From Tetracentron sinense (taxonomy: Eukaryota > Streptophyta > Magnoliopsida > Trochodendrales > Trochodendraceae), in contig CM026565.1 in the NCBI GenBank assembly GCA_015143295.1, forward strand, positions 25,304,052 to 25,368,051: 64,000 bases of DNA, read 5' to 3'. The translations under genes and the position numbers were made by a program. The stretch's first letter is position 1. Each line of letters starts with the position of its first letter. Of the stretch, positions 1-64,000 are shown in pieces. The notes under the pieces were generated by a model. It was given only the letters and a program-made list of their open reading frames with translations, made no database searches and was not told the DNA's origin.

Positions 1-1188
1 AACTTTTTTTCTGGATCTATCTCCCTCTTTCTATGCCATAAGACGGACAAACCAAATAGTTTGAAATTTCTTGATCTCACTGGGAATCTTTTATCAGGAG
101 ACATTCCTGACTGTTGGATGAATTGGCAAGCATTGAAAGTAGTAAAACTGGGGAATAATAATCTAACTGGGGATCTTCCAAGCTCCATAGGTTCTCTATC
201 CAGCCTCCAATCATTGCATTTGCGGAACAATAGTCTCTTTGGTGAACTACCTACATCTTTACAAAATTGCAAAGAGTTATCGACTATCGACCTTAGTGGG
301 AATAAATTCTCCGGAAACATACCAACATGGATTGGGAAAAGTCTATCAAGTTTGATTGTTCTTGTTTTTCGGGCAAACAAGTTCAAAGGAGACATTCCTC
401 GGGAACTTTGCCACCTCTATTATCTTCAAATATTAGACCTTGCACATAACCAGCTGTCAGGAACCATACCTCGGTGTTTTAACAATTTTAGTGCAATGGC
501 CACGAAGCAAAACTCGAGTAGAGCCATTTTTTATTCCTTCCCCTTCGGAGGATTAATAGAGACAGCAGTTTTGATGACTAAAGGAAGAGAGTTTGAGTAT
601 GGCAACACTCTTACTCTTGTTACAAGCATGGACCTTTCGAGCAATAGTTTATCTGGAGAGATCCCAGAAGAATTAACAAGTCTTTTGGGGTTGCTTTCGT
701 TAAACTTGTCAGAAAATCATTTGACAGGAAAAATACCGGAGAAGATTGGCGACATGGGATCATTGGAATCTCTTGATTTTTCAGGAAACCAACTTACGGG
801 AGTAATTCCTGGAAGTATGTCAAGTTTGAGTTTTCTGAGTCATTTGAACTTGGCGTATAACAATCTGACAGGGAGAATTCCTACGAGTACCCAGCTTCAA
901 AGTTTTGATGCATCAAACTTTATAGGCAACAAACTATGTGGCCTTCCGCTCACAGAGAATTGCACTGGAGGCCAAGATTCAATACCTAACCATGGGGGTG
1001 TAGGACTCCACAAAGACGATGACGGATTTGAAATGAGTTTCTTTGTGAGCATGGCACTGGGGTTCGTGGTGGGATTTTGGGGTATATTTGGTCCTTTACT
1101 ATATAGCAAGTCATGGAGAGATGCCTACTTTGGATTCTTGGATAGAATGAAAGACAAACTTTGTGGTGGTATTAACAGATGCTGCTAA
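1..1188 (+). CDS. LRR receptor-like protein (RLP/EIX2-like), 3' part only
   Basis: The reading frame is open from the first base of the window to the TAA at 1186-1188, so the true start lies upstream. The protein is a run of plant extracellular LRRs of the LxxLxLxxNxLxGxIP type, then the usual C-terminal cap (NLTGRIPTSTQLQSF followed by GNKLCGLPL), an acidic stretch, one membrane helix at about nt 1030-1105 containing small-residue spacing (GFVVGFWGIFG), and a short basic tail (RDAYFGFLDRMKDKL). No kinase follows, so this is a receptor-like protein rather than a receptor kinase. Such proteins sit in the plasma membrane and signal through SOBIR1/BAK1-type partners in defence or development (family knowledge). 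A polyadenylation-type AATAAA lies at 1213-1218. Ligand and exact orthology cannot be told from this part. Confidence 0.9.
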   Translation, partial: NFFSGSISLFLCHKTDKPNSLKFLDLTGNLLSGDIPDCWMNWQALKVVKLGNNNLTGDLPSSIGSLSSLQSLHLRNNSLFGELPTSLQNCKELSTIDLSGNKFSGNIPTWIGKSLSSLIVLVFRANKFKGDIPRELCHLYYLQILDLAHNQLSGTIPRCFNNFSAMATKQNSSRAIFYSFPFGGLIETAVLMTKGREFEYGNTLTLVTSMDLSSNSLSGEIPEELTSLLGLLSLNLSENHLTGKIPEKIGDMGSLESLDFSGNQLTGVIPGSMSSLSFLSHLNLAYNNLTGRIPTSTQLQSFDASNFIGNKLCGLPLTENCTGGQDSIPNHGGVGLHKDDDGFEMSFFVSMALGFVVGFWGIFGPLLYSKSWRDAYFGFLDRMKDKLCGGINRCC

Positions 1189-1212
1189 ACTACAGAAGTT
1201 GTGTTTGTGAGT

Positions 1213-1218
1213 AATAAA
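1213..1218 (+). promoter_or_regulatory. Polyadenylation signal of the receptor-like protein gene
   Basis: AATAAA stands 25 bases after the stop codon of the receptor-like protein, in a short T-rich 3' UTR. The position and motif fit a plant near-upstream element. Confidence 0.5.
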
Positions 1219-1289
1219 AGACGCCTTCTTCCATGTGAGTTAGTGCTAATTGTTTTCTTTGTAAATGTAAAGATGAGCCAATGGCTAAT

Positions 1290-1600
1290 AAGAGTGTTGG
1301 GGTTTGTCTTCCCATAGTTGGTTAGGTGGGTTTGGTGGGTTTTGTATGTAGGGGTAAGGTTTATGTCCCCCCCTATTTTTTATTTTATTTTTTACGTCGG
1401 TTTGTCAGGCTTGGAATGCCATCCTGCAGTTTATTTGTCTAGGGAGGGGTTAGGTTTTATGTCCCCCCTCTCGATGGTTGGTCCGTATGGTGTAAGGTTT
1501 ATGTCCCTTGTAATTTTTTCTATTTTAATAAATCAGGTAGGGGTCTGCCAAACCCCCCACTCCTTCTGAGCGGCTTATCTAAAATAAAATAAAATAAGAG
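1290..1600 (+). mobile_element. Possible LINE 3' tail
   Basis: The stretch contains three variants of a phrase like AAGGTTTATGTCCCCC (near 1355, 1450 and 1493), long T-rich runs, and an A-rich end (AAAATAAAATAAAATAAG at about 1579-1597). G/T-rich blocks with TCCCCCC and an A-rich tail are typical of 3' UTRs of plant L1-type LINEs. No reverse transcriptase is seen, so this would be a severely 5'-truncated copy. It could also be an unrelated T/C-rich repeat. Confidence 0.3.
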
Positions 1601-1619
1601 GGGGTAATAATACTCTCTC

Positions 1620-3330
1620 TGTGCTTGGTAGATTGAATTAAAATGAGCACCAAAATACTCTGATTCTTTCTCTCTTCTAAATCTCAAGCCCCAGAACCAG
1701 AGAGAAAAAACCCTCCAAGCCACTAAGCCATAGACCATTTCGGCGAAGCTCCGACCAAAAAAGGGGTTCTGGTCTCCATTGCTCCGACCAAAAAAGTTGG
1801 GGGTTCCGACGAGGAGTCCGGCGACTCAGCTCTCCATTGCTCCACCGTTCTACACTGCTCTCCAACTGCTCTGTAGATTAAATCATATTTTGGGTATTTC
1901 AGGAAAGAGATTGTGTGCTTCTAATTCTTGTATGCATAACCATTTTTAGGGTTTTTAAATTGCAAAGTAGATATATTTATTCTATTTGTTGACCAAACTT
2001 CCCCGAGTTGCACCCTAGATTTTACTGCGTAATCTCAGTCTCTGAATCCAAAATTCCATAAATTCATCTTTTTGCAATCTAGGGTTTTGAACAAGTCATT
2101 TTTGGTGCATTCAATTTTTCTTTTTTGGGTAATAAATCACGACCCTATGAAAATATGTAATTTAGTTTCTGTATAATATCTGTTCATATCCTTTGTTTGC
2201 AAGATTCATATCATTGATTTTCTGACATTTTTAGTTATTTTTTCTGGATTTTAAGGATGAATTTGTTACTTTAATCGGTAGAAGTTTAATCGAAGTTTTA
2301 CTGTTATTAACATTGTGTAGCAAAATAGCTATAGTATCTATAAGCTACTTTGGGCATGTATTTCACTGTTATTTATTCATTCTTCCTATATTTGTTTGAA
2401 TTTTGACACTGAATAGACCTGTGTAATGAGTATGAAGGGAGATGGGATACACAAAAGCAGGAAAAGGGATTTGTTTCCTGAAATTCTGAGGGACAAGGCA
2501 GTGGCCAGACTTAATGAACTAGGGAAGGTATTGAATCAAACTCCACTCCATTTACAAATTTTGATTTCAATTATATAACTTCTGTTATCTAATCAGTCAT
2601 ATTAATATGATTTAGTACTGGTGAGATAGTTATCTTAAGTTATGAAGACCCTGGACAGAAAAATCTTATTGTCACTTATGTGGATTTGTGTAAATTTATT
2701 TTCATAGGGGCTTTCGCTCTTGTGATTTTGGTGGTGATTTTGGCTTTGGCTCTTGTGATTTTAATGGTTGGTAATGTCTTTCCCTCTGTTTTCAAGCTAA
2801 TTTTCTGGTTCATAGTTTGATTTTTCATTTCGCTTTCATATCCATGTTGCTCGTCATTACTTCATTTGTATGTTTTAGTTGTTTTGTAAGGATTTAATAC
2901 ATACTTGGACGTCTCATCTTCTTCAGGATTTAATGCATGCTTGGACTTCTCATCTTCTGCAGAGAAGCCTTTTAGTGCTGCAGATGCTGGAGGTCTTAGA
3001 AAACCAGAATTTTCCTTGTCATTGTTGTTCCAGCTCACGGGATGTGTGTGTTGCAGGTGCTCTATAAGTTTAGTATAGACATCCATAGTTGATAAGTTTT
3101 AGTTCTCCAGGTGTTAAAAGATTTGCTAATTTCTTGTTGTAATGGCAATAATCAAGGTAACGTAGCTGTGGAGGGCAAAGCATGGGGAGGTTGCGAGGAT
3201 GATATTAACAACTCAGAGAGCTGGGAAGTTAAAAGAATGGTGTTAGAGATTGGAGAACACAAAATGGGATTTGCTTGAAGAAGAAGGCATCTATCTGCTG
3301 CCTTATCACTCGGTGCTGATCTAGGGATAT
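1620..3330 (+). pseudogene. Exon-like segments of an unrecognised gene or gene fragment
   Basis: A C-rich leader at 1660-1880 looks like a plant 5' UTR. An ATG at 2426 opens 34 codons (start MSMKGDGIHKSRKRDLF) ending in AAG|GTATTG, a plausible donor at 2527/2528. Further right, CTTCTGCAG at about 2960 is an acceptor-like site followed by 97 open bases and GCAG|GTGCTC. At 3141-3290 a frame is open that would read NVAVEGKAWGGCEDDINNSE and ends in TGA. The parts have the look of a small multi-exon gene, but I cannot join them into one frame with certainty and do not recognise the protein. It may be a truncated 5' end copy, a lncRNA or a decayed gene. Confidence 0.28.
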
Positions 3331-4103
3331 TGGGAGCCCTAATTTAGGCCAAAAACTGACCATAATTCATTGTCTTAATTCTTAACAAATAGTTTTGTAC
3401 ACATTTTATATTGCTTTGAGTTCGTAAAGAGTTATAGATGGAACAAATAGGATCATGTGGTTAATATTTTTTGGGGTATTGAGGAAGTGAGGTTCTTGTT
3501 TTTTTTTGGCCCCCATACATGATCACCATTTCAGATTTTAGCTTACAGTCGCATGGACTAAATTCTTACATACAGCTTTGTACATTGTAAAACTCCAGGT
3601 TGAGACAAACCCAAGTGAATTTTAGTTTGTAGTGCCAGCTTTATAAGAATTCTTGAGCCTTGGATAATCCATGTATTTTTTTCAGGACTTCCTCATGTTA
3701 TTCAATCATCACAGCGAAGTAATACTCATATCTTAATTCTAAAGCTGGAAGCACCTTGCAAAATCTGGTCCAAAACCTAACCATCTCTGCTGCTGCTGGT
3801 GTTTTAGGAACCTTTTTTCTCCTGTGATCATGGACAAGCTCTGTTCTGTGGCCCTGGCTGAACCCCCGACCTCTCAGTTGATGTCAGAGTATTACTAATT
3901 AAATGTATGAATAGTAAAATGGGGTTGCCATAGATTAAGGAATTCTGAGAATAAACAAAATTTTCTATAAGAATCAACCCTTTTCTCATTTTAGTTGGAG
4001 TTGTTCTATAATCAAAATGTTGTCTCAAACTGAAAGCTTGTGCTATGCGAGAATAACCAATATGAATACTACAAACAGGGGAATACATTTTTCAATGCAA
4101 CTA
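3331..4103. other. No gene seen
   Basis: AT-rich intergenic DNA. Open frames here are short and lack splice context or protein-like composition. Confidence 0.5.
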
Positions 4104-4111
4104 GTTTTAGC

Positions 4112-4613
4112 TAGGGCTGTCAATGGACCGGATCATGATCCGGATCCGATCCGAATCCGATCCGATTAGCTGGACTTTGGACCCTATATGTGATCCGTCG
4201 GATCGGATTCGGATCGGATCGGATCGGTGGAATCCGATTATAATCGGATCGGATCTGGATATAGGGTGATCCGATCCGATTAAAATCCGATCCGATAATA
4301 ATAATAATTTTTAATTATTTTAAATATATTATTTAGATTTTCTATGTATAAAATATTAATTTTTAAAAAAATTAACATTAATTAGTATTAATTAAGGTAT
4401 TATTAGATTTTTTATTATTAAAATAGATTTTTTTTAAAAAAATAACTTATTCAGATCGGATTCGGATCGGACAATATATAATCGGATCGGATTCGGATCG
4501 GTTACTTCATGATCCGACGGATCTCGGATCGGATTCGGATCAGTCGGATTCTTAATCGGATCGGATTCGGATCTAGGCAGATCCGGTCCGAATCCGATCC
4601 GTTGACAGCCCTG
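4112..4613. mobile_element. hAT-type MITE with GGATCCGAT-rich interior
   Basis: The element begins TAGGGCTGTCAATGG and ends TTGACAGCCCTG, giving inverted ends. The 8-bp direct repeat GTTTTAGC lies on both sides (4104-4111 and 4614-4621), as expected of hAT transposition. Both subterminal regions are degenerate arrays of (G)GATCCGAT/ATCGGATC in opposite orientation, flanking an AT-rich core at about 4300-4450, so the whole element can fold back. No transposase is present. The clean target duplication makes the boundaries firm. Confidence 0.88.
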
Positions 4614-4969
4614 GTTTTAGCCTTGACCAAAAAGTCTAAAGTTTGTAGACTCAATAAGGAGTTTATGAATATGTTTTGGTGAGAGAATGGAGGCCATGGC
4701 CTGCATGCCTGCAAATCAATCTGCAGTATACTCACTATATGACAAAGATAACATACAATCATAAGACCAATTTTTTATTTTATTTTTTGGGATGGGTGGA
4801 AACCAAATAAGGTTTCACCACGCACAAATTGCACACATAATCCAGTGGAGAAATAAAATACAGTTACAGTTTCTCCTCCACATGCCCTTCTGATGGACCA
4901 CAGATTCAAGCCATTTACATGACTGTTCAACATAACAGGGAAACATGAAGATATTTGGTGGGGGTTGAG

Positions 4970-5955
4970 CTAGCAGTGAGAGACTGTAACTGCAACAAGG
5001 TCCCAACCCTTGCCAATTTCTGGAGGCCACTGCACATCAACTGTCTCAATGAACGGTTCAAACACCATGACTGTGAACACAAACCTAAGCTCTTCAAGTG
5101 TTGGATTTCTGCCCAATAGAGAAATAGCAAAGAAACCTAAAAGAAGCTCACTTCTTTAAGATCACTAAAATCCTATAAACTCCAAATCTAAGAACACCAG
5201 TAGAACAGTAATGGAGTTGTTGGCTACTAGATACGATAAACCCTAAAACTCAAATCAACTATTGATTTTATTCCTGTAACAATAACAGATCTCATTAAAA
5301 TACTTTCACTTTCATCTAAAATTTGATTGATTCATGAGGTCTCCTAAATTGTATGATAAAAAGAATGAAGTTTATTTTAGCTTTCTTCCCATTCAAAACC
5401 TAAAAATGCTTAAAGTTACATGGATTGTGCAACCTCATTTACTCAATACCCCCCCAAAAAAAAGATCTCTGAATCAGATAAAAACCCAGTTGTTTCTATC
5501 AAAACCCATCAACAGGGATGAATCTGCAAAATATTTTATGAAGAGGATATTGATCGAAGAGATTTGAAAGTAATCTGAAACAGAAACTAAATATACCAGG
5601 AGGAGGTTTCTGTTTTGGGATGTTCTTGACACCCTTGGAACATCACCTAAATAACTTCTACAATCACCCATCTATCTCAGAAGCAAACCCCCAAAATTAA
5701 AAGCACAAACCAGAGATGGGTATCGTTATTTAGACTCTAAAACTCGATCAAAAACTGCTTTGATACAAGAGATTAACAAGCAAGTAAGAAAGCTTTGAGA
5801 AAAATTAGGAGAAGAAATGAAAAATACCACTTGTGGGAGTTCACCGGAACCCCGTTTCTGGATTCGAGTTTTTTTTTTCCTTCTTCGTTAGCTTTGGTCC
5901 TTGTAATTCGAAAGAGAGGAAGAAGAGAGGGAGAATTCGAGATTTTGCCGCCCAT
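4970..5955 (-). CDS. Unrecognised minus-strand gene, three exon-like blocks
   Basis: Reading the minus strand, an ATG at 5955 opens about 42 codons (MGGKISNSPSLLPLF...) that end in AAGTG|GTATTT, donor at 5827/5826. A middle block at 5671-5597 is bounded by an acceptor (GAGATAG) and a GTATAT donor and reads MGDCRSYLGDVPRVSRTSQN in one frame. The last block, 5136-4970, follows a TTCTTTTAG acceptor and stays open for 54 codons to a TAG, ending with a protein-like segment: FIETVDVQWPPEIGKGWDL. The three blocks do not give one continuous frame when simply joined: 128 + 75 + 167 bases is not a multiple of three. So an exon is missed, the first block is UTR, or the gene has decayed. I do not recognise the family. 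The proximal upstream region is interrupted by the LTR element that starts at 6001. Confidence 0.35.
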
Positions 5956-6000
5956 TCTTCCTTACTAATTCGAAAGAGAGGGAGAAGAGAGAGTGTTGGT

Positions 6001-6321
6001 TGTTACGTGATTTCTTCTTCTTTGCAATTGTGCACTAATAATGAGCTATTTCGAGGATAGCCAACCTCCTTAGATAAGATCTATTTGGTTTTTGGAATCA
6101 ACAAGTTAAAGTTTTTCTATTAAGGAAGAGTTTAAATACAAGATAACAACAAGATACCATGATCTCCTACTTCATAGCAACCACTCGTACACATAAACAA
6201 CCACCCCTTGCACGTTTGTATTCACATTTACAAACAAACACTCCTACATAGTAGTAACTACTTCTACACCCCCCAATTCAGATAACTACTTAGACACGTA
6301 ATATAACTAAGGCACGTAACA
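6001..6321 (-). repeat. LTR (3' LTR in element orientation)
   Basis: Begins TGTTACGTG on the plus strand and ends ACGTAACA. It is nearly identical to the copy at 7328-7657, and TTGGT stands immediately outside. Confidence 0.88.
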
Positions 6322-7327
6322 ATTCTCCTCCCTTTAAGCAACCTTATCCTCAAGGTTTGCCTTTAGTCCAGTAATGATGTAGGAGGATTTCCATCATCTT
6401 CCTCCTCTGGTAATGTGCCTTCCAACAAATAAAGCCATTGCATTTTACACTGATGGCCTGGGGTGAATTTTTCATCGCAATTATAACACAAACCCTTGTC
6501 TCTCCTCTCCTTCATTTCGAAAGGACTTAGCTTCTTGATAGGTGGAATTGCAGGCTGAGAAGAACCTCCATATGATGGTGCTACATTTGGGGTGTCTTCT
6601 AGACAACTTTTTCATGTTCGGGCCATCACCTTCTCCTCTTGCATAATTGCTAGCCCAATAGCATCCGTGAGGGTAGCACGCTTTAACATTTGCACGCTAA
6701 GGCGAATTTCATCCTTCAGTCCTCCAACAAAGCAACTCAACATAAATGCTTCATTTAGTCCTTCAGTCCTGTTAACAAGCTCTTCAAACTGGGATTGGTA
6801 TTGCTCAACCGATGATGCTTGTTGCAACTTAGAAAGCAATGCAGTAGGATCTTCATATTGTGAAGGTCCAAATCGCACTTGAAGTGCTTTTCCAAAAACA
6901 GCCCAACTTGTAATAGCCCCCGACCTTTCTAGCCATTGAAACCATTGTAAGGCTTTTCCCTCCATATGAAATGGGGCCATGAGAAGCCTTTGTGTTTGGG
7001 GAGTCTGTTGATGCATGAAGAACTGTTCAGCCCTATACAACCAACCTGAAGGGTCATTCTCATCAAATTTGGGAAACTCCAAGCGCACTGTTCGAGTTTG
7101 AATTCCTCTTTCAACCTCCGAATGGTTGAATGACCTCTCTGTTGAACTCTCCCCCTTCTCCTTGGACAATTTATCAAGTTTTATGTCCAAAATCAAGAGT
7201 CGCTGCATCATCTCTTGCAACACTTTACCATGAGTCTCTGTAGTCTCCTTAAGATGTCCAACTGCTTCATCAAGCTTGGAAACTTGAGTCCCTTCCGCCA
7301 TCACAAAACCGTCGGCTCTGATACCAC

Positions 7328-7657
7328 TGTTATGTGATTTCTTCTTCTTTGCAATTGCTAAATAATAATGAGCTATTTCGAGGATAGCCAACCTCCTTAG
7401 ATAAGATCTATTTGGTTTTTAGAATCAACAAGTTAACGTTTTTCTATTAAGGAAGAGTTTAAATACAAGATAACAACAAGATACCATGATCTCCTACTTC
7501 ATAGTAACCACTCCTACACATAAACAACCACCCCTTGCACGTTTGTATTCACATCTACAAACAAACACTCCTACATAGTAGTAACTACTTCTACACCCCC
7601 CCCCCTCCCAAATTCAGATAACTACTTAGACACGTAATATAACTAAGGCACGTAACA
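7328..7657 (-). repeat. LTR (5' LTR in element orientation)
   Basis: Partner of 6001-6321, with TTGGT immediately outside at 7658-7662 and the tRNA-Met primer-binding site immediately inside at 7326-7314. Confidence 0.88.
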
Positions 7658-7690
7658 TTGGTGTTTTTCAACAAGGAGTGTGGTGCTTCG

Positions 7691-7777
7691 CCAGAATCGG
7701 GGTCGCCGGAATGGGTTTACCGGAATCGGGGTCGCCGGAATGGGTTCACCGGAATCGGGGTCACCGGAATGGTGTCT
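7691..7777 (+). repeat. Three-copy 29-bp tandem repeat
   Basis: CCRGAATCGGGGTCRCCGG followed by AATGGGTTYA recurs with starts at 7691, 7720 and 7749. The period is not a multiple of three, so it is not selected as coding repeats in one frame. It lies directly outside the LTR element, in what would be the upstream leader of the minus-strand gene at 4970-5955. Confidence 0.75.
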
Positions 7778-7955
7778 GGCTTGGAGGGTTTTTTGGCACT
7801 TGTGTGTTGGTTTAACGCCCAAACGAAAGCTGGGCCATTGGATCACTAGGAGGTGACGTGTCTTGCTTGGGTTAAAACTCAAGCAAGATCTCAGCACGCT
7901 CTTTCGAACAGAGGAGCCGGATCCACACTTTGGGGCCTGTTTAGATAACCTTCTA

Positions 7956-10290
7956 CTAGCAAACACCCCGTGCGATGCACGGGTTCAATCAAATGTAATT
8001 TTTTCGATTTTATTAAAATTTAATATATTTATATAATATTATCATTTTATTTTTCTCAAATAAATGCTAATTTTAAAAAAAAAATTCAAGAGATTTCAAT
8101 TAAAATTTTGAAATATTTCTCTATTTTACTTAAAATATAAATTTAAAAAGTATTTAGAGATAAACTTCCAAAATTTTGACTGAAATCCATCAAAATTGGT
8201 TTTAAAAAAATTTGGATTTCGTTTGGCGGGAACAAAACCGAGATTTCGAACCTTGTGTGAATCGCATGTTAACATATTTTAATATACTTTAGAGTACTTT
8301 AAAGTTTAAACGGTTGCATATTTCTAGCTCTAGCAGTTTGTTAGTCATATAAGAAATTGAACCAACCAATGAATTAAATGAATGGAATATCATATTATGA
8401 TCAATCTTCTTTTTTCTCTTATCCTTCTTCTTTACCTGAGCTTTGGAAAAAAAAAATTACTTGAATTTATGATAAAAGGATATTAACATAGCAAAACCCA
8501 TTAGAACATGAATCAGTATGTTCATTGCCAGCCATCATGTGCCTCAAAAATAGCCAGTGTTTTACGTGTATTATTTCACTAATTTTGGGGACATTGTCAC
8601 ACCCAAAATATTGTAAACAAATGGCACAACAACATTATTAGAAGCAAGAGATGCAAAAGAATTTAGAAATGAATAAGGGAACATTTGGAACATCATTACT
8701 TATATGTACATAAACTCTCTGTTAGCCTATAGACAAAAGTAGTTGTATACAGCAAATATGAAATAGCTAAATGAAAAGTCATTTTCTTCTAATCTATGCA
8801 TACAAAAAAAAAATACATGATACAATGGGCCTCACCCAAAGAGGCTAACGTTGTGTTTGGATAAATTTCTGGATTGACTTGACTTATTTCTTTATGAAAG
8901 TTGCGAGTTGTAAAAAATTGTATTTAGTTTGTTGTTCATTTTTATTTTTTTGTAGAAATCGAAAGTGTATAGAAGTCCAAATTTTGATTTTTAAGGGAAG
9001 CTGACATGGGTGACTTCCACTCAAATGGAAGGTTTCAACTTTTGAGGAAAATCCTCACATTTTACAAAGAATGGAATTAAAAAAGTCACTTTTGCAAGCC
9101 ACAACCAATCATTTAGTACTAATTACCTCCGATGCCGTCTCCGGTTGATAAAAGGTTCAGTGTGATTTTAGAATTTAGAGAACTCAAATGGGATCATTTA
9201 TCATCTACACTTGGATTGTTAGGAGAGTTGGTACATATAATTGTAATATATCGCCTGTTTGCTTTGATCGAGCAAAGACTACTCTTTTGCTGCCACATTT
9301 TCCAGTTTGGCCATCAAGGAGTTCATTTCCGCCACCTGTGAATGATAAATGATTTTGTATATGTAAGCCAAGATAGAACCAAGAGAGTAATTAAGAGACT
9401 TTTAGGCAATAGTTTAAAGAGATTAACTATGCTTGTGTCACTCACTTGATATCAAGCACTCTGTTTTCTCAATCAAGATAGGCTAGAAGAAAAACCAAGC
9501 ACACCAGATGTTATTCCCTGCTTGACACATTTTTGTCCAACCTTACTGTTAATGAGGAGTGGCTCAGTCTCATAGATTAGAGACTCACGTCTAACAGATG
9601 TGAAATGGGGCTGTATTCCATGGTTGGTTTACAGTGGGAGAAAAAATAAAGAGGTTAAGGGTTAAAAGACTTGTGGTGATTGTTTGTATTCTAAGAAAGT
9701 AATCCTCCATATGGGGACTGGGAGTAATTAATTGGTGCGTCCCAACCACTAATTTGATCTCCTCAAACGAAGGGATGAGAGAATAAAAGATGTTGGGGTT
9801 ACTTGGGGGGAGGAATGGGGAGAGAGAGAGAGAGAGAGAGAGGGGTTATAAATAAGGGAGGGTGAATGGGGATGGAGAGATGTAGGAGTTAATGAGGGCG
9901 GTTACTTGGGGAGAGCAATGGGGAGAGAGAGGGTTTATTAACTAAATTTCTTTAATTAATTAGGAGAGATGAACGGGGAGGAAATGAGACAAGGGGGAGG
10001 ACATTAAACCTAATTAATTAGGGGAGACAAATGGAGGGAGGGAATGAGAGAAGGGGTTGTCGTGTTTGAGTGGGAGAAAAGTGATTATAGATGAGAAGAA
10101 TTAATTAAAAAAATAATTAATTTTTTATTTAATAAGAAGATGCTGAGTAGGAATGAATTGGGGTCCATTGTCAATCCTTAAATAAGCGACATGTGGAGTG
10201 AAGCTATTTGTTGGAGAGAGTGCCACGTGGCACCAATTTGAAGATAATGGAGAGCAATGGAGAATAAATATATACCCAAAGGTATTGCAA
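7956..10290 (-). mobile_element. Helitron 3' end, with possibly Helitron-derived GA-rich DNA
   Basis: On the minus strand a perfect hairpin (CCCGTGC-ATC-GCACGGG, 7983-7967) is followed after a short spacer by CTAG ending at 7956 and a T, the classic 3' terminus of plant Helitrons. The matching 5' end is not clear. The GA/GGGGAG-rich stretch at 9690-10290 ends in CCACGTGGCACC and AATGGAGAGCAATGG, resembling the 5' subterminal part of the Helitrons at 10752 and 58799, so the element may reach about 10290. A (GA)n tract is at 9821-9842. Between 8000 and 9690 I see only AT-rich intergenic DNA with no credible gene. Confidence 0.45.
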
Positions 10291-10694
10291 TGTTCTTATT
10301 TAGGGAGTCATGACTGTATATTGTACCAGTATTCTTTTCACTTTTTGTTTTCATTCTCATGCTCTAGTCACTTAGCTTTGGTTATACCAGGCTTTTTAAC
10401 TTTTACATGAATGTAAAGCAAATATTTTCTTTCAGTTTAATTTCATTTTCATCCCCCATGAAATCAGTATCCCTATTATTTCAGGTTGCCCGAGCCGAAA
10501 TTCTAAAATTTGACCACAATTTAAGAAATTTTAAATTTTAGTTGAAAATATGCTGGTTTATTTTTTATAATATTGTCATTATCATGAAAAAGACTATAAT
10601 CTGGAATTTAAAGAATATAAACATCATGTTATAGTTCATCAGACCAAATAAAAGGAAAGGATTAGAAGTTTATGAAGACAGGGACGAGGCCAGG

Positions 10695-10712
10695 TGGGGG
10701 CACGTGCCCCCA
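10695..10712. repeat. 18-bp perfect palindrome
   Basis: TGGGGGCACGTGCCCCCA is its own reverse complement. It sits beside GGACGAGGCCAGG, a phrase reminiscent of hAT ends of the AGGGGCGGAGCCAGG type, so it may be the end of a decayed hAT element. Confidence 0.5.
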
Positions 10713-10751
10713 CTCAAATTTTGTAAAAATTTATTTTGTTTTTATAAAAAA

Positions 10752-11205
10752 CTAGTAGAGACCCCGTGCGATGCACGGGTGTGAATAAAATAAAAATCTT
10801 TACATCTCTCTCTATCCCTCTTGTCACAATCTCCTAAAATTTCTCTCTACATTTTCTCTCTATCCTTCTTATCTCTTTATTTATCCCTTATCATAATCCC
10901 CTAAAATCTCTCTCTACATTCTCTATCTCTCTTATCACAATCTCCTAAAATCTTTCCAATGATTTTTGAATTGTGAAGAAAACGTATGTATCCCCTAAAA
11001 TCTCTCCAATAGTTTTTGAATTGAGAAGGAAACGTGTGTGAGAAAAAGAGTTAATGGTTGATATTTTAAAAAGGGTGTCATATGGCATCCTTAAAATAGA
11101 ATTCATAAGATTCCTACGATTAAAGATTGGAGAGCAAAGAGAGGGGGTTATGACACTTATTTGTTGGGGGTTAGGTGACACTTATTTCTTTATATTATAG
11201 ATAGA
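10752..11205 (-). mobile_element. Non-autonomous Helitron, both ends visible
   Basis: Minus orientation. The 5' end TCTATCTATAATATAAAG starts at 11205 directly after an A. The 3' end is a hairpin CCCGTGCATCGCACGGG followed by GTCTCTACTAG at 10752 and then a T. Insertion between A and T without target duplication is the Helitron rule. No Rep/helicase is encoded. A close relative lies at 58799-59237. Internally a short phrase (GTGACACTTATTTGTTGGGG) is partly duplicated in tandem near the 5' end. Confidence 0.8.
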
Positions 11206-11429
11206 TAAGAAGATGACTTCCAAAGAGAACTTTTCGATAAAAGTAGGGGTGGCAATTGGGCTGGGCTGGCCGGAAGCCGATTGTTCAGCCCTTAAGTTTG
11301 GGTGGGCTGAGTCTTCCTTACTTTGGGTTGGGCTGAGTTTGTACAAAAAAATAGGTCTGAATCAAAACTTGGGCTGCCTTTAGCTCAACCCAAACTCAAC
11401 CGGACCCGAACTAAAATTTTTTCATAATA

Positions 11430-13118
11430 TCTATACTATAATATAAAGAAATAAGATTTTCTCTCTGCTCTCCATACTCCAATATCTCGAATCCTATACG
11501 TTCAATCCTAGGGATGCCATGTGGCCACCCTCTTTATTCTCCATCGTTTGATCAAAATTTTAAACAAACTTCTCTCAAACACATCTCTCTCTCCTACTCC
11601 AGTCTGTCTCTCCCTCACATGTCTCTCTCCTTAACAAACTTCTCCCAGTCATATATATCTCTCCCACTCATGTCCCACTACACGTCTCTATCTCTCCTCT
11701 TGATCCCCATCTCTATTATCCTCTCATGTCCCTTTTGTTATTGCTCATGTATCTCCCAACCTCTATCTCCTCCAATGTTTTATTCTATGGATTATTTCAC
11801 CCAAACTGATTGTGAGTTAAAGGACGCATCCCCTTAAAGGACACAAGACCTCATTCCCAAAAGGTTTTCAACGGGTGCGTTTAGGGGTGGATTTAGGTCT
11901 AAGTTCATGATTTGTTATTGCAGTGTTTTTCCCTAGATTTAGGTATGAATTCATGATCCGATCTTGCATTGATCTAAATTTTTCTCTTTTAAATCATCAT
12001 CAATGTATGGAAATTGTATCGATGGCTTAATATTTTGTTTTCCTTTTCCCCCATGTCCATCTTAACCATAATTTTGTGATATCCTATGCAAGTCCCAATC
12101 CATGTTCCTATCACTTGGGGTACTATCTCTTTTGATCTATCATCCCTGTAGCTATCTCTGCCTTTTGATATGATCTTTCATCCCTACGTTATATTAATTG
12201 CAGCAATCCCTACGTTATATTAATTACAACAAGTAGTATGTGCAGTTACCATCATCATATATTTTATTCAAATAAAACCCTCTGATCTGTGTGTTATCTC
12301 TCAGAATAGCCTTTTGTCAATGGTTGTATTCCATGAAGGACTGGGTGATCAGATGCATCAATGGCTTTATTTGACCACCAAGTATAGTGTTACTTGATTT
12401 GTGCTACCATACTTCAGCCGTGCATGAATAGTAAGAAGTGGAGGCATGAGATTAGGAGATTGGGTTAAGTGGTTGTAGTTTTTTGCTGAGTCACGTTTGT
12501 GATGTGGAACTAAGGTAGTTATTTTAGTGGTTATTAAGTTAGTGGGTATATTTTTAATTAAGAATGGTAGAAGGAAGTGCATCGACTTTGTTGTTAGTGG
12601 GAGTCTTTGTTCAAGGAGATAAGACTTTTCTCTTTGCTCTCTAAACTTTAATCTTATAAGTTCTATTTTAGAGATAACATGTGGTTTTTCTTTTTAATCT
12701 CCACCATTGAAGTTTGGGACCCACTATCTCATTTTAGAGTCCTCTCTATCTCTATCTCCACTATTATTGTAGAGTCCTCTCTTATCTCTAACTCTTGTAG
12801 GTTTGGGACCCATTATCTCATCTTAAAGGCCCTATCTATCTCCGCTATTGTAAAGCCCTCTTATCTCCAACTCTTAGATGTATTAAACTTATGATTTTTC
12901 ACTAAATGTTATTAAAATAATATATTACTATAAAATTAATTAGTTACTACGAATAATAATGTATCAAATAAATAAAAACTTATATTATTAAAAATAAAAT
13001 TTATTAAATATTTTTAAAATATATTACTAAATATTTCAATAAATAAATATTATTATTTATTTTTAGATATTCTTAATTGTTTACCGATTACCCGTGCAAC
13101 GCACGGGATCTCTACTAA
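11430..13118 (+). mobile_element. Non-autonomous Helitron inserted in the hAT element
   Basis: The 5' end TCTATACTATAATATAAAG begins at 11430 after an A. The 3' end has hairpin CCCGTGC-AAC-GCACGGG (13091-13107) then ATCTCTACTAA ending at 13118 before a T. A second stretch resembling the 5' region starts at about 12620 (GGAGATAAGACTTTTCTC), so a second, 5'-truncated copy (12620-13118) may have joined the first. No protein-coding gene is recognised inside. Confidence 0.7.
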
Positions 13119-13167
13119 TATATATATATATAGGGACTCTACTAATATATATATATATATATATATA

Positions 13168-14186
13168 GGGACGGGATCGGGAGACATATGGAATAAGACA
13201 TATAAGTTCACACGACCGACCATTGGATCGAAAGATCCAACTGTTACCATCACATTACTCTTTTATGGGTAGAAGGGCATTTAGGGAATTTTTTTTAAGA
13301 CACCACTTGTCTCCTTCAAGAGATCCAACGTCGCCTCTTCCTCCACCGTTTTTCTCTCTTCCTCTTCTCTCCGACGGCTTCCAAGCTTTTCCAGCAGCAT
13401 CCCTAAAACTAAATGTGAAACCCTAAACCCTCTTTCTCTTTTCTCTTCTCTTCTCTCCTCTATTCGAAACCCTAAAACCAACATGAAAACCCCATTGAAT
13501 TTCAAAAAATGGAGGGATATGAATCGGCATCCAAAATTTCAAGAAAGAAAGTGTTAAAATTACAACAGCTGCCCAATGATGCTTCAATCATTCACTCAAT
13601 CAGAATAATGGAGGACATGCATGAAGATGGAGAACATGTCACAAATCTGTCTGGCCTCTTCTTTTCTTCTCTATTGAAAACCTACCAGTTCTTCTCATGT
13701 ACTTCAGTAATACATATGGCTTGTTTAAGAGGTTTTAAGGCCTTTGGAATGCAAAGAGATCAAGGGTTATACATACCCTAAGGTCTACAGATATGGTTGC
13801 GGCCATTAACATAATCAATAGGCAAAAGAGTCTTAAAACATGGTGAGTCTTCTTGTTCTTCACCTTTTTTTTTTCCTACTCAACTTCTTATCTTAAAGAG
13901 AACCACAAGTGCTTGAAATCTACAAGAAAGAGGGGAGGAAGAGAGAGATATTGCTGAAGAGAGAGGCAAGGGAGAGAGAGAATGCCGGAGCCGAGAGAGG
14001 GGAGAACATGTTCAACTCTTTAGGAAACCAAATATAGAGATAATCATTTTTTAAAAATTAATTTCCCTAAATAACCTTACAGCTATAAAAGAGTGCATGA
14101 TCAAAACCGTTAGATCGGGAGATCCATCGATTGTAAGCATATATGAACTTGTATGTTCTTTTTCATATGTCTACGGATCCCTTCCC
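13168..14186. mobile_element. Mutator-like element with long diverged TIRs
   Basis: Left TIR GGGACGGGATCGGGAGACAT and right TIR (reverse complement GGGAAGGGATCCGTAGACAT) continue as similar sequence for roughly 85 bp inward. Flanks are AT repeats (ATATATATA left, ATATATCTT right), so the 9-bp target duplication is ambiguous. The interior has a C-rich leader-like stretch (13310-13490, with AAACCCTAAACCC) followed by short open frames, for example 13509-13781 starting MEGYESASKISRKKV. This may be captured gene sequence as in Pack-MULEs, but I do not recognise the donor gene. Confidence 0.6.
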
Positions 14187-14289
14187 ATATATCTTTACTA
14201 TTATAAAAGGAATAGCACTGATCAAAACGTTGATTGAAATATTGTATACATAAAATAGCCTTTAATGAAATGCATAAAGAGAGGTATAA

Positions 14290-14906
14290 GAGCATCTCCA
14301 ACCGTGCTCTATAACTAAAAATATAGAGTTTTGGTTCAAAAATCCAACTCCAACCGAGCTCTATATTTAGAGGCCGGCCTCTATATTGCTACAGTGAGCC
14401 TCTATATTTAGAGGTTGGGAGAGAAAATAGAGATGGCCTCTATAACACTATTCATGTTCTTACAATACCAATTGTGTCCTCTCTTTGTCTTTCAATCTTT
14501 GTTAAAATGCCGATTGTGTCCTTTTACCTTTTGACACCCCCTTAAATGTGGTTAAGATTCATCCACCCATCTTTGGTTTGTTTTAAATATTAATTATTTT
14601 TTTAAAATTAAAATTTTTTTTTAATATTAAAAAACTCTAAAAACAGTTTTTTAATTTAAAAAAATGAATTAATATTTTAAAAAAAAAACAAGGATGGGTG
14701 GGTGAATCTTAACCATGGTTAAGGGGTTTCAAAAGAGACACGTGGTGACTTCAAAGGTATCCACCCCTTGAGTTTTAGAATAAGAATAGTGATTTAGAGA
14801 TTCCTCCCATTGGAGCAAATAAATTTAAAGTGGGCCCCTTCTCCTCTAAATATAGAGGAGATGCCGAAATAGAGGAGAGCTATAGAGTTTTGGGTTGGAG
14901 ATGCTC
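14290..14906. mobile_element. PIF/Harbinger-type (Tourist-like) MITE
   Basis: TIRs GAGCATCTCCAACC and GGTTGGAGATGCTC are perfect inverted copies, and the 3-bp target duplication TAA is present on both sides (14287-14289 and 14907-14909). The interior contains an inverted pair of the TTAACCRTGG module (about 14528-14570 and 14690-14752) around an AT-rich centre, so the element can form a long hairpin. No transposase. Confidence 0.85.
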
Positions 14907-15101
14907 TAAACTAAAATCCGCGGAATGTAGAAATTTTTAAAGGGATTATTTAGTCATTTCATTCCTTCTCCTCTCTCTCTCCCACGTCCCAATCATTTAT
15001 TTCATCCTTTCCCTCCCTCTCCCCCTTTCCCTTCTCCCCACTCTCGGGTCCCACTACAATCATCTTACCCCTCTCTTTCTCTAGATTGTATCAGTCAATT
15101 G

Positions 15102-15419
15102 CAATTGAACTCTTCTGGAGTTCAATTGTACCCATAAGTCAACGTTTGTCCCTTTAACCTCTATTAACTATGGTTAAGACTTACTACATTTTGGAGTTCA
15201 ATAATATAAACTTAATTTTTAGGAAACAAATATTAACTTTAAGATTTAAAAATTCTTAACTAGAGTTGGATATTTTTTAGTTTTTTTTTTTTTTTTTTGT
15301 GAAAACCAAGGTTTTATTGTTGAACCCCAAGGGTTGATGAATCTTAACCACGGTTAATAGGGGTTAAAAGGGGCACGTGTTGGCCTGTGAGTGTGATTGA
15401 ACTCGGGGAGAGTTCAATC
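15102..15419. repeat. Hairpin-bordered inverted module pair, element 1
   Basis: Left border: CAATTGAACTC-TTCTG-GAGTTCAATTG (15102-15128). Then comes a forward module (15130-15190, with TATTAACTATGGTTAAGA), an AT-rich centre, a reverse module (about 15310-15385, with TCTTAACCACGGTTAAT) and the right border GATTGAACTC-GGGGA-GAGTTCAATC (15395-15419). The two border stems differ at one base pair, changed on both sides. A similar set follows at about 15488-15715. No coding capacity. Confidence 0.65.
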
Positions 15420-17023
15420 ATGATTGACTGTGATCGGTCTCCTCTTTCTCTCATCGTTCTTCTATATCTCTATTATAACAGTGACCTGTTCAATTGCGAT
15501 CCGAGTTCAATCACACTCACAAAGCTCCTTTTAACTATGGTTATGAACTTTTAACCCTTAAGGGTTAGTATATTGTTTTTCCTAAAAACCAATATTAGAT
15601 CATTGAAATTCTAAGGGTTAATGAAGCTCAACCACAAATAATAAGGGTTAAAAGAGACATAAGTTGACCTATGGGTGCAAGTCAACTCAATAAGAGTTCA
15701 ATTGTGATTGACTATGATCCAATCTTAGTATAACAATAACAAATCCTTAAAAAAGTCGATTAATTTTTATCTTTAGAAAACTCTTAAAAACGTTGATTGA
15801 ATTTTAAATTCTACTCTAATGAGAGAGATCGGATCACATTCAATTGTGAGCTTAAAACTACGTACTATTGTCATGCTACGTATTATATACATATCATAGT
15901 ACAATACATGTTTGATACACAAATTATGTATTAAACACGCACAATACACATATTTTTGTCATACTTTTACTATGTCAGACACATATTTCACATTAAATAA
16001 TTATTATTAGTTAATATCATAATTTTTATTTATTTATAATTATTTTTAAATTTTTCCGTACTTTCGTCACGTTTTGCCGTATAACACATGTACATACGTG
16101 ATATTTTTTATTTTCTAAATTGACCCTAAGTCAAATTTCTATATCCAAAATACTCCAAACAAATTTTTTTATCCAAAATATTCCTCAAGTTTGCCTATAT
16201 TTTATTTTCTTTATTTCTAAAATATCCCTCAAGTTTATATATCCAAAATGCCCCTAATGCTTTTTTATTCTCAAAATGTCCCTACATCATGTTTTTATAC
16301 CCAATTTGTCTCTCACAATATTTTACCAAAAATGTTCTTCAAGTTTATATATCCAAAATATTCTTTAATTTTTTTTCTCAAAATGTCACTCACTAGGATC
16401 CTTCTTCCCAAACTCTCTCCCCCTCGGCCCCTCCCCTTTTTCTCCCACATGCATCGCACATGCGGATCCACTAGTATATATATATATATATATGTTAGAA
16501 TAGAGAGAGAGAGAACTGAGAAGCCAACCAACAACCTAATTAGAATCTCTCTTCTCTTTCCATCTTCTATATTCTACTTTCTATTTTTCTTTTTATTTTC
16601 TTCTCTTGGGCTGCGATTAGCCTAAACTTGGCCCGAACTCGGCTTTGTTTGGGTCAGCCCGAACTCGGCCCAAAAACCGATATTATTTGTGAGCCGAGTT
16701 TGGGCTGGGGTGCTTGGTCTGAGATTGGGCTGGGCAGAGCTTAGGCTAAGGTTTGAACTATGGGCTGAGCTTGGGCTAACCCCAACCCGACCTGATTTCC
16801 ACCCCTAAATAAAAGTGGCTTCCAAAGAAGTATATGGGATGAGCCCAACAACTGATATACCATGAATTTTGAAATTGTTATACAGCTTTTTCTGAATTTT
16901 GCAATCAGCCTATGTGTTTTTTTAGAAGTGGGACAACTTCAAAATTCAACTTTATGACATTTGTGCATCTTGAATGTCTAGGTATAATCTCAACTGCAAC
17001 AAGAACCGAGTAGCATATATATA

Positions 17024-18043
17024 TTAGTGGGCGGCAATTGCACGTGAGAGAGAAGGGAAGGGAAGAGAGATTGTGAAGAGGGACTCGAATGAGCATTTTG
17101 GGGAGAAAAAAAGAAATATTTTGGATATAGAAACTTGAGAGACATTTTGGATAATAAAAAAATTGTGAGAGACTCGTTGGTTATAAAAATATGACGTTGA
17201 GATATTTTGAGAACTAAAAAACTTTAGGAGCATTTTGGGTATAACAAATAAAGGAGGTGGGTGGGGCCTTGGCGAGATGATCTTCTTTCGGAGCGTTTTG
17301 CGAAGAGAGCGAGGTGTCCAGTTAGGCCACTAAGGTCACCATGTGTCCCTTTTAACATTCCTTAACCGTGTTTAAGATTCACCCACGATTCACCCATCCC
17401 TAAGGTTCACCCACTTATCCTTGATTTTTATTTTTTAAAAAAATATGAAAAAATAACTTAACCCTAGGGGTTAGAGTAAATATTAACCAGTGTTTAAAAA
17501 ATTAATATTTTTTTCTAAAAACCAAGGATAAGTGGGTGAACCCTAGGGTGAGTGAATCTTAACCACAGTTGGAGTCCAATTAACACCGTTGAGGTTGCCA
17601 TGTGTCTCTTTTGACAGCCCTTAATTGTGGTTAAGATTCACCTACCCCTAGAGTTCACCCATCCCCTAGAGTTCACCCACCTATCCTTGGTTTGTAGAAA
17701 AAAAATATTAATTTTTTTGAAACCCTAGTTAAAATTCACTAACTCTTAGGGTTAATTTTTATTTTCATATTTTTTTCTAAAAATCAAGTGGGTGAATTCT
17801 AGGGGTCAATGAATCTTAATCACAGTCAAAAAGTGTTAAAAGGAACACATGGCAACCTCAGTGGCAGAATCGGAGTCCAAGGAGTCTGGTTAGAACCGTA
17901 GAGAAATCCAAATCTACTATTTTACATAAACCAATGATAGGTGGGTGAGTAAATCTTAAACCACGATGAAAGTGTTAAAAGGGACACATAACGACCTCAT
18001 TGGCATAACTCCACTCCAAGGAGTATAGTTATAATAGTGGGGA
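17024..18043 (-). mobile_element. Helitron (minus orientation), probable
   Basis: The 3' end (minus) is CACGTGCAATTGCCGCCC then ACTAA at 17024 before T. It matches the 3' ends at 53760 and 58298 for more than 200 bp inward (repeated phrases such as GGGACATTTTGGATA). A 5' end of the right form, TCCCCACTATTATAAC after an A, is at 18043. An alternative 5'-like end (TCTCTACGGTTCTAACC) is at 17904. TTAACCRTGG modules fill 17330-18000 in alternating orientation. Confidence 0.5.
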
Positions 18044-18430
18044 TTTTCAAATAAGGGATAGTATGGTAATTAAGCAAAATGAGTAAAGGTAGCATGAGAA
18101 TTAAGTAACAGGGTTTATGATAAGGTAGTATGATAATATGATAAGATGATAAGGGCAGTTTGAGAATTTGAAAAAAAATAAGCTTACGTTTTTAACCCGG
18201 AATGCAAGTGAGAGAGAAGAGAAAGGGAGAGTAAACAGGGTTTATTTGGTTTATTTTTTCTAAAAACCAACGATAAGTGAATGAACCCTAGGGATGGGTG
18301 AATTTTTAACCGCAGTTGGAGTCCGGTTACGCCCTTGAGGTTGCAATGTGTCTCTTTTGACACCCCTTAACTGTAGTTGAGATTCACCTACCACTAGAGT
18401 TCACCCACCTATCCTTAGTGTTTAGAAAAA
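17330..18430. repeat. Cluster of alternating foldback modules
   Basis: Forward copies of the module (CACCATGTGTCCC ... GGTTAAGATTCACCC) lie near 17335, 17605 and 18345. Reverse copies (AAACCAAGGATAAGTGGG ... CTTAACCACAG) lie near 17520, 17800, 17930 and 18255. Neighbouring forward and reverse copies form perfect or near-perfect inverted arms of 60-100 bp. Confidence 0.65.
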
Positions 18431-18494
18431 AATATTAAAATTTTTTAAATCCTGCAGGTTAGAATTCAGTTACTCAAAGGGTTAAATTTCTTTC

Positions 18495-20276
18495 GGGTAA
18501 ATTACACTCACCTCCCTTGAGGTTTGGTGTAATTTAAGAAACCTCCAATCTTGTTTCTGAAATTGCACTGACCTCCCCTCCTATCAGACTCATCCTACCT
18601 ATCATATCCATCCTATTAACTCCATTAACTATTGATATTATTTTCTAATTTTACCCTTATTACTTAGAGGTAACACGTAAGCTTAGTTAGTTCGAAAGCT
18701 CAAACAAAAAAACACATAAACGTCCCAAGCCGCACATGTCCCTTTTAACACCCATTAACTAAGATTAAGATTAAGTCATCCTTAGGGTTTATCCATCTAG
18801 CCTTAGTTTTTGGAGAAAAAATAGCCTTAGGTTGATTATGCTTAACCACAATTAAAGGGGTTCTACAAGCTGCCACATGTCTCTTTTAACATCCATTAAC
18901 TGTGGTTAAGGCTCACTCACCCCTAGGATTCATCAATTTATCCTTGGTTTTAAGAAAAAATATATATATATTAATCCTAAGTTAATTATGTTTAACCACG
19001 GTTAAAGGATCTCTACAAGCCGCCACTTGTCCTTTTAACACCTAGTCACTATGGTTAAGATTCACTCACACCAAAGTTACATCCATCTAACATTGGTTCT
19101 TAGAAAGGAAAAAAAAATTAAGTTGATTATGCTTAACCCACACATGTCCCTTTTAACACCCATTAACTAAGATTAAGATTAAGTCACCCTTAGGGTTTAT
19201 CGATCTAGCCTTAGTTTTTAGAGAAAAAAATAACCTTAGGTTGATTATGTTTAGCCACAATTAAAGGGGGTTTTACAAGCCGCCACATGTCCCTTTTAAC
19301 ATCCATTAACTGTGGTTAAGACTCACTCACCCCTAGGATTCATCAATTTATCCTTGGTTTTCAGAAAAAAAAAAAAAACAAATATTAATCCTAAGTTAAT
19401 TATGTTTAACCACGGTTAAAGGATCTCTACAAGCCACCACCTGTCCTTTTAACACCTAGTCACTATGGTTAGGATTCACTCACACCAAAGGTTCATCCAT
19501 CTAACATTGGTTCTTAGAAAGAAAAAAAAAATTAGGTTGATTATGCTTAACCACAACTAAAGTAGGCTCTACAAGCTGCCATGTGTGTCCTTTAACACCC
19601 ACTAACTATGGTTAAGATTCACTCACCCCTAGGATTCATCCATCTAACCTTGGTTTTTAGAAAAAAAATACTTAGGTCGATTATGCTTAACCACAATTAA
19701 AGGGGGTTTTATAAGCCGTCACGTGTTTCCTTTAACACCCACTAATTGTGGTTAAGATTCACTCACCCCTTGGGATTTATTCATCTAACCTTAGTTTTAA
19801 GAAAAAATAATTAACCTTAGGTTAATTATATTCAACCTCAATTAAACAATCTCTATAAGCCACCATGTGTCTCTTTTGATACCCACTAACTAGGGTTAAG
19901 ATTCACTTACCCTAGAGTTCATCTATCTAACATTGGTTTTAGGAAAAGAAATATATATTTACCTTAAGTTGATACTATTAACCTTGGTTTTGAAAATATA
20001 TATTAACCTTAAGTTGATACTACTAACCTTGGTTACTAAACCCAATTATCATTTATTTTATTGTATTAGTTGACTTTTAAAGGGTAATTTAGACATTTTA
20101 AAATGTTTAAATGATGACATCATCAAAGTTCACCTATAAAAGTAACGGCCAACTAATGAAAAGGGGTATCTGTTACAGAAACCAAAGTTGAGGGGAGGTT
20201 AGTATAATTTCAGAAACAAGATGAGAGGTTTCTGAAATTTCACCAAATCTCAGGGGGAGGTGAGTGTAATTTACTC
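18495..20276. mobile_element. Mutator-like MITE containing a tandem array
   Basis: Ends GGGTAAATTACACTCACC (18495) and GGTGAGTGTAATTTACTC (to 20276) are inverted copies, and the TIR similarity runs about 90 bp. The 9-bp flanks ATTTCTTTC (18486-18494) and ATTTCTTTT (20277-20285) match at eight of nine positions, the target size of Mutator-like elements. No transposase. The interior from about 18725 to 19950 is a diverged tandem array. Confidence 0.8.
18725..19950 (+). repeat. Tandem array of about nine 145-bp units
   Basis: Each unit reads roughly CCACATGTCCCTTTTAACAC, then a GTGGTTAAGATTCACTCACC block, then ATCCATCTAACCTTGG, a run of A, and TTAGGTTGATTATGCTTAAC. Units start near 18735, 18874, 19024, 19140, 19283, 19437, 19577, 19718 and 19863. 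They are clearly diverged from each other. All face the same way, unlike the inverted arrangement elsewhere in the window. Confidence 0.75.
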
Positions 20277-20329
20277 ATTTCTTTTTTCAAATTTTTTTCT
20301 AAGAACCAAAGATAAGTTCGTTTATAGGA

Positions 20330-20960
20330 CTGGTCGAACACAACATTCAGAGTTCACAGGCAAAGAACACAACGATTTACTTCCTAGTTGAGATGCCGCA
20401 TCATCTGTGTTCTTCCCAGTGGCCAGCGTTCTTGAAAGCCAGGATCTCCCAGAGATCACAGGCAATTTGTTTCCACACTCATGGCCATAGGGAAGAGCAC
20501 AGGCGATTTACAAATTAAATCCTTATCACCCAATTGATCCTGCCCCTCCAACACTCATGGCCATAGGGAAGAACACAGGCGATTTGTTTCCACATCTCGC
20601 GGTTGCTCTTTCCAAAATTGAGATTCAAGCACCGTAAATAGAAGTCCAATGAGGAATAACAATAATCCATGTAGTTAAGCCACTGTAATAAACAATTCAA
20701 AAGAAGAATGTTCGTGAGACCATTGATTTTTCATGCGTTCTTTCATGTTGATTTGTTAGGCCATCACCAACCCATACCATACGGAAAGTGGACCATCTGA
20801 ACAATGGTAAACAAGCGAGGGGCCAGTACTCCATCCAAATTCTCATTGACCGTATGTAGGAGAGGAACATTAATAGGTCTAGCCATTGATGACTTGAGAC
20901 TAGGACTTTCATATAACAAATCTTCCAAATGTCTCAGATCCAATTTTTCATGAAAAGACT
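20330..20960 (-). pseudogene. Unrecognised gene-like remnant
   Basis: On the minus strand two protein-like stretches occur: 20957-20780 (reads RHLEDLLYESPSLKSSMARP and onward) and 20700-20515 (reads ...NREMWKQIACVLPYGHECW). They are separated by in-frame stops. A phrase of about 40 bp (ACACTCATGGCCATAGGGAA...) is present twice at about 20476 and 20551. The composition suggests decayed coding sequence, but I do not recognise the family. Confidence 0.25.
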
Positions 20961-21873
20961 AAACACATCGAGATGGATTGTCATTTTGTTCAAGAAAAAG
21001 TACAAATCAACATTATCTCCACTCCATATGTACGTATGGAGTGATTAACAATTACCAGACATTTTTACTAAGGCCTACCTTCAGCCAAGTTTTAAGAGAT
21101 CTTATCCAAGTTGGTCTCGGTCAATATTTTCGCATCAACTTGAAGGAGAGTGTTGAGGAGAAAGAAAGATTGTGGAGTGGATTTGGGTTTACTATTTTAG
21201 CAAGTTGTTTGTCAATATTGGTGTCTTACCTAATTAATTAATATTGTCTAAATCAGTCAGGCCTGTATCATATATAGTTTTTCATGAGCTCTCCTAGAGT
21301 ATGAATGAATAATAGAACTCTCTTTCTCCACCATGCATGTAGGCCCATCTTAGCTGAAGCACGTTATACTTTTGTGTTTCTATACTTTTGTTGCTTTAGG
21401 CTACCATCCTCCAACCATTTTTCAAATCAGGCTCACCAAAAAGTGATTTCTGGGGTGCGGTGGTTAGAAAAAATTCACACTTATTTGGTTCATGAGCACT
21501 CACCTATCCTTAGTGTTTTTTTTTTGTTTTTTTTTTTTTTTTTGGGGGGGGGGGGGGCGCCTTGTTTAACTGGAGAGAATTTCAAGGCTTAGAACCCTCC
21601 CTCAGTTCTATGCACATACGGTGACTCCCTTCCTGACCATATTGGTGGTTTAATCGGTGCTCTATTGGTATATGTGGGTGATGTAGCATACAATTTTGCA
21701 AAGGACATTGTAAATATACCATACATATAATCTCAAGAACAACACTATATGCGACGTTGAGAAAAAAAGAAGACAGACACAGCCCCTTATTTGTACTACT
21801 AGCTAGATCAATACATGGAGCTCATAGAAAGATAAGGAACATCAAATGGATGTACAACCATATGCTCTGGGAT
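20961..21873. other. No gene seen; T18/G14 homopolymer junction
   Basis: Intergenic DNA with scattered short open frames. At 21518-21558 a long T run (with one G) turns into a G run of 14, which may be a local assembly or slippage feature. Confidence 0.4.
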
Positions 21874-22438
21874 TCAAGCATCAGACCAGACGATGCTCAA
21901 TTTGCCCCAGTCATTGCTAGGGACTTCCAGGGCTTCCCACACAGCTCTCGACGCATCTACTACGTTATTACCCCATAGTTGAGTCACACTGGTCGACCAC
22001 CTTGGCCACCACACTCTTCCCATTACCAGTAATGGTGATATCTTTTAGACACCGGTTCCGATTGTCGAACCACCCAGTGGAAAGTGCTACCACCGGTGTG
22101 TCGTCTGAGTGGTACTGATCGTCACATGCTGATGCTCCGCCACCGTCACCACCCTCCTGAAAGCTGTTCAGTGTCAAAACTGCCTGTGTAGCGCTGGACA
22201 CTGGCGGTGAACATTGGTAAGTGGTGTAGGGCTGATCTTGGACACAACATTCAGAGTTGTTCTCAGTGTTGCATTGTCCCTGAGGGGGTTCCGTTCCCTT
22301 GATTTGTCCGCTTGGCGTGCAATCCTGAGCTTCAACCCTGAGGTAATCTGCAACAAGGAGAAGGACGATAAGGAGACGAAATGCCCTTGAACAAAAGCTC
22401 TTACTCATCGTCTCTATACTCTTTTTTTTAATGCTCAA
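21874..22438 (-). pseudogene. Kiwellin / ripening-related secreted protein, decayed
   Basis: The minus-strand frame from 22438 codes a signal peptide (the more likely start is the internal Met at 22408, [20 protein letters not shown]) and the cysteine-rich kiwellin core: [25 protein letters not shown], then [20 protein letters not shown] and [14 protein letters not shown]. It then meets TAA. Immediately beyond, in another frame, the known C-terminal part resumes (NNVVDASRAVWEAL ... IVWSDA, TGA at 21876-21874). The segment missing between the two is the short Cys-containing linker normally present there (about a dozen residues), removed with loss of frame. Kiwellins are apoplastic, disulfide-rich defence proteins (family knowledge). 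Here the double-psi-barrel domain would be truncated, so a functional product is unlikely unless the frame loss is a sequencing error. Confidence 0.8.
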
Positions 22439-22589
22439 TGCATGCTAGTATCGTATATATAGGGATTGAAAACTCAAAATACCCGTGTTCCACGTAAAAC
22501 TAGGGGGAGGGAAAAACCTGTCAAATCGTTTAAAGAGTATCTGACTCCTTCAAGGCGCAATAGCCGGATACCCTCTACCACGGCTTGAC

Positions 22590-22745
22590 GAATATGGGAT
22601 CAAATTTTCCAAAGAGGCAACTGGGGTGCCACTAATGTCCAACACTAGACTTTTATTTAAAAAGTCTTAAAATAATGAAAAATCTCCGAGTATTAACCCC
22701 ATCTCACTTCTATGAGTAAATGCGGTTGGAGCTAGCACTCCTCTA
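22590..22745 (+). repeat. Dispersed repeat, copy 1
   Basis: TTTCCAAAGAGGCAACTGGG ... TTAACCCCATCTCACTTCTA ... GAGCTAGCACTCCTC matches, with many changes, the stretch at 31400-31557 in the same order and orientation. Identity of the repeat family is unknown. Confidence 0.6.
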
Positions 22746-22770
22746 AGGATTATATGCATGACTTTTTTTG

Positions 22771-22923
22771 GAGTACGGATGGGCAACAGCGCTAACTGTT
22801 GCCCGGTTGTGTCTACAAAAACATGGGGCCATCTATGTTGTTTGGAGCCTACCCTATTGAATATAGCCCATGTTTTCGCAGACACAACGCGGCAATAGCT
22901 AGCACTGTTGCCCATCCGAACTC
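22771..22923. mobile_element. Short foldback MITE
   Basis: The left arm GAGTACGGATGGGCAACAGC and the right arm (reverse complement GAGTTCGGATGGGCAACAGT) pair for about 60 bp with a central loop of about 30 bp. Flanks CTTTTTTTG and GCTTTTTTG are alike and may be a target duplication. No coding capacity; a small-RNA-forming hairpin is possible. Confidence 0.7.
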
Positions 22924-22964
22924 GCTTTTTTGTTAGGCTTAAAGTATATGCATGACTTTCGGTG

Positions 22965-23449
22965 GTGCAGCACTCAAGCCAAGCTAATTCGTTGGATTCG
23001 ACTCTGCTTGTTTGAGTCAAGTTTAAGCTTGAATAAATTAAGCCGGGTTTTATTTGAACTTGAATGTTTAAACAAGTCAAGCTCAAGCCAAACCCTGTTT
23101 GATTTGGGTTATTTATGGTTCGGTTTGGCTTGAAATATATATATACATATATATTATTTTTTTGATAATGTTATTTCTATTATTATAAAATAATTTTTTA
23201 ACTTTCTTTATCATAGATTAAAATACTTTTTATTTTTTAATAATAGCATAAAATGTTAAGAAGTTAAAAGCAAAAACTCTAAACTAACTCTCTACTCTTT
23301 GGAGCAAATGACTATTCTTAAATTTTATTTTTGTATATAAATGTATTAAGTTTTTGTACTTTCATGTATTATATTTTATCAATAAACACATTTATAAAAA
23401 ATCGTGTAAAATCAAACAAATAAATTCATGAATCAAGCTTGAGTCAACC
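22965..23449. repeat. AT-rich repeat with CAAGCTTGAG-type ends
   Basis: CAAGCCAAGCTAATTCG-like sequence on the left and AATCAAGCTTGAGTCAAC on the right enclose AT-rich DNA with an ATATATATACATATATAT run. It resembles the GAGCTCGAG-rich hAT MITEs at 27949 and 43952 but lacks clear ends. Confidence 0.35.
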
Positions 23450-24589
23450 TGTAATGACTCGAAATTTTACTATAGTAAAATTATACGTTTATGGATCCTT
23501 AATTGAGGCTAATTAGTTAAGTGTTTGTTAAATTGGTGAAAAGTGGGTTTTGTTCGGGATTTGATACTACTGATGAAACTTCAATATTTTTCCTCGAAAG
23601 TTGTACACTATATACGGGTCAACTATCTAAACGATCACCCGTCGTACCAATTATATCGTGTATCGATTCGCGAGAGCACATGGGTCTTGAATGTAAGAAA
23701 ATCGAAAAAACTAGGAAATTTACAAATTTTCGAATTCAGTTGGGACTTAATAATTGTTAGGGATTTTAATAGAAATCCGTCAAACTGAAGAAATTGCAGT
23801 ATGTTTTGTGTCTGAAATCAAGAAATTAGCAAGTTTTGTAGTTTTCTTTCGAACTTACTTTTTACAGTTAAAATGTAATATTTTTCTCCAAAATTTTTAT
23901 GGCAGGTGTTGGACTACCCCTAGTTTGATCACCTAAAGTTTCGTCAATATCGGATGTCATGAATTAGGGTTTCGGAGGCCATATGCGCAACAGAAAGTCA
24001 GAAATAAGTCAAATAGTCAAACCATTGACTTGGTCAACTGGATCATTAATGATGATCATGTGCATGGCACATGACCTTGCCCTATGAAAGAGGGACCAAC
24101 CCCCCCCCCCTTTTGCTCACAGTAGAGTTCAGCTAGCCAAACACCCTTTCTAGAGAGAGAAAGTCTAGAGAGAGAGAGGAGAGAGAAAGAAGAGAGAAGA
24201 AAAGCGGAAGCTATCTTGGGATAGTTCGATACTCCCAACGCGTTTGCAGCGTCCGATTTCTTCCCCGACTTGTGTGTTTATGACGAACAAGCGCACGTCT
24301 CGAAACTTGATATCACCATAGAGGATTCAGCTTCTTCTTTTTTTGTTGTAAAATAAATTACAGCTCTGTCGCTCATGATTGGATCCAAGATCTTCGAGAT
24401 GCTTGCCATTTCTTAAACCCTAAATCACTAGTGTTTTTGTATTAATTTTTCTGTAGAAGTTAAGTTCAATCTAAATCAAATTGTGTCATAGTTTAAGGTC
24501 ATATATGATGTCATGTTGTTATTATAACCGTTAGTCCAAAGTAATTTGCTAGCAAGTGCGCATACGCTAATCCACTGTGTGCACACTCA
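23450..24589 (+). mobile_element. Possible solo LTR, Ty3/gypsy-like
   Basis: Starts TGTAATGACTCGAAATTTTA, a common opening of plant gypsy-type LTRs, and may end CACACTCA at 24589. The five flanking bases are CAACC and CAACA (four of five match). No internal coding region or second LTR is seen, so it would be a solo LTR made by recombination, and old. The right boundary is uncertain. Confidence 0.35.
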
Positions 24590-24761
24590 CAACAAAACCA
24601 CCAAATCAGCATTTTCTAAACTATAAGGAGAAATGCAGTAACCTTAGGGTTTTGCAAGCCCAATAGTATTTTCCTCGTCCAAATTATATTGCTCATATTT
24701 CGTTATTTTATGATGCACGTGAGAGCAAGGGGAAGGAGTTAACGACACCTGATTGAACTCG

Positions 24762-25071
24762 CTAGTGGCACATGCAATGCATGTGAGAGCGATGGGAAGG
24801 AGTTAACCACAGTTAATAGGAATTAAAAGGAACACGTGTTAACACACGGGTGTGATTGAACTCTCCCCGAAGTCAATTGCGATCGGCTATGATTCTAAAT
24901 AGATAGATGGCAAGGGGTAGTTTAGGAATTAAAGTAAAACATTAAATCAAAGGCAAGGCTCGTTTGAGAATTAAAGTAAAACTTTAAATCAATGTTTTGT
25001 TTTTATATAAGGGTAATTTGAGAATTTCGGAAAAATATCTATGCATGCCTCTCGCATTATAATAGTAAAGA
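24762..25071 (-). mobile_element. Short non-autonomous Helitron
   Basis: Minus orientation: 5' end TCTTTACTATTATAATGCG at 25071 after an A, and 3' hairpin CACATGCATTGCATGTG then CCACTAG at 24762. The right flank is a TA repeat. It carries one reverse module (GTTAACCACAGTTAATAGG) and a border-type stem (GATTGAACTC). A partial second copy of the 3' part precedes it at about 24712-24761. Confidence 0.6.
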
Positions 25072-25475
25072 TATATATATTATTTTTAAAACATTTAATA
25101 AATAATTAATTGATTATTAAATAAAAAAATTTAGAAAAAACAAATTTAGTAAAAAGAATATTTAAATTTTTTTGAGGAAAAAATAATTTCTTTTAAAAGT
25201 TTTAGGAGAAAATACATTTACACCCTGAGGTTTGACAAAAATACACATGGACCCCTCAGGTTTCAGAAAATACATTAGGTACTTCTACTTTTCAAAATAA
25301 TGACACTTACACTCCTTTCATCAGTTCACCGTTAGTCAATGACAGAATGGTGATGTCATGTGATAAAGTGGTATAAACTACAAAAATTGTCATCTCTACT
25401 AAAATTATCATTTTTCACTTTTCTCATGTACGATACAAAATTGCCCTCATTTTTAAATGAAGTCAAATCCTCTAA

Positions 25476-25510
25476 GGTGATAATCGGATTTGACAAATCC
25501 GATTATCACC
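25476..25510. repeat. 35-bp palindrome, left border
   Basis: Seventeen-base arm GGTGATAATCGGATTTG, one central A, and an exact complementary arm. It lies directly outside the forward module in the left arm of the long-TIR element. Confidence 0.9.
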
Positions 25511-25986
25511 CCTTGAAGTAGTCGCGTGTCCCTTTTGACACCCCTTAATTGTGGTTAAGATTCATTCACCCCTATGGTTCACTCACCCATCCACGTGTCC
25601 CTTTTCTATCATATTATATTTTTTTAATTAAAAAATATTTTGAAGAATTTTTTAATATTAAAAAAATTAATAATTAAAAAAAAAACCAAGGATAGGCGGG
25701 TGAACCCTAAGGTTGGGTGAATCTATCCCCATCTAAGGGGTGTCAAAAAGGACACGTGGCCATCCCTAAGGTTCACCCACCCATCCTTGGTTTTTTTTTT
25801 TTAATATTAATTCTTTTTTCTAATATTTTAATATTAAAAAGCCTTAAAAATAGTTTTTAAATTCAAAAAAAAATAAAAATTAATATGGTAGAAAAGGGAC
25901 ACGTGGATGGGTGAGTGAATCCTAGGGGTGGGTAAATATTAATCACAGTTAAGGGTTGTCTAAAGGGACAAGTGGCTACTTCAAGA

Positions 25987-26021
25987 GGTGATAACCGGAT
26001 TTGTCAAATCCGGTTATCACC
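25987..26021. repeat. 35-bp palindrome, right border
   Basis: Seventeen-base arm GGTGATAACCGGATTTG, one central T, and an exact complementary arm. It differs from the left palindrome at one base pair, changed on both strands of the stem, and at the centre. Confidence 0.9.
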
Positions 26022-26379
26022 GTAGAGGATTTGGCTTCATTTAAAAATGAGGGGGCAATTTTGTATATGAGAAAAGTGGAAAATGAAACTTTAGTAGAAA
26101 GGGCATTTTTGGTAGTTTATACTATTTTATCACATTACATAACCATTTTGTCAATTGACTAGCGGTTAACTGATGGAAGGGGTGTAAGTGTCATTATTTT
26201 GGAAAGTAGGAGTACCTAATGTATTTTCTGAAACCTGAGGGGGTTTATGTGTATTTTCGTCAAATCTAGGGGTGAAATGTATTTTCTCCTAAAAAATATT
26301 AACTTTAAGAGCTAATTTATTTTTATCGAGTTAAATATATTTTTTCTAAAAACTAAAGTTAGATTGTTGAATCTTATAG

Positions 26380-26800
26380 GTTAGTAAATCTTAACCACAA
26401 TTAATATGAATTAAAAGGGACATGTGTTGACATGAGAGTGCAGTTAAACTCGAGGAGATTTCAATCGCAATTGATTGTGATCCAGTATGTAAATTCAGAG
26501 ATCGAATCATAGCCAATCACAATTGAATTCGGGAAGAGTTTAATTGCACTCACAGGTCAACATGTGTCCCCTTAACCCCTATTAACTATGGTTAGGATTC
26601 ACTAACCCTTTGGGTTCAACAATCTTACCTTAGTTTAAAAATAATTAACCTTAGGGTTAAGAATTTTTAACCATAGGATTAATTTTTAAATTTTTTTCTA
26701 AAAATTGAACTCCGCTCTAAGAGTTAGTGAGTCTCTATCTAAAATTAAATGGGGGGGGTTAAAAGGACACGTGTTGATCTTTGGGTGCGATTGGTCAATG
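26380..26800. repeat. Inverted modules with border stems
   Basis: Reverse module near 26385 (CTTAACCACAATTAATATG), border-like stems near 26440 and 26525 (AATTGAATTCGGGAAGAG), forward module near 26560 (TATTAACTATGGTTAGGA) and another reverse copy near 26740. The whole forms a diverged palindrome centred at about 26490. Confidence 0.5.
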
Positions 26801-27773
26801 GCGATTGGCTGTGATCGATCTCTGAATTCAATTCGGATGGGACAACGAAATGGTTGACAGAGATTCAGTGGCTTGTCTGATAATTTAGGCAATAAATAGG
26901 GGCATTTAATTGAAAGTCATCATTTCTACTAGGACTAGCAAGAACACGAATGAATGGCCAGTTTTAATAGCGGCAGTTCTGGAATTTCGATTGTGTGAGC
27001 TCCCGTTCTCGAGTTGCAGAAAGAGGAGAAGCTCTCTAGGCTTCTTCTCCCACAAGGGTTTTGTTCATGGAGATCCATCTTTTATCCAATCAAGGTTAAT
27101 TCTCTTTAAATTCCATTTTCTTTGGAAATGATGCAGGTTTTGATGTTATATTTGGAAAATAACTCAGATTTATTCTCTTACATTCCATCTCTGTTCGAAA
27201 CCATGCAGGTTTTGATGACACCTTTTGAAGATAACTCAACTTTCTGTTTGTAATTTCAGTTCTCAATTTCATGTTCTTAGGAGATTGTGATTGTGTTTTC
27301 TTCTTGGGTTCAGTCAAAAATGGATTAATTACTAGTTTAATTTGTGGGTTATTTGGTTGACTGCAACAGTAGAGAGATCCAAACAACTCTGCTGCTTTTA
27401 ATCGGATAATTTTAATGCAAACCTTAGAAAAATTTGGGAGATGTTTTGTGTTTTATGCATATATGTACTTGGGACTATTTGAATGGAGAGATAGAACATA
27501 AAGCAAATATCTTGATAAGAGCTTGTAGGGACACTAGCTAAGAACTTAGGAGGCAGTAAAGAAACCAGTTCTAGTTCTACTGTACTTTTTCTTTTAGGAT
27601 CAAAATACCCCATATTCTTGTATCTGTTGTTTGCCCTTCAGTTTTGAACCAAGAAACCACCTAACTGGTTTTGGTCTCCATATGAGCATTTGATCTTGGT
27701 ATGTTTCAAAGCAACGATTGCTCGGATCACACTTCCCCCCGTGAAGAAGCAATTTCCCGGGCATTCATCCAAT

Positions 27774-30133
27774 ATGGCTAATCTTGAGGAAGGCAAGTTG
27801 CTTCTCTCTCATCTCCTTTTTGTGCTTTATGTTGTTTTGTTTTCCTAATTTGTCCATAGGAGGGGGGTGGGGAAGCAAAGCTTGCACCTTTGGTGGTGTG
27901 AGTATTCCACCACATGTTTGATTCGTGATCAAGTCTGAGGGGTGTGATTAGGGGTGGTTATTGAACAAAATGTTAGTGAACTACTCAGGCTCGGCTTGTT
28001 AAAAGATCAAGTATCGTTCATTTATTTAGTAAACGAGCCGAGCATGAACACCATTTTCGAACTCGTTTGGTAAACGAGCCGAGCTTGAACACACCCCTAC
28101 TCAGCTCGATAAAAGCTTGATTCGATTATATATACAAATTAACCTACTAAAATATTTAAAATATACTTATTTCATTTAAATATTAAAATTAAGTAGTACA
28201 TAATGTATTTTATATGATAAGAATACCATTTATATAATTATAATCTTATACTAAAATTTTTGTTACAACCGTGATTTCTTTGCCTAGGATAATAAAGTGA
28301 ATTTTTTTACCTAATAAAATAGTTAAATCTAATAAAACAAGCTGCTCATGAATTGCTCATGGTCGGCTTGAGTTCGGTTAGTAAGGTTCGAACTCGTTTA
28401 TTTAATAAACAAGTCAAGCTTGAACATGATTTCCTAGCTTGTTTAAAAAACGAACAAGCTTTAACACACCACTACTCGGCTCGGCTCGGCTCGATATCCC
28501 CCCTAGGTGTGATGGTGAAATATCCACCCGTTTGTTAACCTAGAACATATTCTAACCATACTAATTGTGGTTGTGATCTAACAGTATATCTTGAACCGAA
28601 AAAAAAGGAGGGGGTGGGGGGCAACAACATTTCCTAAGAGACTTCATAATCAACAAAGAAACAACTTAATGTGATTCTTTCTAAGCAACTCTGTCCCTGG
28701 TCCATTTGACGTTCTCCAAAATTATACTTTTACCCTTGGGGATTTCAAGCTTGCTGCTGTAATATCAGGTTTACAATTCGGGCGTGGATGGAATCTGTCT
28801 AGACTTATCTTAGGCAATTAGTTATACAAGTCACTTCTCCTTTTGTTAATGATGGGATCGTTTGTGACGGTCAATTTGCAAGGATAGGGTAAATTATTCT
28901 TCTACTAATAATCTAGTAAGATTTTGTTGATTTGTTCATTTTATATCGGTTAATACTTATGTCATACTTCAAAGTATACCGATTATCAAGAGGATATGTT
29001 AATGCTCCACCCTTCCCCCAGTGATTGTTTATTTGTGATTTTATTGGTTTAATTTAGGGGAAACTGCACAAGAGGCCTCACCGGGAGATTCAGAACCCTC
29101 TGTTTCAGTGTGGAGCAAGATTTCCACACTTAGTACCATAGCTTGGGAAACATACAGAAGAAAACCAATCTCATATTGGATTCTACTAGGTCTAAGCAGT
29201 GCAGCAATGCTTGTGGCTTTTCCTGCTTCCAGCCTTCTATCTCGTCTCTATTTTGCGAATGGGGGCAAGAGCAAGTGGATCATCTCATGGGTGGCAGTTG
29301 CAGGGTGGCCTCTAACTGCTCTTTTCTTAGTTCCTGTGTACTTCCGTAAAGTTCGGCCCACTCCTCTTACTTTCAAACTCACTCTATCTTATATTGTCTT
29401 GGGCTTCTTAAGTGCTGCTGACAATTTTATGTATGCATGGGCATATGCTTACCTCCCAGCATCAACTGCTTCTCTTCTGGCAGCATCATCCCTTGTGTTT
29501 TCTGCACTGTTTGGGTATTTTATAGTGAAAAACAAAATGGACGGATCCACTGTAAATGCCATCGTGATTATCTCTGCAGCCATGGCTATCATTGCGCTGG
29601 ATTCAAGCTCAGACAGATATAGCAATGTCAGTAACAGACAATATGCCCTGGGGTTTATAATGGACATTATGGGATCAGCTCTCCATGGTCTTATCTTTGC
29701 TCTTTCAGAGTTAGTTTTCGTGAAGTTATTGGGGAGAAGATCTTTCCATGTTGTGTTGGAGCAGCAGGTCATGGTTTCATTTTTTGCTTTTGTGTTTACC
29801 ACAATTGGGGTTATTGTGAATAGAGATTTCCAAGCAATGAAGACTGAAGCTAGAGATTTCAAGAATGGTGAAACCTCATACTATATGGTTCTCTTCTGGG
29901 GTGCCATTACTTTTCAGCTGGGTGTTTTGGGAGGCACTGCTGTTCTTTATTTGGCTTCCACTGTGCTGGCTGGTGTTCTTAATGCAATAAGGGTACCTCT
30001 CACAAGCATTGCAGCTGTTGTCTTGTTTAACGACCCCATGAGCGGTTTCAAGATCCTCTCATTGATCGTTACCTTTTGGGGATTTGGATCGTATATTTAT
30101 GGCAATTACTCTGTGAGTAAAGTATCTGCTTAA
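27774..30133 (+). CDS. Purine permease (PUP10/21-like), two coding exons
   Basis: Coding exons 27774-27792 and 29058-30133 give a 364-residue protein (start MANLEEGETAQEASPG). ATG at 27774 is in good plant context (AATATGGCT). Exon 1 ends GAGGAAG and the intron starts GCAAGT and ends TTTAATTTAG: a GC-AG intron that keeps frame exactly (19 + 1076 bases). A GT donor 4 bases on would break the frame. The protein has about ten hydrophobic helices of the drug/metabolite transporter fold, with PUP hallmarks (KPISYWILLGLSSAAM, PLTSIAAVVLFNDPMSG, FWGFGSYIYG). PUPs are proton-coupled membrane carriers of purines, cytokinins and related compounds; the substrate here is unknown. Length is normal for the family. 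A transcribed leader probably starts near 26.95-27.1 kb. AATAAA is at 30391-30396. Confidence 0.88.
27949..28505. mobile_element. hAT-type MITE inside the permease intron
   Basis: Starts TAGGGGTGGTTATTGAAC and ends CGATATCCCCCCTA, with a perfect 8-bp target duplication GGTGTGAT (27941-27948 and 28506-28513). The interior is AT-rich between GCTCGGCTCG / CGAGCCGAGC-rich arms. It accounts for nearly half of the 1265-bp intron. Confidence 0.85.
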
Positions 30134-30181
30134 ATATCAGTATGACAATTACTCTGAGTAAAGTATCTGCTTAAATATCAG
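30098..30181 (+). repeat. Tandem duplication across the permease stop codon
   Basis: TATGGCAATTACTCTGTGAG ... CTTAAATATCAG (30098-30140) is followed directly by a near copy (30141-30181). The copy repeats the last codons and TAA as 3' UTR, so the protein end is unchanged. Confidence 0.8.
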
Positions 30182-30390
30182 CTGTTTATATGTTATTATT
30201 ATTGTGATAGATCAATACACATGGGCAGTTCACTCCTTATGTCAGTTTCGTGTCATGCCTTTTTTTCTTCTGCAAGAATGTGTAAGTAAATGCATCCTAA
30301 TTCCTAACCACCAGGGGGTTGGTGTGCTGACCAGGACCACGCCTCATGATTCCCTTCCCCTTGTTGGCCATGTTAGAGTTTTTCAAATTA

Positions 30391-30396
30391 AATAAA
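30391..30396 (+). promoter_or_regulatory. Polyadenylation signal of the permease gene
   Basis: AATAAA about 258 bases after the stop codon, within a T-rich 3' region. Confidence 0.4.
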
Positions 30397-30849
30397 AACT
30401 CATGTGGTCCCATGCAATCCTTTGGTTTTCAAAACTCCAATTATATTGCTGTCAATTGAGAATATTAAAGTTAATGGGTCTCACTAAAGAAACGTGATCG
30501 AACAAAGACTTATAGGTGTTCTTAAATATAACAAACATGGTTGAAGTTGGCGATCGTTAGATCCTTTGTATGATTCCTCTCGGCCCTTGAATCTTATGAT
30601 GGGTTGGGTTTCAAGGATATATAAAGAAAGGGAAAGCCTCTCTTTTCTCTACCTAAGGAGAAGACTCCTTGCTTCGCAGTACAGAAAGTCTTGCATCATA
30701 TCGAAAAGAGAATAAGAATATTCCAACGAGTTGGTATGTGATTATCTCCATCAATCTCAATCTCTCTTGATTATGTATTCTAGAAAATCTAATTGCATGG
30801 TATAAATCAGATTTAAATAATATAGTTTAGGTTAACCATGTTATTTTTA

Positions 30850-30985
30850 ATCCCAACAAGCCACCCTCAGAGATTTATCCCTACTTGCCCGGTGTGTGGG
30901 ATGGAGGGGTCTCCATGTATCCGGGAGATTAATCGGGTGCTCTAAGAGGCCCGGACACCCTCATTACCCCCAAAAAATAATAATT
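30850..30985 (+). mobile_element. SINE 3' part
   Basis: Sequence such as CCCGGTGTGTGGGATGGAGG, GGGAGATTAATCGGGTGCTC and GAGGCCCGGACACCCTCATT followed by an A-rich AAAAAATAATAATTAATAAA tail is the standard 3' half of plant tRNA-derived SINEs. The promoter part is not clearly visible. Confidence 0.6.
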
Positions 30986-31379
30986 AATAAACGCATCCTC
31001 AAAAGGTATATTGTTTTCTTCTTTGATCGGCTAACTATTCATGAACACATACATTCTTGCATACTCTATACATGCACGAATGGAATTAATACATCATATA
31101 TGCATTACATACAATCATGCATCTGCCTATCCTTGCAAATGGTTCTCTCTCTCCCTATTTATCTATCTATTTTCTATCTAAACTTGACTTCTTGGCTTAA
31201 CTGCTGTTTTGTGCCCACAAAAAACTATGGAGCCTAGTGAAAATCAGCTTGAGATCGGGTGTAACCGAGCTGAGTGATGGGGGTGTTCAAGCTTCGCTCA
31301 TTAAATTACACAGGTGTTCAAGTTCAGCTCAAGCTTTTACAATCCATGTTCAAGCTCCATTTGTAAAAAAAAAAGCACG

Positions 31380-31560
31380 GATTTTGCTTAGTCTCAGTCG
31401 CAAATCTTCCAAAGACACATCTGGGGAGCTACAAAAGTCCAACATTCTCTGATTTTTACTTTTTAAATTGTTAATGAAACATCTCCACATGTTAACCCCA
31501 TCTTGTGTCTATGAAAAGTTTTGGAGTAAATGCGACTGGGACTAGCACTTCTCAAAAAAC
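31380..31560 (+). repeat. Dispersed repeat, copy 2
   Basis: Partner of 22590-22745: CTTCCAAAGACACATCTGGG ... TTAACCCCATCTTGTGTCTA ... GGGACTAGCACTTCTC. Shorter similarity is also seen at about 43760-43950. Confidence 0.55.
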
Positions 31561-32225
31561 ATTACAGGCTCGAGTCGCCGGGTACATGGAGACCCAAGCT
31601 CGTCTCATTAACCAATCAAGTTCGAACTCGAATTGTTTACTAAATAATATACGAGTTTTTTTACAAGTTGAGCTCGCCGGGGAAGGATTGCCAATGTGTA
31701 TTTTTTTGGACTCACGCGATCATGCAATGGGCTTATTACCCTTTCTGGATTAGAGCACAGCCATTTGCAATTGAATTCAAGAGAAATCAGTTATATATGT
31801 CACGGGTGAATTTGATGAGGAAAAAACAAGTGAGATATTTAAATTTAATTTATTTTCTTCTTCCAATCCACATCTCACACATGCAAATGAGACTGATCTG
31901 ATATAGTTTTGGTGTGGTTTTAGTGAATGGTTTGCTAAGTCTTTTTGTGAAATGATAGGCCCAGATGTTGACTTCCAAATTCACTGTGTAGCGACATGTG
32001 TTGCTATTTTTTCATAATGTCTTTATGACATTACTTCTTCCTCTGCGTCTGAGGCAAGCACTCTCTCTTGTTGGGCTGAGCTAACTTCAGCCCAAACTCA
32101 GAAAATCGGACTGGGGTGGGTCCGGCCCAGTGCCCTCCCAGGCTGAGTTCAAACGTGGTCTGGGTTCAGGCCTCCGGTTGATAGCAAACTCAGCCTGTAC
32201 TTTAGTATCAGAAACATAAGATCTA
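31561..32225. other. No gene seen
   Basis: Intergenic DNA. GCTCGAGTC/AGCTCG phrases at 31567-31680 and the GGGCTGAG-rich 32070-32180 recall decayed hAT MITEs, but no ends can be set. Confidence 0.35.
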
Positions 32226-32782
32226 AAGGCTCTGTTTGTTTGAGAGGAAAAGAGCAATAGTTGGCTCTACTGGCAAGGAGCGAACTATTGCTCTTCCTCG
32301 CTCTCACAAAGGCAACTCAACTACATTAGCTCTAGTTAATTTTTGTTTCTCTTATGGTTGAAATTTTGTTTATTTTATTTTTCTAAAAACCAAAGATAGA
32401 TGGGTGAGTCCTAAGGGTTAGTGAATCTTAACCATTGTTAAATGGAGTCAAAAGAGAGACGTGGTATTAAAATGAGACCAAAGACGCACCTCCTCACGTC
32501 ACCAATCGACGAGGTGATTATTTTCAGAGGAAAATAGGTGTGGGAAATCATTTCCAAGGGAAAAATTTTCCTTAAAGTGTTTGGTATCTTGGAAAATTAT
32601 TATAGAAAACTTTTCCCACGAGTTAATATTTTCCATGGCAAAAAATTTCCCTCAAACATGGAGGGAAGTAATTCCTTTGGAGAGACCTTTTACTAAGGTC
32701 TCCAAATAAAAACACGAATTCTCCCCAATACATATATATTTATTTTTTTAAAATAATTTTCCTTGCAAACAAACACGGCCGA
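32226..32782. mobile_element. MITE with GGCYSTGTTTGTTTG ends
   Basis: Left end GGCTCTGTTTGTTTGAGAGG and right end (reverse complement GGCCGTGTTTGTTTGCAAGG) are inverted copies. A reverse TTAACCRTGG module lies at about 32390-32465. No convincing target duplication, so the superfamily is unassigned. Confidence 0.55.
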
Positions 32783-32973
32783 AGGAAAAACAAGCCTACG
32801 TCAGTTAGTGGTGTAACCGTGGTAAAGTAAAAACAGAGATGAGCCCCAAGCTCGACTAGAGTAAAATCTGTGTAGCAACCATGGAGTCATGGGTTTGATT
32901 TTACTAGTACAGAAAACTGTGCAAAGTAAAAAAAGAGAAGTATATAATATAATCTCGCAAAAAAATACGAAAA

Positions 32974-33245
32974 AATGGCTATGTAAGCAGGGGCAGAATC
33001 AGGATTCTTTTGCACTGGACTAACAATGGGTTCGGTCGAAAATTTTATTTTGAGGGCCAAGTTCATGGGCCACCGTGCCTATTGTGTCTGTTTGAGTACG
33101 TAAAAATGGCTATGTAAGCAGGGGGCAGAATCAGCCACCGTGTCTATTTGTGTTAGTTTGTAAAGAATAATTTTTTTCTCAAAAATAGTTACTTAAAAAA
33201 GTGCAAAAACATATTCTCTAATATGTAAGCAGGGACACCAAGCGT
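32974..33245. repeat. Decayed CAGGGGC-type hAT ends, partly duplicated
   Basis: ATGGCTATGTAAGCAGGGGC and CAGAATCAG occur at about 32974-33003 and again at about 33104-33134, and TATGTAAGCAGGGAC at 33220. CAGGGGCAGAATCAGGATTC resembles the ends of the element at 56208. Confidence 0.45.
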
Positions 33246-35228
33246 TTGATGTCACAGTGAACTTGGAATTATCATAGTCAGCCAACCCAGAACTGCAAAT
33301 TTCTTCAGAGTGATCAATACCAACATGACTCCATCTCATTTACAAGATAAAAGATATATGTCCCAAAATTACACATTAGAAGTGGTGCACCTGCGTCGTT
33401 TCTACACTGCAGCAGGAAAAAAAAAAGACATTTCAGAGAAACTATAGATTATTAGAATGCTGCAAGGCACTATGTACGTGTTACTATATCTGTTGGCAAA
33501 TCCATATATTTGGATCGGTAAATCTCTCCATGAACAAGAACATGGAAGTTAAGGTGCAGTAAACCAGCAAAAGAATAAATACCATGAGTATACATTGCTG
33601 TTTATGTAAGACGGACTGCAGATGCTTTAACAAAATCAGACCACTTCCATACTCCTATTAGAGAGGACAAGGCTTGCTCATGAAGAGTTTAACAGAACGA
33701 ATGGCCCATCGAAGAAGCATGTGCAGAGGATCATAAAAACTGATGCATGCAAATCCTTTAAATGCTGGCCTCACATTCATAAAAATATGGAGTCATTCAT
33801 GGCAATGCACGTTAAAACGTGAAATGATATGATATCTTGTGTAATGGACTGTAGTCTGTAGATCCATCCGGCCTGAATGAGAAGAAAAGCTTAGTGGGGA
33901 GTCAATACTTAAGAGAATTCAAACCTGTGTGAAGAGAAGGATTAGCTATGCCGACACGACAAGGGTGTTTGGTTTCAATGGTAATTCTATTTAGAACTTG
34001 CTGAATATGTCCTAAATTTCAGTCCTTGTTTGCACCATAAGTTTGATTTACTAACTGCCCATAGCTAGGAGATTATGCTTTCAAACAAAGGAACAAAAGT
34101 TAATCTCTCTCTCTCTCTCTCTCTACATAAGTTTTCTTCCATCCCTTTAGGAAGACAATCCAACAACCCAAAGAAGCCTGGTCTTGAATTTCTCTCAGTT
34201 TGCTTCTACAACCAAGTCCCACAAAATTGTTGCTATACAATTTAGTTTCAGTAGGTAATATGAACCAGTTCACTTACGTGTCATAGGAAAAAAACGAAAA
34301 CAAAAACAATGAGCCTAACAGCCACATAGTCAATAATGCTGAAACAGGATTCATAATCTGAAATATCAGAAAAATAAATAAAAATAATAAAAGGAATCCA
34401 AAACTCTGAACGTATCTTCAAACTGCACAGAGAGAGGACTGAGGATTTTTATAATCACAAATTGCCACTTACCAAAACTAACATTATAGAGAAAATCAAG
34501 TGCATGAGTGTTAAAACAATAGTGATAGATAGATGCCTCAGCAACTGAATGGTCGAGATAGATATATATCCACTACTTCGATCATGTTCCAAAATAAAGA
34601 AAAGGAAACAATTCAGTTCTTTTACACTCATGCAGATCAATCCTGGTCTGGGAGTGATGCAAAATCAGATATATCAGCATGCAAAAACAGAACATGAGCT
34701 TTGCATATATTTATTTTTAAGAATGGGAAAAAAAAAAGAAGAGAAAAAACAAAGAAGCTCATGCACTTATGTCTATGTTTCATACTGCATATGTGAAGAG
34801 AACAAATCATCGCTCAGGCCCATCGAAACACTTTGTTTTGCTTTCTCTATGTCTCATTCACAATTTACATGGAAAACATGTTGAGACACTTAATCAACAA
34901 AAATAACTCTAATAAACAAATGTAGCGCAATTCAAACGTCAAATTTCTTCGTTTGTTTTGGATTTTTTAAATTTTTGAAAGATCTCAACAATAGAATAGA
35001 TAAAAATAAATAAATAAACAGATAAGGTAAAAAGTAAAAGCGCACACAAAATCCAAGCCTGTCAAGCGTCTTCGTAAACAAACATTAAACTTTTATTTAA
35101 TTATTTCCTCTAATCGTGTAAGGAGTTAAGAATTATAATTTTAAAATTTTACATTTTCAATCAAACAAACCATTATACAAAAAATCAATCATTGTGAAGA
35201 GAAATGGCACACTCAACAACTAAGAAAC
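33246..35228. other. No gene seen; microsatellite
   Basis: Intergenic DNA, AT-rich. A (TC)n run stands at about 34104-34122. Open frames are short and not protein-like. The region could hold distal 3' sequence of the receptor kinase gene, but no exon signal is visible. Confidence 0.35.
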
Positions 35229-35391
35229 TGTGTAGATCACAGATATGAAGAAGGAAAAGGGTACAATCCTCGAAATTATCTTGGATATTGTGAAGATTCA
35301 TAACATGTCTGTGTAGATCACAGATATGAAGAAGGAAAAGGGTACAATCCTCGAAAATTCTCTTGGATATTGTGAAGATTCATAACATGTC
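35229..35391. repeat. 81-bp tandem duplication
   Basis: TGTGTAGATCACAGATATGA through ATTCATAACATG is present twice in direct contact (35229-35309 and 35310-35391) with only a couple of differences, so the duplication is recent. Confidence 0.9.
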
Positions 35392-35477
35392 CCTGAGGAT
35401 CCATTCCATGAGTGGCCATATTAGGCTCCGGTGGAGAAGGAATTGAAATTGGGAAAGAACTCTAGGTTTTTTTTTTT

Positions 35478-35504
35478 GGAGGGGGAGGGGGGGGGGGGGG
35501 GGGG
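35478..35504 (+). repeat. G-rich homopolymer tract
   Basis: GGAGGGGGA is followed by 18 consecutive G, directly after a run of T. It is G-quadruplex capable in principle, but also a place where sequencing length is unreliable. The neighbouring 35505-36056 shows no gene; it is the 3' flank of the receptor kinase. Confidence 0.7.
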
Positions 35505-36056
35505 TCTGTCAATGTTAAGGTAACTCGATGGATTATTTTCTGGGGCGGTGAGAATGGAGGAGGTGAGGAGAAAAGAAAGTGGGATGAGGAGATGAAACAT
35601 GTAATATGGTTTCAATACAAACTATATTTATGACTCAGATAAAACACACTCCATAACTACTAACATAAGCTTTCAGAACCAAAGAAGAAATAAAAACTCA
35701 AAGCCCATCCCTTCACTGAAATTAGAAATCTAGACTAAATTTGTTTAGAGTGTCAGATGGTCATAGCAAGAAAGAAGAAACTAAATGAAGAACAAGAGAA
35801 GTGAGCTAAAATGTAGATTGGAAGATTGAATGTCTTCAAGGTTCAAATTTCATATGTTTATTGTCGAATTTAAGCTTTTAAGACTACCAACAATGAAAAA
35901 AGAGAGGAAGAAATACATCCAAATTGAGAACAGAAGCTCAGGCTACTGTACATTTCCTCCCATGGCAGCATAGAAAGAACTCATGACAGGAAAAGAAAAA
36001 GAGAACATACAACAAAGAAACCCAATTCGCGAATTTCTTTTTCTTTTCTCTGTTCT

Positions 36057-38621
36057 TTACTGATGAACAATGGGTTCAATGTCTTTAAGGAGCCCAACTA
36101 TCTGATGCATACTCGGTCTCTTTAAAGGTAGGTCAGCTGTACACAGATATCCGATCCTCAAGGCCTCCTCGATTTGGGACTCCAGACCTGTTCCTCGGAT
36201 TTTTGGATCAATTGCCATCGACCCCTGGTTCTTCTTCAGCAGTGCTCTCACCCAATTCACCAAATTCGACTCTTTCTCCACTGGATAATCGTCTCCTACT
36301 GGTTTTTTCCCTGTAATTAGCTCAAATAGAACAACCCCAAATCCATAAACATCGGACTTAGGTGATGGTGAACCAGCTTCTGGCTGAGAGAACTCCGGAG
36401 GCAAATACCCCACGGACCCACAAGATACCTCGTCCTCTAAACCATTTCCAAAAATCTTAGTCAGTCCAAAGTCAGATAGTCTTGGCTCTAAATTAGAATC
36501 AAGATAAACACTACTAGCCTTGACATCTATGTGAATAATAGGAGGGGAGCAACCATGGTGAAGGAAGGCCAGTGCTCGGGCCGTGCCAAGCGCAATTTTA
36601 TGTCTAAATTGCCAAGTTGTTAGTAACCCCTCAGACCCAACATTTTGAATCCCATTATTATCATCTTCCCATGTATCTGTACTCCAATCCTCTGTTGTTT
36701 GGATCCCAAGAGGAAGATCATGAAGCAAATTCTGCAAGTTCCCGTTCTCCATGTAATCGTAGATGACAATCCTTTGATCCCCAGCTAAGCAATATCCAGT
36801 CAATGCAACGAGATTAGGGTGTTTGATGCGACCAAGATATTCAAGCTCCCTTGCAGCTTCTTGGTCTGTCATGGTAGATCCATGAACCAAAACCTTTACA
36901 GCTACATGGACCCCCCCTGGTAAGAATCCTCTATAAACTGGCCCAAATCTCCCTTCAGCCAACAGAGTACCCCTATCGAAATGTGAAGTTGCAGATAAGA
37001 GGTCTGCAAAGGTGAAATTCAGCAATGGTTTTTCAAAAATTACTACAGGAACTGAGGTTGCAAGTTTAACATCAGCGACCCAGGTGGTCGAATCCGTCTG
37101 AAACGAAAAGGGACCTGATATAGTTGGTTCTTCTTTGTATGAGAGTTGCTTAACTGCCCACCTTCTGGTTTTCCTTCTGCACCCAAAGGCTAGGCAGAGT
37201 AACCCCACCAGCAAACAGACAACTGAGAGAGTTATGGCCAGAGCAAGCTTGAGTCCATTATGTTTGTTTCTCTTTCTTCTAAAGAGATCCGGTTTTGCTG
37301 CAATTGGGCAGTTGTTTAATGACCCAACGAAAGCTGTCAGGAAGGTTTCTGGGGAGAACTTTGAAGTACAGAAGGTCAAGTTGTTGTAAGAGAAGTTGAA
37401 TTTCTCCATCTGGGGTAGTTTTTCTAGAAGAGATGGCAGAATTTCTCCTGTTAAATTGTTTAGCGAAACATCTAGAACTTGGAGATTGTTGATACCCAGA
37501 TAGGGGATTCGGCCAGTGAGATGGTTCTCAGAAAGATCTAGTGTACTTAAGCTACCCAATTGTTTGATTTCAGGGGGAATGGATCCCATGAGACTAGTTT
37601 CAGACAGGTTGAGATATTCCAGATTTGAGAGATTTGCAATGGGAGGGAATTCCTGTCTAGAAAATCTATTGCGAGCGAGATTAAGGTGTTTGAGATTCAG
37701 GGCTTGGTTCAAATCATGGAAGAATTCTCCACTGAGTTCATTCGCAGATAGGTCAAGGAAAACCAAATGAGACCAGTTGAAGCTAGAATTAAATTTTACC
37801 TGAGAAATGTGACCTTGGAACTGGTTCCTGCTCAGGTCCATAACCTCCAGTGGCTCCTGAAATACACCCATTACAGAACCCTGAAACAGATTCCCTGAAA
37901 TATTAAGATGAGTGATAGATTTCAGACCCGAGAAATCCGATGACCTGCCTCGAATCTCATTCACTGCAAGGTTGAAGGTTCTGAGATTTGGAAATGCAGC
38001 ACCAAAACCAGCTGGAACAACCCCATTAAGCCGATTGGATGAAAGGTTAATTGAAACCAAAGCTTGGCATTTCAGAATCCCTGATGGGATACTCCCTTCG
38101 AAAGCATTTTGATCAAGTTTTAGAACTTGAAGGCTTGAAAGAGAGCTGATAGCTTCAGGAATCTCACCAGAGAAGTTGTTGCATGAAAGGTCCAGTTTTT
38201 CCAGCACACCGAAATTGCCGATGTTGCTCGAAAGGAACCCATATAAATGGTTACAAGAAAGGTTCAGAGTCTTGAGACTGCTTCCCAAACTCCAGAAATC
38301 CGAAGGCAAACCAGTGATTTTGTTATTGCTCAGATCCAAATTTAGAAGCTTGCTGAGTTTTCCAATGGTGGTATCTGGAATCACACCTGAGAGGCCAAGC
38401 CCAGAAGCCACTAACCCAATAACATTTTCTTGTTGGGCGTCACAAAACACTCCTTGCCATGAACAAACAGGAGCAGATGAGTTGAAAACATCTGAAGGAA
38501 TTACACCCATTTTCTGCAAGAAATCAGAGACAAAGAACCCATCTGTATTGGGTTCTTGAGAAACTAAAGGCCTAAAGAACAGTGTTAAAACCAGAATGGA
38601 AGCAAAGAAACCAATACCCAT
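36057..38621 (-). CDS. LRR receptor-like protein kinase, At2g24230-like
   Basis: A single uninterrupted 854-codon frame, matching the intronless coding region typical of this LRR-RLK type. Order: signal peptide 1-21, N-terminal LRR cap with CSWQGVFCD, about a dozen LRRs (residues 68-420), membrane helix 458-480, then an intracellular kinase about 548-850. Visible kinase elements are the glycine loop [11 protein letters not shown] (first glycine replaced by Glu, from memory normal in this subfamily), catalytic Lys576 (VAVKV), helix-C Glu, DFG at 717-719 and PPE. The catalytic loop reads HID (His697-Ile698-Asp699) instead of HRD. The codon is ATA, one base from AGA Arg. It acts at the plasma membrane; its ligand is unknown. 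Resemblance to Arabidopsis At2g24230 is strong in the kinase ([28 protein letters not shown]). Confidence 0.93.
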
Positions 38622-38634
38622 TCAAGTAAATGGC

Positions 38635-39030
38635 CTGAAACTCAGCAGCAATAGAAGAAAAACTGAAACTAAACCCTCCCACCAACTCAGAACCCACTCA
38701 GGAATTCAAAACTACCGCCTCTCTGAAATAACTGGATTTCTGGTTATTTGAAACAGTACTTTTGGGGCTTCTGTATCTCCATTATGCCCAAAACCACCCC
38801 CACCACAAATTGGATAGTGGTTTTAGGTCTTCAAACAAAAAAAGATGTTTGGGGGGCTAAAACTTATCTCCAAGCAATTTGAGGTCATGCTGTATCTAGA
38901 AAAGCCAAATTCTGACTTTAAACAGACCTGTAACTTGAAAACCACTATTCAGGAAAAAATGGAACCGGGTTTTGGGGAATTTGTGAGAAGTAATTTTCTT
39001 TTGGGTTCTTATGGCAGAACGTGAACTCAC
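38635..39030 (-). other. Likely 5'-UTR intron of the receptor kinase gene
   Basis: On the minus strand, AGACAAG|GTGAGTTC (donor at 39030/39029) and GAGTTTCAG|GCCATTTAC (acceptor at 38636/38635) bracket 396 bp that end 13 bases before the ATG. Upstream leader sequence at about 39031-39270 is CT-rich with a (CT)n run (39180-39195), common in plant leaders. Inferred from sites only. Confidence 0.45.
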
Positions 39031-39636
39031 CTTGTCTTGCTTTGCAGGTCCATCAAAGCAAACAAAAACCACCCAACCGAAGTTCTTCTGTCTGTTTGAA
39101 AAACGTGAGAAACTTCACTTTTTATGTTTATTTTTGAACTATTTTTTCTTGATGAAAAACAAGGAGGTTTGCACAAACAGAGAGAGAGAGAGAGGAGGGG
39201 TATATTGGGAAGAAGGAGAGATGACAGCGGGGGGGTGGTCAGAACTTTACAAGTTTGGTTTTTGCCTTTCATAAAAAAAGAAGAATTGAAGGAAATCTTT
39301 TAGGTTGGTGAATTTATCAGAGCTGTTGGTAGAATTTAATGATTCTGTAGGAGTACAGATCATTTTTTTTCTGTGTGTGGAAGGTGTTTTTATTTCCTCC
39401 CCAAAAAAGATTAACAAAATTGGAATGGACTTTAAAGGAAAGATTGACAGAAAAAAAAAATATCCTCTTGCTAAAGTCAAATATAGTTAATACTGTATAT
39501 TTATGTATCAGAAGAAAAAGTACCCTTTGTCCCTAAAATATTTCATTTGTATCACCTTCAAAACTTCCCCTGTTTAAGGGTCTAATTAAATGAACACGAG
39601 GGTGTGTAGGAGTAAAGAGGACCTTGTGGTCTCGGG
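39031..39636. promoter_or_regulatory. Upstream region of the receptor kinase gene
   Basis: CT-rich leader-like DNA to about 39270, then AT-rich sequence. No unambiguous TATA box can be chosen, and no other gene is seen. Confidence 0.3.
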
Positions 39637-40028
39637 TAGGGATAGCAACGGGTCGGGTTTGGGCCGGGCGCCCCCAACCCTACAACCACTCTCAATGGAA
39701 AGACTCCAATCTCTTTCCTATCCCAAACCCAGGTCGGGGCGAGTTGGTTTCGATTTATCAAAAGCCTTTTTAACCTACCCCTTGTCTCGTCCCGACTAGT
39801 GATATTTCATATTATAAATAATATATTGATATAATTTTAAGATTAATTTAATGGTAAAATAGTACTTTCACATTATAAATAAGACGGCTTAAACTCATTT
39901 CCGACCTAAACCCGAGTCGGGTTTAACCTTCCATTACCAAACTCGTCTTACCCCATTTAAGAGCACCTTAAACCCACCCTAATAGGGGCAGGGCAGGTTA
40001 CCCGATTAATCCGGCCATTGCCATCACA
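39637..40028. mobile_element. hAT-like MITE, somewhat decayed
   Basis: Begins TAGGGATAGCAACGGGTCGG and ends CCGGCCATTGCCATCACA. The flanks GTCTCGGG and AGCTCGGG match at six of eight. The inner arms have CGGGTTTGGGCC / GGCAGGGCAGGTTACCCG composition in opposite orientation around an AT-rich core. Confidence 0.55.
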
Positions 40029-40258
40029 AGCTCGGGGCGTGTGTGTGTGTTTGGGTGGGGTGAATATAATGTGTTATTGTGTTTCACCAACAAAAAAATT
40101 GTTTAATTAAATGAACAGGATTTATATTAATGTTAGGGTAAAGTTAGCTCCACTTTATTTTTAAATTCTTCTTTCGAGAAAATGACATGTATTATTTATT
40201 TTTATGAAGAGAAAAATACAAGTGTTTGGTCATGGAAAATGTCTTTAAAAGAAAATCT
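40029..40258. other. No gene seen
   Basis: Short AT-rich spacer with a (GT)n run at about 40039-40052. Confidence 0.35.
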
Positions 40259-40436
40259 TAGGAAGCACGGATACTTTGAAAATGGAAACGTACCCATATC
40301 ATCGTACCTGTATCGCCGTATCGGATATGGAATAAATACAACACTCTAAGGTAAAATTTAACTGTTTTTCATAATTTCTGTCATATCGCCATACCCGTAT
40401 CGTATCGCCGTATCTAAGTATCGGTGTAGCTTCCTA
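40259..40436. mobile_element. Short MITE with TAGGAAGC ends
   Basis: Left TAGGAAGCACGGATACTT and right (reverse complement TAGGAAGCTACACCGATACTT-like) form inverted ends. CCGTATCG phrases repeat inside. No clear target duplication. Confidence 0.5.
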
Positions 40437-40509
40437 GGGATGAAGCATTACTCATGACAATTTATGGCGGTTTACAAAAAAAAAAAAAAAAAAGTACAAA
40501 ACTTCAATG

Positions 40510-41360
40510 ATTAGGGGTGTGCCCTAGCAAGAAGAAAGGTCTCTTTGGTCCATTTGAGATAATAGTACTTATTTATGGTAGAATAATTTTTTTTCTTTCC
40601 AAAAAAAATAATATATTTTTTGGTTGGGGGTGGTAAGTTGAATTTTGTTGACTTTCACCTATGGAAAATTTCACCATCCATTTCCTTTGAGGGTGAGTAC
40701 CTGAGTGAGGTGAGCCTCTTTGTATTTCTTATCAAATGTTAGGGAGATAGTGTATAATGGGGCCAATCTCACTGTAAGGTTTTTTAGAGTGCTGCATCAA
40801 CCATGTCAATTATTAATTACTTTCAAGCTTAATGGTGTACATTTCTAAGCAAGAAAGTAGGTTTGTTTGGTCATTTGAGATATATATTTGGAATTTTTTT
40901 TTTGTAAGGCATGTATCTCTACTCACATGAATTACCTATTCTAAATGAGTTGGTAATTATTATTTTTTTTATGAAGGCATGTTATCTCTACTCATGCTAA
41001 TTACCTACTCTAAATGAGAAATTTAGTTAGAATTAACCAATTGTAAAAATAATCGATTAAAGTAAAAATATGTATCGATTGATTAAAGTAAAGACATGTG
41101 TTGATTTTTAGTTGAGAATATGAAATGAAAGAGAGTAGGCGTAGCACGCTCTTTATTCATATACATTTGCCATGATAGTATATTGTTTTTTTTTGTTGAA
41201 TAGTTTTATTTTGTTGACTATTGGAAAGTTTCTCCATTACTATGAGTGAGACTGGGTCATGGGTGAGCCTCTAAGCATTTCTTATCTAATGTTATAGAGG
41301 TAGCCTAATGGGACCAAGCTTGGAGTTTCTTGAAGAACACTAGCATCAAATTTTATTGTT
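40510..41360 (+). repeat. Two diverged tandem copies of a 350-500 bp segment
   Basis: GCAAGAAGAAAGGTCTCTTT ... GGTGAGCCTCTTTGTATTTC ... GTGCTGCATCAACC (40520-40800) is followed by GCAAGAAAGTAGGTTTGTTT ... GGTGAGCCTCTAAGCATTTC ... ACACTAGCATCAA (40850-41350) in the same order. Non-coding, with different insertions in each copy. Confidence 0.6.
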
Positions 41361-41482
41361 TATTTTTTTTTTAAAGGCAGTGTCATTTGTTGGGCAATGA
41401 TAGCATCACTTTTTTTCAAACTCAATATTTATTTTATTTTATTTTTTTTACGAAGAAGACATGTATTATTGTCTTCCATTAA

Positions 41483-41634
41483 GGCTCCATTTGTTTCAAA
41501 GTAAAATAGGGGAAAACAAATGAATTTCACGGAAAATGTCAATTGTCATAAATAAATTATGTGCTAATGCCAAAAATGATATTTTTCATGAAATTCATTT
41601 GTTTTCCCCTATTTTACATCAAAACAAACAGAAT
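41483..41634. mobile_element. Short foldback MITE
   Basis: The left arm GGCTCCATTTGTTTCAAAGT with AAAATAGGGGAAAACAAATG and its inverted partner on the right pair for about 55-60 bp. Small non-autonomous element; superfamily unassigned. Confidence 0.7.
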
Positions 41635-41999
41635 GTACGAGAATGACACATTTCCACTAACTCTTTCCAATAAAAAAGAGAGTGAGTCTCCGAAGAAAGC
41701 GATGCTAAAATTATCCTATTTTGAAATATGACTTGTTAAAAAGTAATTTGACTTTACTTCAAATGAAACTATTAAGGATTAACACGATTGATACTAGCAC
41801 TAACCAAGGTTTTGAGGGCCTTAACTGACACTCTGAATCATCGATCTGGACTATTTACTCGGTGAAATACACCTCATTCATTATATGAACGGTCTTGATT
41901 AATGAGTTGGTAGGACCCACAACCCTTGTTTATGGTAGGCCCCTATCATATGTTTCATCCCTGGTGCTGCAACAAAAGGCCCAGCAACCCTCTGCGAGA
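41635..41999. other. No gene seen
   Basis: Intergenic DNA with no repeat ends or coding signal. Confidence 0.35.
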
Positions 42000-42205
42000 A
42001 TGACGTTCCTTGGACTTTTTTTTTTTGGTTTTTTTGTTGGAACGAGGGCATCCAGCCCTTTTAGAACACCTGACTAAGTCCCTCGGGTCGTGCAAATCCC
42101 CTTATACTGCACAACCGATTAAGCCAGTATAAATCCCAACAAGGGAAAGGGACCCGAACTCAAGACCTCTACTTCTTGAAGCGTGATCTTGGACCTAATA
42201 ACACG
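42000..42205 (-). mobile_element. SINE, minus orientation (probable)
   Basis: Read on the minus strand there is a box B-like GAGTTCGGGTCCC near 42150, then a body with CCCGAGGGACTTAGTCAGG, and a terminal A-rich run (T run on plus at about 42018-42040). The box A side is weak. Confidence 0.4.
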
Positions 42206-42996
42206 CCATGTTTGGATTAAAGTCTTTTTTCACAAAAGTCGCGGAAGAAGATAGGAGTTACAGGGTTTTTCCTGCAGTCCGTAGTTGCATAGTTGCAGCA
42301 TAGATGTGTAGTTGAATACTTGATGGGGGTATTATTACGGTTATATATATATATATATATATATAGCTTTGAATATGGTAAAGTGGGAGACATTGGTGCA
42401 CGCCAAGACCAAGAAGCACAGAAGAGAAGCCCTTTCATGATTCCCGTTCATTGAGATGGTGGAGTAACTATGCATCAACCGACATGTCTTTATTATCATC
42501 CCATCATCCTCGTCATAACATCTAGATGCCATCATCCTCATCATATGGGTAGCGGTGGAAATTCGGACCTGAACCGCCCACCCGGCCACATTTGTAGACA
42601 CCCCCATTACCCAGTAAATTCACTTATAAGAGAAGTGTTAGACGCAAATGTAAACATTTTTTCTATACACTCATCGGGTTTGCAACACCTGTCATTTGCA
42701 ACCCTTCAATAGTGTAAGAAGACAAATTTTTCAAAGAATGAAGTTCTGGTTTTAATCAATTTAAAAGAAAGATGATGGGAAAAAGTAACAATACATGTCA
42801 CTACTACAGTGAGAGTTTTAAAGTTTGTGTCCAGGCTAACATTTCCTACTCATAATTACATATCACCAACTGACGATCAAAAGTTCTTATAATACCGAAT
42901 ATAAATAATTTCGTTAGTAATTTAATATATGGGTTATGGTGTAATATATATGGGTTAGGGTGACGGGATAAGATTGAGGAATTGTTTAGGAAAATC
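42206..42996. other. No gene seen; (TA)n at 42342-42365
   Basis: AT-rich intergenic sequence with a TA dinucleotide run. Confidence 0.35.
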
Positions 42997-43147
42997 CTAG
43001 TTAGACCACAAAGGGTCAAGACCACACCGAGACCGTTCATGTGATGCACGGATCTTAAATTTTCAAAAATGAATTTAATGAAATTTTGAGATCCATGCAT
43101 CACTAGCACGGTCCCGGTGTGGTCTCAGCCCTTTACGGTCTTGCTAG
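42997..43147. mobile_element. Short foldback MITE
   Basis: CTAGTTAGACCACAAAGGG on the left pairs with CCCTTTACGGTCTTGCTAG on the right. Arms of about 65 bp continue through ACCACACCGAGACCGT and ATGCACGGATCT. The loop is about 15 bp. Confidence 0.75.
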
Positions 43148-43951
43148 CAAAGTCCAATTTTTAATTAGGTCATGTTTGGTTTGCCTTTTCAATTTGAGGA
43201 TCGAAGATGGGTCAAAGGTATGCTCAGTGGTCACAGATTGGAGCTCAATGTGGGTTGCATGTGGTTTGGAGTCCCGGGGAGGAATTAAGGCATAAATGGT
43301 CTAAACAACATGCATTTCAAATGAAATTAAATTATAAGAAGCCTAATATGGTTGATTCTATGTCCCGAATCTTCTTTATTAAAAAATGATTATAATCTTG
43401 TGAACACTATTAGATTCCTTATTTGAATGGGTTCGACCTCTGTGCCTCATCTGGTTGGATCCCATTTCAATGTATCACATAGTTTTAAATTTTTTTTTTT
43501 TAAATATCAAATATATGCATTTTAAATGAGTTTGCATAATCACATGACATGGCTCGAAGGGATTAGATGCACAAGGTCACAAACAAAATATATATGTAGA
43601 TGTGTGTGGAGTGATTCCGGTTGGCACCGCTTACTACAAGTTGGTGTATCCCATCTATTTTGGATCGAGACTAATGATCAATGAGAGCATCTGATTACCT
43701 TTGAACCACTACACCACACGTGGTGTGTGACAAATATTATATATACATGAAAAATGTTGGCCCAAGTCGCAAATTTCCAAGCTCTTACGGTTGTAGCGAC
43801 AAGTATAGTGTTGCTACTTTTACTTGTTACCTTAAGAACCGGTCAATTCTTTCTTTGAAAATTTTGGTTTTCGAACATGTTAGAGAGGTAACAATGACAC
43901 ATGTTGCACCCACCCGAGCATTTGAAAAAAAACTTGTACTGGAGCTAACAC
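43148..43951. other. No gene seen
   Basis: Intergenic. 43760-43950 has weak similarity to the dispersed repeat at 22590 and 31380. Confidence 0.3.
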
Positions 43952-44492
43952 TAGGGGTGTTATTGAGCCGAAACGAACCGAATAGTAGGATATTCAAGCT
44001 TCTTTATTAAGTAAATGAGCTCGAAAATCAAGCTTGAGATTGACTTGTTTATTAAATAAACGAGCTCGAGCTTTAACACACGAGCTCGAGCAGTTCGCGA
44101 GCAGCTTGATTCATTAGATATAACTATTTATTGTGTTTAAATTTTACTTTATATCCTCGTATAGGTTAACAAGTTCGTAATTTTATAAAGGATATTCTTA
44201 TTATGTAAAATCTATTATATATTATTAATCTTTACTTGTATATAATAAATATACTTAATTATAGAATCTAATTGAAGTATATTTAGATATTTTAGTAGGT
44301 TAATTATATACATATTCAAGCCAAGCTTTTAACGAGCCGAGTAAGAGTGTGTTCAAGCTTGGCTTGTTAACTAAACGAGCTCAAAAATCAAGATTGGGCT
44401 TGACTTGTTTACTAAATAAACGAACGAACTCAAGCTTTTAACTAGCCAAGCTCGAGTTATTCGCAAGCACCTTAGTTTAATAACCACCCCTA
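43952..44492. mobile_element. hAT-type MITE
   Basis: Starts TAGGGGTGTTATTGAGCCG and ends TAATAACCACCCCTA. The flanks GCTAACAC and GCTAGCAG match at six of eight bases. The interior has GAGCTCGAG-rich arms and an AT-rich core, as in the element at 27949. Confidence 0.65.
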
Positions 44493-44664
44493 GCTAGCAG
44501 TCTTCATTAATCCCTTTGAATTCAAATTGCATAGTGTCTCCGTTGTGCCAGTTGTTCCTTAACCCTAATTGGTCAGCATTAATCTCCTACGTACTCCCAA
44601 GTATACTCCCAAATATACTCTTAAATGCTAACCCTTTAATTTAAACAACTAAGTATCAAGACTA

Positions 44665-44830
44665 TTACCCACCAAGGCAGTTGACTAGCATCTCGGGTTT
44701 GCTCTATATGGTTGTGTGTTCAACTCTCACTTATCAACCGGTAATAGGACAGGGGTTGGAGGGGGGCATCATGACCTGGAGAGGCCGCCTGCAGTCGGAG
44801 AGGGGCAGTGCAAGGCGTGCCTGAACCCTG
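44665..44830 (+). mobile_element. tRNA-derived SINE (body)
   Basis: AAGGCAGTTGACTAGCATC resembles box A and GTGTGTTCAACTCTC box B of a tRNA-type promoter, about 30 bp apart. The same head is found in minus orientation at about 55300-55385. Confidence 0.5.
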
Positions 44831-44867
44831 TAGGGGGTGGCATGTTGCAAACAGAAGAATACCAGAA

Positions 44868-44939
44868 TGTCGGTAATTCGATTACCGACATACCTGAGCC
44901 TTTGAAAAAAGGGGTGTCGGTAATCTAATTACCGACACC
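44868..44939. repeat. Pair of related palindromes
   Basis: TGTCGGTAAT-TCG-ATTACCGACA (44868-44890) and GGTGTCGGTAAT-CTA-ATTACCGACACC (44913-44939) are both perfect stems with 3-base centres, 22 bases apart. Confidence 0.9.
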
Positions 44940-44999
44940 TACTGGTTTTTAACCACTGGGCCTTGGCCTAGGCGTGCATGCGTGTTAAGGGTTGGTATT

Positions 45000-45445
45000 T
45001 TTGAAGTTTTGGGCCCTTGCTTGGGCCTAGACCGTGATCAAGGTTTTGAGGTCTTAAGGTTTAAGCCCTAAGGGCCTAGGGTTTACTAGGGCTTGGACTT
45101 GAGATTTTAGGCCTTAAGGGCCTAGGGTTTGATCCTAGACTAGGGTTTGCTAGGGTTTTGACTAGACTAGGCTGCTAGGGCTAGGCTTGGGTTTAGGCTA
45201 GGGCTAGGCTTAACTAGGGTTAGGTTAGGGTTACTCCTAGGGTTAGGTTCTAGGGTTTGGATAGGGCTTAACTAGGGTTAAAACCTAAGGTTAGGCTAGG
45301 GTTACACCTAGGGTTAGGTTCTAGGGTTACACCTAGGGTTTGCTTGGGGTGTATCTAAGTCCACTAGGGTTTGTCCTATGGTTAAGGGACTTTGACTGGG
45401 GATTAACCATGGTTAAGGGACTTAACCATGGTTAGCTAGGGGTTT
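45000..45445 (+). repeat. Degenerate TAGGGTT-rich array
   Basis: More than 25 occurrences of CTAGGGTT/TTAGG-type words in 450 bp (for example CTAGGGTTAGGTTAGGGTTA), all on one strand, ending with two copies of TTAACCATGGTTAAGGGAC. The composition is telomere-like (plant TTTAGGG) but the spacing is irregular. Confidence 0.6.
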
Positions 45446-45469
45446 AAGAATTGGGTGCTTACATATAAC

Positions 45470-45809
45470 ATAAACCTTTTTAACCTTGGTTAAGATTTAT
45501 TATCATAGGAGTTAAATTTTTTTAATAAAAACCAATGGTAGATGTATAAACCCTAGGGGTGAGTGAATCTTAACCACAGTTAATGGGTGTTCAAAGGGAC
45601 ATGTGTCAAGTAGGAGAGACACGCTCATTTTTTAAACACGATCACGTGTGTTAAAAAATAATCTCCATAATATAAAACTATAAAGTATATAAAAAATTAA
45701 TAATTTTATAGTAGTGATTAGCCCACCCCGCATTTAACTACATACATGATTAAATATCTTCCCATTTCATCCCCTTTAATTGCGGTTAAGCTTAACCAAC
45801 TTAAAGTAG

Positions 45810-45841
<32 letters not shown>

Positions 45842-45920
45842 TCTAGAAATTAAGGTTAAATGGATGAACCCTAGGGGTGAGTGAATCTAACCACAGTTAG
45901 TGGGTATTAAGAAGGTGAGC
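45470..45920. repeat. Inverted foldback modules and (TTA)n
   Basis: A reverse module at about 45525-45605 (GGTGAGTGAATCTTAACCAC ... GGACATGTG) follows a weak forward copy at 45478. A second pair lies at about 45775 and 45850-45915 around a (TTA)n microsatellite (45811-45841). Confidence 0.55.
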
Positions 45921-47370
45921 CAGAACTAATGAAGACCAGCATTTCGTTACTTAGTGAAAATGCGCGGAAAGTTAAGCATTTTCTTAATTTTATTTATATG
46001 ATGACTCTATCAAAAGGGAGGGTCATGTTTAATTTTCTTGTTTTTAGACTCTTTTTTGGAATGCAACATTAACGAATTTTATGACCACGATGGACCCAGT
46101 ACTCAAAAAAAAATTCTTAAGGGCTACATCCCGAACCCCCAATGCTCAATACCCCTATTTCATTCATTTTCTTGGCACATGTACTTCGAACCCCAAGGAA
46201 AAAATCCTGACTCCACCCCTGCACGTGACGAAATAGAGCATTTTCCACCTAACAATTGGAATAAGAGGAGTGTTTAGATTTGTGAATTGTGATTACTATG
46301 AAGATTCAGAATACGAAGGTTGATATGGACAAATTTGATCCTATAAACAATTTTGGTTTATAAGACTCCGTAAACACTGATACAATAAGATTTACACCAA
46401 GTGTCAAATAAAGAGACAAATAAATTGATTCAATTGCAGATGTCTAAGATTTGCTTGAACCTATTTATGTGCAAAACATGTTATGTTTTTTTTTTCACCT
46501 CTAATATCAAGACATGTGTCTCCTCTGATTGGATACAACACTCTTCATTCTCCCGTTATAGTGGTCGTTCGGCTTGCGAAGACACTCCGACAATCAAGTT
46601 AGCATCCCTTAAGCACAAGTGATATAGAGAGTAAGGTAATTAGAGAGAGAAAATGTCAATCCTTTCTCTTGCCCTGTAAATAAGGTTCATTGGCTTTGTT
46701 GCCATTCTCATTCCTTATTGGAATTGGAGTTTTTCCATGCACGTCTATCTATGTGATAGGGATTGTGGAGTATGTTTCCAATTTGGATTTGGTTGATAGT
46801 CTCTGTTTCCTACTTTGTAGGATATTATTGCAAATCTATCTGAGATTTTCAGGATTAATATAATTCACTCATGCTTGAGACTTTCTAAGATGGCTTGGAT
46901 AGTGGGATTGCAGCTCGGGAAATTTTAGCACATTCTGAATGAGCTTATTAGTCAAGTCGAATGGTAAGATCATGTGAACTGATTTTTATCCTTAGAAATG
47001 CCCCCTCTTGAGACTTTGGGAGCTGCCCGAGGTTCCAAGAAGCTCATACAACATCCTTATGGCTTTCAGTTGTACACATGTCTTCTGAACGGTCATTTCG
47101 TTCACTATAACATTTTGAAAAGCACGTGCAGTAAGTGTGTCATTTTAGCTCGTTCGAGGCTCATCACTGCTTCATGGAACGTAACAATTGGTGCTCTGTC
47201 TGCCTGGCTAACGTCATGAGACGTAAAGACAATCGTGCCCCAGTCGATGAGACTTGTACAGCTCAATGAGGGCTCTTGAGAAGAGCATGTGCCTTTCAAG
47301 GAGAGCGAGTTCATGAGTAATCACGTAAGGTAATCCGTTATTTTTACTCTTAGGGTTATAAGAAGAGTCT
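45921..47370. other. No gene seen; retroelement-like flank
   Basis: 46195-46225 (AATCCTGACTCCACCCCTGC) looks like a decayed hAT end. The rest is non-coding. 47378-47450 (CTAGATAGCTCTCGAGAAG...) matches 53722-53757, so the region belongs to a larger, older repeat unit. Confidence 0.35.
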
Positions 47371-47689
47371 TAGATTCTAGATAGCTCTCGAGAAGAGTCT
47401 GAATATAAAACTATTTCTACCTTGTAATCTCTATAATAGATGTAAAGTTTATTTGTATTGGCTTAAGTCCGATATCAACATGGTGTCAATGTAAGTATAG
47501 TGTCGTTGTTCCTCTGGTTGTTCAAGACTGGTGAAGATGAAGCTTCAAAGACTCAAGTGAAGTACATTCCGACTAAAGCTTCGCTCACACTCTTAGGATG
47601 GTAAGTTACCTAGATGCCTAGTGGTTACCTTAGGTGGAATTGACCTAGATAAATTTATCATATACCCTATGTGATTAAAAAAATGACCC

Positions 47690-48245
47690 AATTATGTTTA
47701 ATAGTCTTTTGGATAGCTGATTGGTGTTTGGAATGGGTTTTGTGCACAAAAGAACCAAAATTTGCACAAGCCATTCGAACGGGCTGCTAGCCGTTCGAAC
47801 GCTACAGAAAGGCCAGCCAGCCATTCGAACGACTCAATGGAATTCAATTCTAGTAGCTACCTAGCTGTCCGTTTAATACACTTTGTGTGCTCTGTGAAAG
47901 CATTTGGTTGGTGTGACCCAAAGTCGTCGAGGACAGAGATCGATCTTTGGAGATTGTGGTTGGAAACTTTGAGAGGCGTTGGCCGGTGAGGAACCAGAGT
48001 TGTTGTTGCAAAGACCGAACAAGGAGTTCGTGGACTTCAAGACAAGGAATTTGTACCGATGAACAGTGTTTGGTGTCCGGTTGTGTAAGGTTTGAGTTTT
48101 ATGTGTTGTGAATTGTGTGTCTTCTACTATTTCCGTACTTGATTGATTTGTTTACCATAACTCTGATTAATAACTTATTAAAATTAAAATTGGTAAATAT
48201 TGCTAGGAAGACCTATTCACCCCCTCCCCTCTAGGTCAAAGGAAT
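47690..48245 (+). mobile_element. LTR-like fragment, Ty1/copia (SIRE/Maximus-like)
   Basis: Contains three CATTCGAACG/CGTTCGAACG words (47773-47831) and ends with CCTATTCACCCCCTCCCCTCTAGGTC-type sequence (about 48215-48238), the usual surroundings of the LTR end in large plant copia elements. No internal region follows directly. It is a fragment and old. Confidence 0.4.
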
Positions 48246-48302
48246 CATTGAACGGGGATATTTTAATAGAAATTCTTAAATTGTCTTTTTGAACACAAGT
48301 CA

Positions 48303-48824
48303 TGTTGGGAATATATAATTCTAAATATAGGGAAATGGATGATAGAGAATTTATGGACTCCAAGGCTCGAATAAGAATACGATATCTTTAAAACGTAATT
48401 CACCCCTATCCGGTAAGAACCACGAGTGCACAATAGGTTGTGGGGAAGAACATTTCCAGGATACAATGAAGTCCAACTCTCTGTTGTTGCCCTTAAATTA
48501 TGCAGAGTCCAATTACAATCCGAACACTTTTGAGTAGAAAATTGATATGCCAAGATTTCTCCCAAAAAACAAATTTTCTTTTCTCTGAGAATTAAAAAAC
48601 TGTTATCTCTTTTTTGGGATCACAAGTCCTCTATTGAAAATCATTTCATGACTGTTGGAATAATCACAAAGGTTGATGATTGAAAAGGCACAAAAGTTGG
48701 TTATTGCAGAATTTAGAAAACCAATGTAACTTCTAATAGTTACAATAAATCGAGAAATGCTACAAATTCTTCCTAAAATAGTAGATAGAAATTACATAAA
48801 TTTTGTAATACTTTATTTCTAACA
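48303..48824 (-). repeat. Copia LTR (3' LTR)
   Basis: Plus-strand start TGTTGGGAATATATAATTC and end TTATTTCTAACA. Aligns with 53111-53620 over its full length. Confidence 0.9.
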
Positions 48825-49224
48825 ATCCCCCACTATTACAAAATTAATGTATAATATGAAACGAAGTTTTACAAATGACATATCAAAAGAAATTAAATAC
48901 ATAAATGAATGTGTCTTTTGGACTTGAACCTTCACATAGTATGAATGCATCAAAGCTATGTCAAGATGTACGGTGAACAAAAGTCTTGAATTGAGGACCC
49001 TTACTAGTCAAATACATCACATATACTTAATTTCTAAGTGTTCTCCTTAAACCTACACATATTGGCCTTGTGCATATATCCCAGTTTCTTGAGTGCTCTA
49101 GGGATTGTCTAATTCTCATAGAAAGCGGTCTCACTTTCACACTCATATAGGTAAGCCATCAAAGGTGATCCTACTTATAATCTTCACCCCAACTTACATA
49201 AGTTTATAGACTTATTAAGGATTA

Positions 49225-49655
49225 ATATTCATCCTCTTATCAGTGCAGGAACCAACACTAGATTATATTTTTTTTGAAATGAGGTGTGAATGAATTTATA
49301 TCATTTTTTGAAATTATCTAGTGTTATCATTTAATCACCTATCGACTTGTTTGTACCCATTAAACTTAGTCTATAATTTAAGAATCTAGGTTGGGTTCCC
49401 ATCATAGGTGATTGTCTATTTAATAGACTTTAACCCCATTCTTAATATTCATCCTCTTATCAGTGCAGGAACCAACACTAGATTATATTTTTTTTGAAAT
49501 GAGGTATGAATGAATTTATATCAATTTTCGAAATTATCTAGTGTTATCACTCTATCGACTTGTTTGTACCCATTAAACTTAGCTTATAATTTAAGAATCT
49601 AGGTTGGGTTCCCATCATAGGTGATTGTCTATTTAATAGACTTTAACCCCATTCC
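49225..49655. repeat. About 215-bp tandem duplication inside the copia interior
   Basis: TAATATTCATCCTCTTATCA through GACTTTAACCCCATTC occurs at about 49225-49441 and again at about 49443-49655 with few differences, so it duplicated after insertion. Confidence 0.85.
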
Positions 49656-52600
49656 TTAGATGTTTTATTAATTAATCATTTCTCTCGTAAGGCCTTTTGT
49701 CAATGGATCCACTAGATTTTGAATTGATTTCACATATTCAATTGTAATTACTCTATGCTTGAGCAATTGTTTTACATAATTGTGTCTAAGACTAATATAC
49801 CTAGACTTCCATTGTAAGTCACTTTTTTAGCTCTCTGCAATGTAGTTTCACTATCACAATAGATTGTTATAGAAGTAGGCTTTTTTCAAATGGGCATATC
49901 TACCAACAAATTCTTAAGTCACTCTAGTTCTTTACATGTTGCTACTAAAGCAATGAATTCAGACTCCATCGTTGAGTGAGAAATATAAATTTGCTTCTTT
50001 GCCCCCCATGAGATTGTAGCGCCACCTATGGTAAAAATCCAACCTGTTGTTGATTTATAAGTTAACTCTACACTATTCCAACTTGCATTGCTATATCATT
50101 CTAATACAATGGGATATCTTTGGTAGTGTAAGCCATAATTAATAGTTCCCTTCAAGTATAAGAACTGTAGATATAACATTCTAATGTTCTTGTCCTGGAT
50201 TACTGGTAAATCAACTTAGCATTCCTATTGCAAATGCAATGTCCGGTCTAGTGCAATACATAGCATACATTAGACTCCCTATCACACTAGCGTACTCTAG
50301 TTGTGATTTACTTCTACCAGTGTTTTTCATTAACTTGATACTAGGATCATATCGTGTGGAAATTGGTTTACGATCAAAATGATCATACTTCTTAAGTACT
50401 CTGTCAATGTAATGAGATTGAGACAGTGCTAGTCCATTAGCACTTCTTGCAATCTTAATCTCTAAGATTATATCAGCCTCACCCATATCCTTCATATCAA
50501 ATTTAAATGATAGAAACTCCTTAGTTTCCTCCACAAGTACAACACTAGTGCCAAAGATTAATATATCATCGACATACAAACAAATAATAACACTTATATT
50601 ATCATTGAATTTGAAATATACAGATTTATCACTAATTTTAAAACCATAAGATAACATCATTTGGTCGAATTTCTCATGTCACTGCTTTGGTACTTGCTTC
50701 AGACCATAAAGAGATTTGACTAATTTACAAACTATCTTTTATTGACCCGGTAGAACAAACCCTTCAAGTTGTTCCATATAAATCTCTTCATTTAGATTAC
50801 CATTAAGGAATGCAGTTTTAACATCCATTTAGTGCACCACTAGATGGCTAATCGAAGCTAGAGAAATTAAAATTCTTATGGTTGATATCCGTGCAACAGG
50901 TGCATAAGTGTCAAAATAATTTATGCCATTTTTTTGTCTATAACCTTTAGCAACTAATCTGGCCTTAAATTTATTTATAGATTCATCGGCATTTAGTTTC
51001 TTTCTAAATAACCATTTACATCATATTGTCTTTGATCCTAGAGGTAGATCAACTAGTTCCCAAGTGTGATTGAAAACTATTGACTTCATTTCATCTTTAA
51101 TTGTTTCCTTCCAAAAGGAAACATCTTGAGATGACATAGCTTCCTCATAAGATGAGGGATCACCTTCTATAATGAGAATTAATTTGGTTTTCATTTTCAC
51201 CTCATTTTTTTCTCCTTTTACAAGGTAGACAAGAAAATATGGCCTAAAAGATGTGTCTTTTTTTGGTCTTTTGCTTCCCCTTGGTTTAGAATCAATAGTG
51301 GTATTATCATGCTGAATTTTATTATAATTAGAGTCATGATAATTAAATTGATTATCATTATCCACCAAAGTTGATTTATTCAAATTTTCAAAGAATTCAA
51401 TACCTCTAGATTCAAATATCTCATTTGTATTAAGATCAAAAAATTTATATGTCAAATTTTTATTTGAATAATCAATGAAAACACATTTATATGTTTTAGC
51501 ACCCAACTTAGGCCTCTTGAGATCTGGTTTTCTAACATAAGCTAGACACCCCCACACCTTGAGACGATTCAAATATGGTGGTTGATTAAACCAAAACTTA
51601 TAAGGGGTTTTATCCAATTTCTTATGAGGTACTCTATTCAAAATATAACATGCAAACACCATAGCTTCACCCCCAAAGATTCAAAGGTAAATCGGAACTG
51701 ATTAGCATAGAATTTGTCATTGAATTTAGATATTAAACCTAGATTAGCCATGTATTTTATGGAACCACAATTTACATGTCCTAATCTACAATGCCACAAA
51801 TTTAATGACTCAATAATATGAACAGAAGAATAATCATTTATTAAATTTAATTTGATCATCCCATTACAAGAATAACATTTCCCAATAAACATATCATTCT
51901 TGGATAAGATAAACTTATTCAACTCAAATACCATTTTAAATCATCTCTTATTGGGAAGATCACCGGATACAAGATTCTTATTCATGTCGGGAACATGATG
52001 GACATTAACAAGTGTTAGATTCTTTCCGGATGTGAATTTGAGGTCGATGGTGCCTTTTTCGACTACTTTGGTGCAAAATTTGTTCCCCGTCTTTACTTCA
52101 TTTTCATCACCAACCGTTTCGTAAGTCTTGAAGAAACTTCAATCTCTTGAAATATGAATGGTTGCTCCTATGTCAAGCCACCAACCGCTCTCATTTCCAA
52201 CAATGTTGACTTCAGTCACCATCGGAATGAGATTTTCCTTAGCCGCATTTGCTTGAGCTTTCTCTTGCTTCTTTCTATGACAACAGTCATGAGAATAATG
52301 GCCGGGTTTGCCACAAAGTAGCAAGTACCTTTTTTTCTTTCCATCGGGTTCAGATTTCTTCTTGAACTTCTTGTCCTTATTAGGAGGTACTTTAAATTTT
52401 GATTTTCCAATCCCACCTTCAACAAGGTTTGTCTTTTTAGTCATTTCTAATTGCTCATCTTTCTTATCTCGATTCCTTGAATCTTCTTCGATTCGAAGAT
52501 GACATTGGAGAGACTCTAAAGTATGTTTCTTTTCATCATGCTTTAATTTTTCTAAAAGTCTTTCCATGATGAAGGCAATTTCACAACTATGAAGTCCTCC

Positions 52601-53110
52601 ACAAGATCAATTCCAGCAGGCTTAAGATCACTAAAATAAGTAGAAGTTCATGCACTTGTACAAGAACCGGCTTATCATTAGTCATCTTGAAATCAATATA
52701 GTTACCACTTCAAAATTTCTGATTACTTGCCTCTTCGATTTTGTACTTATTTTTAAGGCTTTTCCATAGCTCTTTTGCTGATTTGATCGTCCTATAGGCA
52801 TCATAGATTGAGTTAGACAACGCATTCAGAATATGACCCTTACATAGGAGGAAGTCATCCTCCTTCCTTTTTCGCCACTTCTCTTTTATTTCCACACTGT
52901 CTCCAGGATTTGCAATAGGTATGGGTTCAAGGTCATCTTCTAGTATGTAGGCAATCTTCAATGTCATCAAAAAGAACAAGACCTTTGGTTGCTATCACAT
53001 GAAGTTTTGCCCGTCGAAGCGATCCAAGCGAACCAAGTCTTGATCCATCACTTGAACTGAGTGAACAATGGATGCAACTGATGTCTCCATATCAGAATTA
53101 TATTTTAAAC

Positions 53111-53620
53111 TATTAGGAAAATAAAATTCTAAACAAGGGAAAATTGAGGATAGAGAATTTATGGACTCCAAGGCTCGAATAAGAATACGATATCTTTAAA
53201 ACATAATCCACCCCTATCTGGTAAGAACCACGAGTGCACAATAAGTTGTGGGGAAGAACGTTTTCAAGATACAATGAAGTCCAACTCTCTATTGTTGCCC
53301 TAAAATTACGCACAATCCAATTGAAACTCGAACACTTTTGAGTAGAAAATTGATATGCCAAGATTTCTTCTAAAAATTCTCTGAGAATTTAAAAACTATT
53401 ATGTCTTTTCTAGAATCACAAGTCCTCTATTTATAAATCATTTCATAAATGTTGGAACAGTCACAAAGGCTAATGATTGAAAAGGCACAAAAGTTGGTTA
53501 CTACAGAATTTAGAAAACCAATGTAACTTCTAACCGTTACAACAAATCAAGAATGCTAAAAATTCTTCATAAAACAGTAAATAAAAATTACATATATTTT
53601 GTAATATTTTATTTCTAACA
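53111..53620 (-). repeat. Copia LTR (5' LTR)
   Basis: Partner of 48303-48824, ending TTATTTCTAACA directly before AGTCA. Confidence 0.9.
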
Positions 53621-53629
53621 AGTCACTCA

Positions 53630-53725
53630 TTTAACATGTTTTTTCTTTTTTCTTTTGTAACGAAAGATGTCCCAAACCCTTCGACTCAAGGACTAGACCC
53701 TTCGAAGCAAGGACTAGTCCATTTC
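53630..53725 (-). mobile_element. SINE fragment (minus)
   Basis: A T-rich tract (A tail on minus) followed by GATGTCCCAAACCCTTCGAC and two CAAGGACTAG words. The same neighbourhood (GAACACAAGTCACTCATTT then T run) precedes the fuller copy at 55204. Confidence 0.4.
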
Positions 53726-54230
53726 TAGATAGCTCTCGAAAAGAATCTGATTATAAAAACTAGTAGGCAACACGTGCGATGCACGTGAGAGAGAATGAAA
53801 GAAGAGAGAGACTGGGAAGAGGGATCCTAGTGAGAGCATTTGAAAAACAATTAAGGAATATTGTGGGTATAAAAACTTGAGGGACATTTTGGATATCCCC
53901 TATAAAAAAATTATGAGGGCATATTGGTTATAAAAATATGACGTAAGAACATTTTGAGACTCAAAAAGATTTAGGGGCATTTTGGGTAAAGCAAAGAAAG
54001 GGGGTGGGCGGGGCATTGGCGAGACGTTTTTCTTTAGAAACGGTTAGTTTGTTAATTGTGGTTAAGATTCACTAAGCTTTTACAAAAAAAAAAAATTGCA
54101 CCTTTTAAATATAGTAAATAAAGGTTAAGGACACATGTTGACTTATAAGTGCGATTGAACTCAGATAGATTTTAATCACAATTGACTGTAATCCAATTTT
54201 AAGAAAGAGCAGAGGAAGAAGACTTAGTAG

Positions 54231-54410
54231 ACACACCAGGGCTTTGTCCCAGTGGTAGTGTATCCCCTGCTTTGGGGGGGAGGTTCCAGGTTCCACTCCC
54301 GAGAAGGTGAGAGTTTGTATATACTCTCCACCTACCCACTAACTGAACAGACGCTAACACCTAACCGGCGTTGCGGCAGAAACATATATCTCATACCAAA
54401 AAAAAAAAAA
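54231..54410 (+). mobile_element. tRNA-derived SINE, complete
   Basis: Box A-like TGTCCCAGTGGTAGTGTATC and box B-like AGGTTCCACTCCC lie at the 5' side. The element ends in an A run at about 54398-54410. The target duplication GACTTAGTRG stands on both sides (54221-54230 and 54411-54420). Confidence 0.75.
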
Positions 54411-54444
54411 GACTTAGTGGGATTACCCAAAAAAAAAAAGACAG

Positions 54445-54830
54445 GATTCTCTCAAGTTCAAACCGGGGAGAATCTCTCCGGTTTGAACCCCTAAAGGTCA
54501 CCATGTGTCTCCTTTGACACCCCTTAACCATGGGTAAGGTTCACCCACCCCTAGGGTTCACTCACCCATCCTTGGATTTTTTTATTTATTTATTTTTTAT
54601 ATTAATTATTATTTTTTAAATTAAAAAAACTATTTTTAGAGTTTTTTAACATTAAAAACTGTTTTTTAATTTTGAAAAAAGAATTAATATTTTTTAAAAA
54701 AAAAACAAGGATGGATGGGTGAACCCTAGGGGTGGGTGAACCTTACCCATGGTTAAGGGGTGTCAAAGGAGACACGTAGCGACCTCTAGGGGTTGAAACT
54801 GGAGAGATTCTCCCCAGTTTGACTGTAGCT
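54445..54830. repeat. Hairpin-bordered inverted module pair, element 3
   Basis: Left border stem TTCAAACCGG ... CCGGTTTGAA (54457-54487). Forward module 54500-54580 with CTTAACCATGGGTAAGG, AT-rich centre, reverse module 54705-54775 with CTTACCCATGGTTAAGG, and right border stem AAACTGG ... CCAGTTT (54796-54820). The arms as a whole are inverted copies over about 130 bp. Confidence 0.75.
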
Positions 54831-55203
54831 TCGCCTGTGGTGTTGTTACCTTAACAAACAAACAAAAAAACGAAGACTTAGTGGACCCAACTTTTGCACA
54901 TAAGAGAGAGGGAGGGTAAAGGGAGGAGAGAGAGTGGGTAAGTGATGAAAAGTAATGAAATGAAGGACATTGATTGGGATGTGGGGAGAGAGAAAGTAAT
55001 GATGAAATGACAAAATCATCCTTCAAATAATTTTAGTATTTTGTAAACTTTTGTTTACACCTTTTTTTTTTTCATTATAGAAATTTACTTAACGTTTTGC
55101 ACGGAGGCATCCGCTTTATAATAGTAGAGATGTATGTACCTAGTAATCTCTAATAATAGAAACCCTTAAATTGTCGTTTTTTGAACACAAGTCACTCATT
55201 TGA

Positions 55204-55390
55204 CTGTTCTTTTTTTTTCCTTTTTTTTATATTATTATTATTATTTTTATAAAGGAGGTCTCAGATCATTCTAGGCAAGAACTAGTTCATTTAGATATCC
55301 ACACCAACCCACTAGGAGTTAGACACACAACCACATGGAGCAAACCCGATGCTAGCCAACTGCACCAAGCCCTAGTGGGTTGACGTGTTA
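55204..55390 (-). mobile_element. tRNA-derived SINE (minus)
   Basis: On the minus strand: box A-like TTGGTGCAGTTGGCTAGCATC region, box B-like GTGTGTCTAACTCC, body to about 55260, then a long A/T tail (T run on plus, 55204-55250). Same family as 44665-44830. Confidence 0.55.
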
Positions 55391-56207
55391 TTCTTTCTCT
55401 GCATTTTTGCATTTCCATCAACCCTGCCATCGCGCTTGTGATCGATTGGGTTAGCTCATTAAGTGTTTGTACCCGAACCGTCTATTAGATAATCAAGTCT
55501 GGTTCAACCCCCAACTACCCATATCCAGACCATTTACAGCCGTAGCCCAACCTGTAGCCAACCAGACCTGTAGCCAACCCTAACTTGTCCTCCATGGACG
55601 AACATGCTGTCGCAGCTGTAATCAAAACACTGAAAGTGAAAGGAAAGCTTTGAACAACTCTGATGCTTCTAATTAAATTAGACGGGGCCCCAAATCGACG
55701 TTAATGCAATTTAATATAATAGGACCACGGTTATCTGATCCTGGGCTTGACTGAACAGAGAATCCTCTCTAGCCTTTATTTAGCTATCACATCAGAGGCT
55801 CGTGACATTCGGTTCGGGTTCCAATGGTCGGCCGTAAATTACGGTTATTCCATGCCCCGCATGAATTATATATAGTATCGTACATGGTCAATGTTTCTGA
55901 TGTCAAATACACATTGAAGCCTTTTCTTAATTTGGTTTCAGATGAGAAATTTGAGGGAAAGAGATGTTAGGTTGACAAATGATATGAGGAGGGATAATGT
56001 AGCGCGTAAGGAAGTCTGCAAGGGACTAGAGTTTGGTGAGAAAAGGAAATAGGGTTAGTGAACCCGAGTTGTATCGTCTAAAAACTAATGTCAGATTATT
56101 TATCTTAGATATGAGTGAATCTTAATGATAGCTAATGGATGTCAAAGAGGGCATGTGGCGAGCTTGAGATGTGTATACTACTCAAACGAATATGCAATGC
56201 ATGCTAT
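55391..56207. other. No gene seen; one foldback module
   Basis: Intergenic. A diverged reverse module (GAGTGAATCTTAATGATAGC ... GGGCATGTGGCG) lies at about 56085-56160. Confidence 0.35.
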
Positions 56208-56497
56208 CAAGGGCAGAGATAGGATTCTCTTGCAGGGCTGGAGCCATGATTCTCTTGCAGGGGCAAAAAAATTGGGATCGAGGCATAGCACCGAATTGTT
56301 TTTTAAGGGCTAAGTTCATGGGTGATCACATCCGTTTGTAAGGAATATACTTTTTCTCGAAAGTTTAAGAGAGGCTAAGCCCCCGGCTCTGCTCCTTTCC
56401 CATGCTACACCCCTATTAGCACTATATAAGAAAGTGTTTTTTTCCCAAAATTTCAGGGGGGGCTTCAGCCCCCTAGCCCCATGTGGTTCCGCCCCTG
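56208..56497. mobile_element. hAT-type MITE, CAGGGGCGGA end type
   Basis: Left CAAGGGCAGAGATAGGATTC and right (reverse complement CAGGGGCGGAACCACATGGG) ends. The 8-bp flanks CATGCTAT and CATGCAAT match at seven of eight. GATTCTCTTGCAGGG is partly duplicated near the left end. Confidence 0.65.
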
Positions 56498-56804
56498 CAT
56501 GCAATAACTCTTTTAGTTAAAATGCCTTCCCACGCATCATGCAAAGAGTGGTGTGGTGCCCAAGTATGAATCTCGGGCATCTGCCAGAGAAAATCTGTTG
56601 CCTTGTCTCTCAGGAGTCAAGTCCTATTCTATATCTCTGTAGATCATGCTAAGGAGTAAGGAGAGGGGTGGGTATCGAGCCGAGCATTTTCTTGTTTTAA
56701 GGGTGTTCAAGCTGGGTTCGGCTGGTTTATAAATGGGGAAATTGAGCTCAAGCTTAATTAAATTAAATATATATATACACACATGAGCCGAGTTAGGTGT
56801 CAAC

Positions 56805-57261
56805 CATAGTTCGAAAACTCGACGAGTCACCCGAGTAACTCGGACGAGTTACTTGACTCAACTGAATTTCAAGTCGAGTCACCTCAAAACTCGAAGGAGA
56901 CACTCTTTGCCGAGTTACTCGGGCGACTCAGTCAGTCAAGCCGAGTTTTTCGAGTCGCTGGACTAGGTCGAGTCACAGAAGGATATTTTTATCATTTTTT
57001 TAACCTAAACTCGAACATTACACTATTTTTGCATCATATTTTTTGAGTCTACAAAGATAACCTACTATGCGTTCTGTTAAACCTAGTTTATAGGTTTGAA
57101 GCTGTAAAACCAGCGTACTTTGAGTTCTTTTAACCTTGGATTTTTAAAGTTATTACATATATATTCGAAGTTGAACCAGGTCGAATTTTTTTTGAGTTTT
57201 TCGAGTTACTCAACTAAGCTAACTGTCGAGTCGAGTCGAGTTTTCGGGTTTTTGAACTATG
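56805..57261. mobile_element. hAT-type MITE, GAGTCGAGT-rich
   Basis: Starts CATAGTTCGAAAACTCGACG and ends GTTTTCGGGTTTTTGAACTATG, with 8-bp flanks GTGTCAAC and GTGTCAAT (seven of eight). Both halves are degenerate arrays of ACTCGG/CGAGT words around a TA-rich core. Confidence 0.75.
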
Positions 57262-57418
57262 GTGTCAATTAGTTTAGTTGATAAAGTCTCTTGGCGGAGC
57301 CATACTAGAGACTTGGGATCGAATCCCACCTACATCAAGGTTGGGAGGTTTATGGGAGGGGAGGGTTACCCCTCATTGTGTAGCCTATATGTCCTTGTGG
57401 CCCCTAATAAATCATATA
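57262..57418 (+). mobile_element. tRNA-derived SINE (probable)
   Basis: TTAGTTTAGTTGATAAAGTC reads as box A and GGGATCGAATCCC as box B at tRNA-like spacing. The body runs to CCCCTAATAAATC. No long A tail is preserved because a Helitron begins at 57419. Confidence 0.6.
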
Positions 57419-57920
57419 TCTCTACTATTATAATGAGAGAAGAGGGGTTAAAAAGTTGATTTATTTTTTTCTAATATTTCTAATGAGTCCTAATTTTATG
57501 GTATCTTACCGTTAGTAAGGGTAAATTTTTATTTTTTTCATATTTTGCTCATAACTCCATATAAAAAAAAATTAAGATATTATATTATCTTTTTTTACAT
57601 GTGAAAAGTTAGTAGGGTTATTGAAGTAATATCAACTACAACTAACAATAATCCCTCAATATCTCCATGATTCCCTCAAATCCTTATACTTATCTTCTCT
57701 CATGCTCCCTTCTTGGTCTCTCAACAAGGAGGCACACCATATCTATATTGTAACTACTTTTCAAGAGAAAATGTAGGGACATGTGCAATGAGCTAGGTAG
57801 TTTCAACCACTACTCCATCTTTTTAAGTTAAAATTTTAAAATTCTCTCATTAGAGTCCTTCTTCCTGGTCTCTCTCCCCTTCCCCTCTCTCTCATGTGGA
57901 TCACACGTACTACCCACTTA
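57419..57920 (+). mobile_element. Helitron, left arm of a large inverted repeat
   Basis: 5' end TCTCTACTATTATAATGAG after an A. The 3' region (CTCTCATGTGGATCACACG then TACTACCCACTTA) corresponds to the hairpin and CTAG of relatives, with the terminus drifted to CTTA. It matches 58298-58774 in the opposite direction along its length. Confidence 0.7.
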
Positions 57921-57925
57921 TATAT

Positions 57926-58264
57926 AGAGAAAAGGGTTCCAAATAGCAACACTTACTAGAGTTTCATGTAAGCGATGGATTCTTAGTTGTCCGATTTTGG
58001 GGTCTTTTATATAGAGATAGAAGGGTTCCAAATAGATACACTTCACAAGGAAAGAAAGGGGGAGAGACGTGAGAGAGGGAGATGAGGAGGGAGAGACATT
58101 AGAGAATATGTTTGTTTCTCTCTCATTTAAGGAAGCAGTTTCATTAAAAACCACTTTTTTGGGCTGTTTGGGATTTCAGGGTTAGATTTAAAAGACCCCA
58201 AAATCTAACAACTAAGAATCCATCGCTTAGATGAGACTCTAGTAAGCTTAGCTGTTTGGAACCC

Positions 58265-58270
<6 letters not shown>
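57926..58270. mobile_element. Foldback MITE between the two Helitrons
   Basis: Arms of about 80 bp: AGAAAAGGGTTCCAAATAGC ... GCGATGGATTCTTAGTTG on the left and its inverted partner ending GGAACCCTTCTCT on the right. A partial third copy of the end phrase is at 58017. Confidence 0.7.
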
Positions 58271-58297
<27 letters not shown>

Positions 58298-58774
58298 CTA
58301 GTGGGCGGCACGTGCGATGCACATGAGAGAGGGGAATGGGAGAGAGACTAGAAAGAGAGGTCCTAGTGAGGGCATTTTGTAAAAAAAATTAAATATTTTG
58401 GATATAGAAACTTGAGGGATTTTTTAGATAAAAAAAGCATTGTGAGGGACACGTTAGTATAAAAATGGATATTTTGAGAACTAAAAAATCCCTTTTTTTT
58501 CTCTTGAAAAATAGTTACCATGTAGTAGAGAGGGTGTGCCTCTTCGTTGAGAGAGACCAAGGAGGGAGTATGGGTGAAGATAAAGATAAAGATGAAGATT
58601 TGAGGGAATCGTGAAGATATGGAGGGATTATTGTTAGTTGTAGTTGATATTACTTCAATACTCCTACCAACTTTTCTCATTAAAAATTAGATAACATAAA
58701 ATTGGGACTCATTAGGAATATTAGAAAAGAATTAGCCAACTTTTTAACTCCGCTTCTCTCATTATAATAGTAGA
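58298..58774 (-). mobile_element. Helitron, right arm of the inverted repeat
   Basis: Minus orientation: TCTACTATTATAATGAGAG at 58774 after A, hairpin-like CATGTGCATCGCACGTG then CCGCCCACTAG at 58298 before T, next to a TA run. Confidence 0.8.
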
Positions 58775-58798
58775 TATAAATATATATATATATATATA

Positions 58799-59237
58799 CT
58801 AGTAGAGATCTTGCGCGATGCACGGGTGTGAATAAAATAAAAACCCCTACATCTCTCTGTCCCCCTTATCACAATCTCTTAAAATTTCTCTCTATCCTTC
58901 TTATCTCTCTCTTTATCTCTTATTATAATCCCCTAAAATCTCTCTCTACATTCTCTATCTATCTTTATCACTATTTCTCTTATCCCAATCTCCTAAAATC
59001 TTTCCAATGATTTTTGAATTGTAAAGAAAATGTATGTATCCCCTAAATTTTCTCCAATAGTTTTTGAATTGAGAGGGAGACGTGTGTGAGAGAAAGGGTT
59101 AACGGTTAGAATTTAAAAAATGGTACCACGTGGCATCCTTACAATTGAATTTATAGGATTCTTGGGATTGAAGATTGGAGAGCAAAGAGAGGGGGTTAGG
59201 TGGCACTTATTTGTTGGGGGTTAGGTGACACTTATTT
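58799..59237 (-). mobile_element. Helitron, 5' end lost
   Basis: 3' end ...CCCGTGCATCGCGCAAGATC then TCTACTAG at 58799, in a TA run. The body closely follows the copy at 10752-11205, but the last 20 or so bases of the 5' end are missing. Confidence 0.75.
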
Positions 59238-59590
59238 GGGCTTTAACCAAGCGAGCACAAAGGTGTTCAAGCTCAACTTGTTTACTAAACGAGCTACAGA
59301 AAGGGTTTCAAAGCTTGTTTTGCTAAGCAAATCGAGCCGAGCCAAGCTCGAGTTCGAATGGGTCGTGCCCACCCCTACTAAGGAGCTCTGCAAATAGAGC
59401 TGGATAGTACTCATGCCATTGAGTAAAAGCTCAAGCTGGCAATTCACGCTGAAGTGAACCAATCTGGTTCATCGAACATTCTCCTGCTCCTTTCGTGAAG
59501 CCCAACCCAGATTAGAGCGAAGGGCTGGGTAACAGTATGAGGAGTTCATTATGAAACTAAATGGGATGATCACCTAAAATGACTCAAAAT

Positions 59591-59704
59591 TAGGGGTGGC
59601 AATGGGTCAGATATGAGCTTGAATTTTAATGATTTCTCAATAGGCCCGGCCCGACACATTTACAAAGGGTTTGAAGCCCGAACTTGGCCTGATTGCCACC
59701 CCTA
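59591..59704. mobile_element. Miniature hAT element (114 bp)
   Basis: TAGGGGTGGCAATGGGTC at the left and GATTGCCACCCCTA at the right, with a perfect 8-bp target duplication CTCAAAAT (59583-59590 and 59705-59712). Smallest intact relative of the split element at 11244-16807. Confidence 0.88.
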
Positions 59705-59712
59705 CTCAAAAT

Positions 59713-61222
59713 AGGTGATTTGAAAGTCTTTATTAGTTTAAGTGGGCCCATTATTGAGTTGGCCTAGTTAATATTTGTCAACATTTGCTTATTAATAAAT
59801 ATTACGTGATCAATTATTTTGATCATGTGTTACTCATTCCCTAAACTAATTATGCTCTCAACAGATTTTCATCCATTCTAACTGGGATTTGTAATTGAAA
59901 ATAATAATAAGAAATGTTAATCAAAACATCGGTAAGAAATCACTTATTTGACTAATCCATATAAAGGCCAATGGTTTTTAAAGATGGAAAAAAGGGAAAA
60001 TCTGCCCGGTTAACAATCAATCCAAAGAAAATGACCTACCAAAACTCACAAAAGAGTGTTTTACATCTTCAAACTCTCAATCACTAGTAATATTGTCAGA
60101 ACCATTTTTCACAAGGTTTTTTTTTATATAACTTATTTTTTATGATGTATATTATGAAATTTATGTATAATGTCTATCATGCTGACATTATATATGATGA
60201 ACTCGTTATCGAAACATTCAACCAAGAACTGCCCCTTCCATGGATCGACTGACAAATCCATGTTTCAAAAAATTGCTATGGTTTTAGCCCCTTGGTGGGG
60301 GATCAAGAGCAGCGCCCTCAAAGTGAAATGTATGATACTGGTATAGGATTTCTCTACAGTCCTGAGTTGCAGTTTTGTTTTATTGTTTCTCTGTTTGTTT
60401 TCAAGTTGCCACTGACCCTATGATCATATAAATTTCGCACAACATGCTTCCACTATTATAGAAGTTATACAGGATAGGAGGAACCCAGCACGCGCAAAAC
60501 GACAACTTTGTAGAGCAAATTTGCAGTCTATAAGGCAGGAAATAGGGACATATTTTCCCTGATAGAAATCTTCTAACACTACAGATTTGATATACAAAGG
60601 CAAATGGATGCTAGAGGTTAGGACTCATCCTTGAAAGCAACATTGATTGATTTGTAGAGGTTAGGCCTCATCCCTGGAAAGTGTGATGAGAATAGCATGG
60701 TGACACTAATGTTTAACTGAATTCAGTAGTTATCGTACTACTTCAGATAATTTCCCTAACATATATGAACATTAAAACCATAGCAATGGTGTAGAGCTTC
60801 CAAGCTAAAATGCACTTCACTTCATTCCAGTCGATGCACATCTCCCAGCCACAGCCTAAAATTGCATCAATCGGATGACCCTAACCGTCCAACAATCCAT
60901 TCTTTTAAGATAGTGAAGTACTGAAACAAGACAATAAAAATACTGCAAGGTATATGTGCAGGAATATTGAATATCATATATAAAGGTTGACAAAGAAGTT
61001 ACACTCCAGACATGCTATAAAGAAAAGGAAATCCCCAGTCTGGTTTTCCTTTTCCGTCTGTTAATTACTTTTCACATTTTCCACTACTGACTTGTGCAAC
61101 CTATGACTAACATTTCACAAGCAAAACAAAAAGAAAACAATATGACCGACTGTAGATTTGAATACATGGCTGAAAGATATTGATATTCTGGATTACAAAA
61201 TCTTTGGATAACTGAAACTTAC
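59713..61222. other. No gene seen; possible 3' part of the POLAR-like gene
   Basis: Mostly AT-rich. An acceptor-like ATCTTTCAG (minus) at about 61176 could lead to a last exon or 3' UTR of the neighbouring POLAR-like gene. Nothing else is supported. Confidence 0.35.
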
Positions 61223-61500
61223 CTAGACAAGCACATGGCTTCCGGATATTGCTGAGAAATGATTCGTGCAGTGTCCTTCCACCAAGAGACCTCCATTTCT
61301 TTCTCATGAAGCTTGTTCTTCGTGCCTTTTAAAGCGAATTCCAGCTCTGTTATCCGCTCTTTCTGTCTCGCTTCTAGTAGCTCATGTAACCTCCTCTCAA
61401 GCTCATTCGGTGAAACTCCAAAGTTCTCCCCACTGTCAGCCTCATGAGGGTTGCCCACTTCTTCAAAACTCACGCTGAGGCTACTGTCAGGAGCAGTGTT
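61223..61500 (-). CDS. POLAR-like protein, one internal exon
   Basis: A minus-strand exon bounded by TTTTTCAG|AACACTG (acceptor, exon start 61500) and TGTCTAG|GTAAGTTT (donor, exon end 61223). It codes NTAPDSSLSVSFEEVG and then a coiled-coil segment with NELERRLHELLEARQKERIT, ELEFALKG, KLHEKEMEVSWWKDTARIIS. The LERRLHELLEARQ...WWKDTA pattern is, as I recall it, the C-terminal region of POLAR and POLAR-like scaffold proteins, which polarise at the cell cortex in the stomatal lineage and bind GSK3/BIN2-type kinases (family knowledge). Earlier exons are not visible up to 64000, so they lie beyond the window or were lost. A copia fragment occupies 62090-63305 in between. If the donor is not used, the frame ends at a TAA just inside the intron. 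Confidence 0.65.
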
Positions 61501-62089
61501 CTGAAAAAGCATGTCATTTTTAACCTTTAGGTTCAGAAGATGTGACCATGAATATGCCAAACAATTGATGATGAATGAAAAGCACCACTCCTGTAGATTG
61601 GGCAAACAGATTTGTTTGCTAAGAATTGAATTTTCTGAAATGTTAATGATATTGAGGAGAAAGCTTTGAGGTAATTAGTAATATTTATCGTAAGATGAGG
61701 AAACCAATGTTCTTAGAAGATGGAAACTCCTGTTCTTCCTACCTGTGTAGTACATGAAGCACTCATTTATGGGGTTGGGAGTTGGGACCATCAATTATGG
61801 GTCTCATCTAGAAGAATGATAGGCTCCATCAGTTGAAATAGCAGATGAGCCACTCCCATTGTGCCACACAATATTTATCAGTGGAACCAAGTTTAGTAAT
61901 CAAAGGCAGGTCTATTTGCAATGAGAGGGGACAAGAAACATTATGAAGATCATCAAGAAGGTTGTGTTGTACTTTCTTTTCCCTCTTAATATATTCTATA
62001 ATCATGCTTTATTGATAAAAAAAAAAAGTCAGGAAGGTTGTGGCTGAGACCAACTGAAAATGGCATTCTAACAGTCAATTCTTATTGTT
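61501..62089. other. Probable intron of the POLAR-like gene; nothing else seen
   Basis: No coding signal; AT-rich with an A run at 62018-62028. Confidence 0.35.
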
Positions 62090-63305
62090 TGTCAATCTAA
62101 TAGAAAACTAGAATAGTAAACTAGGGTTTGTGGAAGAGAGAAAGAGAAGAAGAGGAAGAAGGAAGGGGAATAGGGTTATGGAAAATTAATGTCTCCATCC
62201 CATTAGTTCTTTTATATTACTAATAGAATGAAATAACATAAATACCCTTAGTTACATAAAAGACAATAGATACTAAAACATAATAACATAACTAGATAAT
62301 AAAGTTGTAATGAGCTTATTTAGATGACTCATTACAACACTCCCTCTCAAGCGGGGCATCAATGTCCAACATGCCAAGGTTGCCAATAAGCCCATGATGA
62401 CGTGAAGTGTAGACACCCAGTTTTTGCTCAAATCTAACTCTTCTTCTTCTTCTTCTTTAATTCTACTTCTCCAAGGCTATAGGACTCATCCCCATCATTA
62501 GAAAATAGAAACCCATTTTATCAACCTTAACTCATTAAGCATGTGTGGGACTATACCAAGGTTTACTACCAAGCATTTCAAAACCCATGATGACATGATG
62601 AAGCAACCACCTTCATAAAAAAATCTGCTAATTGATCTTTTGTTCTTTCAAAGTTAAGAATAATTATCTTTGAAACTATCTTCTCACTTAGGAAATGTTT
62701 GTCAACCTCAATATATTTGAACTTGTCATGTTGCACTGAGTTATGTGCAATGCTAATAGCAGCTCTATTATCATAATAGAGTTTCATCTCAGATCGATTT
62801 GAGAAACTCAATTATGTCATCAAGGTCTTGATCCACGGTAACTCATAGGCTCCATGAGCCATGGCTCTATACTCTGCTTCGGTGTTAGACCGTGCAACCA
62901 CAGACTATTTCTTACTTCTCCAGGTAACCAAATTTCACCAACCAAAGTGCAATAGCTTAACGTAGATCAGTGATCTATGACTGACCAAGCCCAATCAGCA
63001 TTTGTGTATGCCTCTACCTTCAAGTGCCCATTCCGTCTGAATAATACCCCTCCACCTGGTGAAGACTTTAAGTATCTTAAAACTCGTTCCGCAACCTCAA
63101 GGATAAGCAATATCGGGATGATTCAAGGATAACTAAACCAGCATACCAACAAGTCTCTGGAACATACCAACATCTTCAAGCAACTCATCACTCTCATTGT
63201 CAAGCTTAGCATTAGCTTCTATAGAATTGCAATAGGTTTCGAGCCAAGCTTTTTAGTGTCTTCTAATAGATCAATGATATATTTTATCTGAGATATGAAG
63301 ATGCC
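62090..63305 (-). mobile_element. Ty1/copia fragment: one LTR plus RT end and RNase H
   Basis: An LTR-like stretch at about 62090-62339 (plus-strand end CATTACAACA) is followed by a polypurine tract (GAGAGGGAG on minus, 62348-62340). Then RNase H sequence (62578-62811, with YYDNRAAISIAHNSVQHD) and the end of reverse transcriptase up to about 63305, all minus. The 5' part is absent from the window. Broken, several breaks. Likely inserted in an intron of the POLAR-like gene. Confidence 0.75.
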
Positions 63306-64000
63306 ATTCCAATGTCTTCCAACACCAGGGAATCGATTTTCCTAGGGATTTCCAAGTCCCGGGTAATGAAATGTCCAGGGGAAATTGGATGTGAGAGTTG
63401 AAAAGGAGCGCTTTGCTTTATAGGTTTGAAATGGCGAAGAAAAATTTCCCAACCTATGTGGGACTAAAATAAAAAAAGGGCGATGTTTGAAATGGCAGCC
63501 CCACCTCAAATATTTTCAAAAGGGCTGCCTATGTATCAACTATCAATGGAATCAACCCACACATAGTTCCAAGGGGATGATAAATTGATTAGGGTGGTGC
63601 TAGATAATTTTAGCACGTATCTAAGAGCATTTGAACAATTTAAGCTCGTACCGAGGAGCGTTAGGACAGTTTAAGCTCATGCCTAGGAGCATGGTGAATA
63701 GTTTAAGCTCATATTCAGGAGCATGCAGACAATGGTTTGGTAAGCAATCTAAGTAGAGATTAACTAGAGGAAGAGAGGTATGAGAAGGATATTTATTCCT
63801 CTCTGTCTACATAGGAACCTCTAGTGGCGTCGATCGCTACCTAGAGAGAACCTACCCAGAAAAGGGAGGAGAGAGTCTCCGACTCTAAGCAATTAACCAA
63901 GCAAATAATAAATCAATTAAAAGATTAAAATAAAATAAATAACTTTAAAATATTATCTGCCCGAAAATCTGGTGGACTTTTGGAAAAATGACTTTTCCCG
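63306..64000. other. Repeat-like sequence with a 31-bp tandem repeat
   Basis: Four units of GAGCRTNNNRANARTTTAAG followed by CTCRTNCCNAG run from 63625 to about 63731 (period 31-32). The surroundings (GGCAGCCCCACCTC, CCCACACATAGTTCC) look like part of an LTR or other repeat, but no ends are visible. Confidence 0.5.

Follow-up and report, generated by a model that had tools for sequence, protein, structure and literature searches.

The two 35-bp palindromes that border a foldback in this part of the Tetracentron sinense genome very probably lie in sub-terminal position within the terminal inverted repeats of a family of foldback, Mutator-like MITEs, which is non-autonomous and has thousands of ends, as judged from sequence features and copy number. 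At the one base pair in which the two palindromes differ (pair 9), the arms change independently of each other, that is, by stepwise decay. The palindrome arms would be inverted copies of a terminal recognition motif for a transposase supplied in trans, and this joint reading is given a probability of about 0.8. The window, i.e. the whole stretch of DNA analysed, comprises 64,000 nucleotides, and positions without a locus name refer to it; the genome searched for relatives comprised 1.16 Gb in 1479 contigs. A compensated pair seen in two copies is weak evidence where the site mutates readily and there are thousands of copies, and the coincidences to be expected can be calculated, which here gave a value close to the number seen (7 observed, 5.0 expected).

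The foldback element and its palindromes

The halves of the foldback are inverted copies of each other, with 82% identity over 1137 columns when the window locus (L001) was compared with itself by blastn (L001 1225-2319), and its inverted-repeat arms include 182 nt at 88%. The palindromes are placed symmetrically within this structure of about 1.1 kb, the parts of which are as follows.

25200..26294, no strand: entire foldback, about 1.1 kb, which aligns over its length with its own reverse complement (inverted repeats I1, I2, I3 and I13)
25460..26037, no strand: inner module common to the wider MITE family, starting AAGTCAAATCC and finishing GGATTTGGCTT
25460..25475, plus strand: outer motif on the left, AAGTCAAATCCTCTAA, with which the direct-inverted-direct end opens
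25476..25510, no strand: left sub-terminal palindrome, 17-bp arms, pair 9 = T:A (25484:25502)
25511..25625, no strand: left inner arm, which contains the family core (CGTGTCCCTTTTGACACCCCTTAA...) and is the complement of 25872-25986 (inverted repeat I1, 88%)
25872..25986, no strand: right inner arm of the foldback (inverted repeat I1, 88%)
25987..26021, no strand: right sub-terminal palindrome, 17-bp arms, pair 9 = C:G (25995:26013)
26022..26037, minus strand: outer motif on the right, reading AAGCCAAATCCTCTAC on that strand, recognised by sequence inspection and by a similar motif in relatives

The left palindrome reads GGTGATAATCGGATTTG-A-CAAATCCGATTATCACC and the right palindrome GGTGATAACCGGATTTG-T-CAAATCCGGTTATCACC, each of 17 + 1 + 17 bases with fully complementary arms. 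An earlier note on this DNA had described two perfect 35-bp palindromes with a single compensated difference, and this description was correct: the stems differ only in the pair formed by bases 9 and 27, which is T:A on the left and C:G on the right, the latter being the common form in the family. The central base also differs on the forward strand, and is A in both palindromes if they are read inward, each from its own end. Chance does not account for either palindrome: folded as single-stranded DNA, they were matched by none of 200 dinucleotide shuffles (z -8.59 and -8.28).

The window copy carries extra outer arms (25200-25459 and 26038-26294), and the set of copies with such arms is the rarer one; its outer flank gave 79 and 89 matches on the two strands, and these 168 include a sister type that lacks the palindrome. 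In relatives, too, sequence resembling the outer motif flanks the palindrome on its outer side. A nested origin, in which the inner module had inserted into an outer foldback and made its own duplication, was rejected, as the bases on either side of 25460-26037 repeat each other in inverted and not in direct orientation. The list of open reading frames for the window included none of at least 80 amino acids with a listed start that overlaps 25200-26294.

Family assignment and end anatomy

A hairpin peculiar to this locus was ruled out, since the palindrome is a family-wide transposon end, found both among genome matches and in relatives. A genome search with the left 35-base palindrome, allowing up to 3 mismatches, gave 1590 forward matches and none for the reversed control, while the flank just inside the palindrome, in the form of the main subfamilies, gave 4648 and 4608 matches on the two strands at the same threshold. 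Loci L030-L059 were chosen by this inner flank, and 24 elements could be paired. Flanking direct repeats of 9 bp with at most one mismatch were present in 11 of the 24 (seven exact), compared with 1/110 in a cross-pair control that is somewhat flattering to the result, the control boundaries being fixed and those of the search being scanned according to a motif rule. The other 13 paired elements showed no 9-bp duplication, one of which (L048) had an exact repeat in another pairing pass. The 11 elements with repeats are 345-396 bp long, and the window copy is longer.

Target-site duplications of about 9 bp, as expected of MULEs, therefore occur in the family (the 11/24, with further cases elsewhere), and none was seen by eye around the full-length element of the window. 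The long terminal inverted repeats of MULEs are likewise represented, by the foldback of the whole length and by its 182-nt arms, and the elements are short, non-coding, of high copy number and bounded by terminal inverted repeats, as are MITEs. Helitrons have neither target duplications nor terminal inverted repeats and carry a single 3' hairpin; a Helitron identity was ruled out by the flanking and inverted repeats and by palindromes at both ends.

Long ends of the family follow a constant order of outer motif, inverted motif, direct motif and core, and the inverted and direct motifs together make up the palindrome. Two examples are GCCAAATCCTCTACGGT / GATAACCGGATTTGG / CAAATCCGGTTATCACC / CCTAGAGG and CTCTCGAGTT / AACTCGAGAG / CTCTCGAGTT / GAACC / CCTAGAGG. 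Direct-inverted-direct ends are found in several sequence types, to all of which the inner flank is common. A palindrome with a score of at least 8 was present in 36 of 57 scored ends, a score reached by 0/285 shuffles; the 21 ends without a good palindrome include some that are truncated or decayed and others that are short, with one motif. The type labels assigned in this scoring are loose, and what was taken from it are the totals with and without a palindrome and the printed sequences. Many genome matches of the window module start within the palindrome, near base 32 of the query. The short ends may represent the ancestral state, or deletion between the direct motifs may have produced them.

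Elements with a short end can be flanked by 9-bp repeats, exact in L054 and with one mismatch in L030 and L053; the repeat of L041 (1899-2259) is also exact, being nearly a run of A and thus close to a homopolymer. The sister type that shares the outer flank of the window copy (L060-L062) had the palindrome in none of its five printed ends, the motif being joined straight to the core. In the type with ends CAAACCGGGGAGA...TCTCTCCGGTTTG, each of the six ends seen had the same arm mismatch, and two of these ends lie in the window near 54502 and 54778. Hybrid ends, with the inverted unit of one type and the direct unit of another, occur in L046, L050 and L052, and the shared flanks of L050 and L052 indicate that these are probably one duplicated insertion.

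The nearest described kinds that were found are Muta1 and MuTAnT. Like the family described here, the MuTAnT elements of Medicago truncatula are short, non-autonomous, modular foldback Mutator-like MITEs, with 9-nt target duplications where these are visible, but they target TA microsatellites, and the available part of their description, which was the basis of comparison in place of sequence, includes no matched palindrome at each end (PMC4486113). Muta1 of Aedes aegypti, a 'type 2 foldback element', also makes 8-9-bp duplications and has long terminal repeats, which carry a palindromic motif at the terminus and repeated motifs in sub-terminal position; as far as the source describes it, however, the palindrome of Muta1 is terminal, spans 10 bp and is imperfect, and its repeats are units of 12 bp in tandem, whereas the family in the window has 17-bp arms that lie inside an outer motif (PMC5225508). 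Plant MULEs with tandem terminal repeats also have duplicated end units and still transpose and amplify, but the duplications described in the available part of that report are copies of long terminal inverted repeats, mostly in tandem, and not a motif of about 20 bp in direct-inverted-direct order (PMC3310237). These comparisons, made with described kinds by their descriptions, suggest that the family belongs to a known kind of element. No report of it was found among titles and the openings of abstracts, a scope that does not show the family to be unreported.

Change at pair 9

The earlier note had proposed that an excess of compensated over single changes, among copies collected genome-wide, would support its claim. 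At pair 9 no such excess was present: exact genome counts, taken with all other stem positions intact and any middle base, gave 1001 copies with C:G, 138 with T on one arm only (75 and 63 by strand) and 7 with T:A. A model in which the arms change independently, with the observed per-arm frequency of 0.066, expects 999.0, 141.9 and 5.0 copies, respectively (chi2 0.87, p = 0.35). The upper 95% limit on the 7 leaves room for at most 9.4 extra doubles, so that a homogenised share could account for no more than 6.4% of changes. These counts display only copies in which the rest of the stem is intact, and uneven ages or subfamily inheritance could hide or mimic a small signal of compensation.

One-armed intermediates were also found directly among copies fetched by similarity, where T was confined to one arm at an end of five of the seven other copies (L002-L006); as L003/L004 and L005/L006 look like pairs of near-duplicates, the five represent about three distinct groups. 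L007 had T on both arms at pair 9, and L008 had C on both arms in the matched copy, with a third end at the same locus that was one-armed. The argument against chance, that mutation would break one side first, loses its force with these copies, in which the one-sided forms exist.

A wider sample of 48 ends gave a similar picture over the whole stem, with 701 pairs unchanged, 100 altered on one arm, 14 altered on both arms with pairing kept, and 1 altered on both sides without pairing. Changes in other copies are, accordingly, mostly uncompensated (100 one-armed and 14 two-armed), which is the outcome the earlier note had named as contrary to a compensated stem. The sample comprised T1-like ends within 9 mismatches of a typed consensus, including the two ends of the window; 19 of 67 ends were set aside because they had been picked by a palindrome search, L009 was skipped as lying at the same place as L001, and L006 was dropped as identical to L005. 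It is nonetheless partly selected: L001-L008 were fetched by a query that held both palindromes (70 of its 546 bases), the ends of L010-L029 are partners or neighbours of picked palindromes, and an end of L020 with an indel inflates the mismatches. Among the 14 two-armed changes, seven are transversions at pairs 4 and 15, and seven are changes of C:G to T:A or of G:C to A:T in the CCGG box (pair 9 in four cases, pair 10 in two and pair 11 in one), one of which is the window's own.

The C of pair 9 lies in CCGG, next to a CpG. In plants, CCGG is a CHG/CG context that is methylated. This context suits a reading of the pair-9 change as deamination of methyl-cytosine, which the type of change makes probable. 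The T:A/C:G difference between the palindromes of the window would then be a separate C-to-T change on each arm of the left palindrome.

Two-armed changes and their possible sources

A different pattern was seen at two other positions. Pair 15 was changed from T:A to G:C on both arms in 14 copies and on one arm in 1, against 1001 unchanged, where independence expects 0.2 and 28.6. Pair 4 was G:C in 14 copies and T:A in 390, with only 7 one-armed copies where independence expects 33.5, in a table that mixes a 35-place pattern (the 14, a lower bound) with 33-place patterns (the 390 and 7). Two-sided changes, then, show no excess over one-sided ones at pair 9 (1001/138/7) and a strong excess at pairs 15 and 4, possibly from few founders: these figures count copies and not events, for the only two transversion pairs measured genome-wide, and each two-armed subfamily may descend from a single founder. 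As two-armed forms far outnumber one-armed forms at these pairs, the amplifying lineages appear to have carried matched arms, perhaps through few founders.

The earlier note had offered selection on the stem, or homogenisation templated by the hairpin, as the cause of the compensated pair. Neither is supported at pair 9, where 7 doubles compare with 5.0 expected, and the stem is missing in some relatives; what stands is that arms were matched in the amplifying lineages, at pairs 15 and 4. The preferred reading, in which the arms are copies of a recognition motif, would accommodate both patterns. A copy that still transposes would carry two matching motifs, the matched units being favored as recognition sites and not as a hairpin, while an inserted copy would decay neutrally, arm by arm. 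Long terminal repeats of MULEs carry transposase recognition sites, and better recognition by the transposase has been proposed as the benefit of duplicated MULE ends, according to the part of that report available (PMC3310237). With its many copies, the family may serve as a natural experiment: at the tested pair the arms of decaying copies change independently, and amplifying lineages differ by two-armed changes.

How the two-armed changes arose is a separate matter. One founder event for each subfamily difference, such as recombination between ends, would need neither selection nor templating, and is somewhat unlikely: the two transversions measured, with 14 and 390 copies, may each go back to one founder, and hybrid ends do occur, but exchange of a whole end would still require a matched donor, and palindromes that are perfect or nearly so are found repeatedly, in sequence types that clearly differ. 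A more doubtful proposal, offered tentatively, is that both arms are rewritten together in amplifying copies, either by template switching between copies of the motif or by selection for two identical transposase sites, and that new palindromes thereby arise repeatedly on an unchanged core. Template switching can create and perfect stems in a single event, and it resembles the present case as a process that makes or perfects inverted repeats and leaves two-sided changes, as far as the available part of the source describes it (PMC8794818); nothing of the kind was detectable here at pair 9 in inserted copies. Template switching could have produced both the ends in direct-inverted-direct order and the subfamilies with two-armed changes while leaving no visible trace at that pair after insertion. 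If the arms are indeed rewritten together, the family records how the recognition sites of a transposon change without losing their symmetry.

Selection of the stem itself, as a DNA hairpin or cruciform used in transposition or replication, with its pairs kept complementary, is improbable. It would explain why two-armed transversions separate subfamilies, with pairs 15 and 4 far from independence, and why palindromes of different sequence occupy the same place on the same core, but matched recognition motifs account for these counts with no need of a hairpin. A stem under selection also fits poorly with the 21/57 scored ends that lack a good palindrome (some of them truncated or decayed), with its absence from the five ends of the sister type (L060-L062), with the 9-bp repeats of elements that have one short end (L054, L041, L030 and L053), with the mismatch kept in 6/6 ends of the CAAACCGGGGAGA/TCTCTCCGGTTTG type, and with the hybrid ends of L046, L050 and L052. 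Homogenisation of the arms after insertion, by hairpin-templated repair or by template switching in replication, is very improbable, for even though there is precedent for template switching that creates and corrects stems (PMC8794818, in the part available) and a double switch could leave a direct-inverted-direct build, two-armed T at pair 9 was close to expectation (7 against 5.0, with a ceiling of 6.4% of changes) and one-armed changes outnumbered two-armed ones by 100 to 14 in the wider sample.

Other variants of these ends were noted. In L016 (2817) and L032 (1466), the outer arm reads GGTTATCACC or TTATCACC in place of GGTGATAACC, as if a 10-base piece had been inverted. A related end, CAAATCCTCTACGGTTATCACC, without the inverted unit, lies in L002 near 2000-2160, in L016 near 2250-2340 and in L028 near 1190, and in L002 and L016 the sequences of the palindrome arms are also found apart, with a longer spacer between them.

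Several other features of the window were observed. Positions 54430-54850 hold a member of the CAAACCGGGGAGA...TCTCTCCGGTTTG end type, one end of which has CCGG...CCGG and the other CTGG...CCAG, a C:G to T:A difference on both arms in the same pattern as in the two palindromes described above. An array of tandem units of about 140 bp and of 414 bp occupies 18733-19953, and the core in its consensus resembles the core of the MITE family (CACATGTCCCTTTTAACACCC...), so that it is apparently the core of a mini-transposon turned into a tandem repeat. A neighbouring repeat at 26405-26570 has a palindromic end that is decayed and of yet another sequence (CAATTGAATTCGGGAAGAGTTTAATTG), an end type that is better preserved in L045 and L057. 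Two reading frames had matches: one at 21968-22438 to kiwellin-1 (KWL1, E 6.6e-47), which covers part of the profile and may be incomplete, and one at 29108-30133 to a purine permease (PUNUT, E 1.8e-97). Both purine permeases of the PUNUT kind and kiwellins are plant families.
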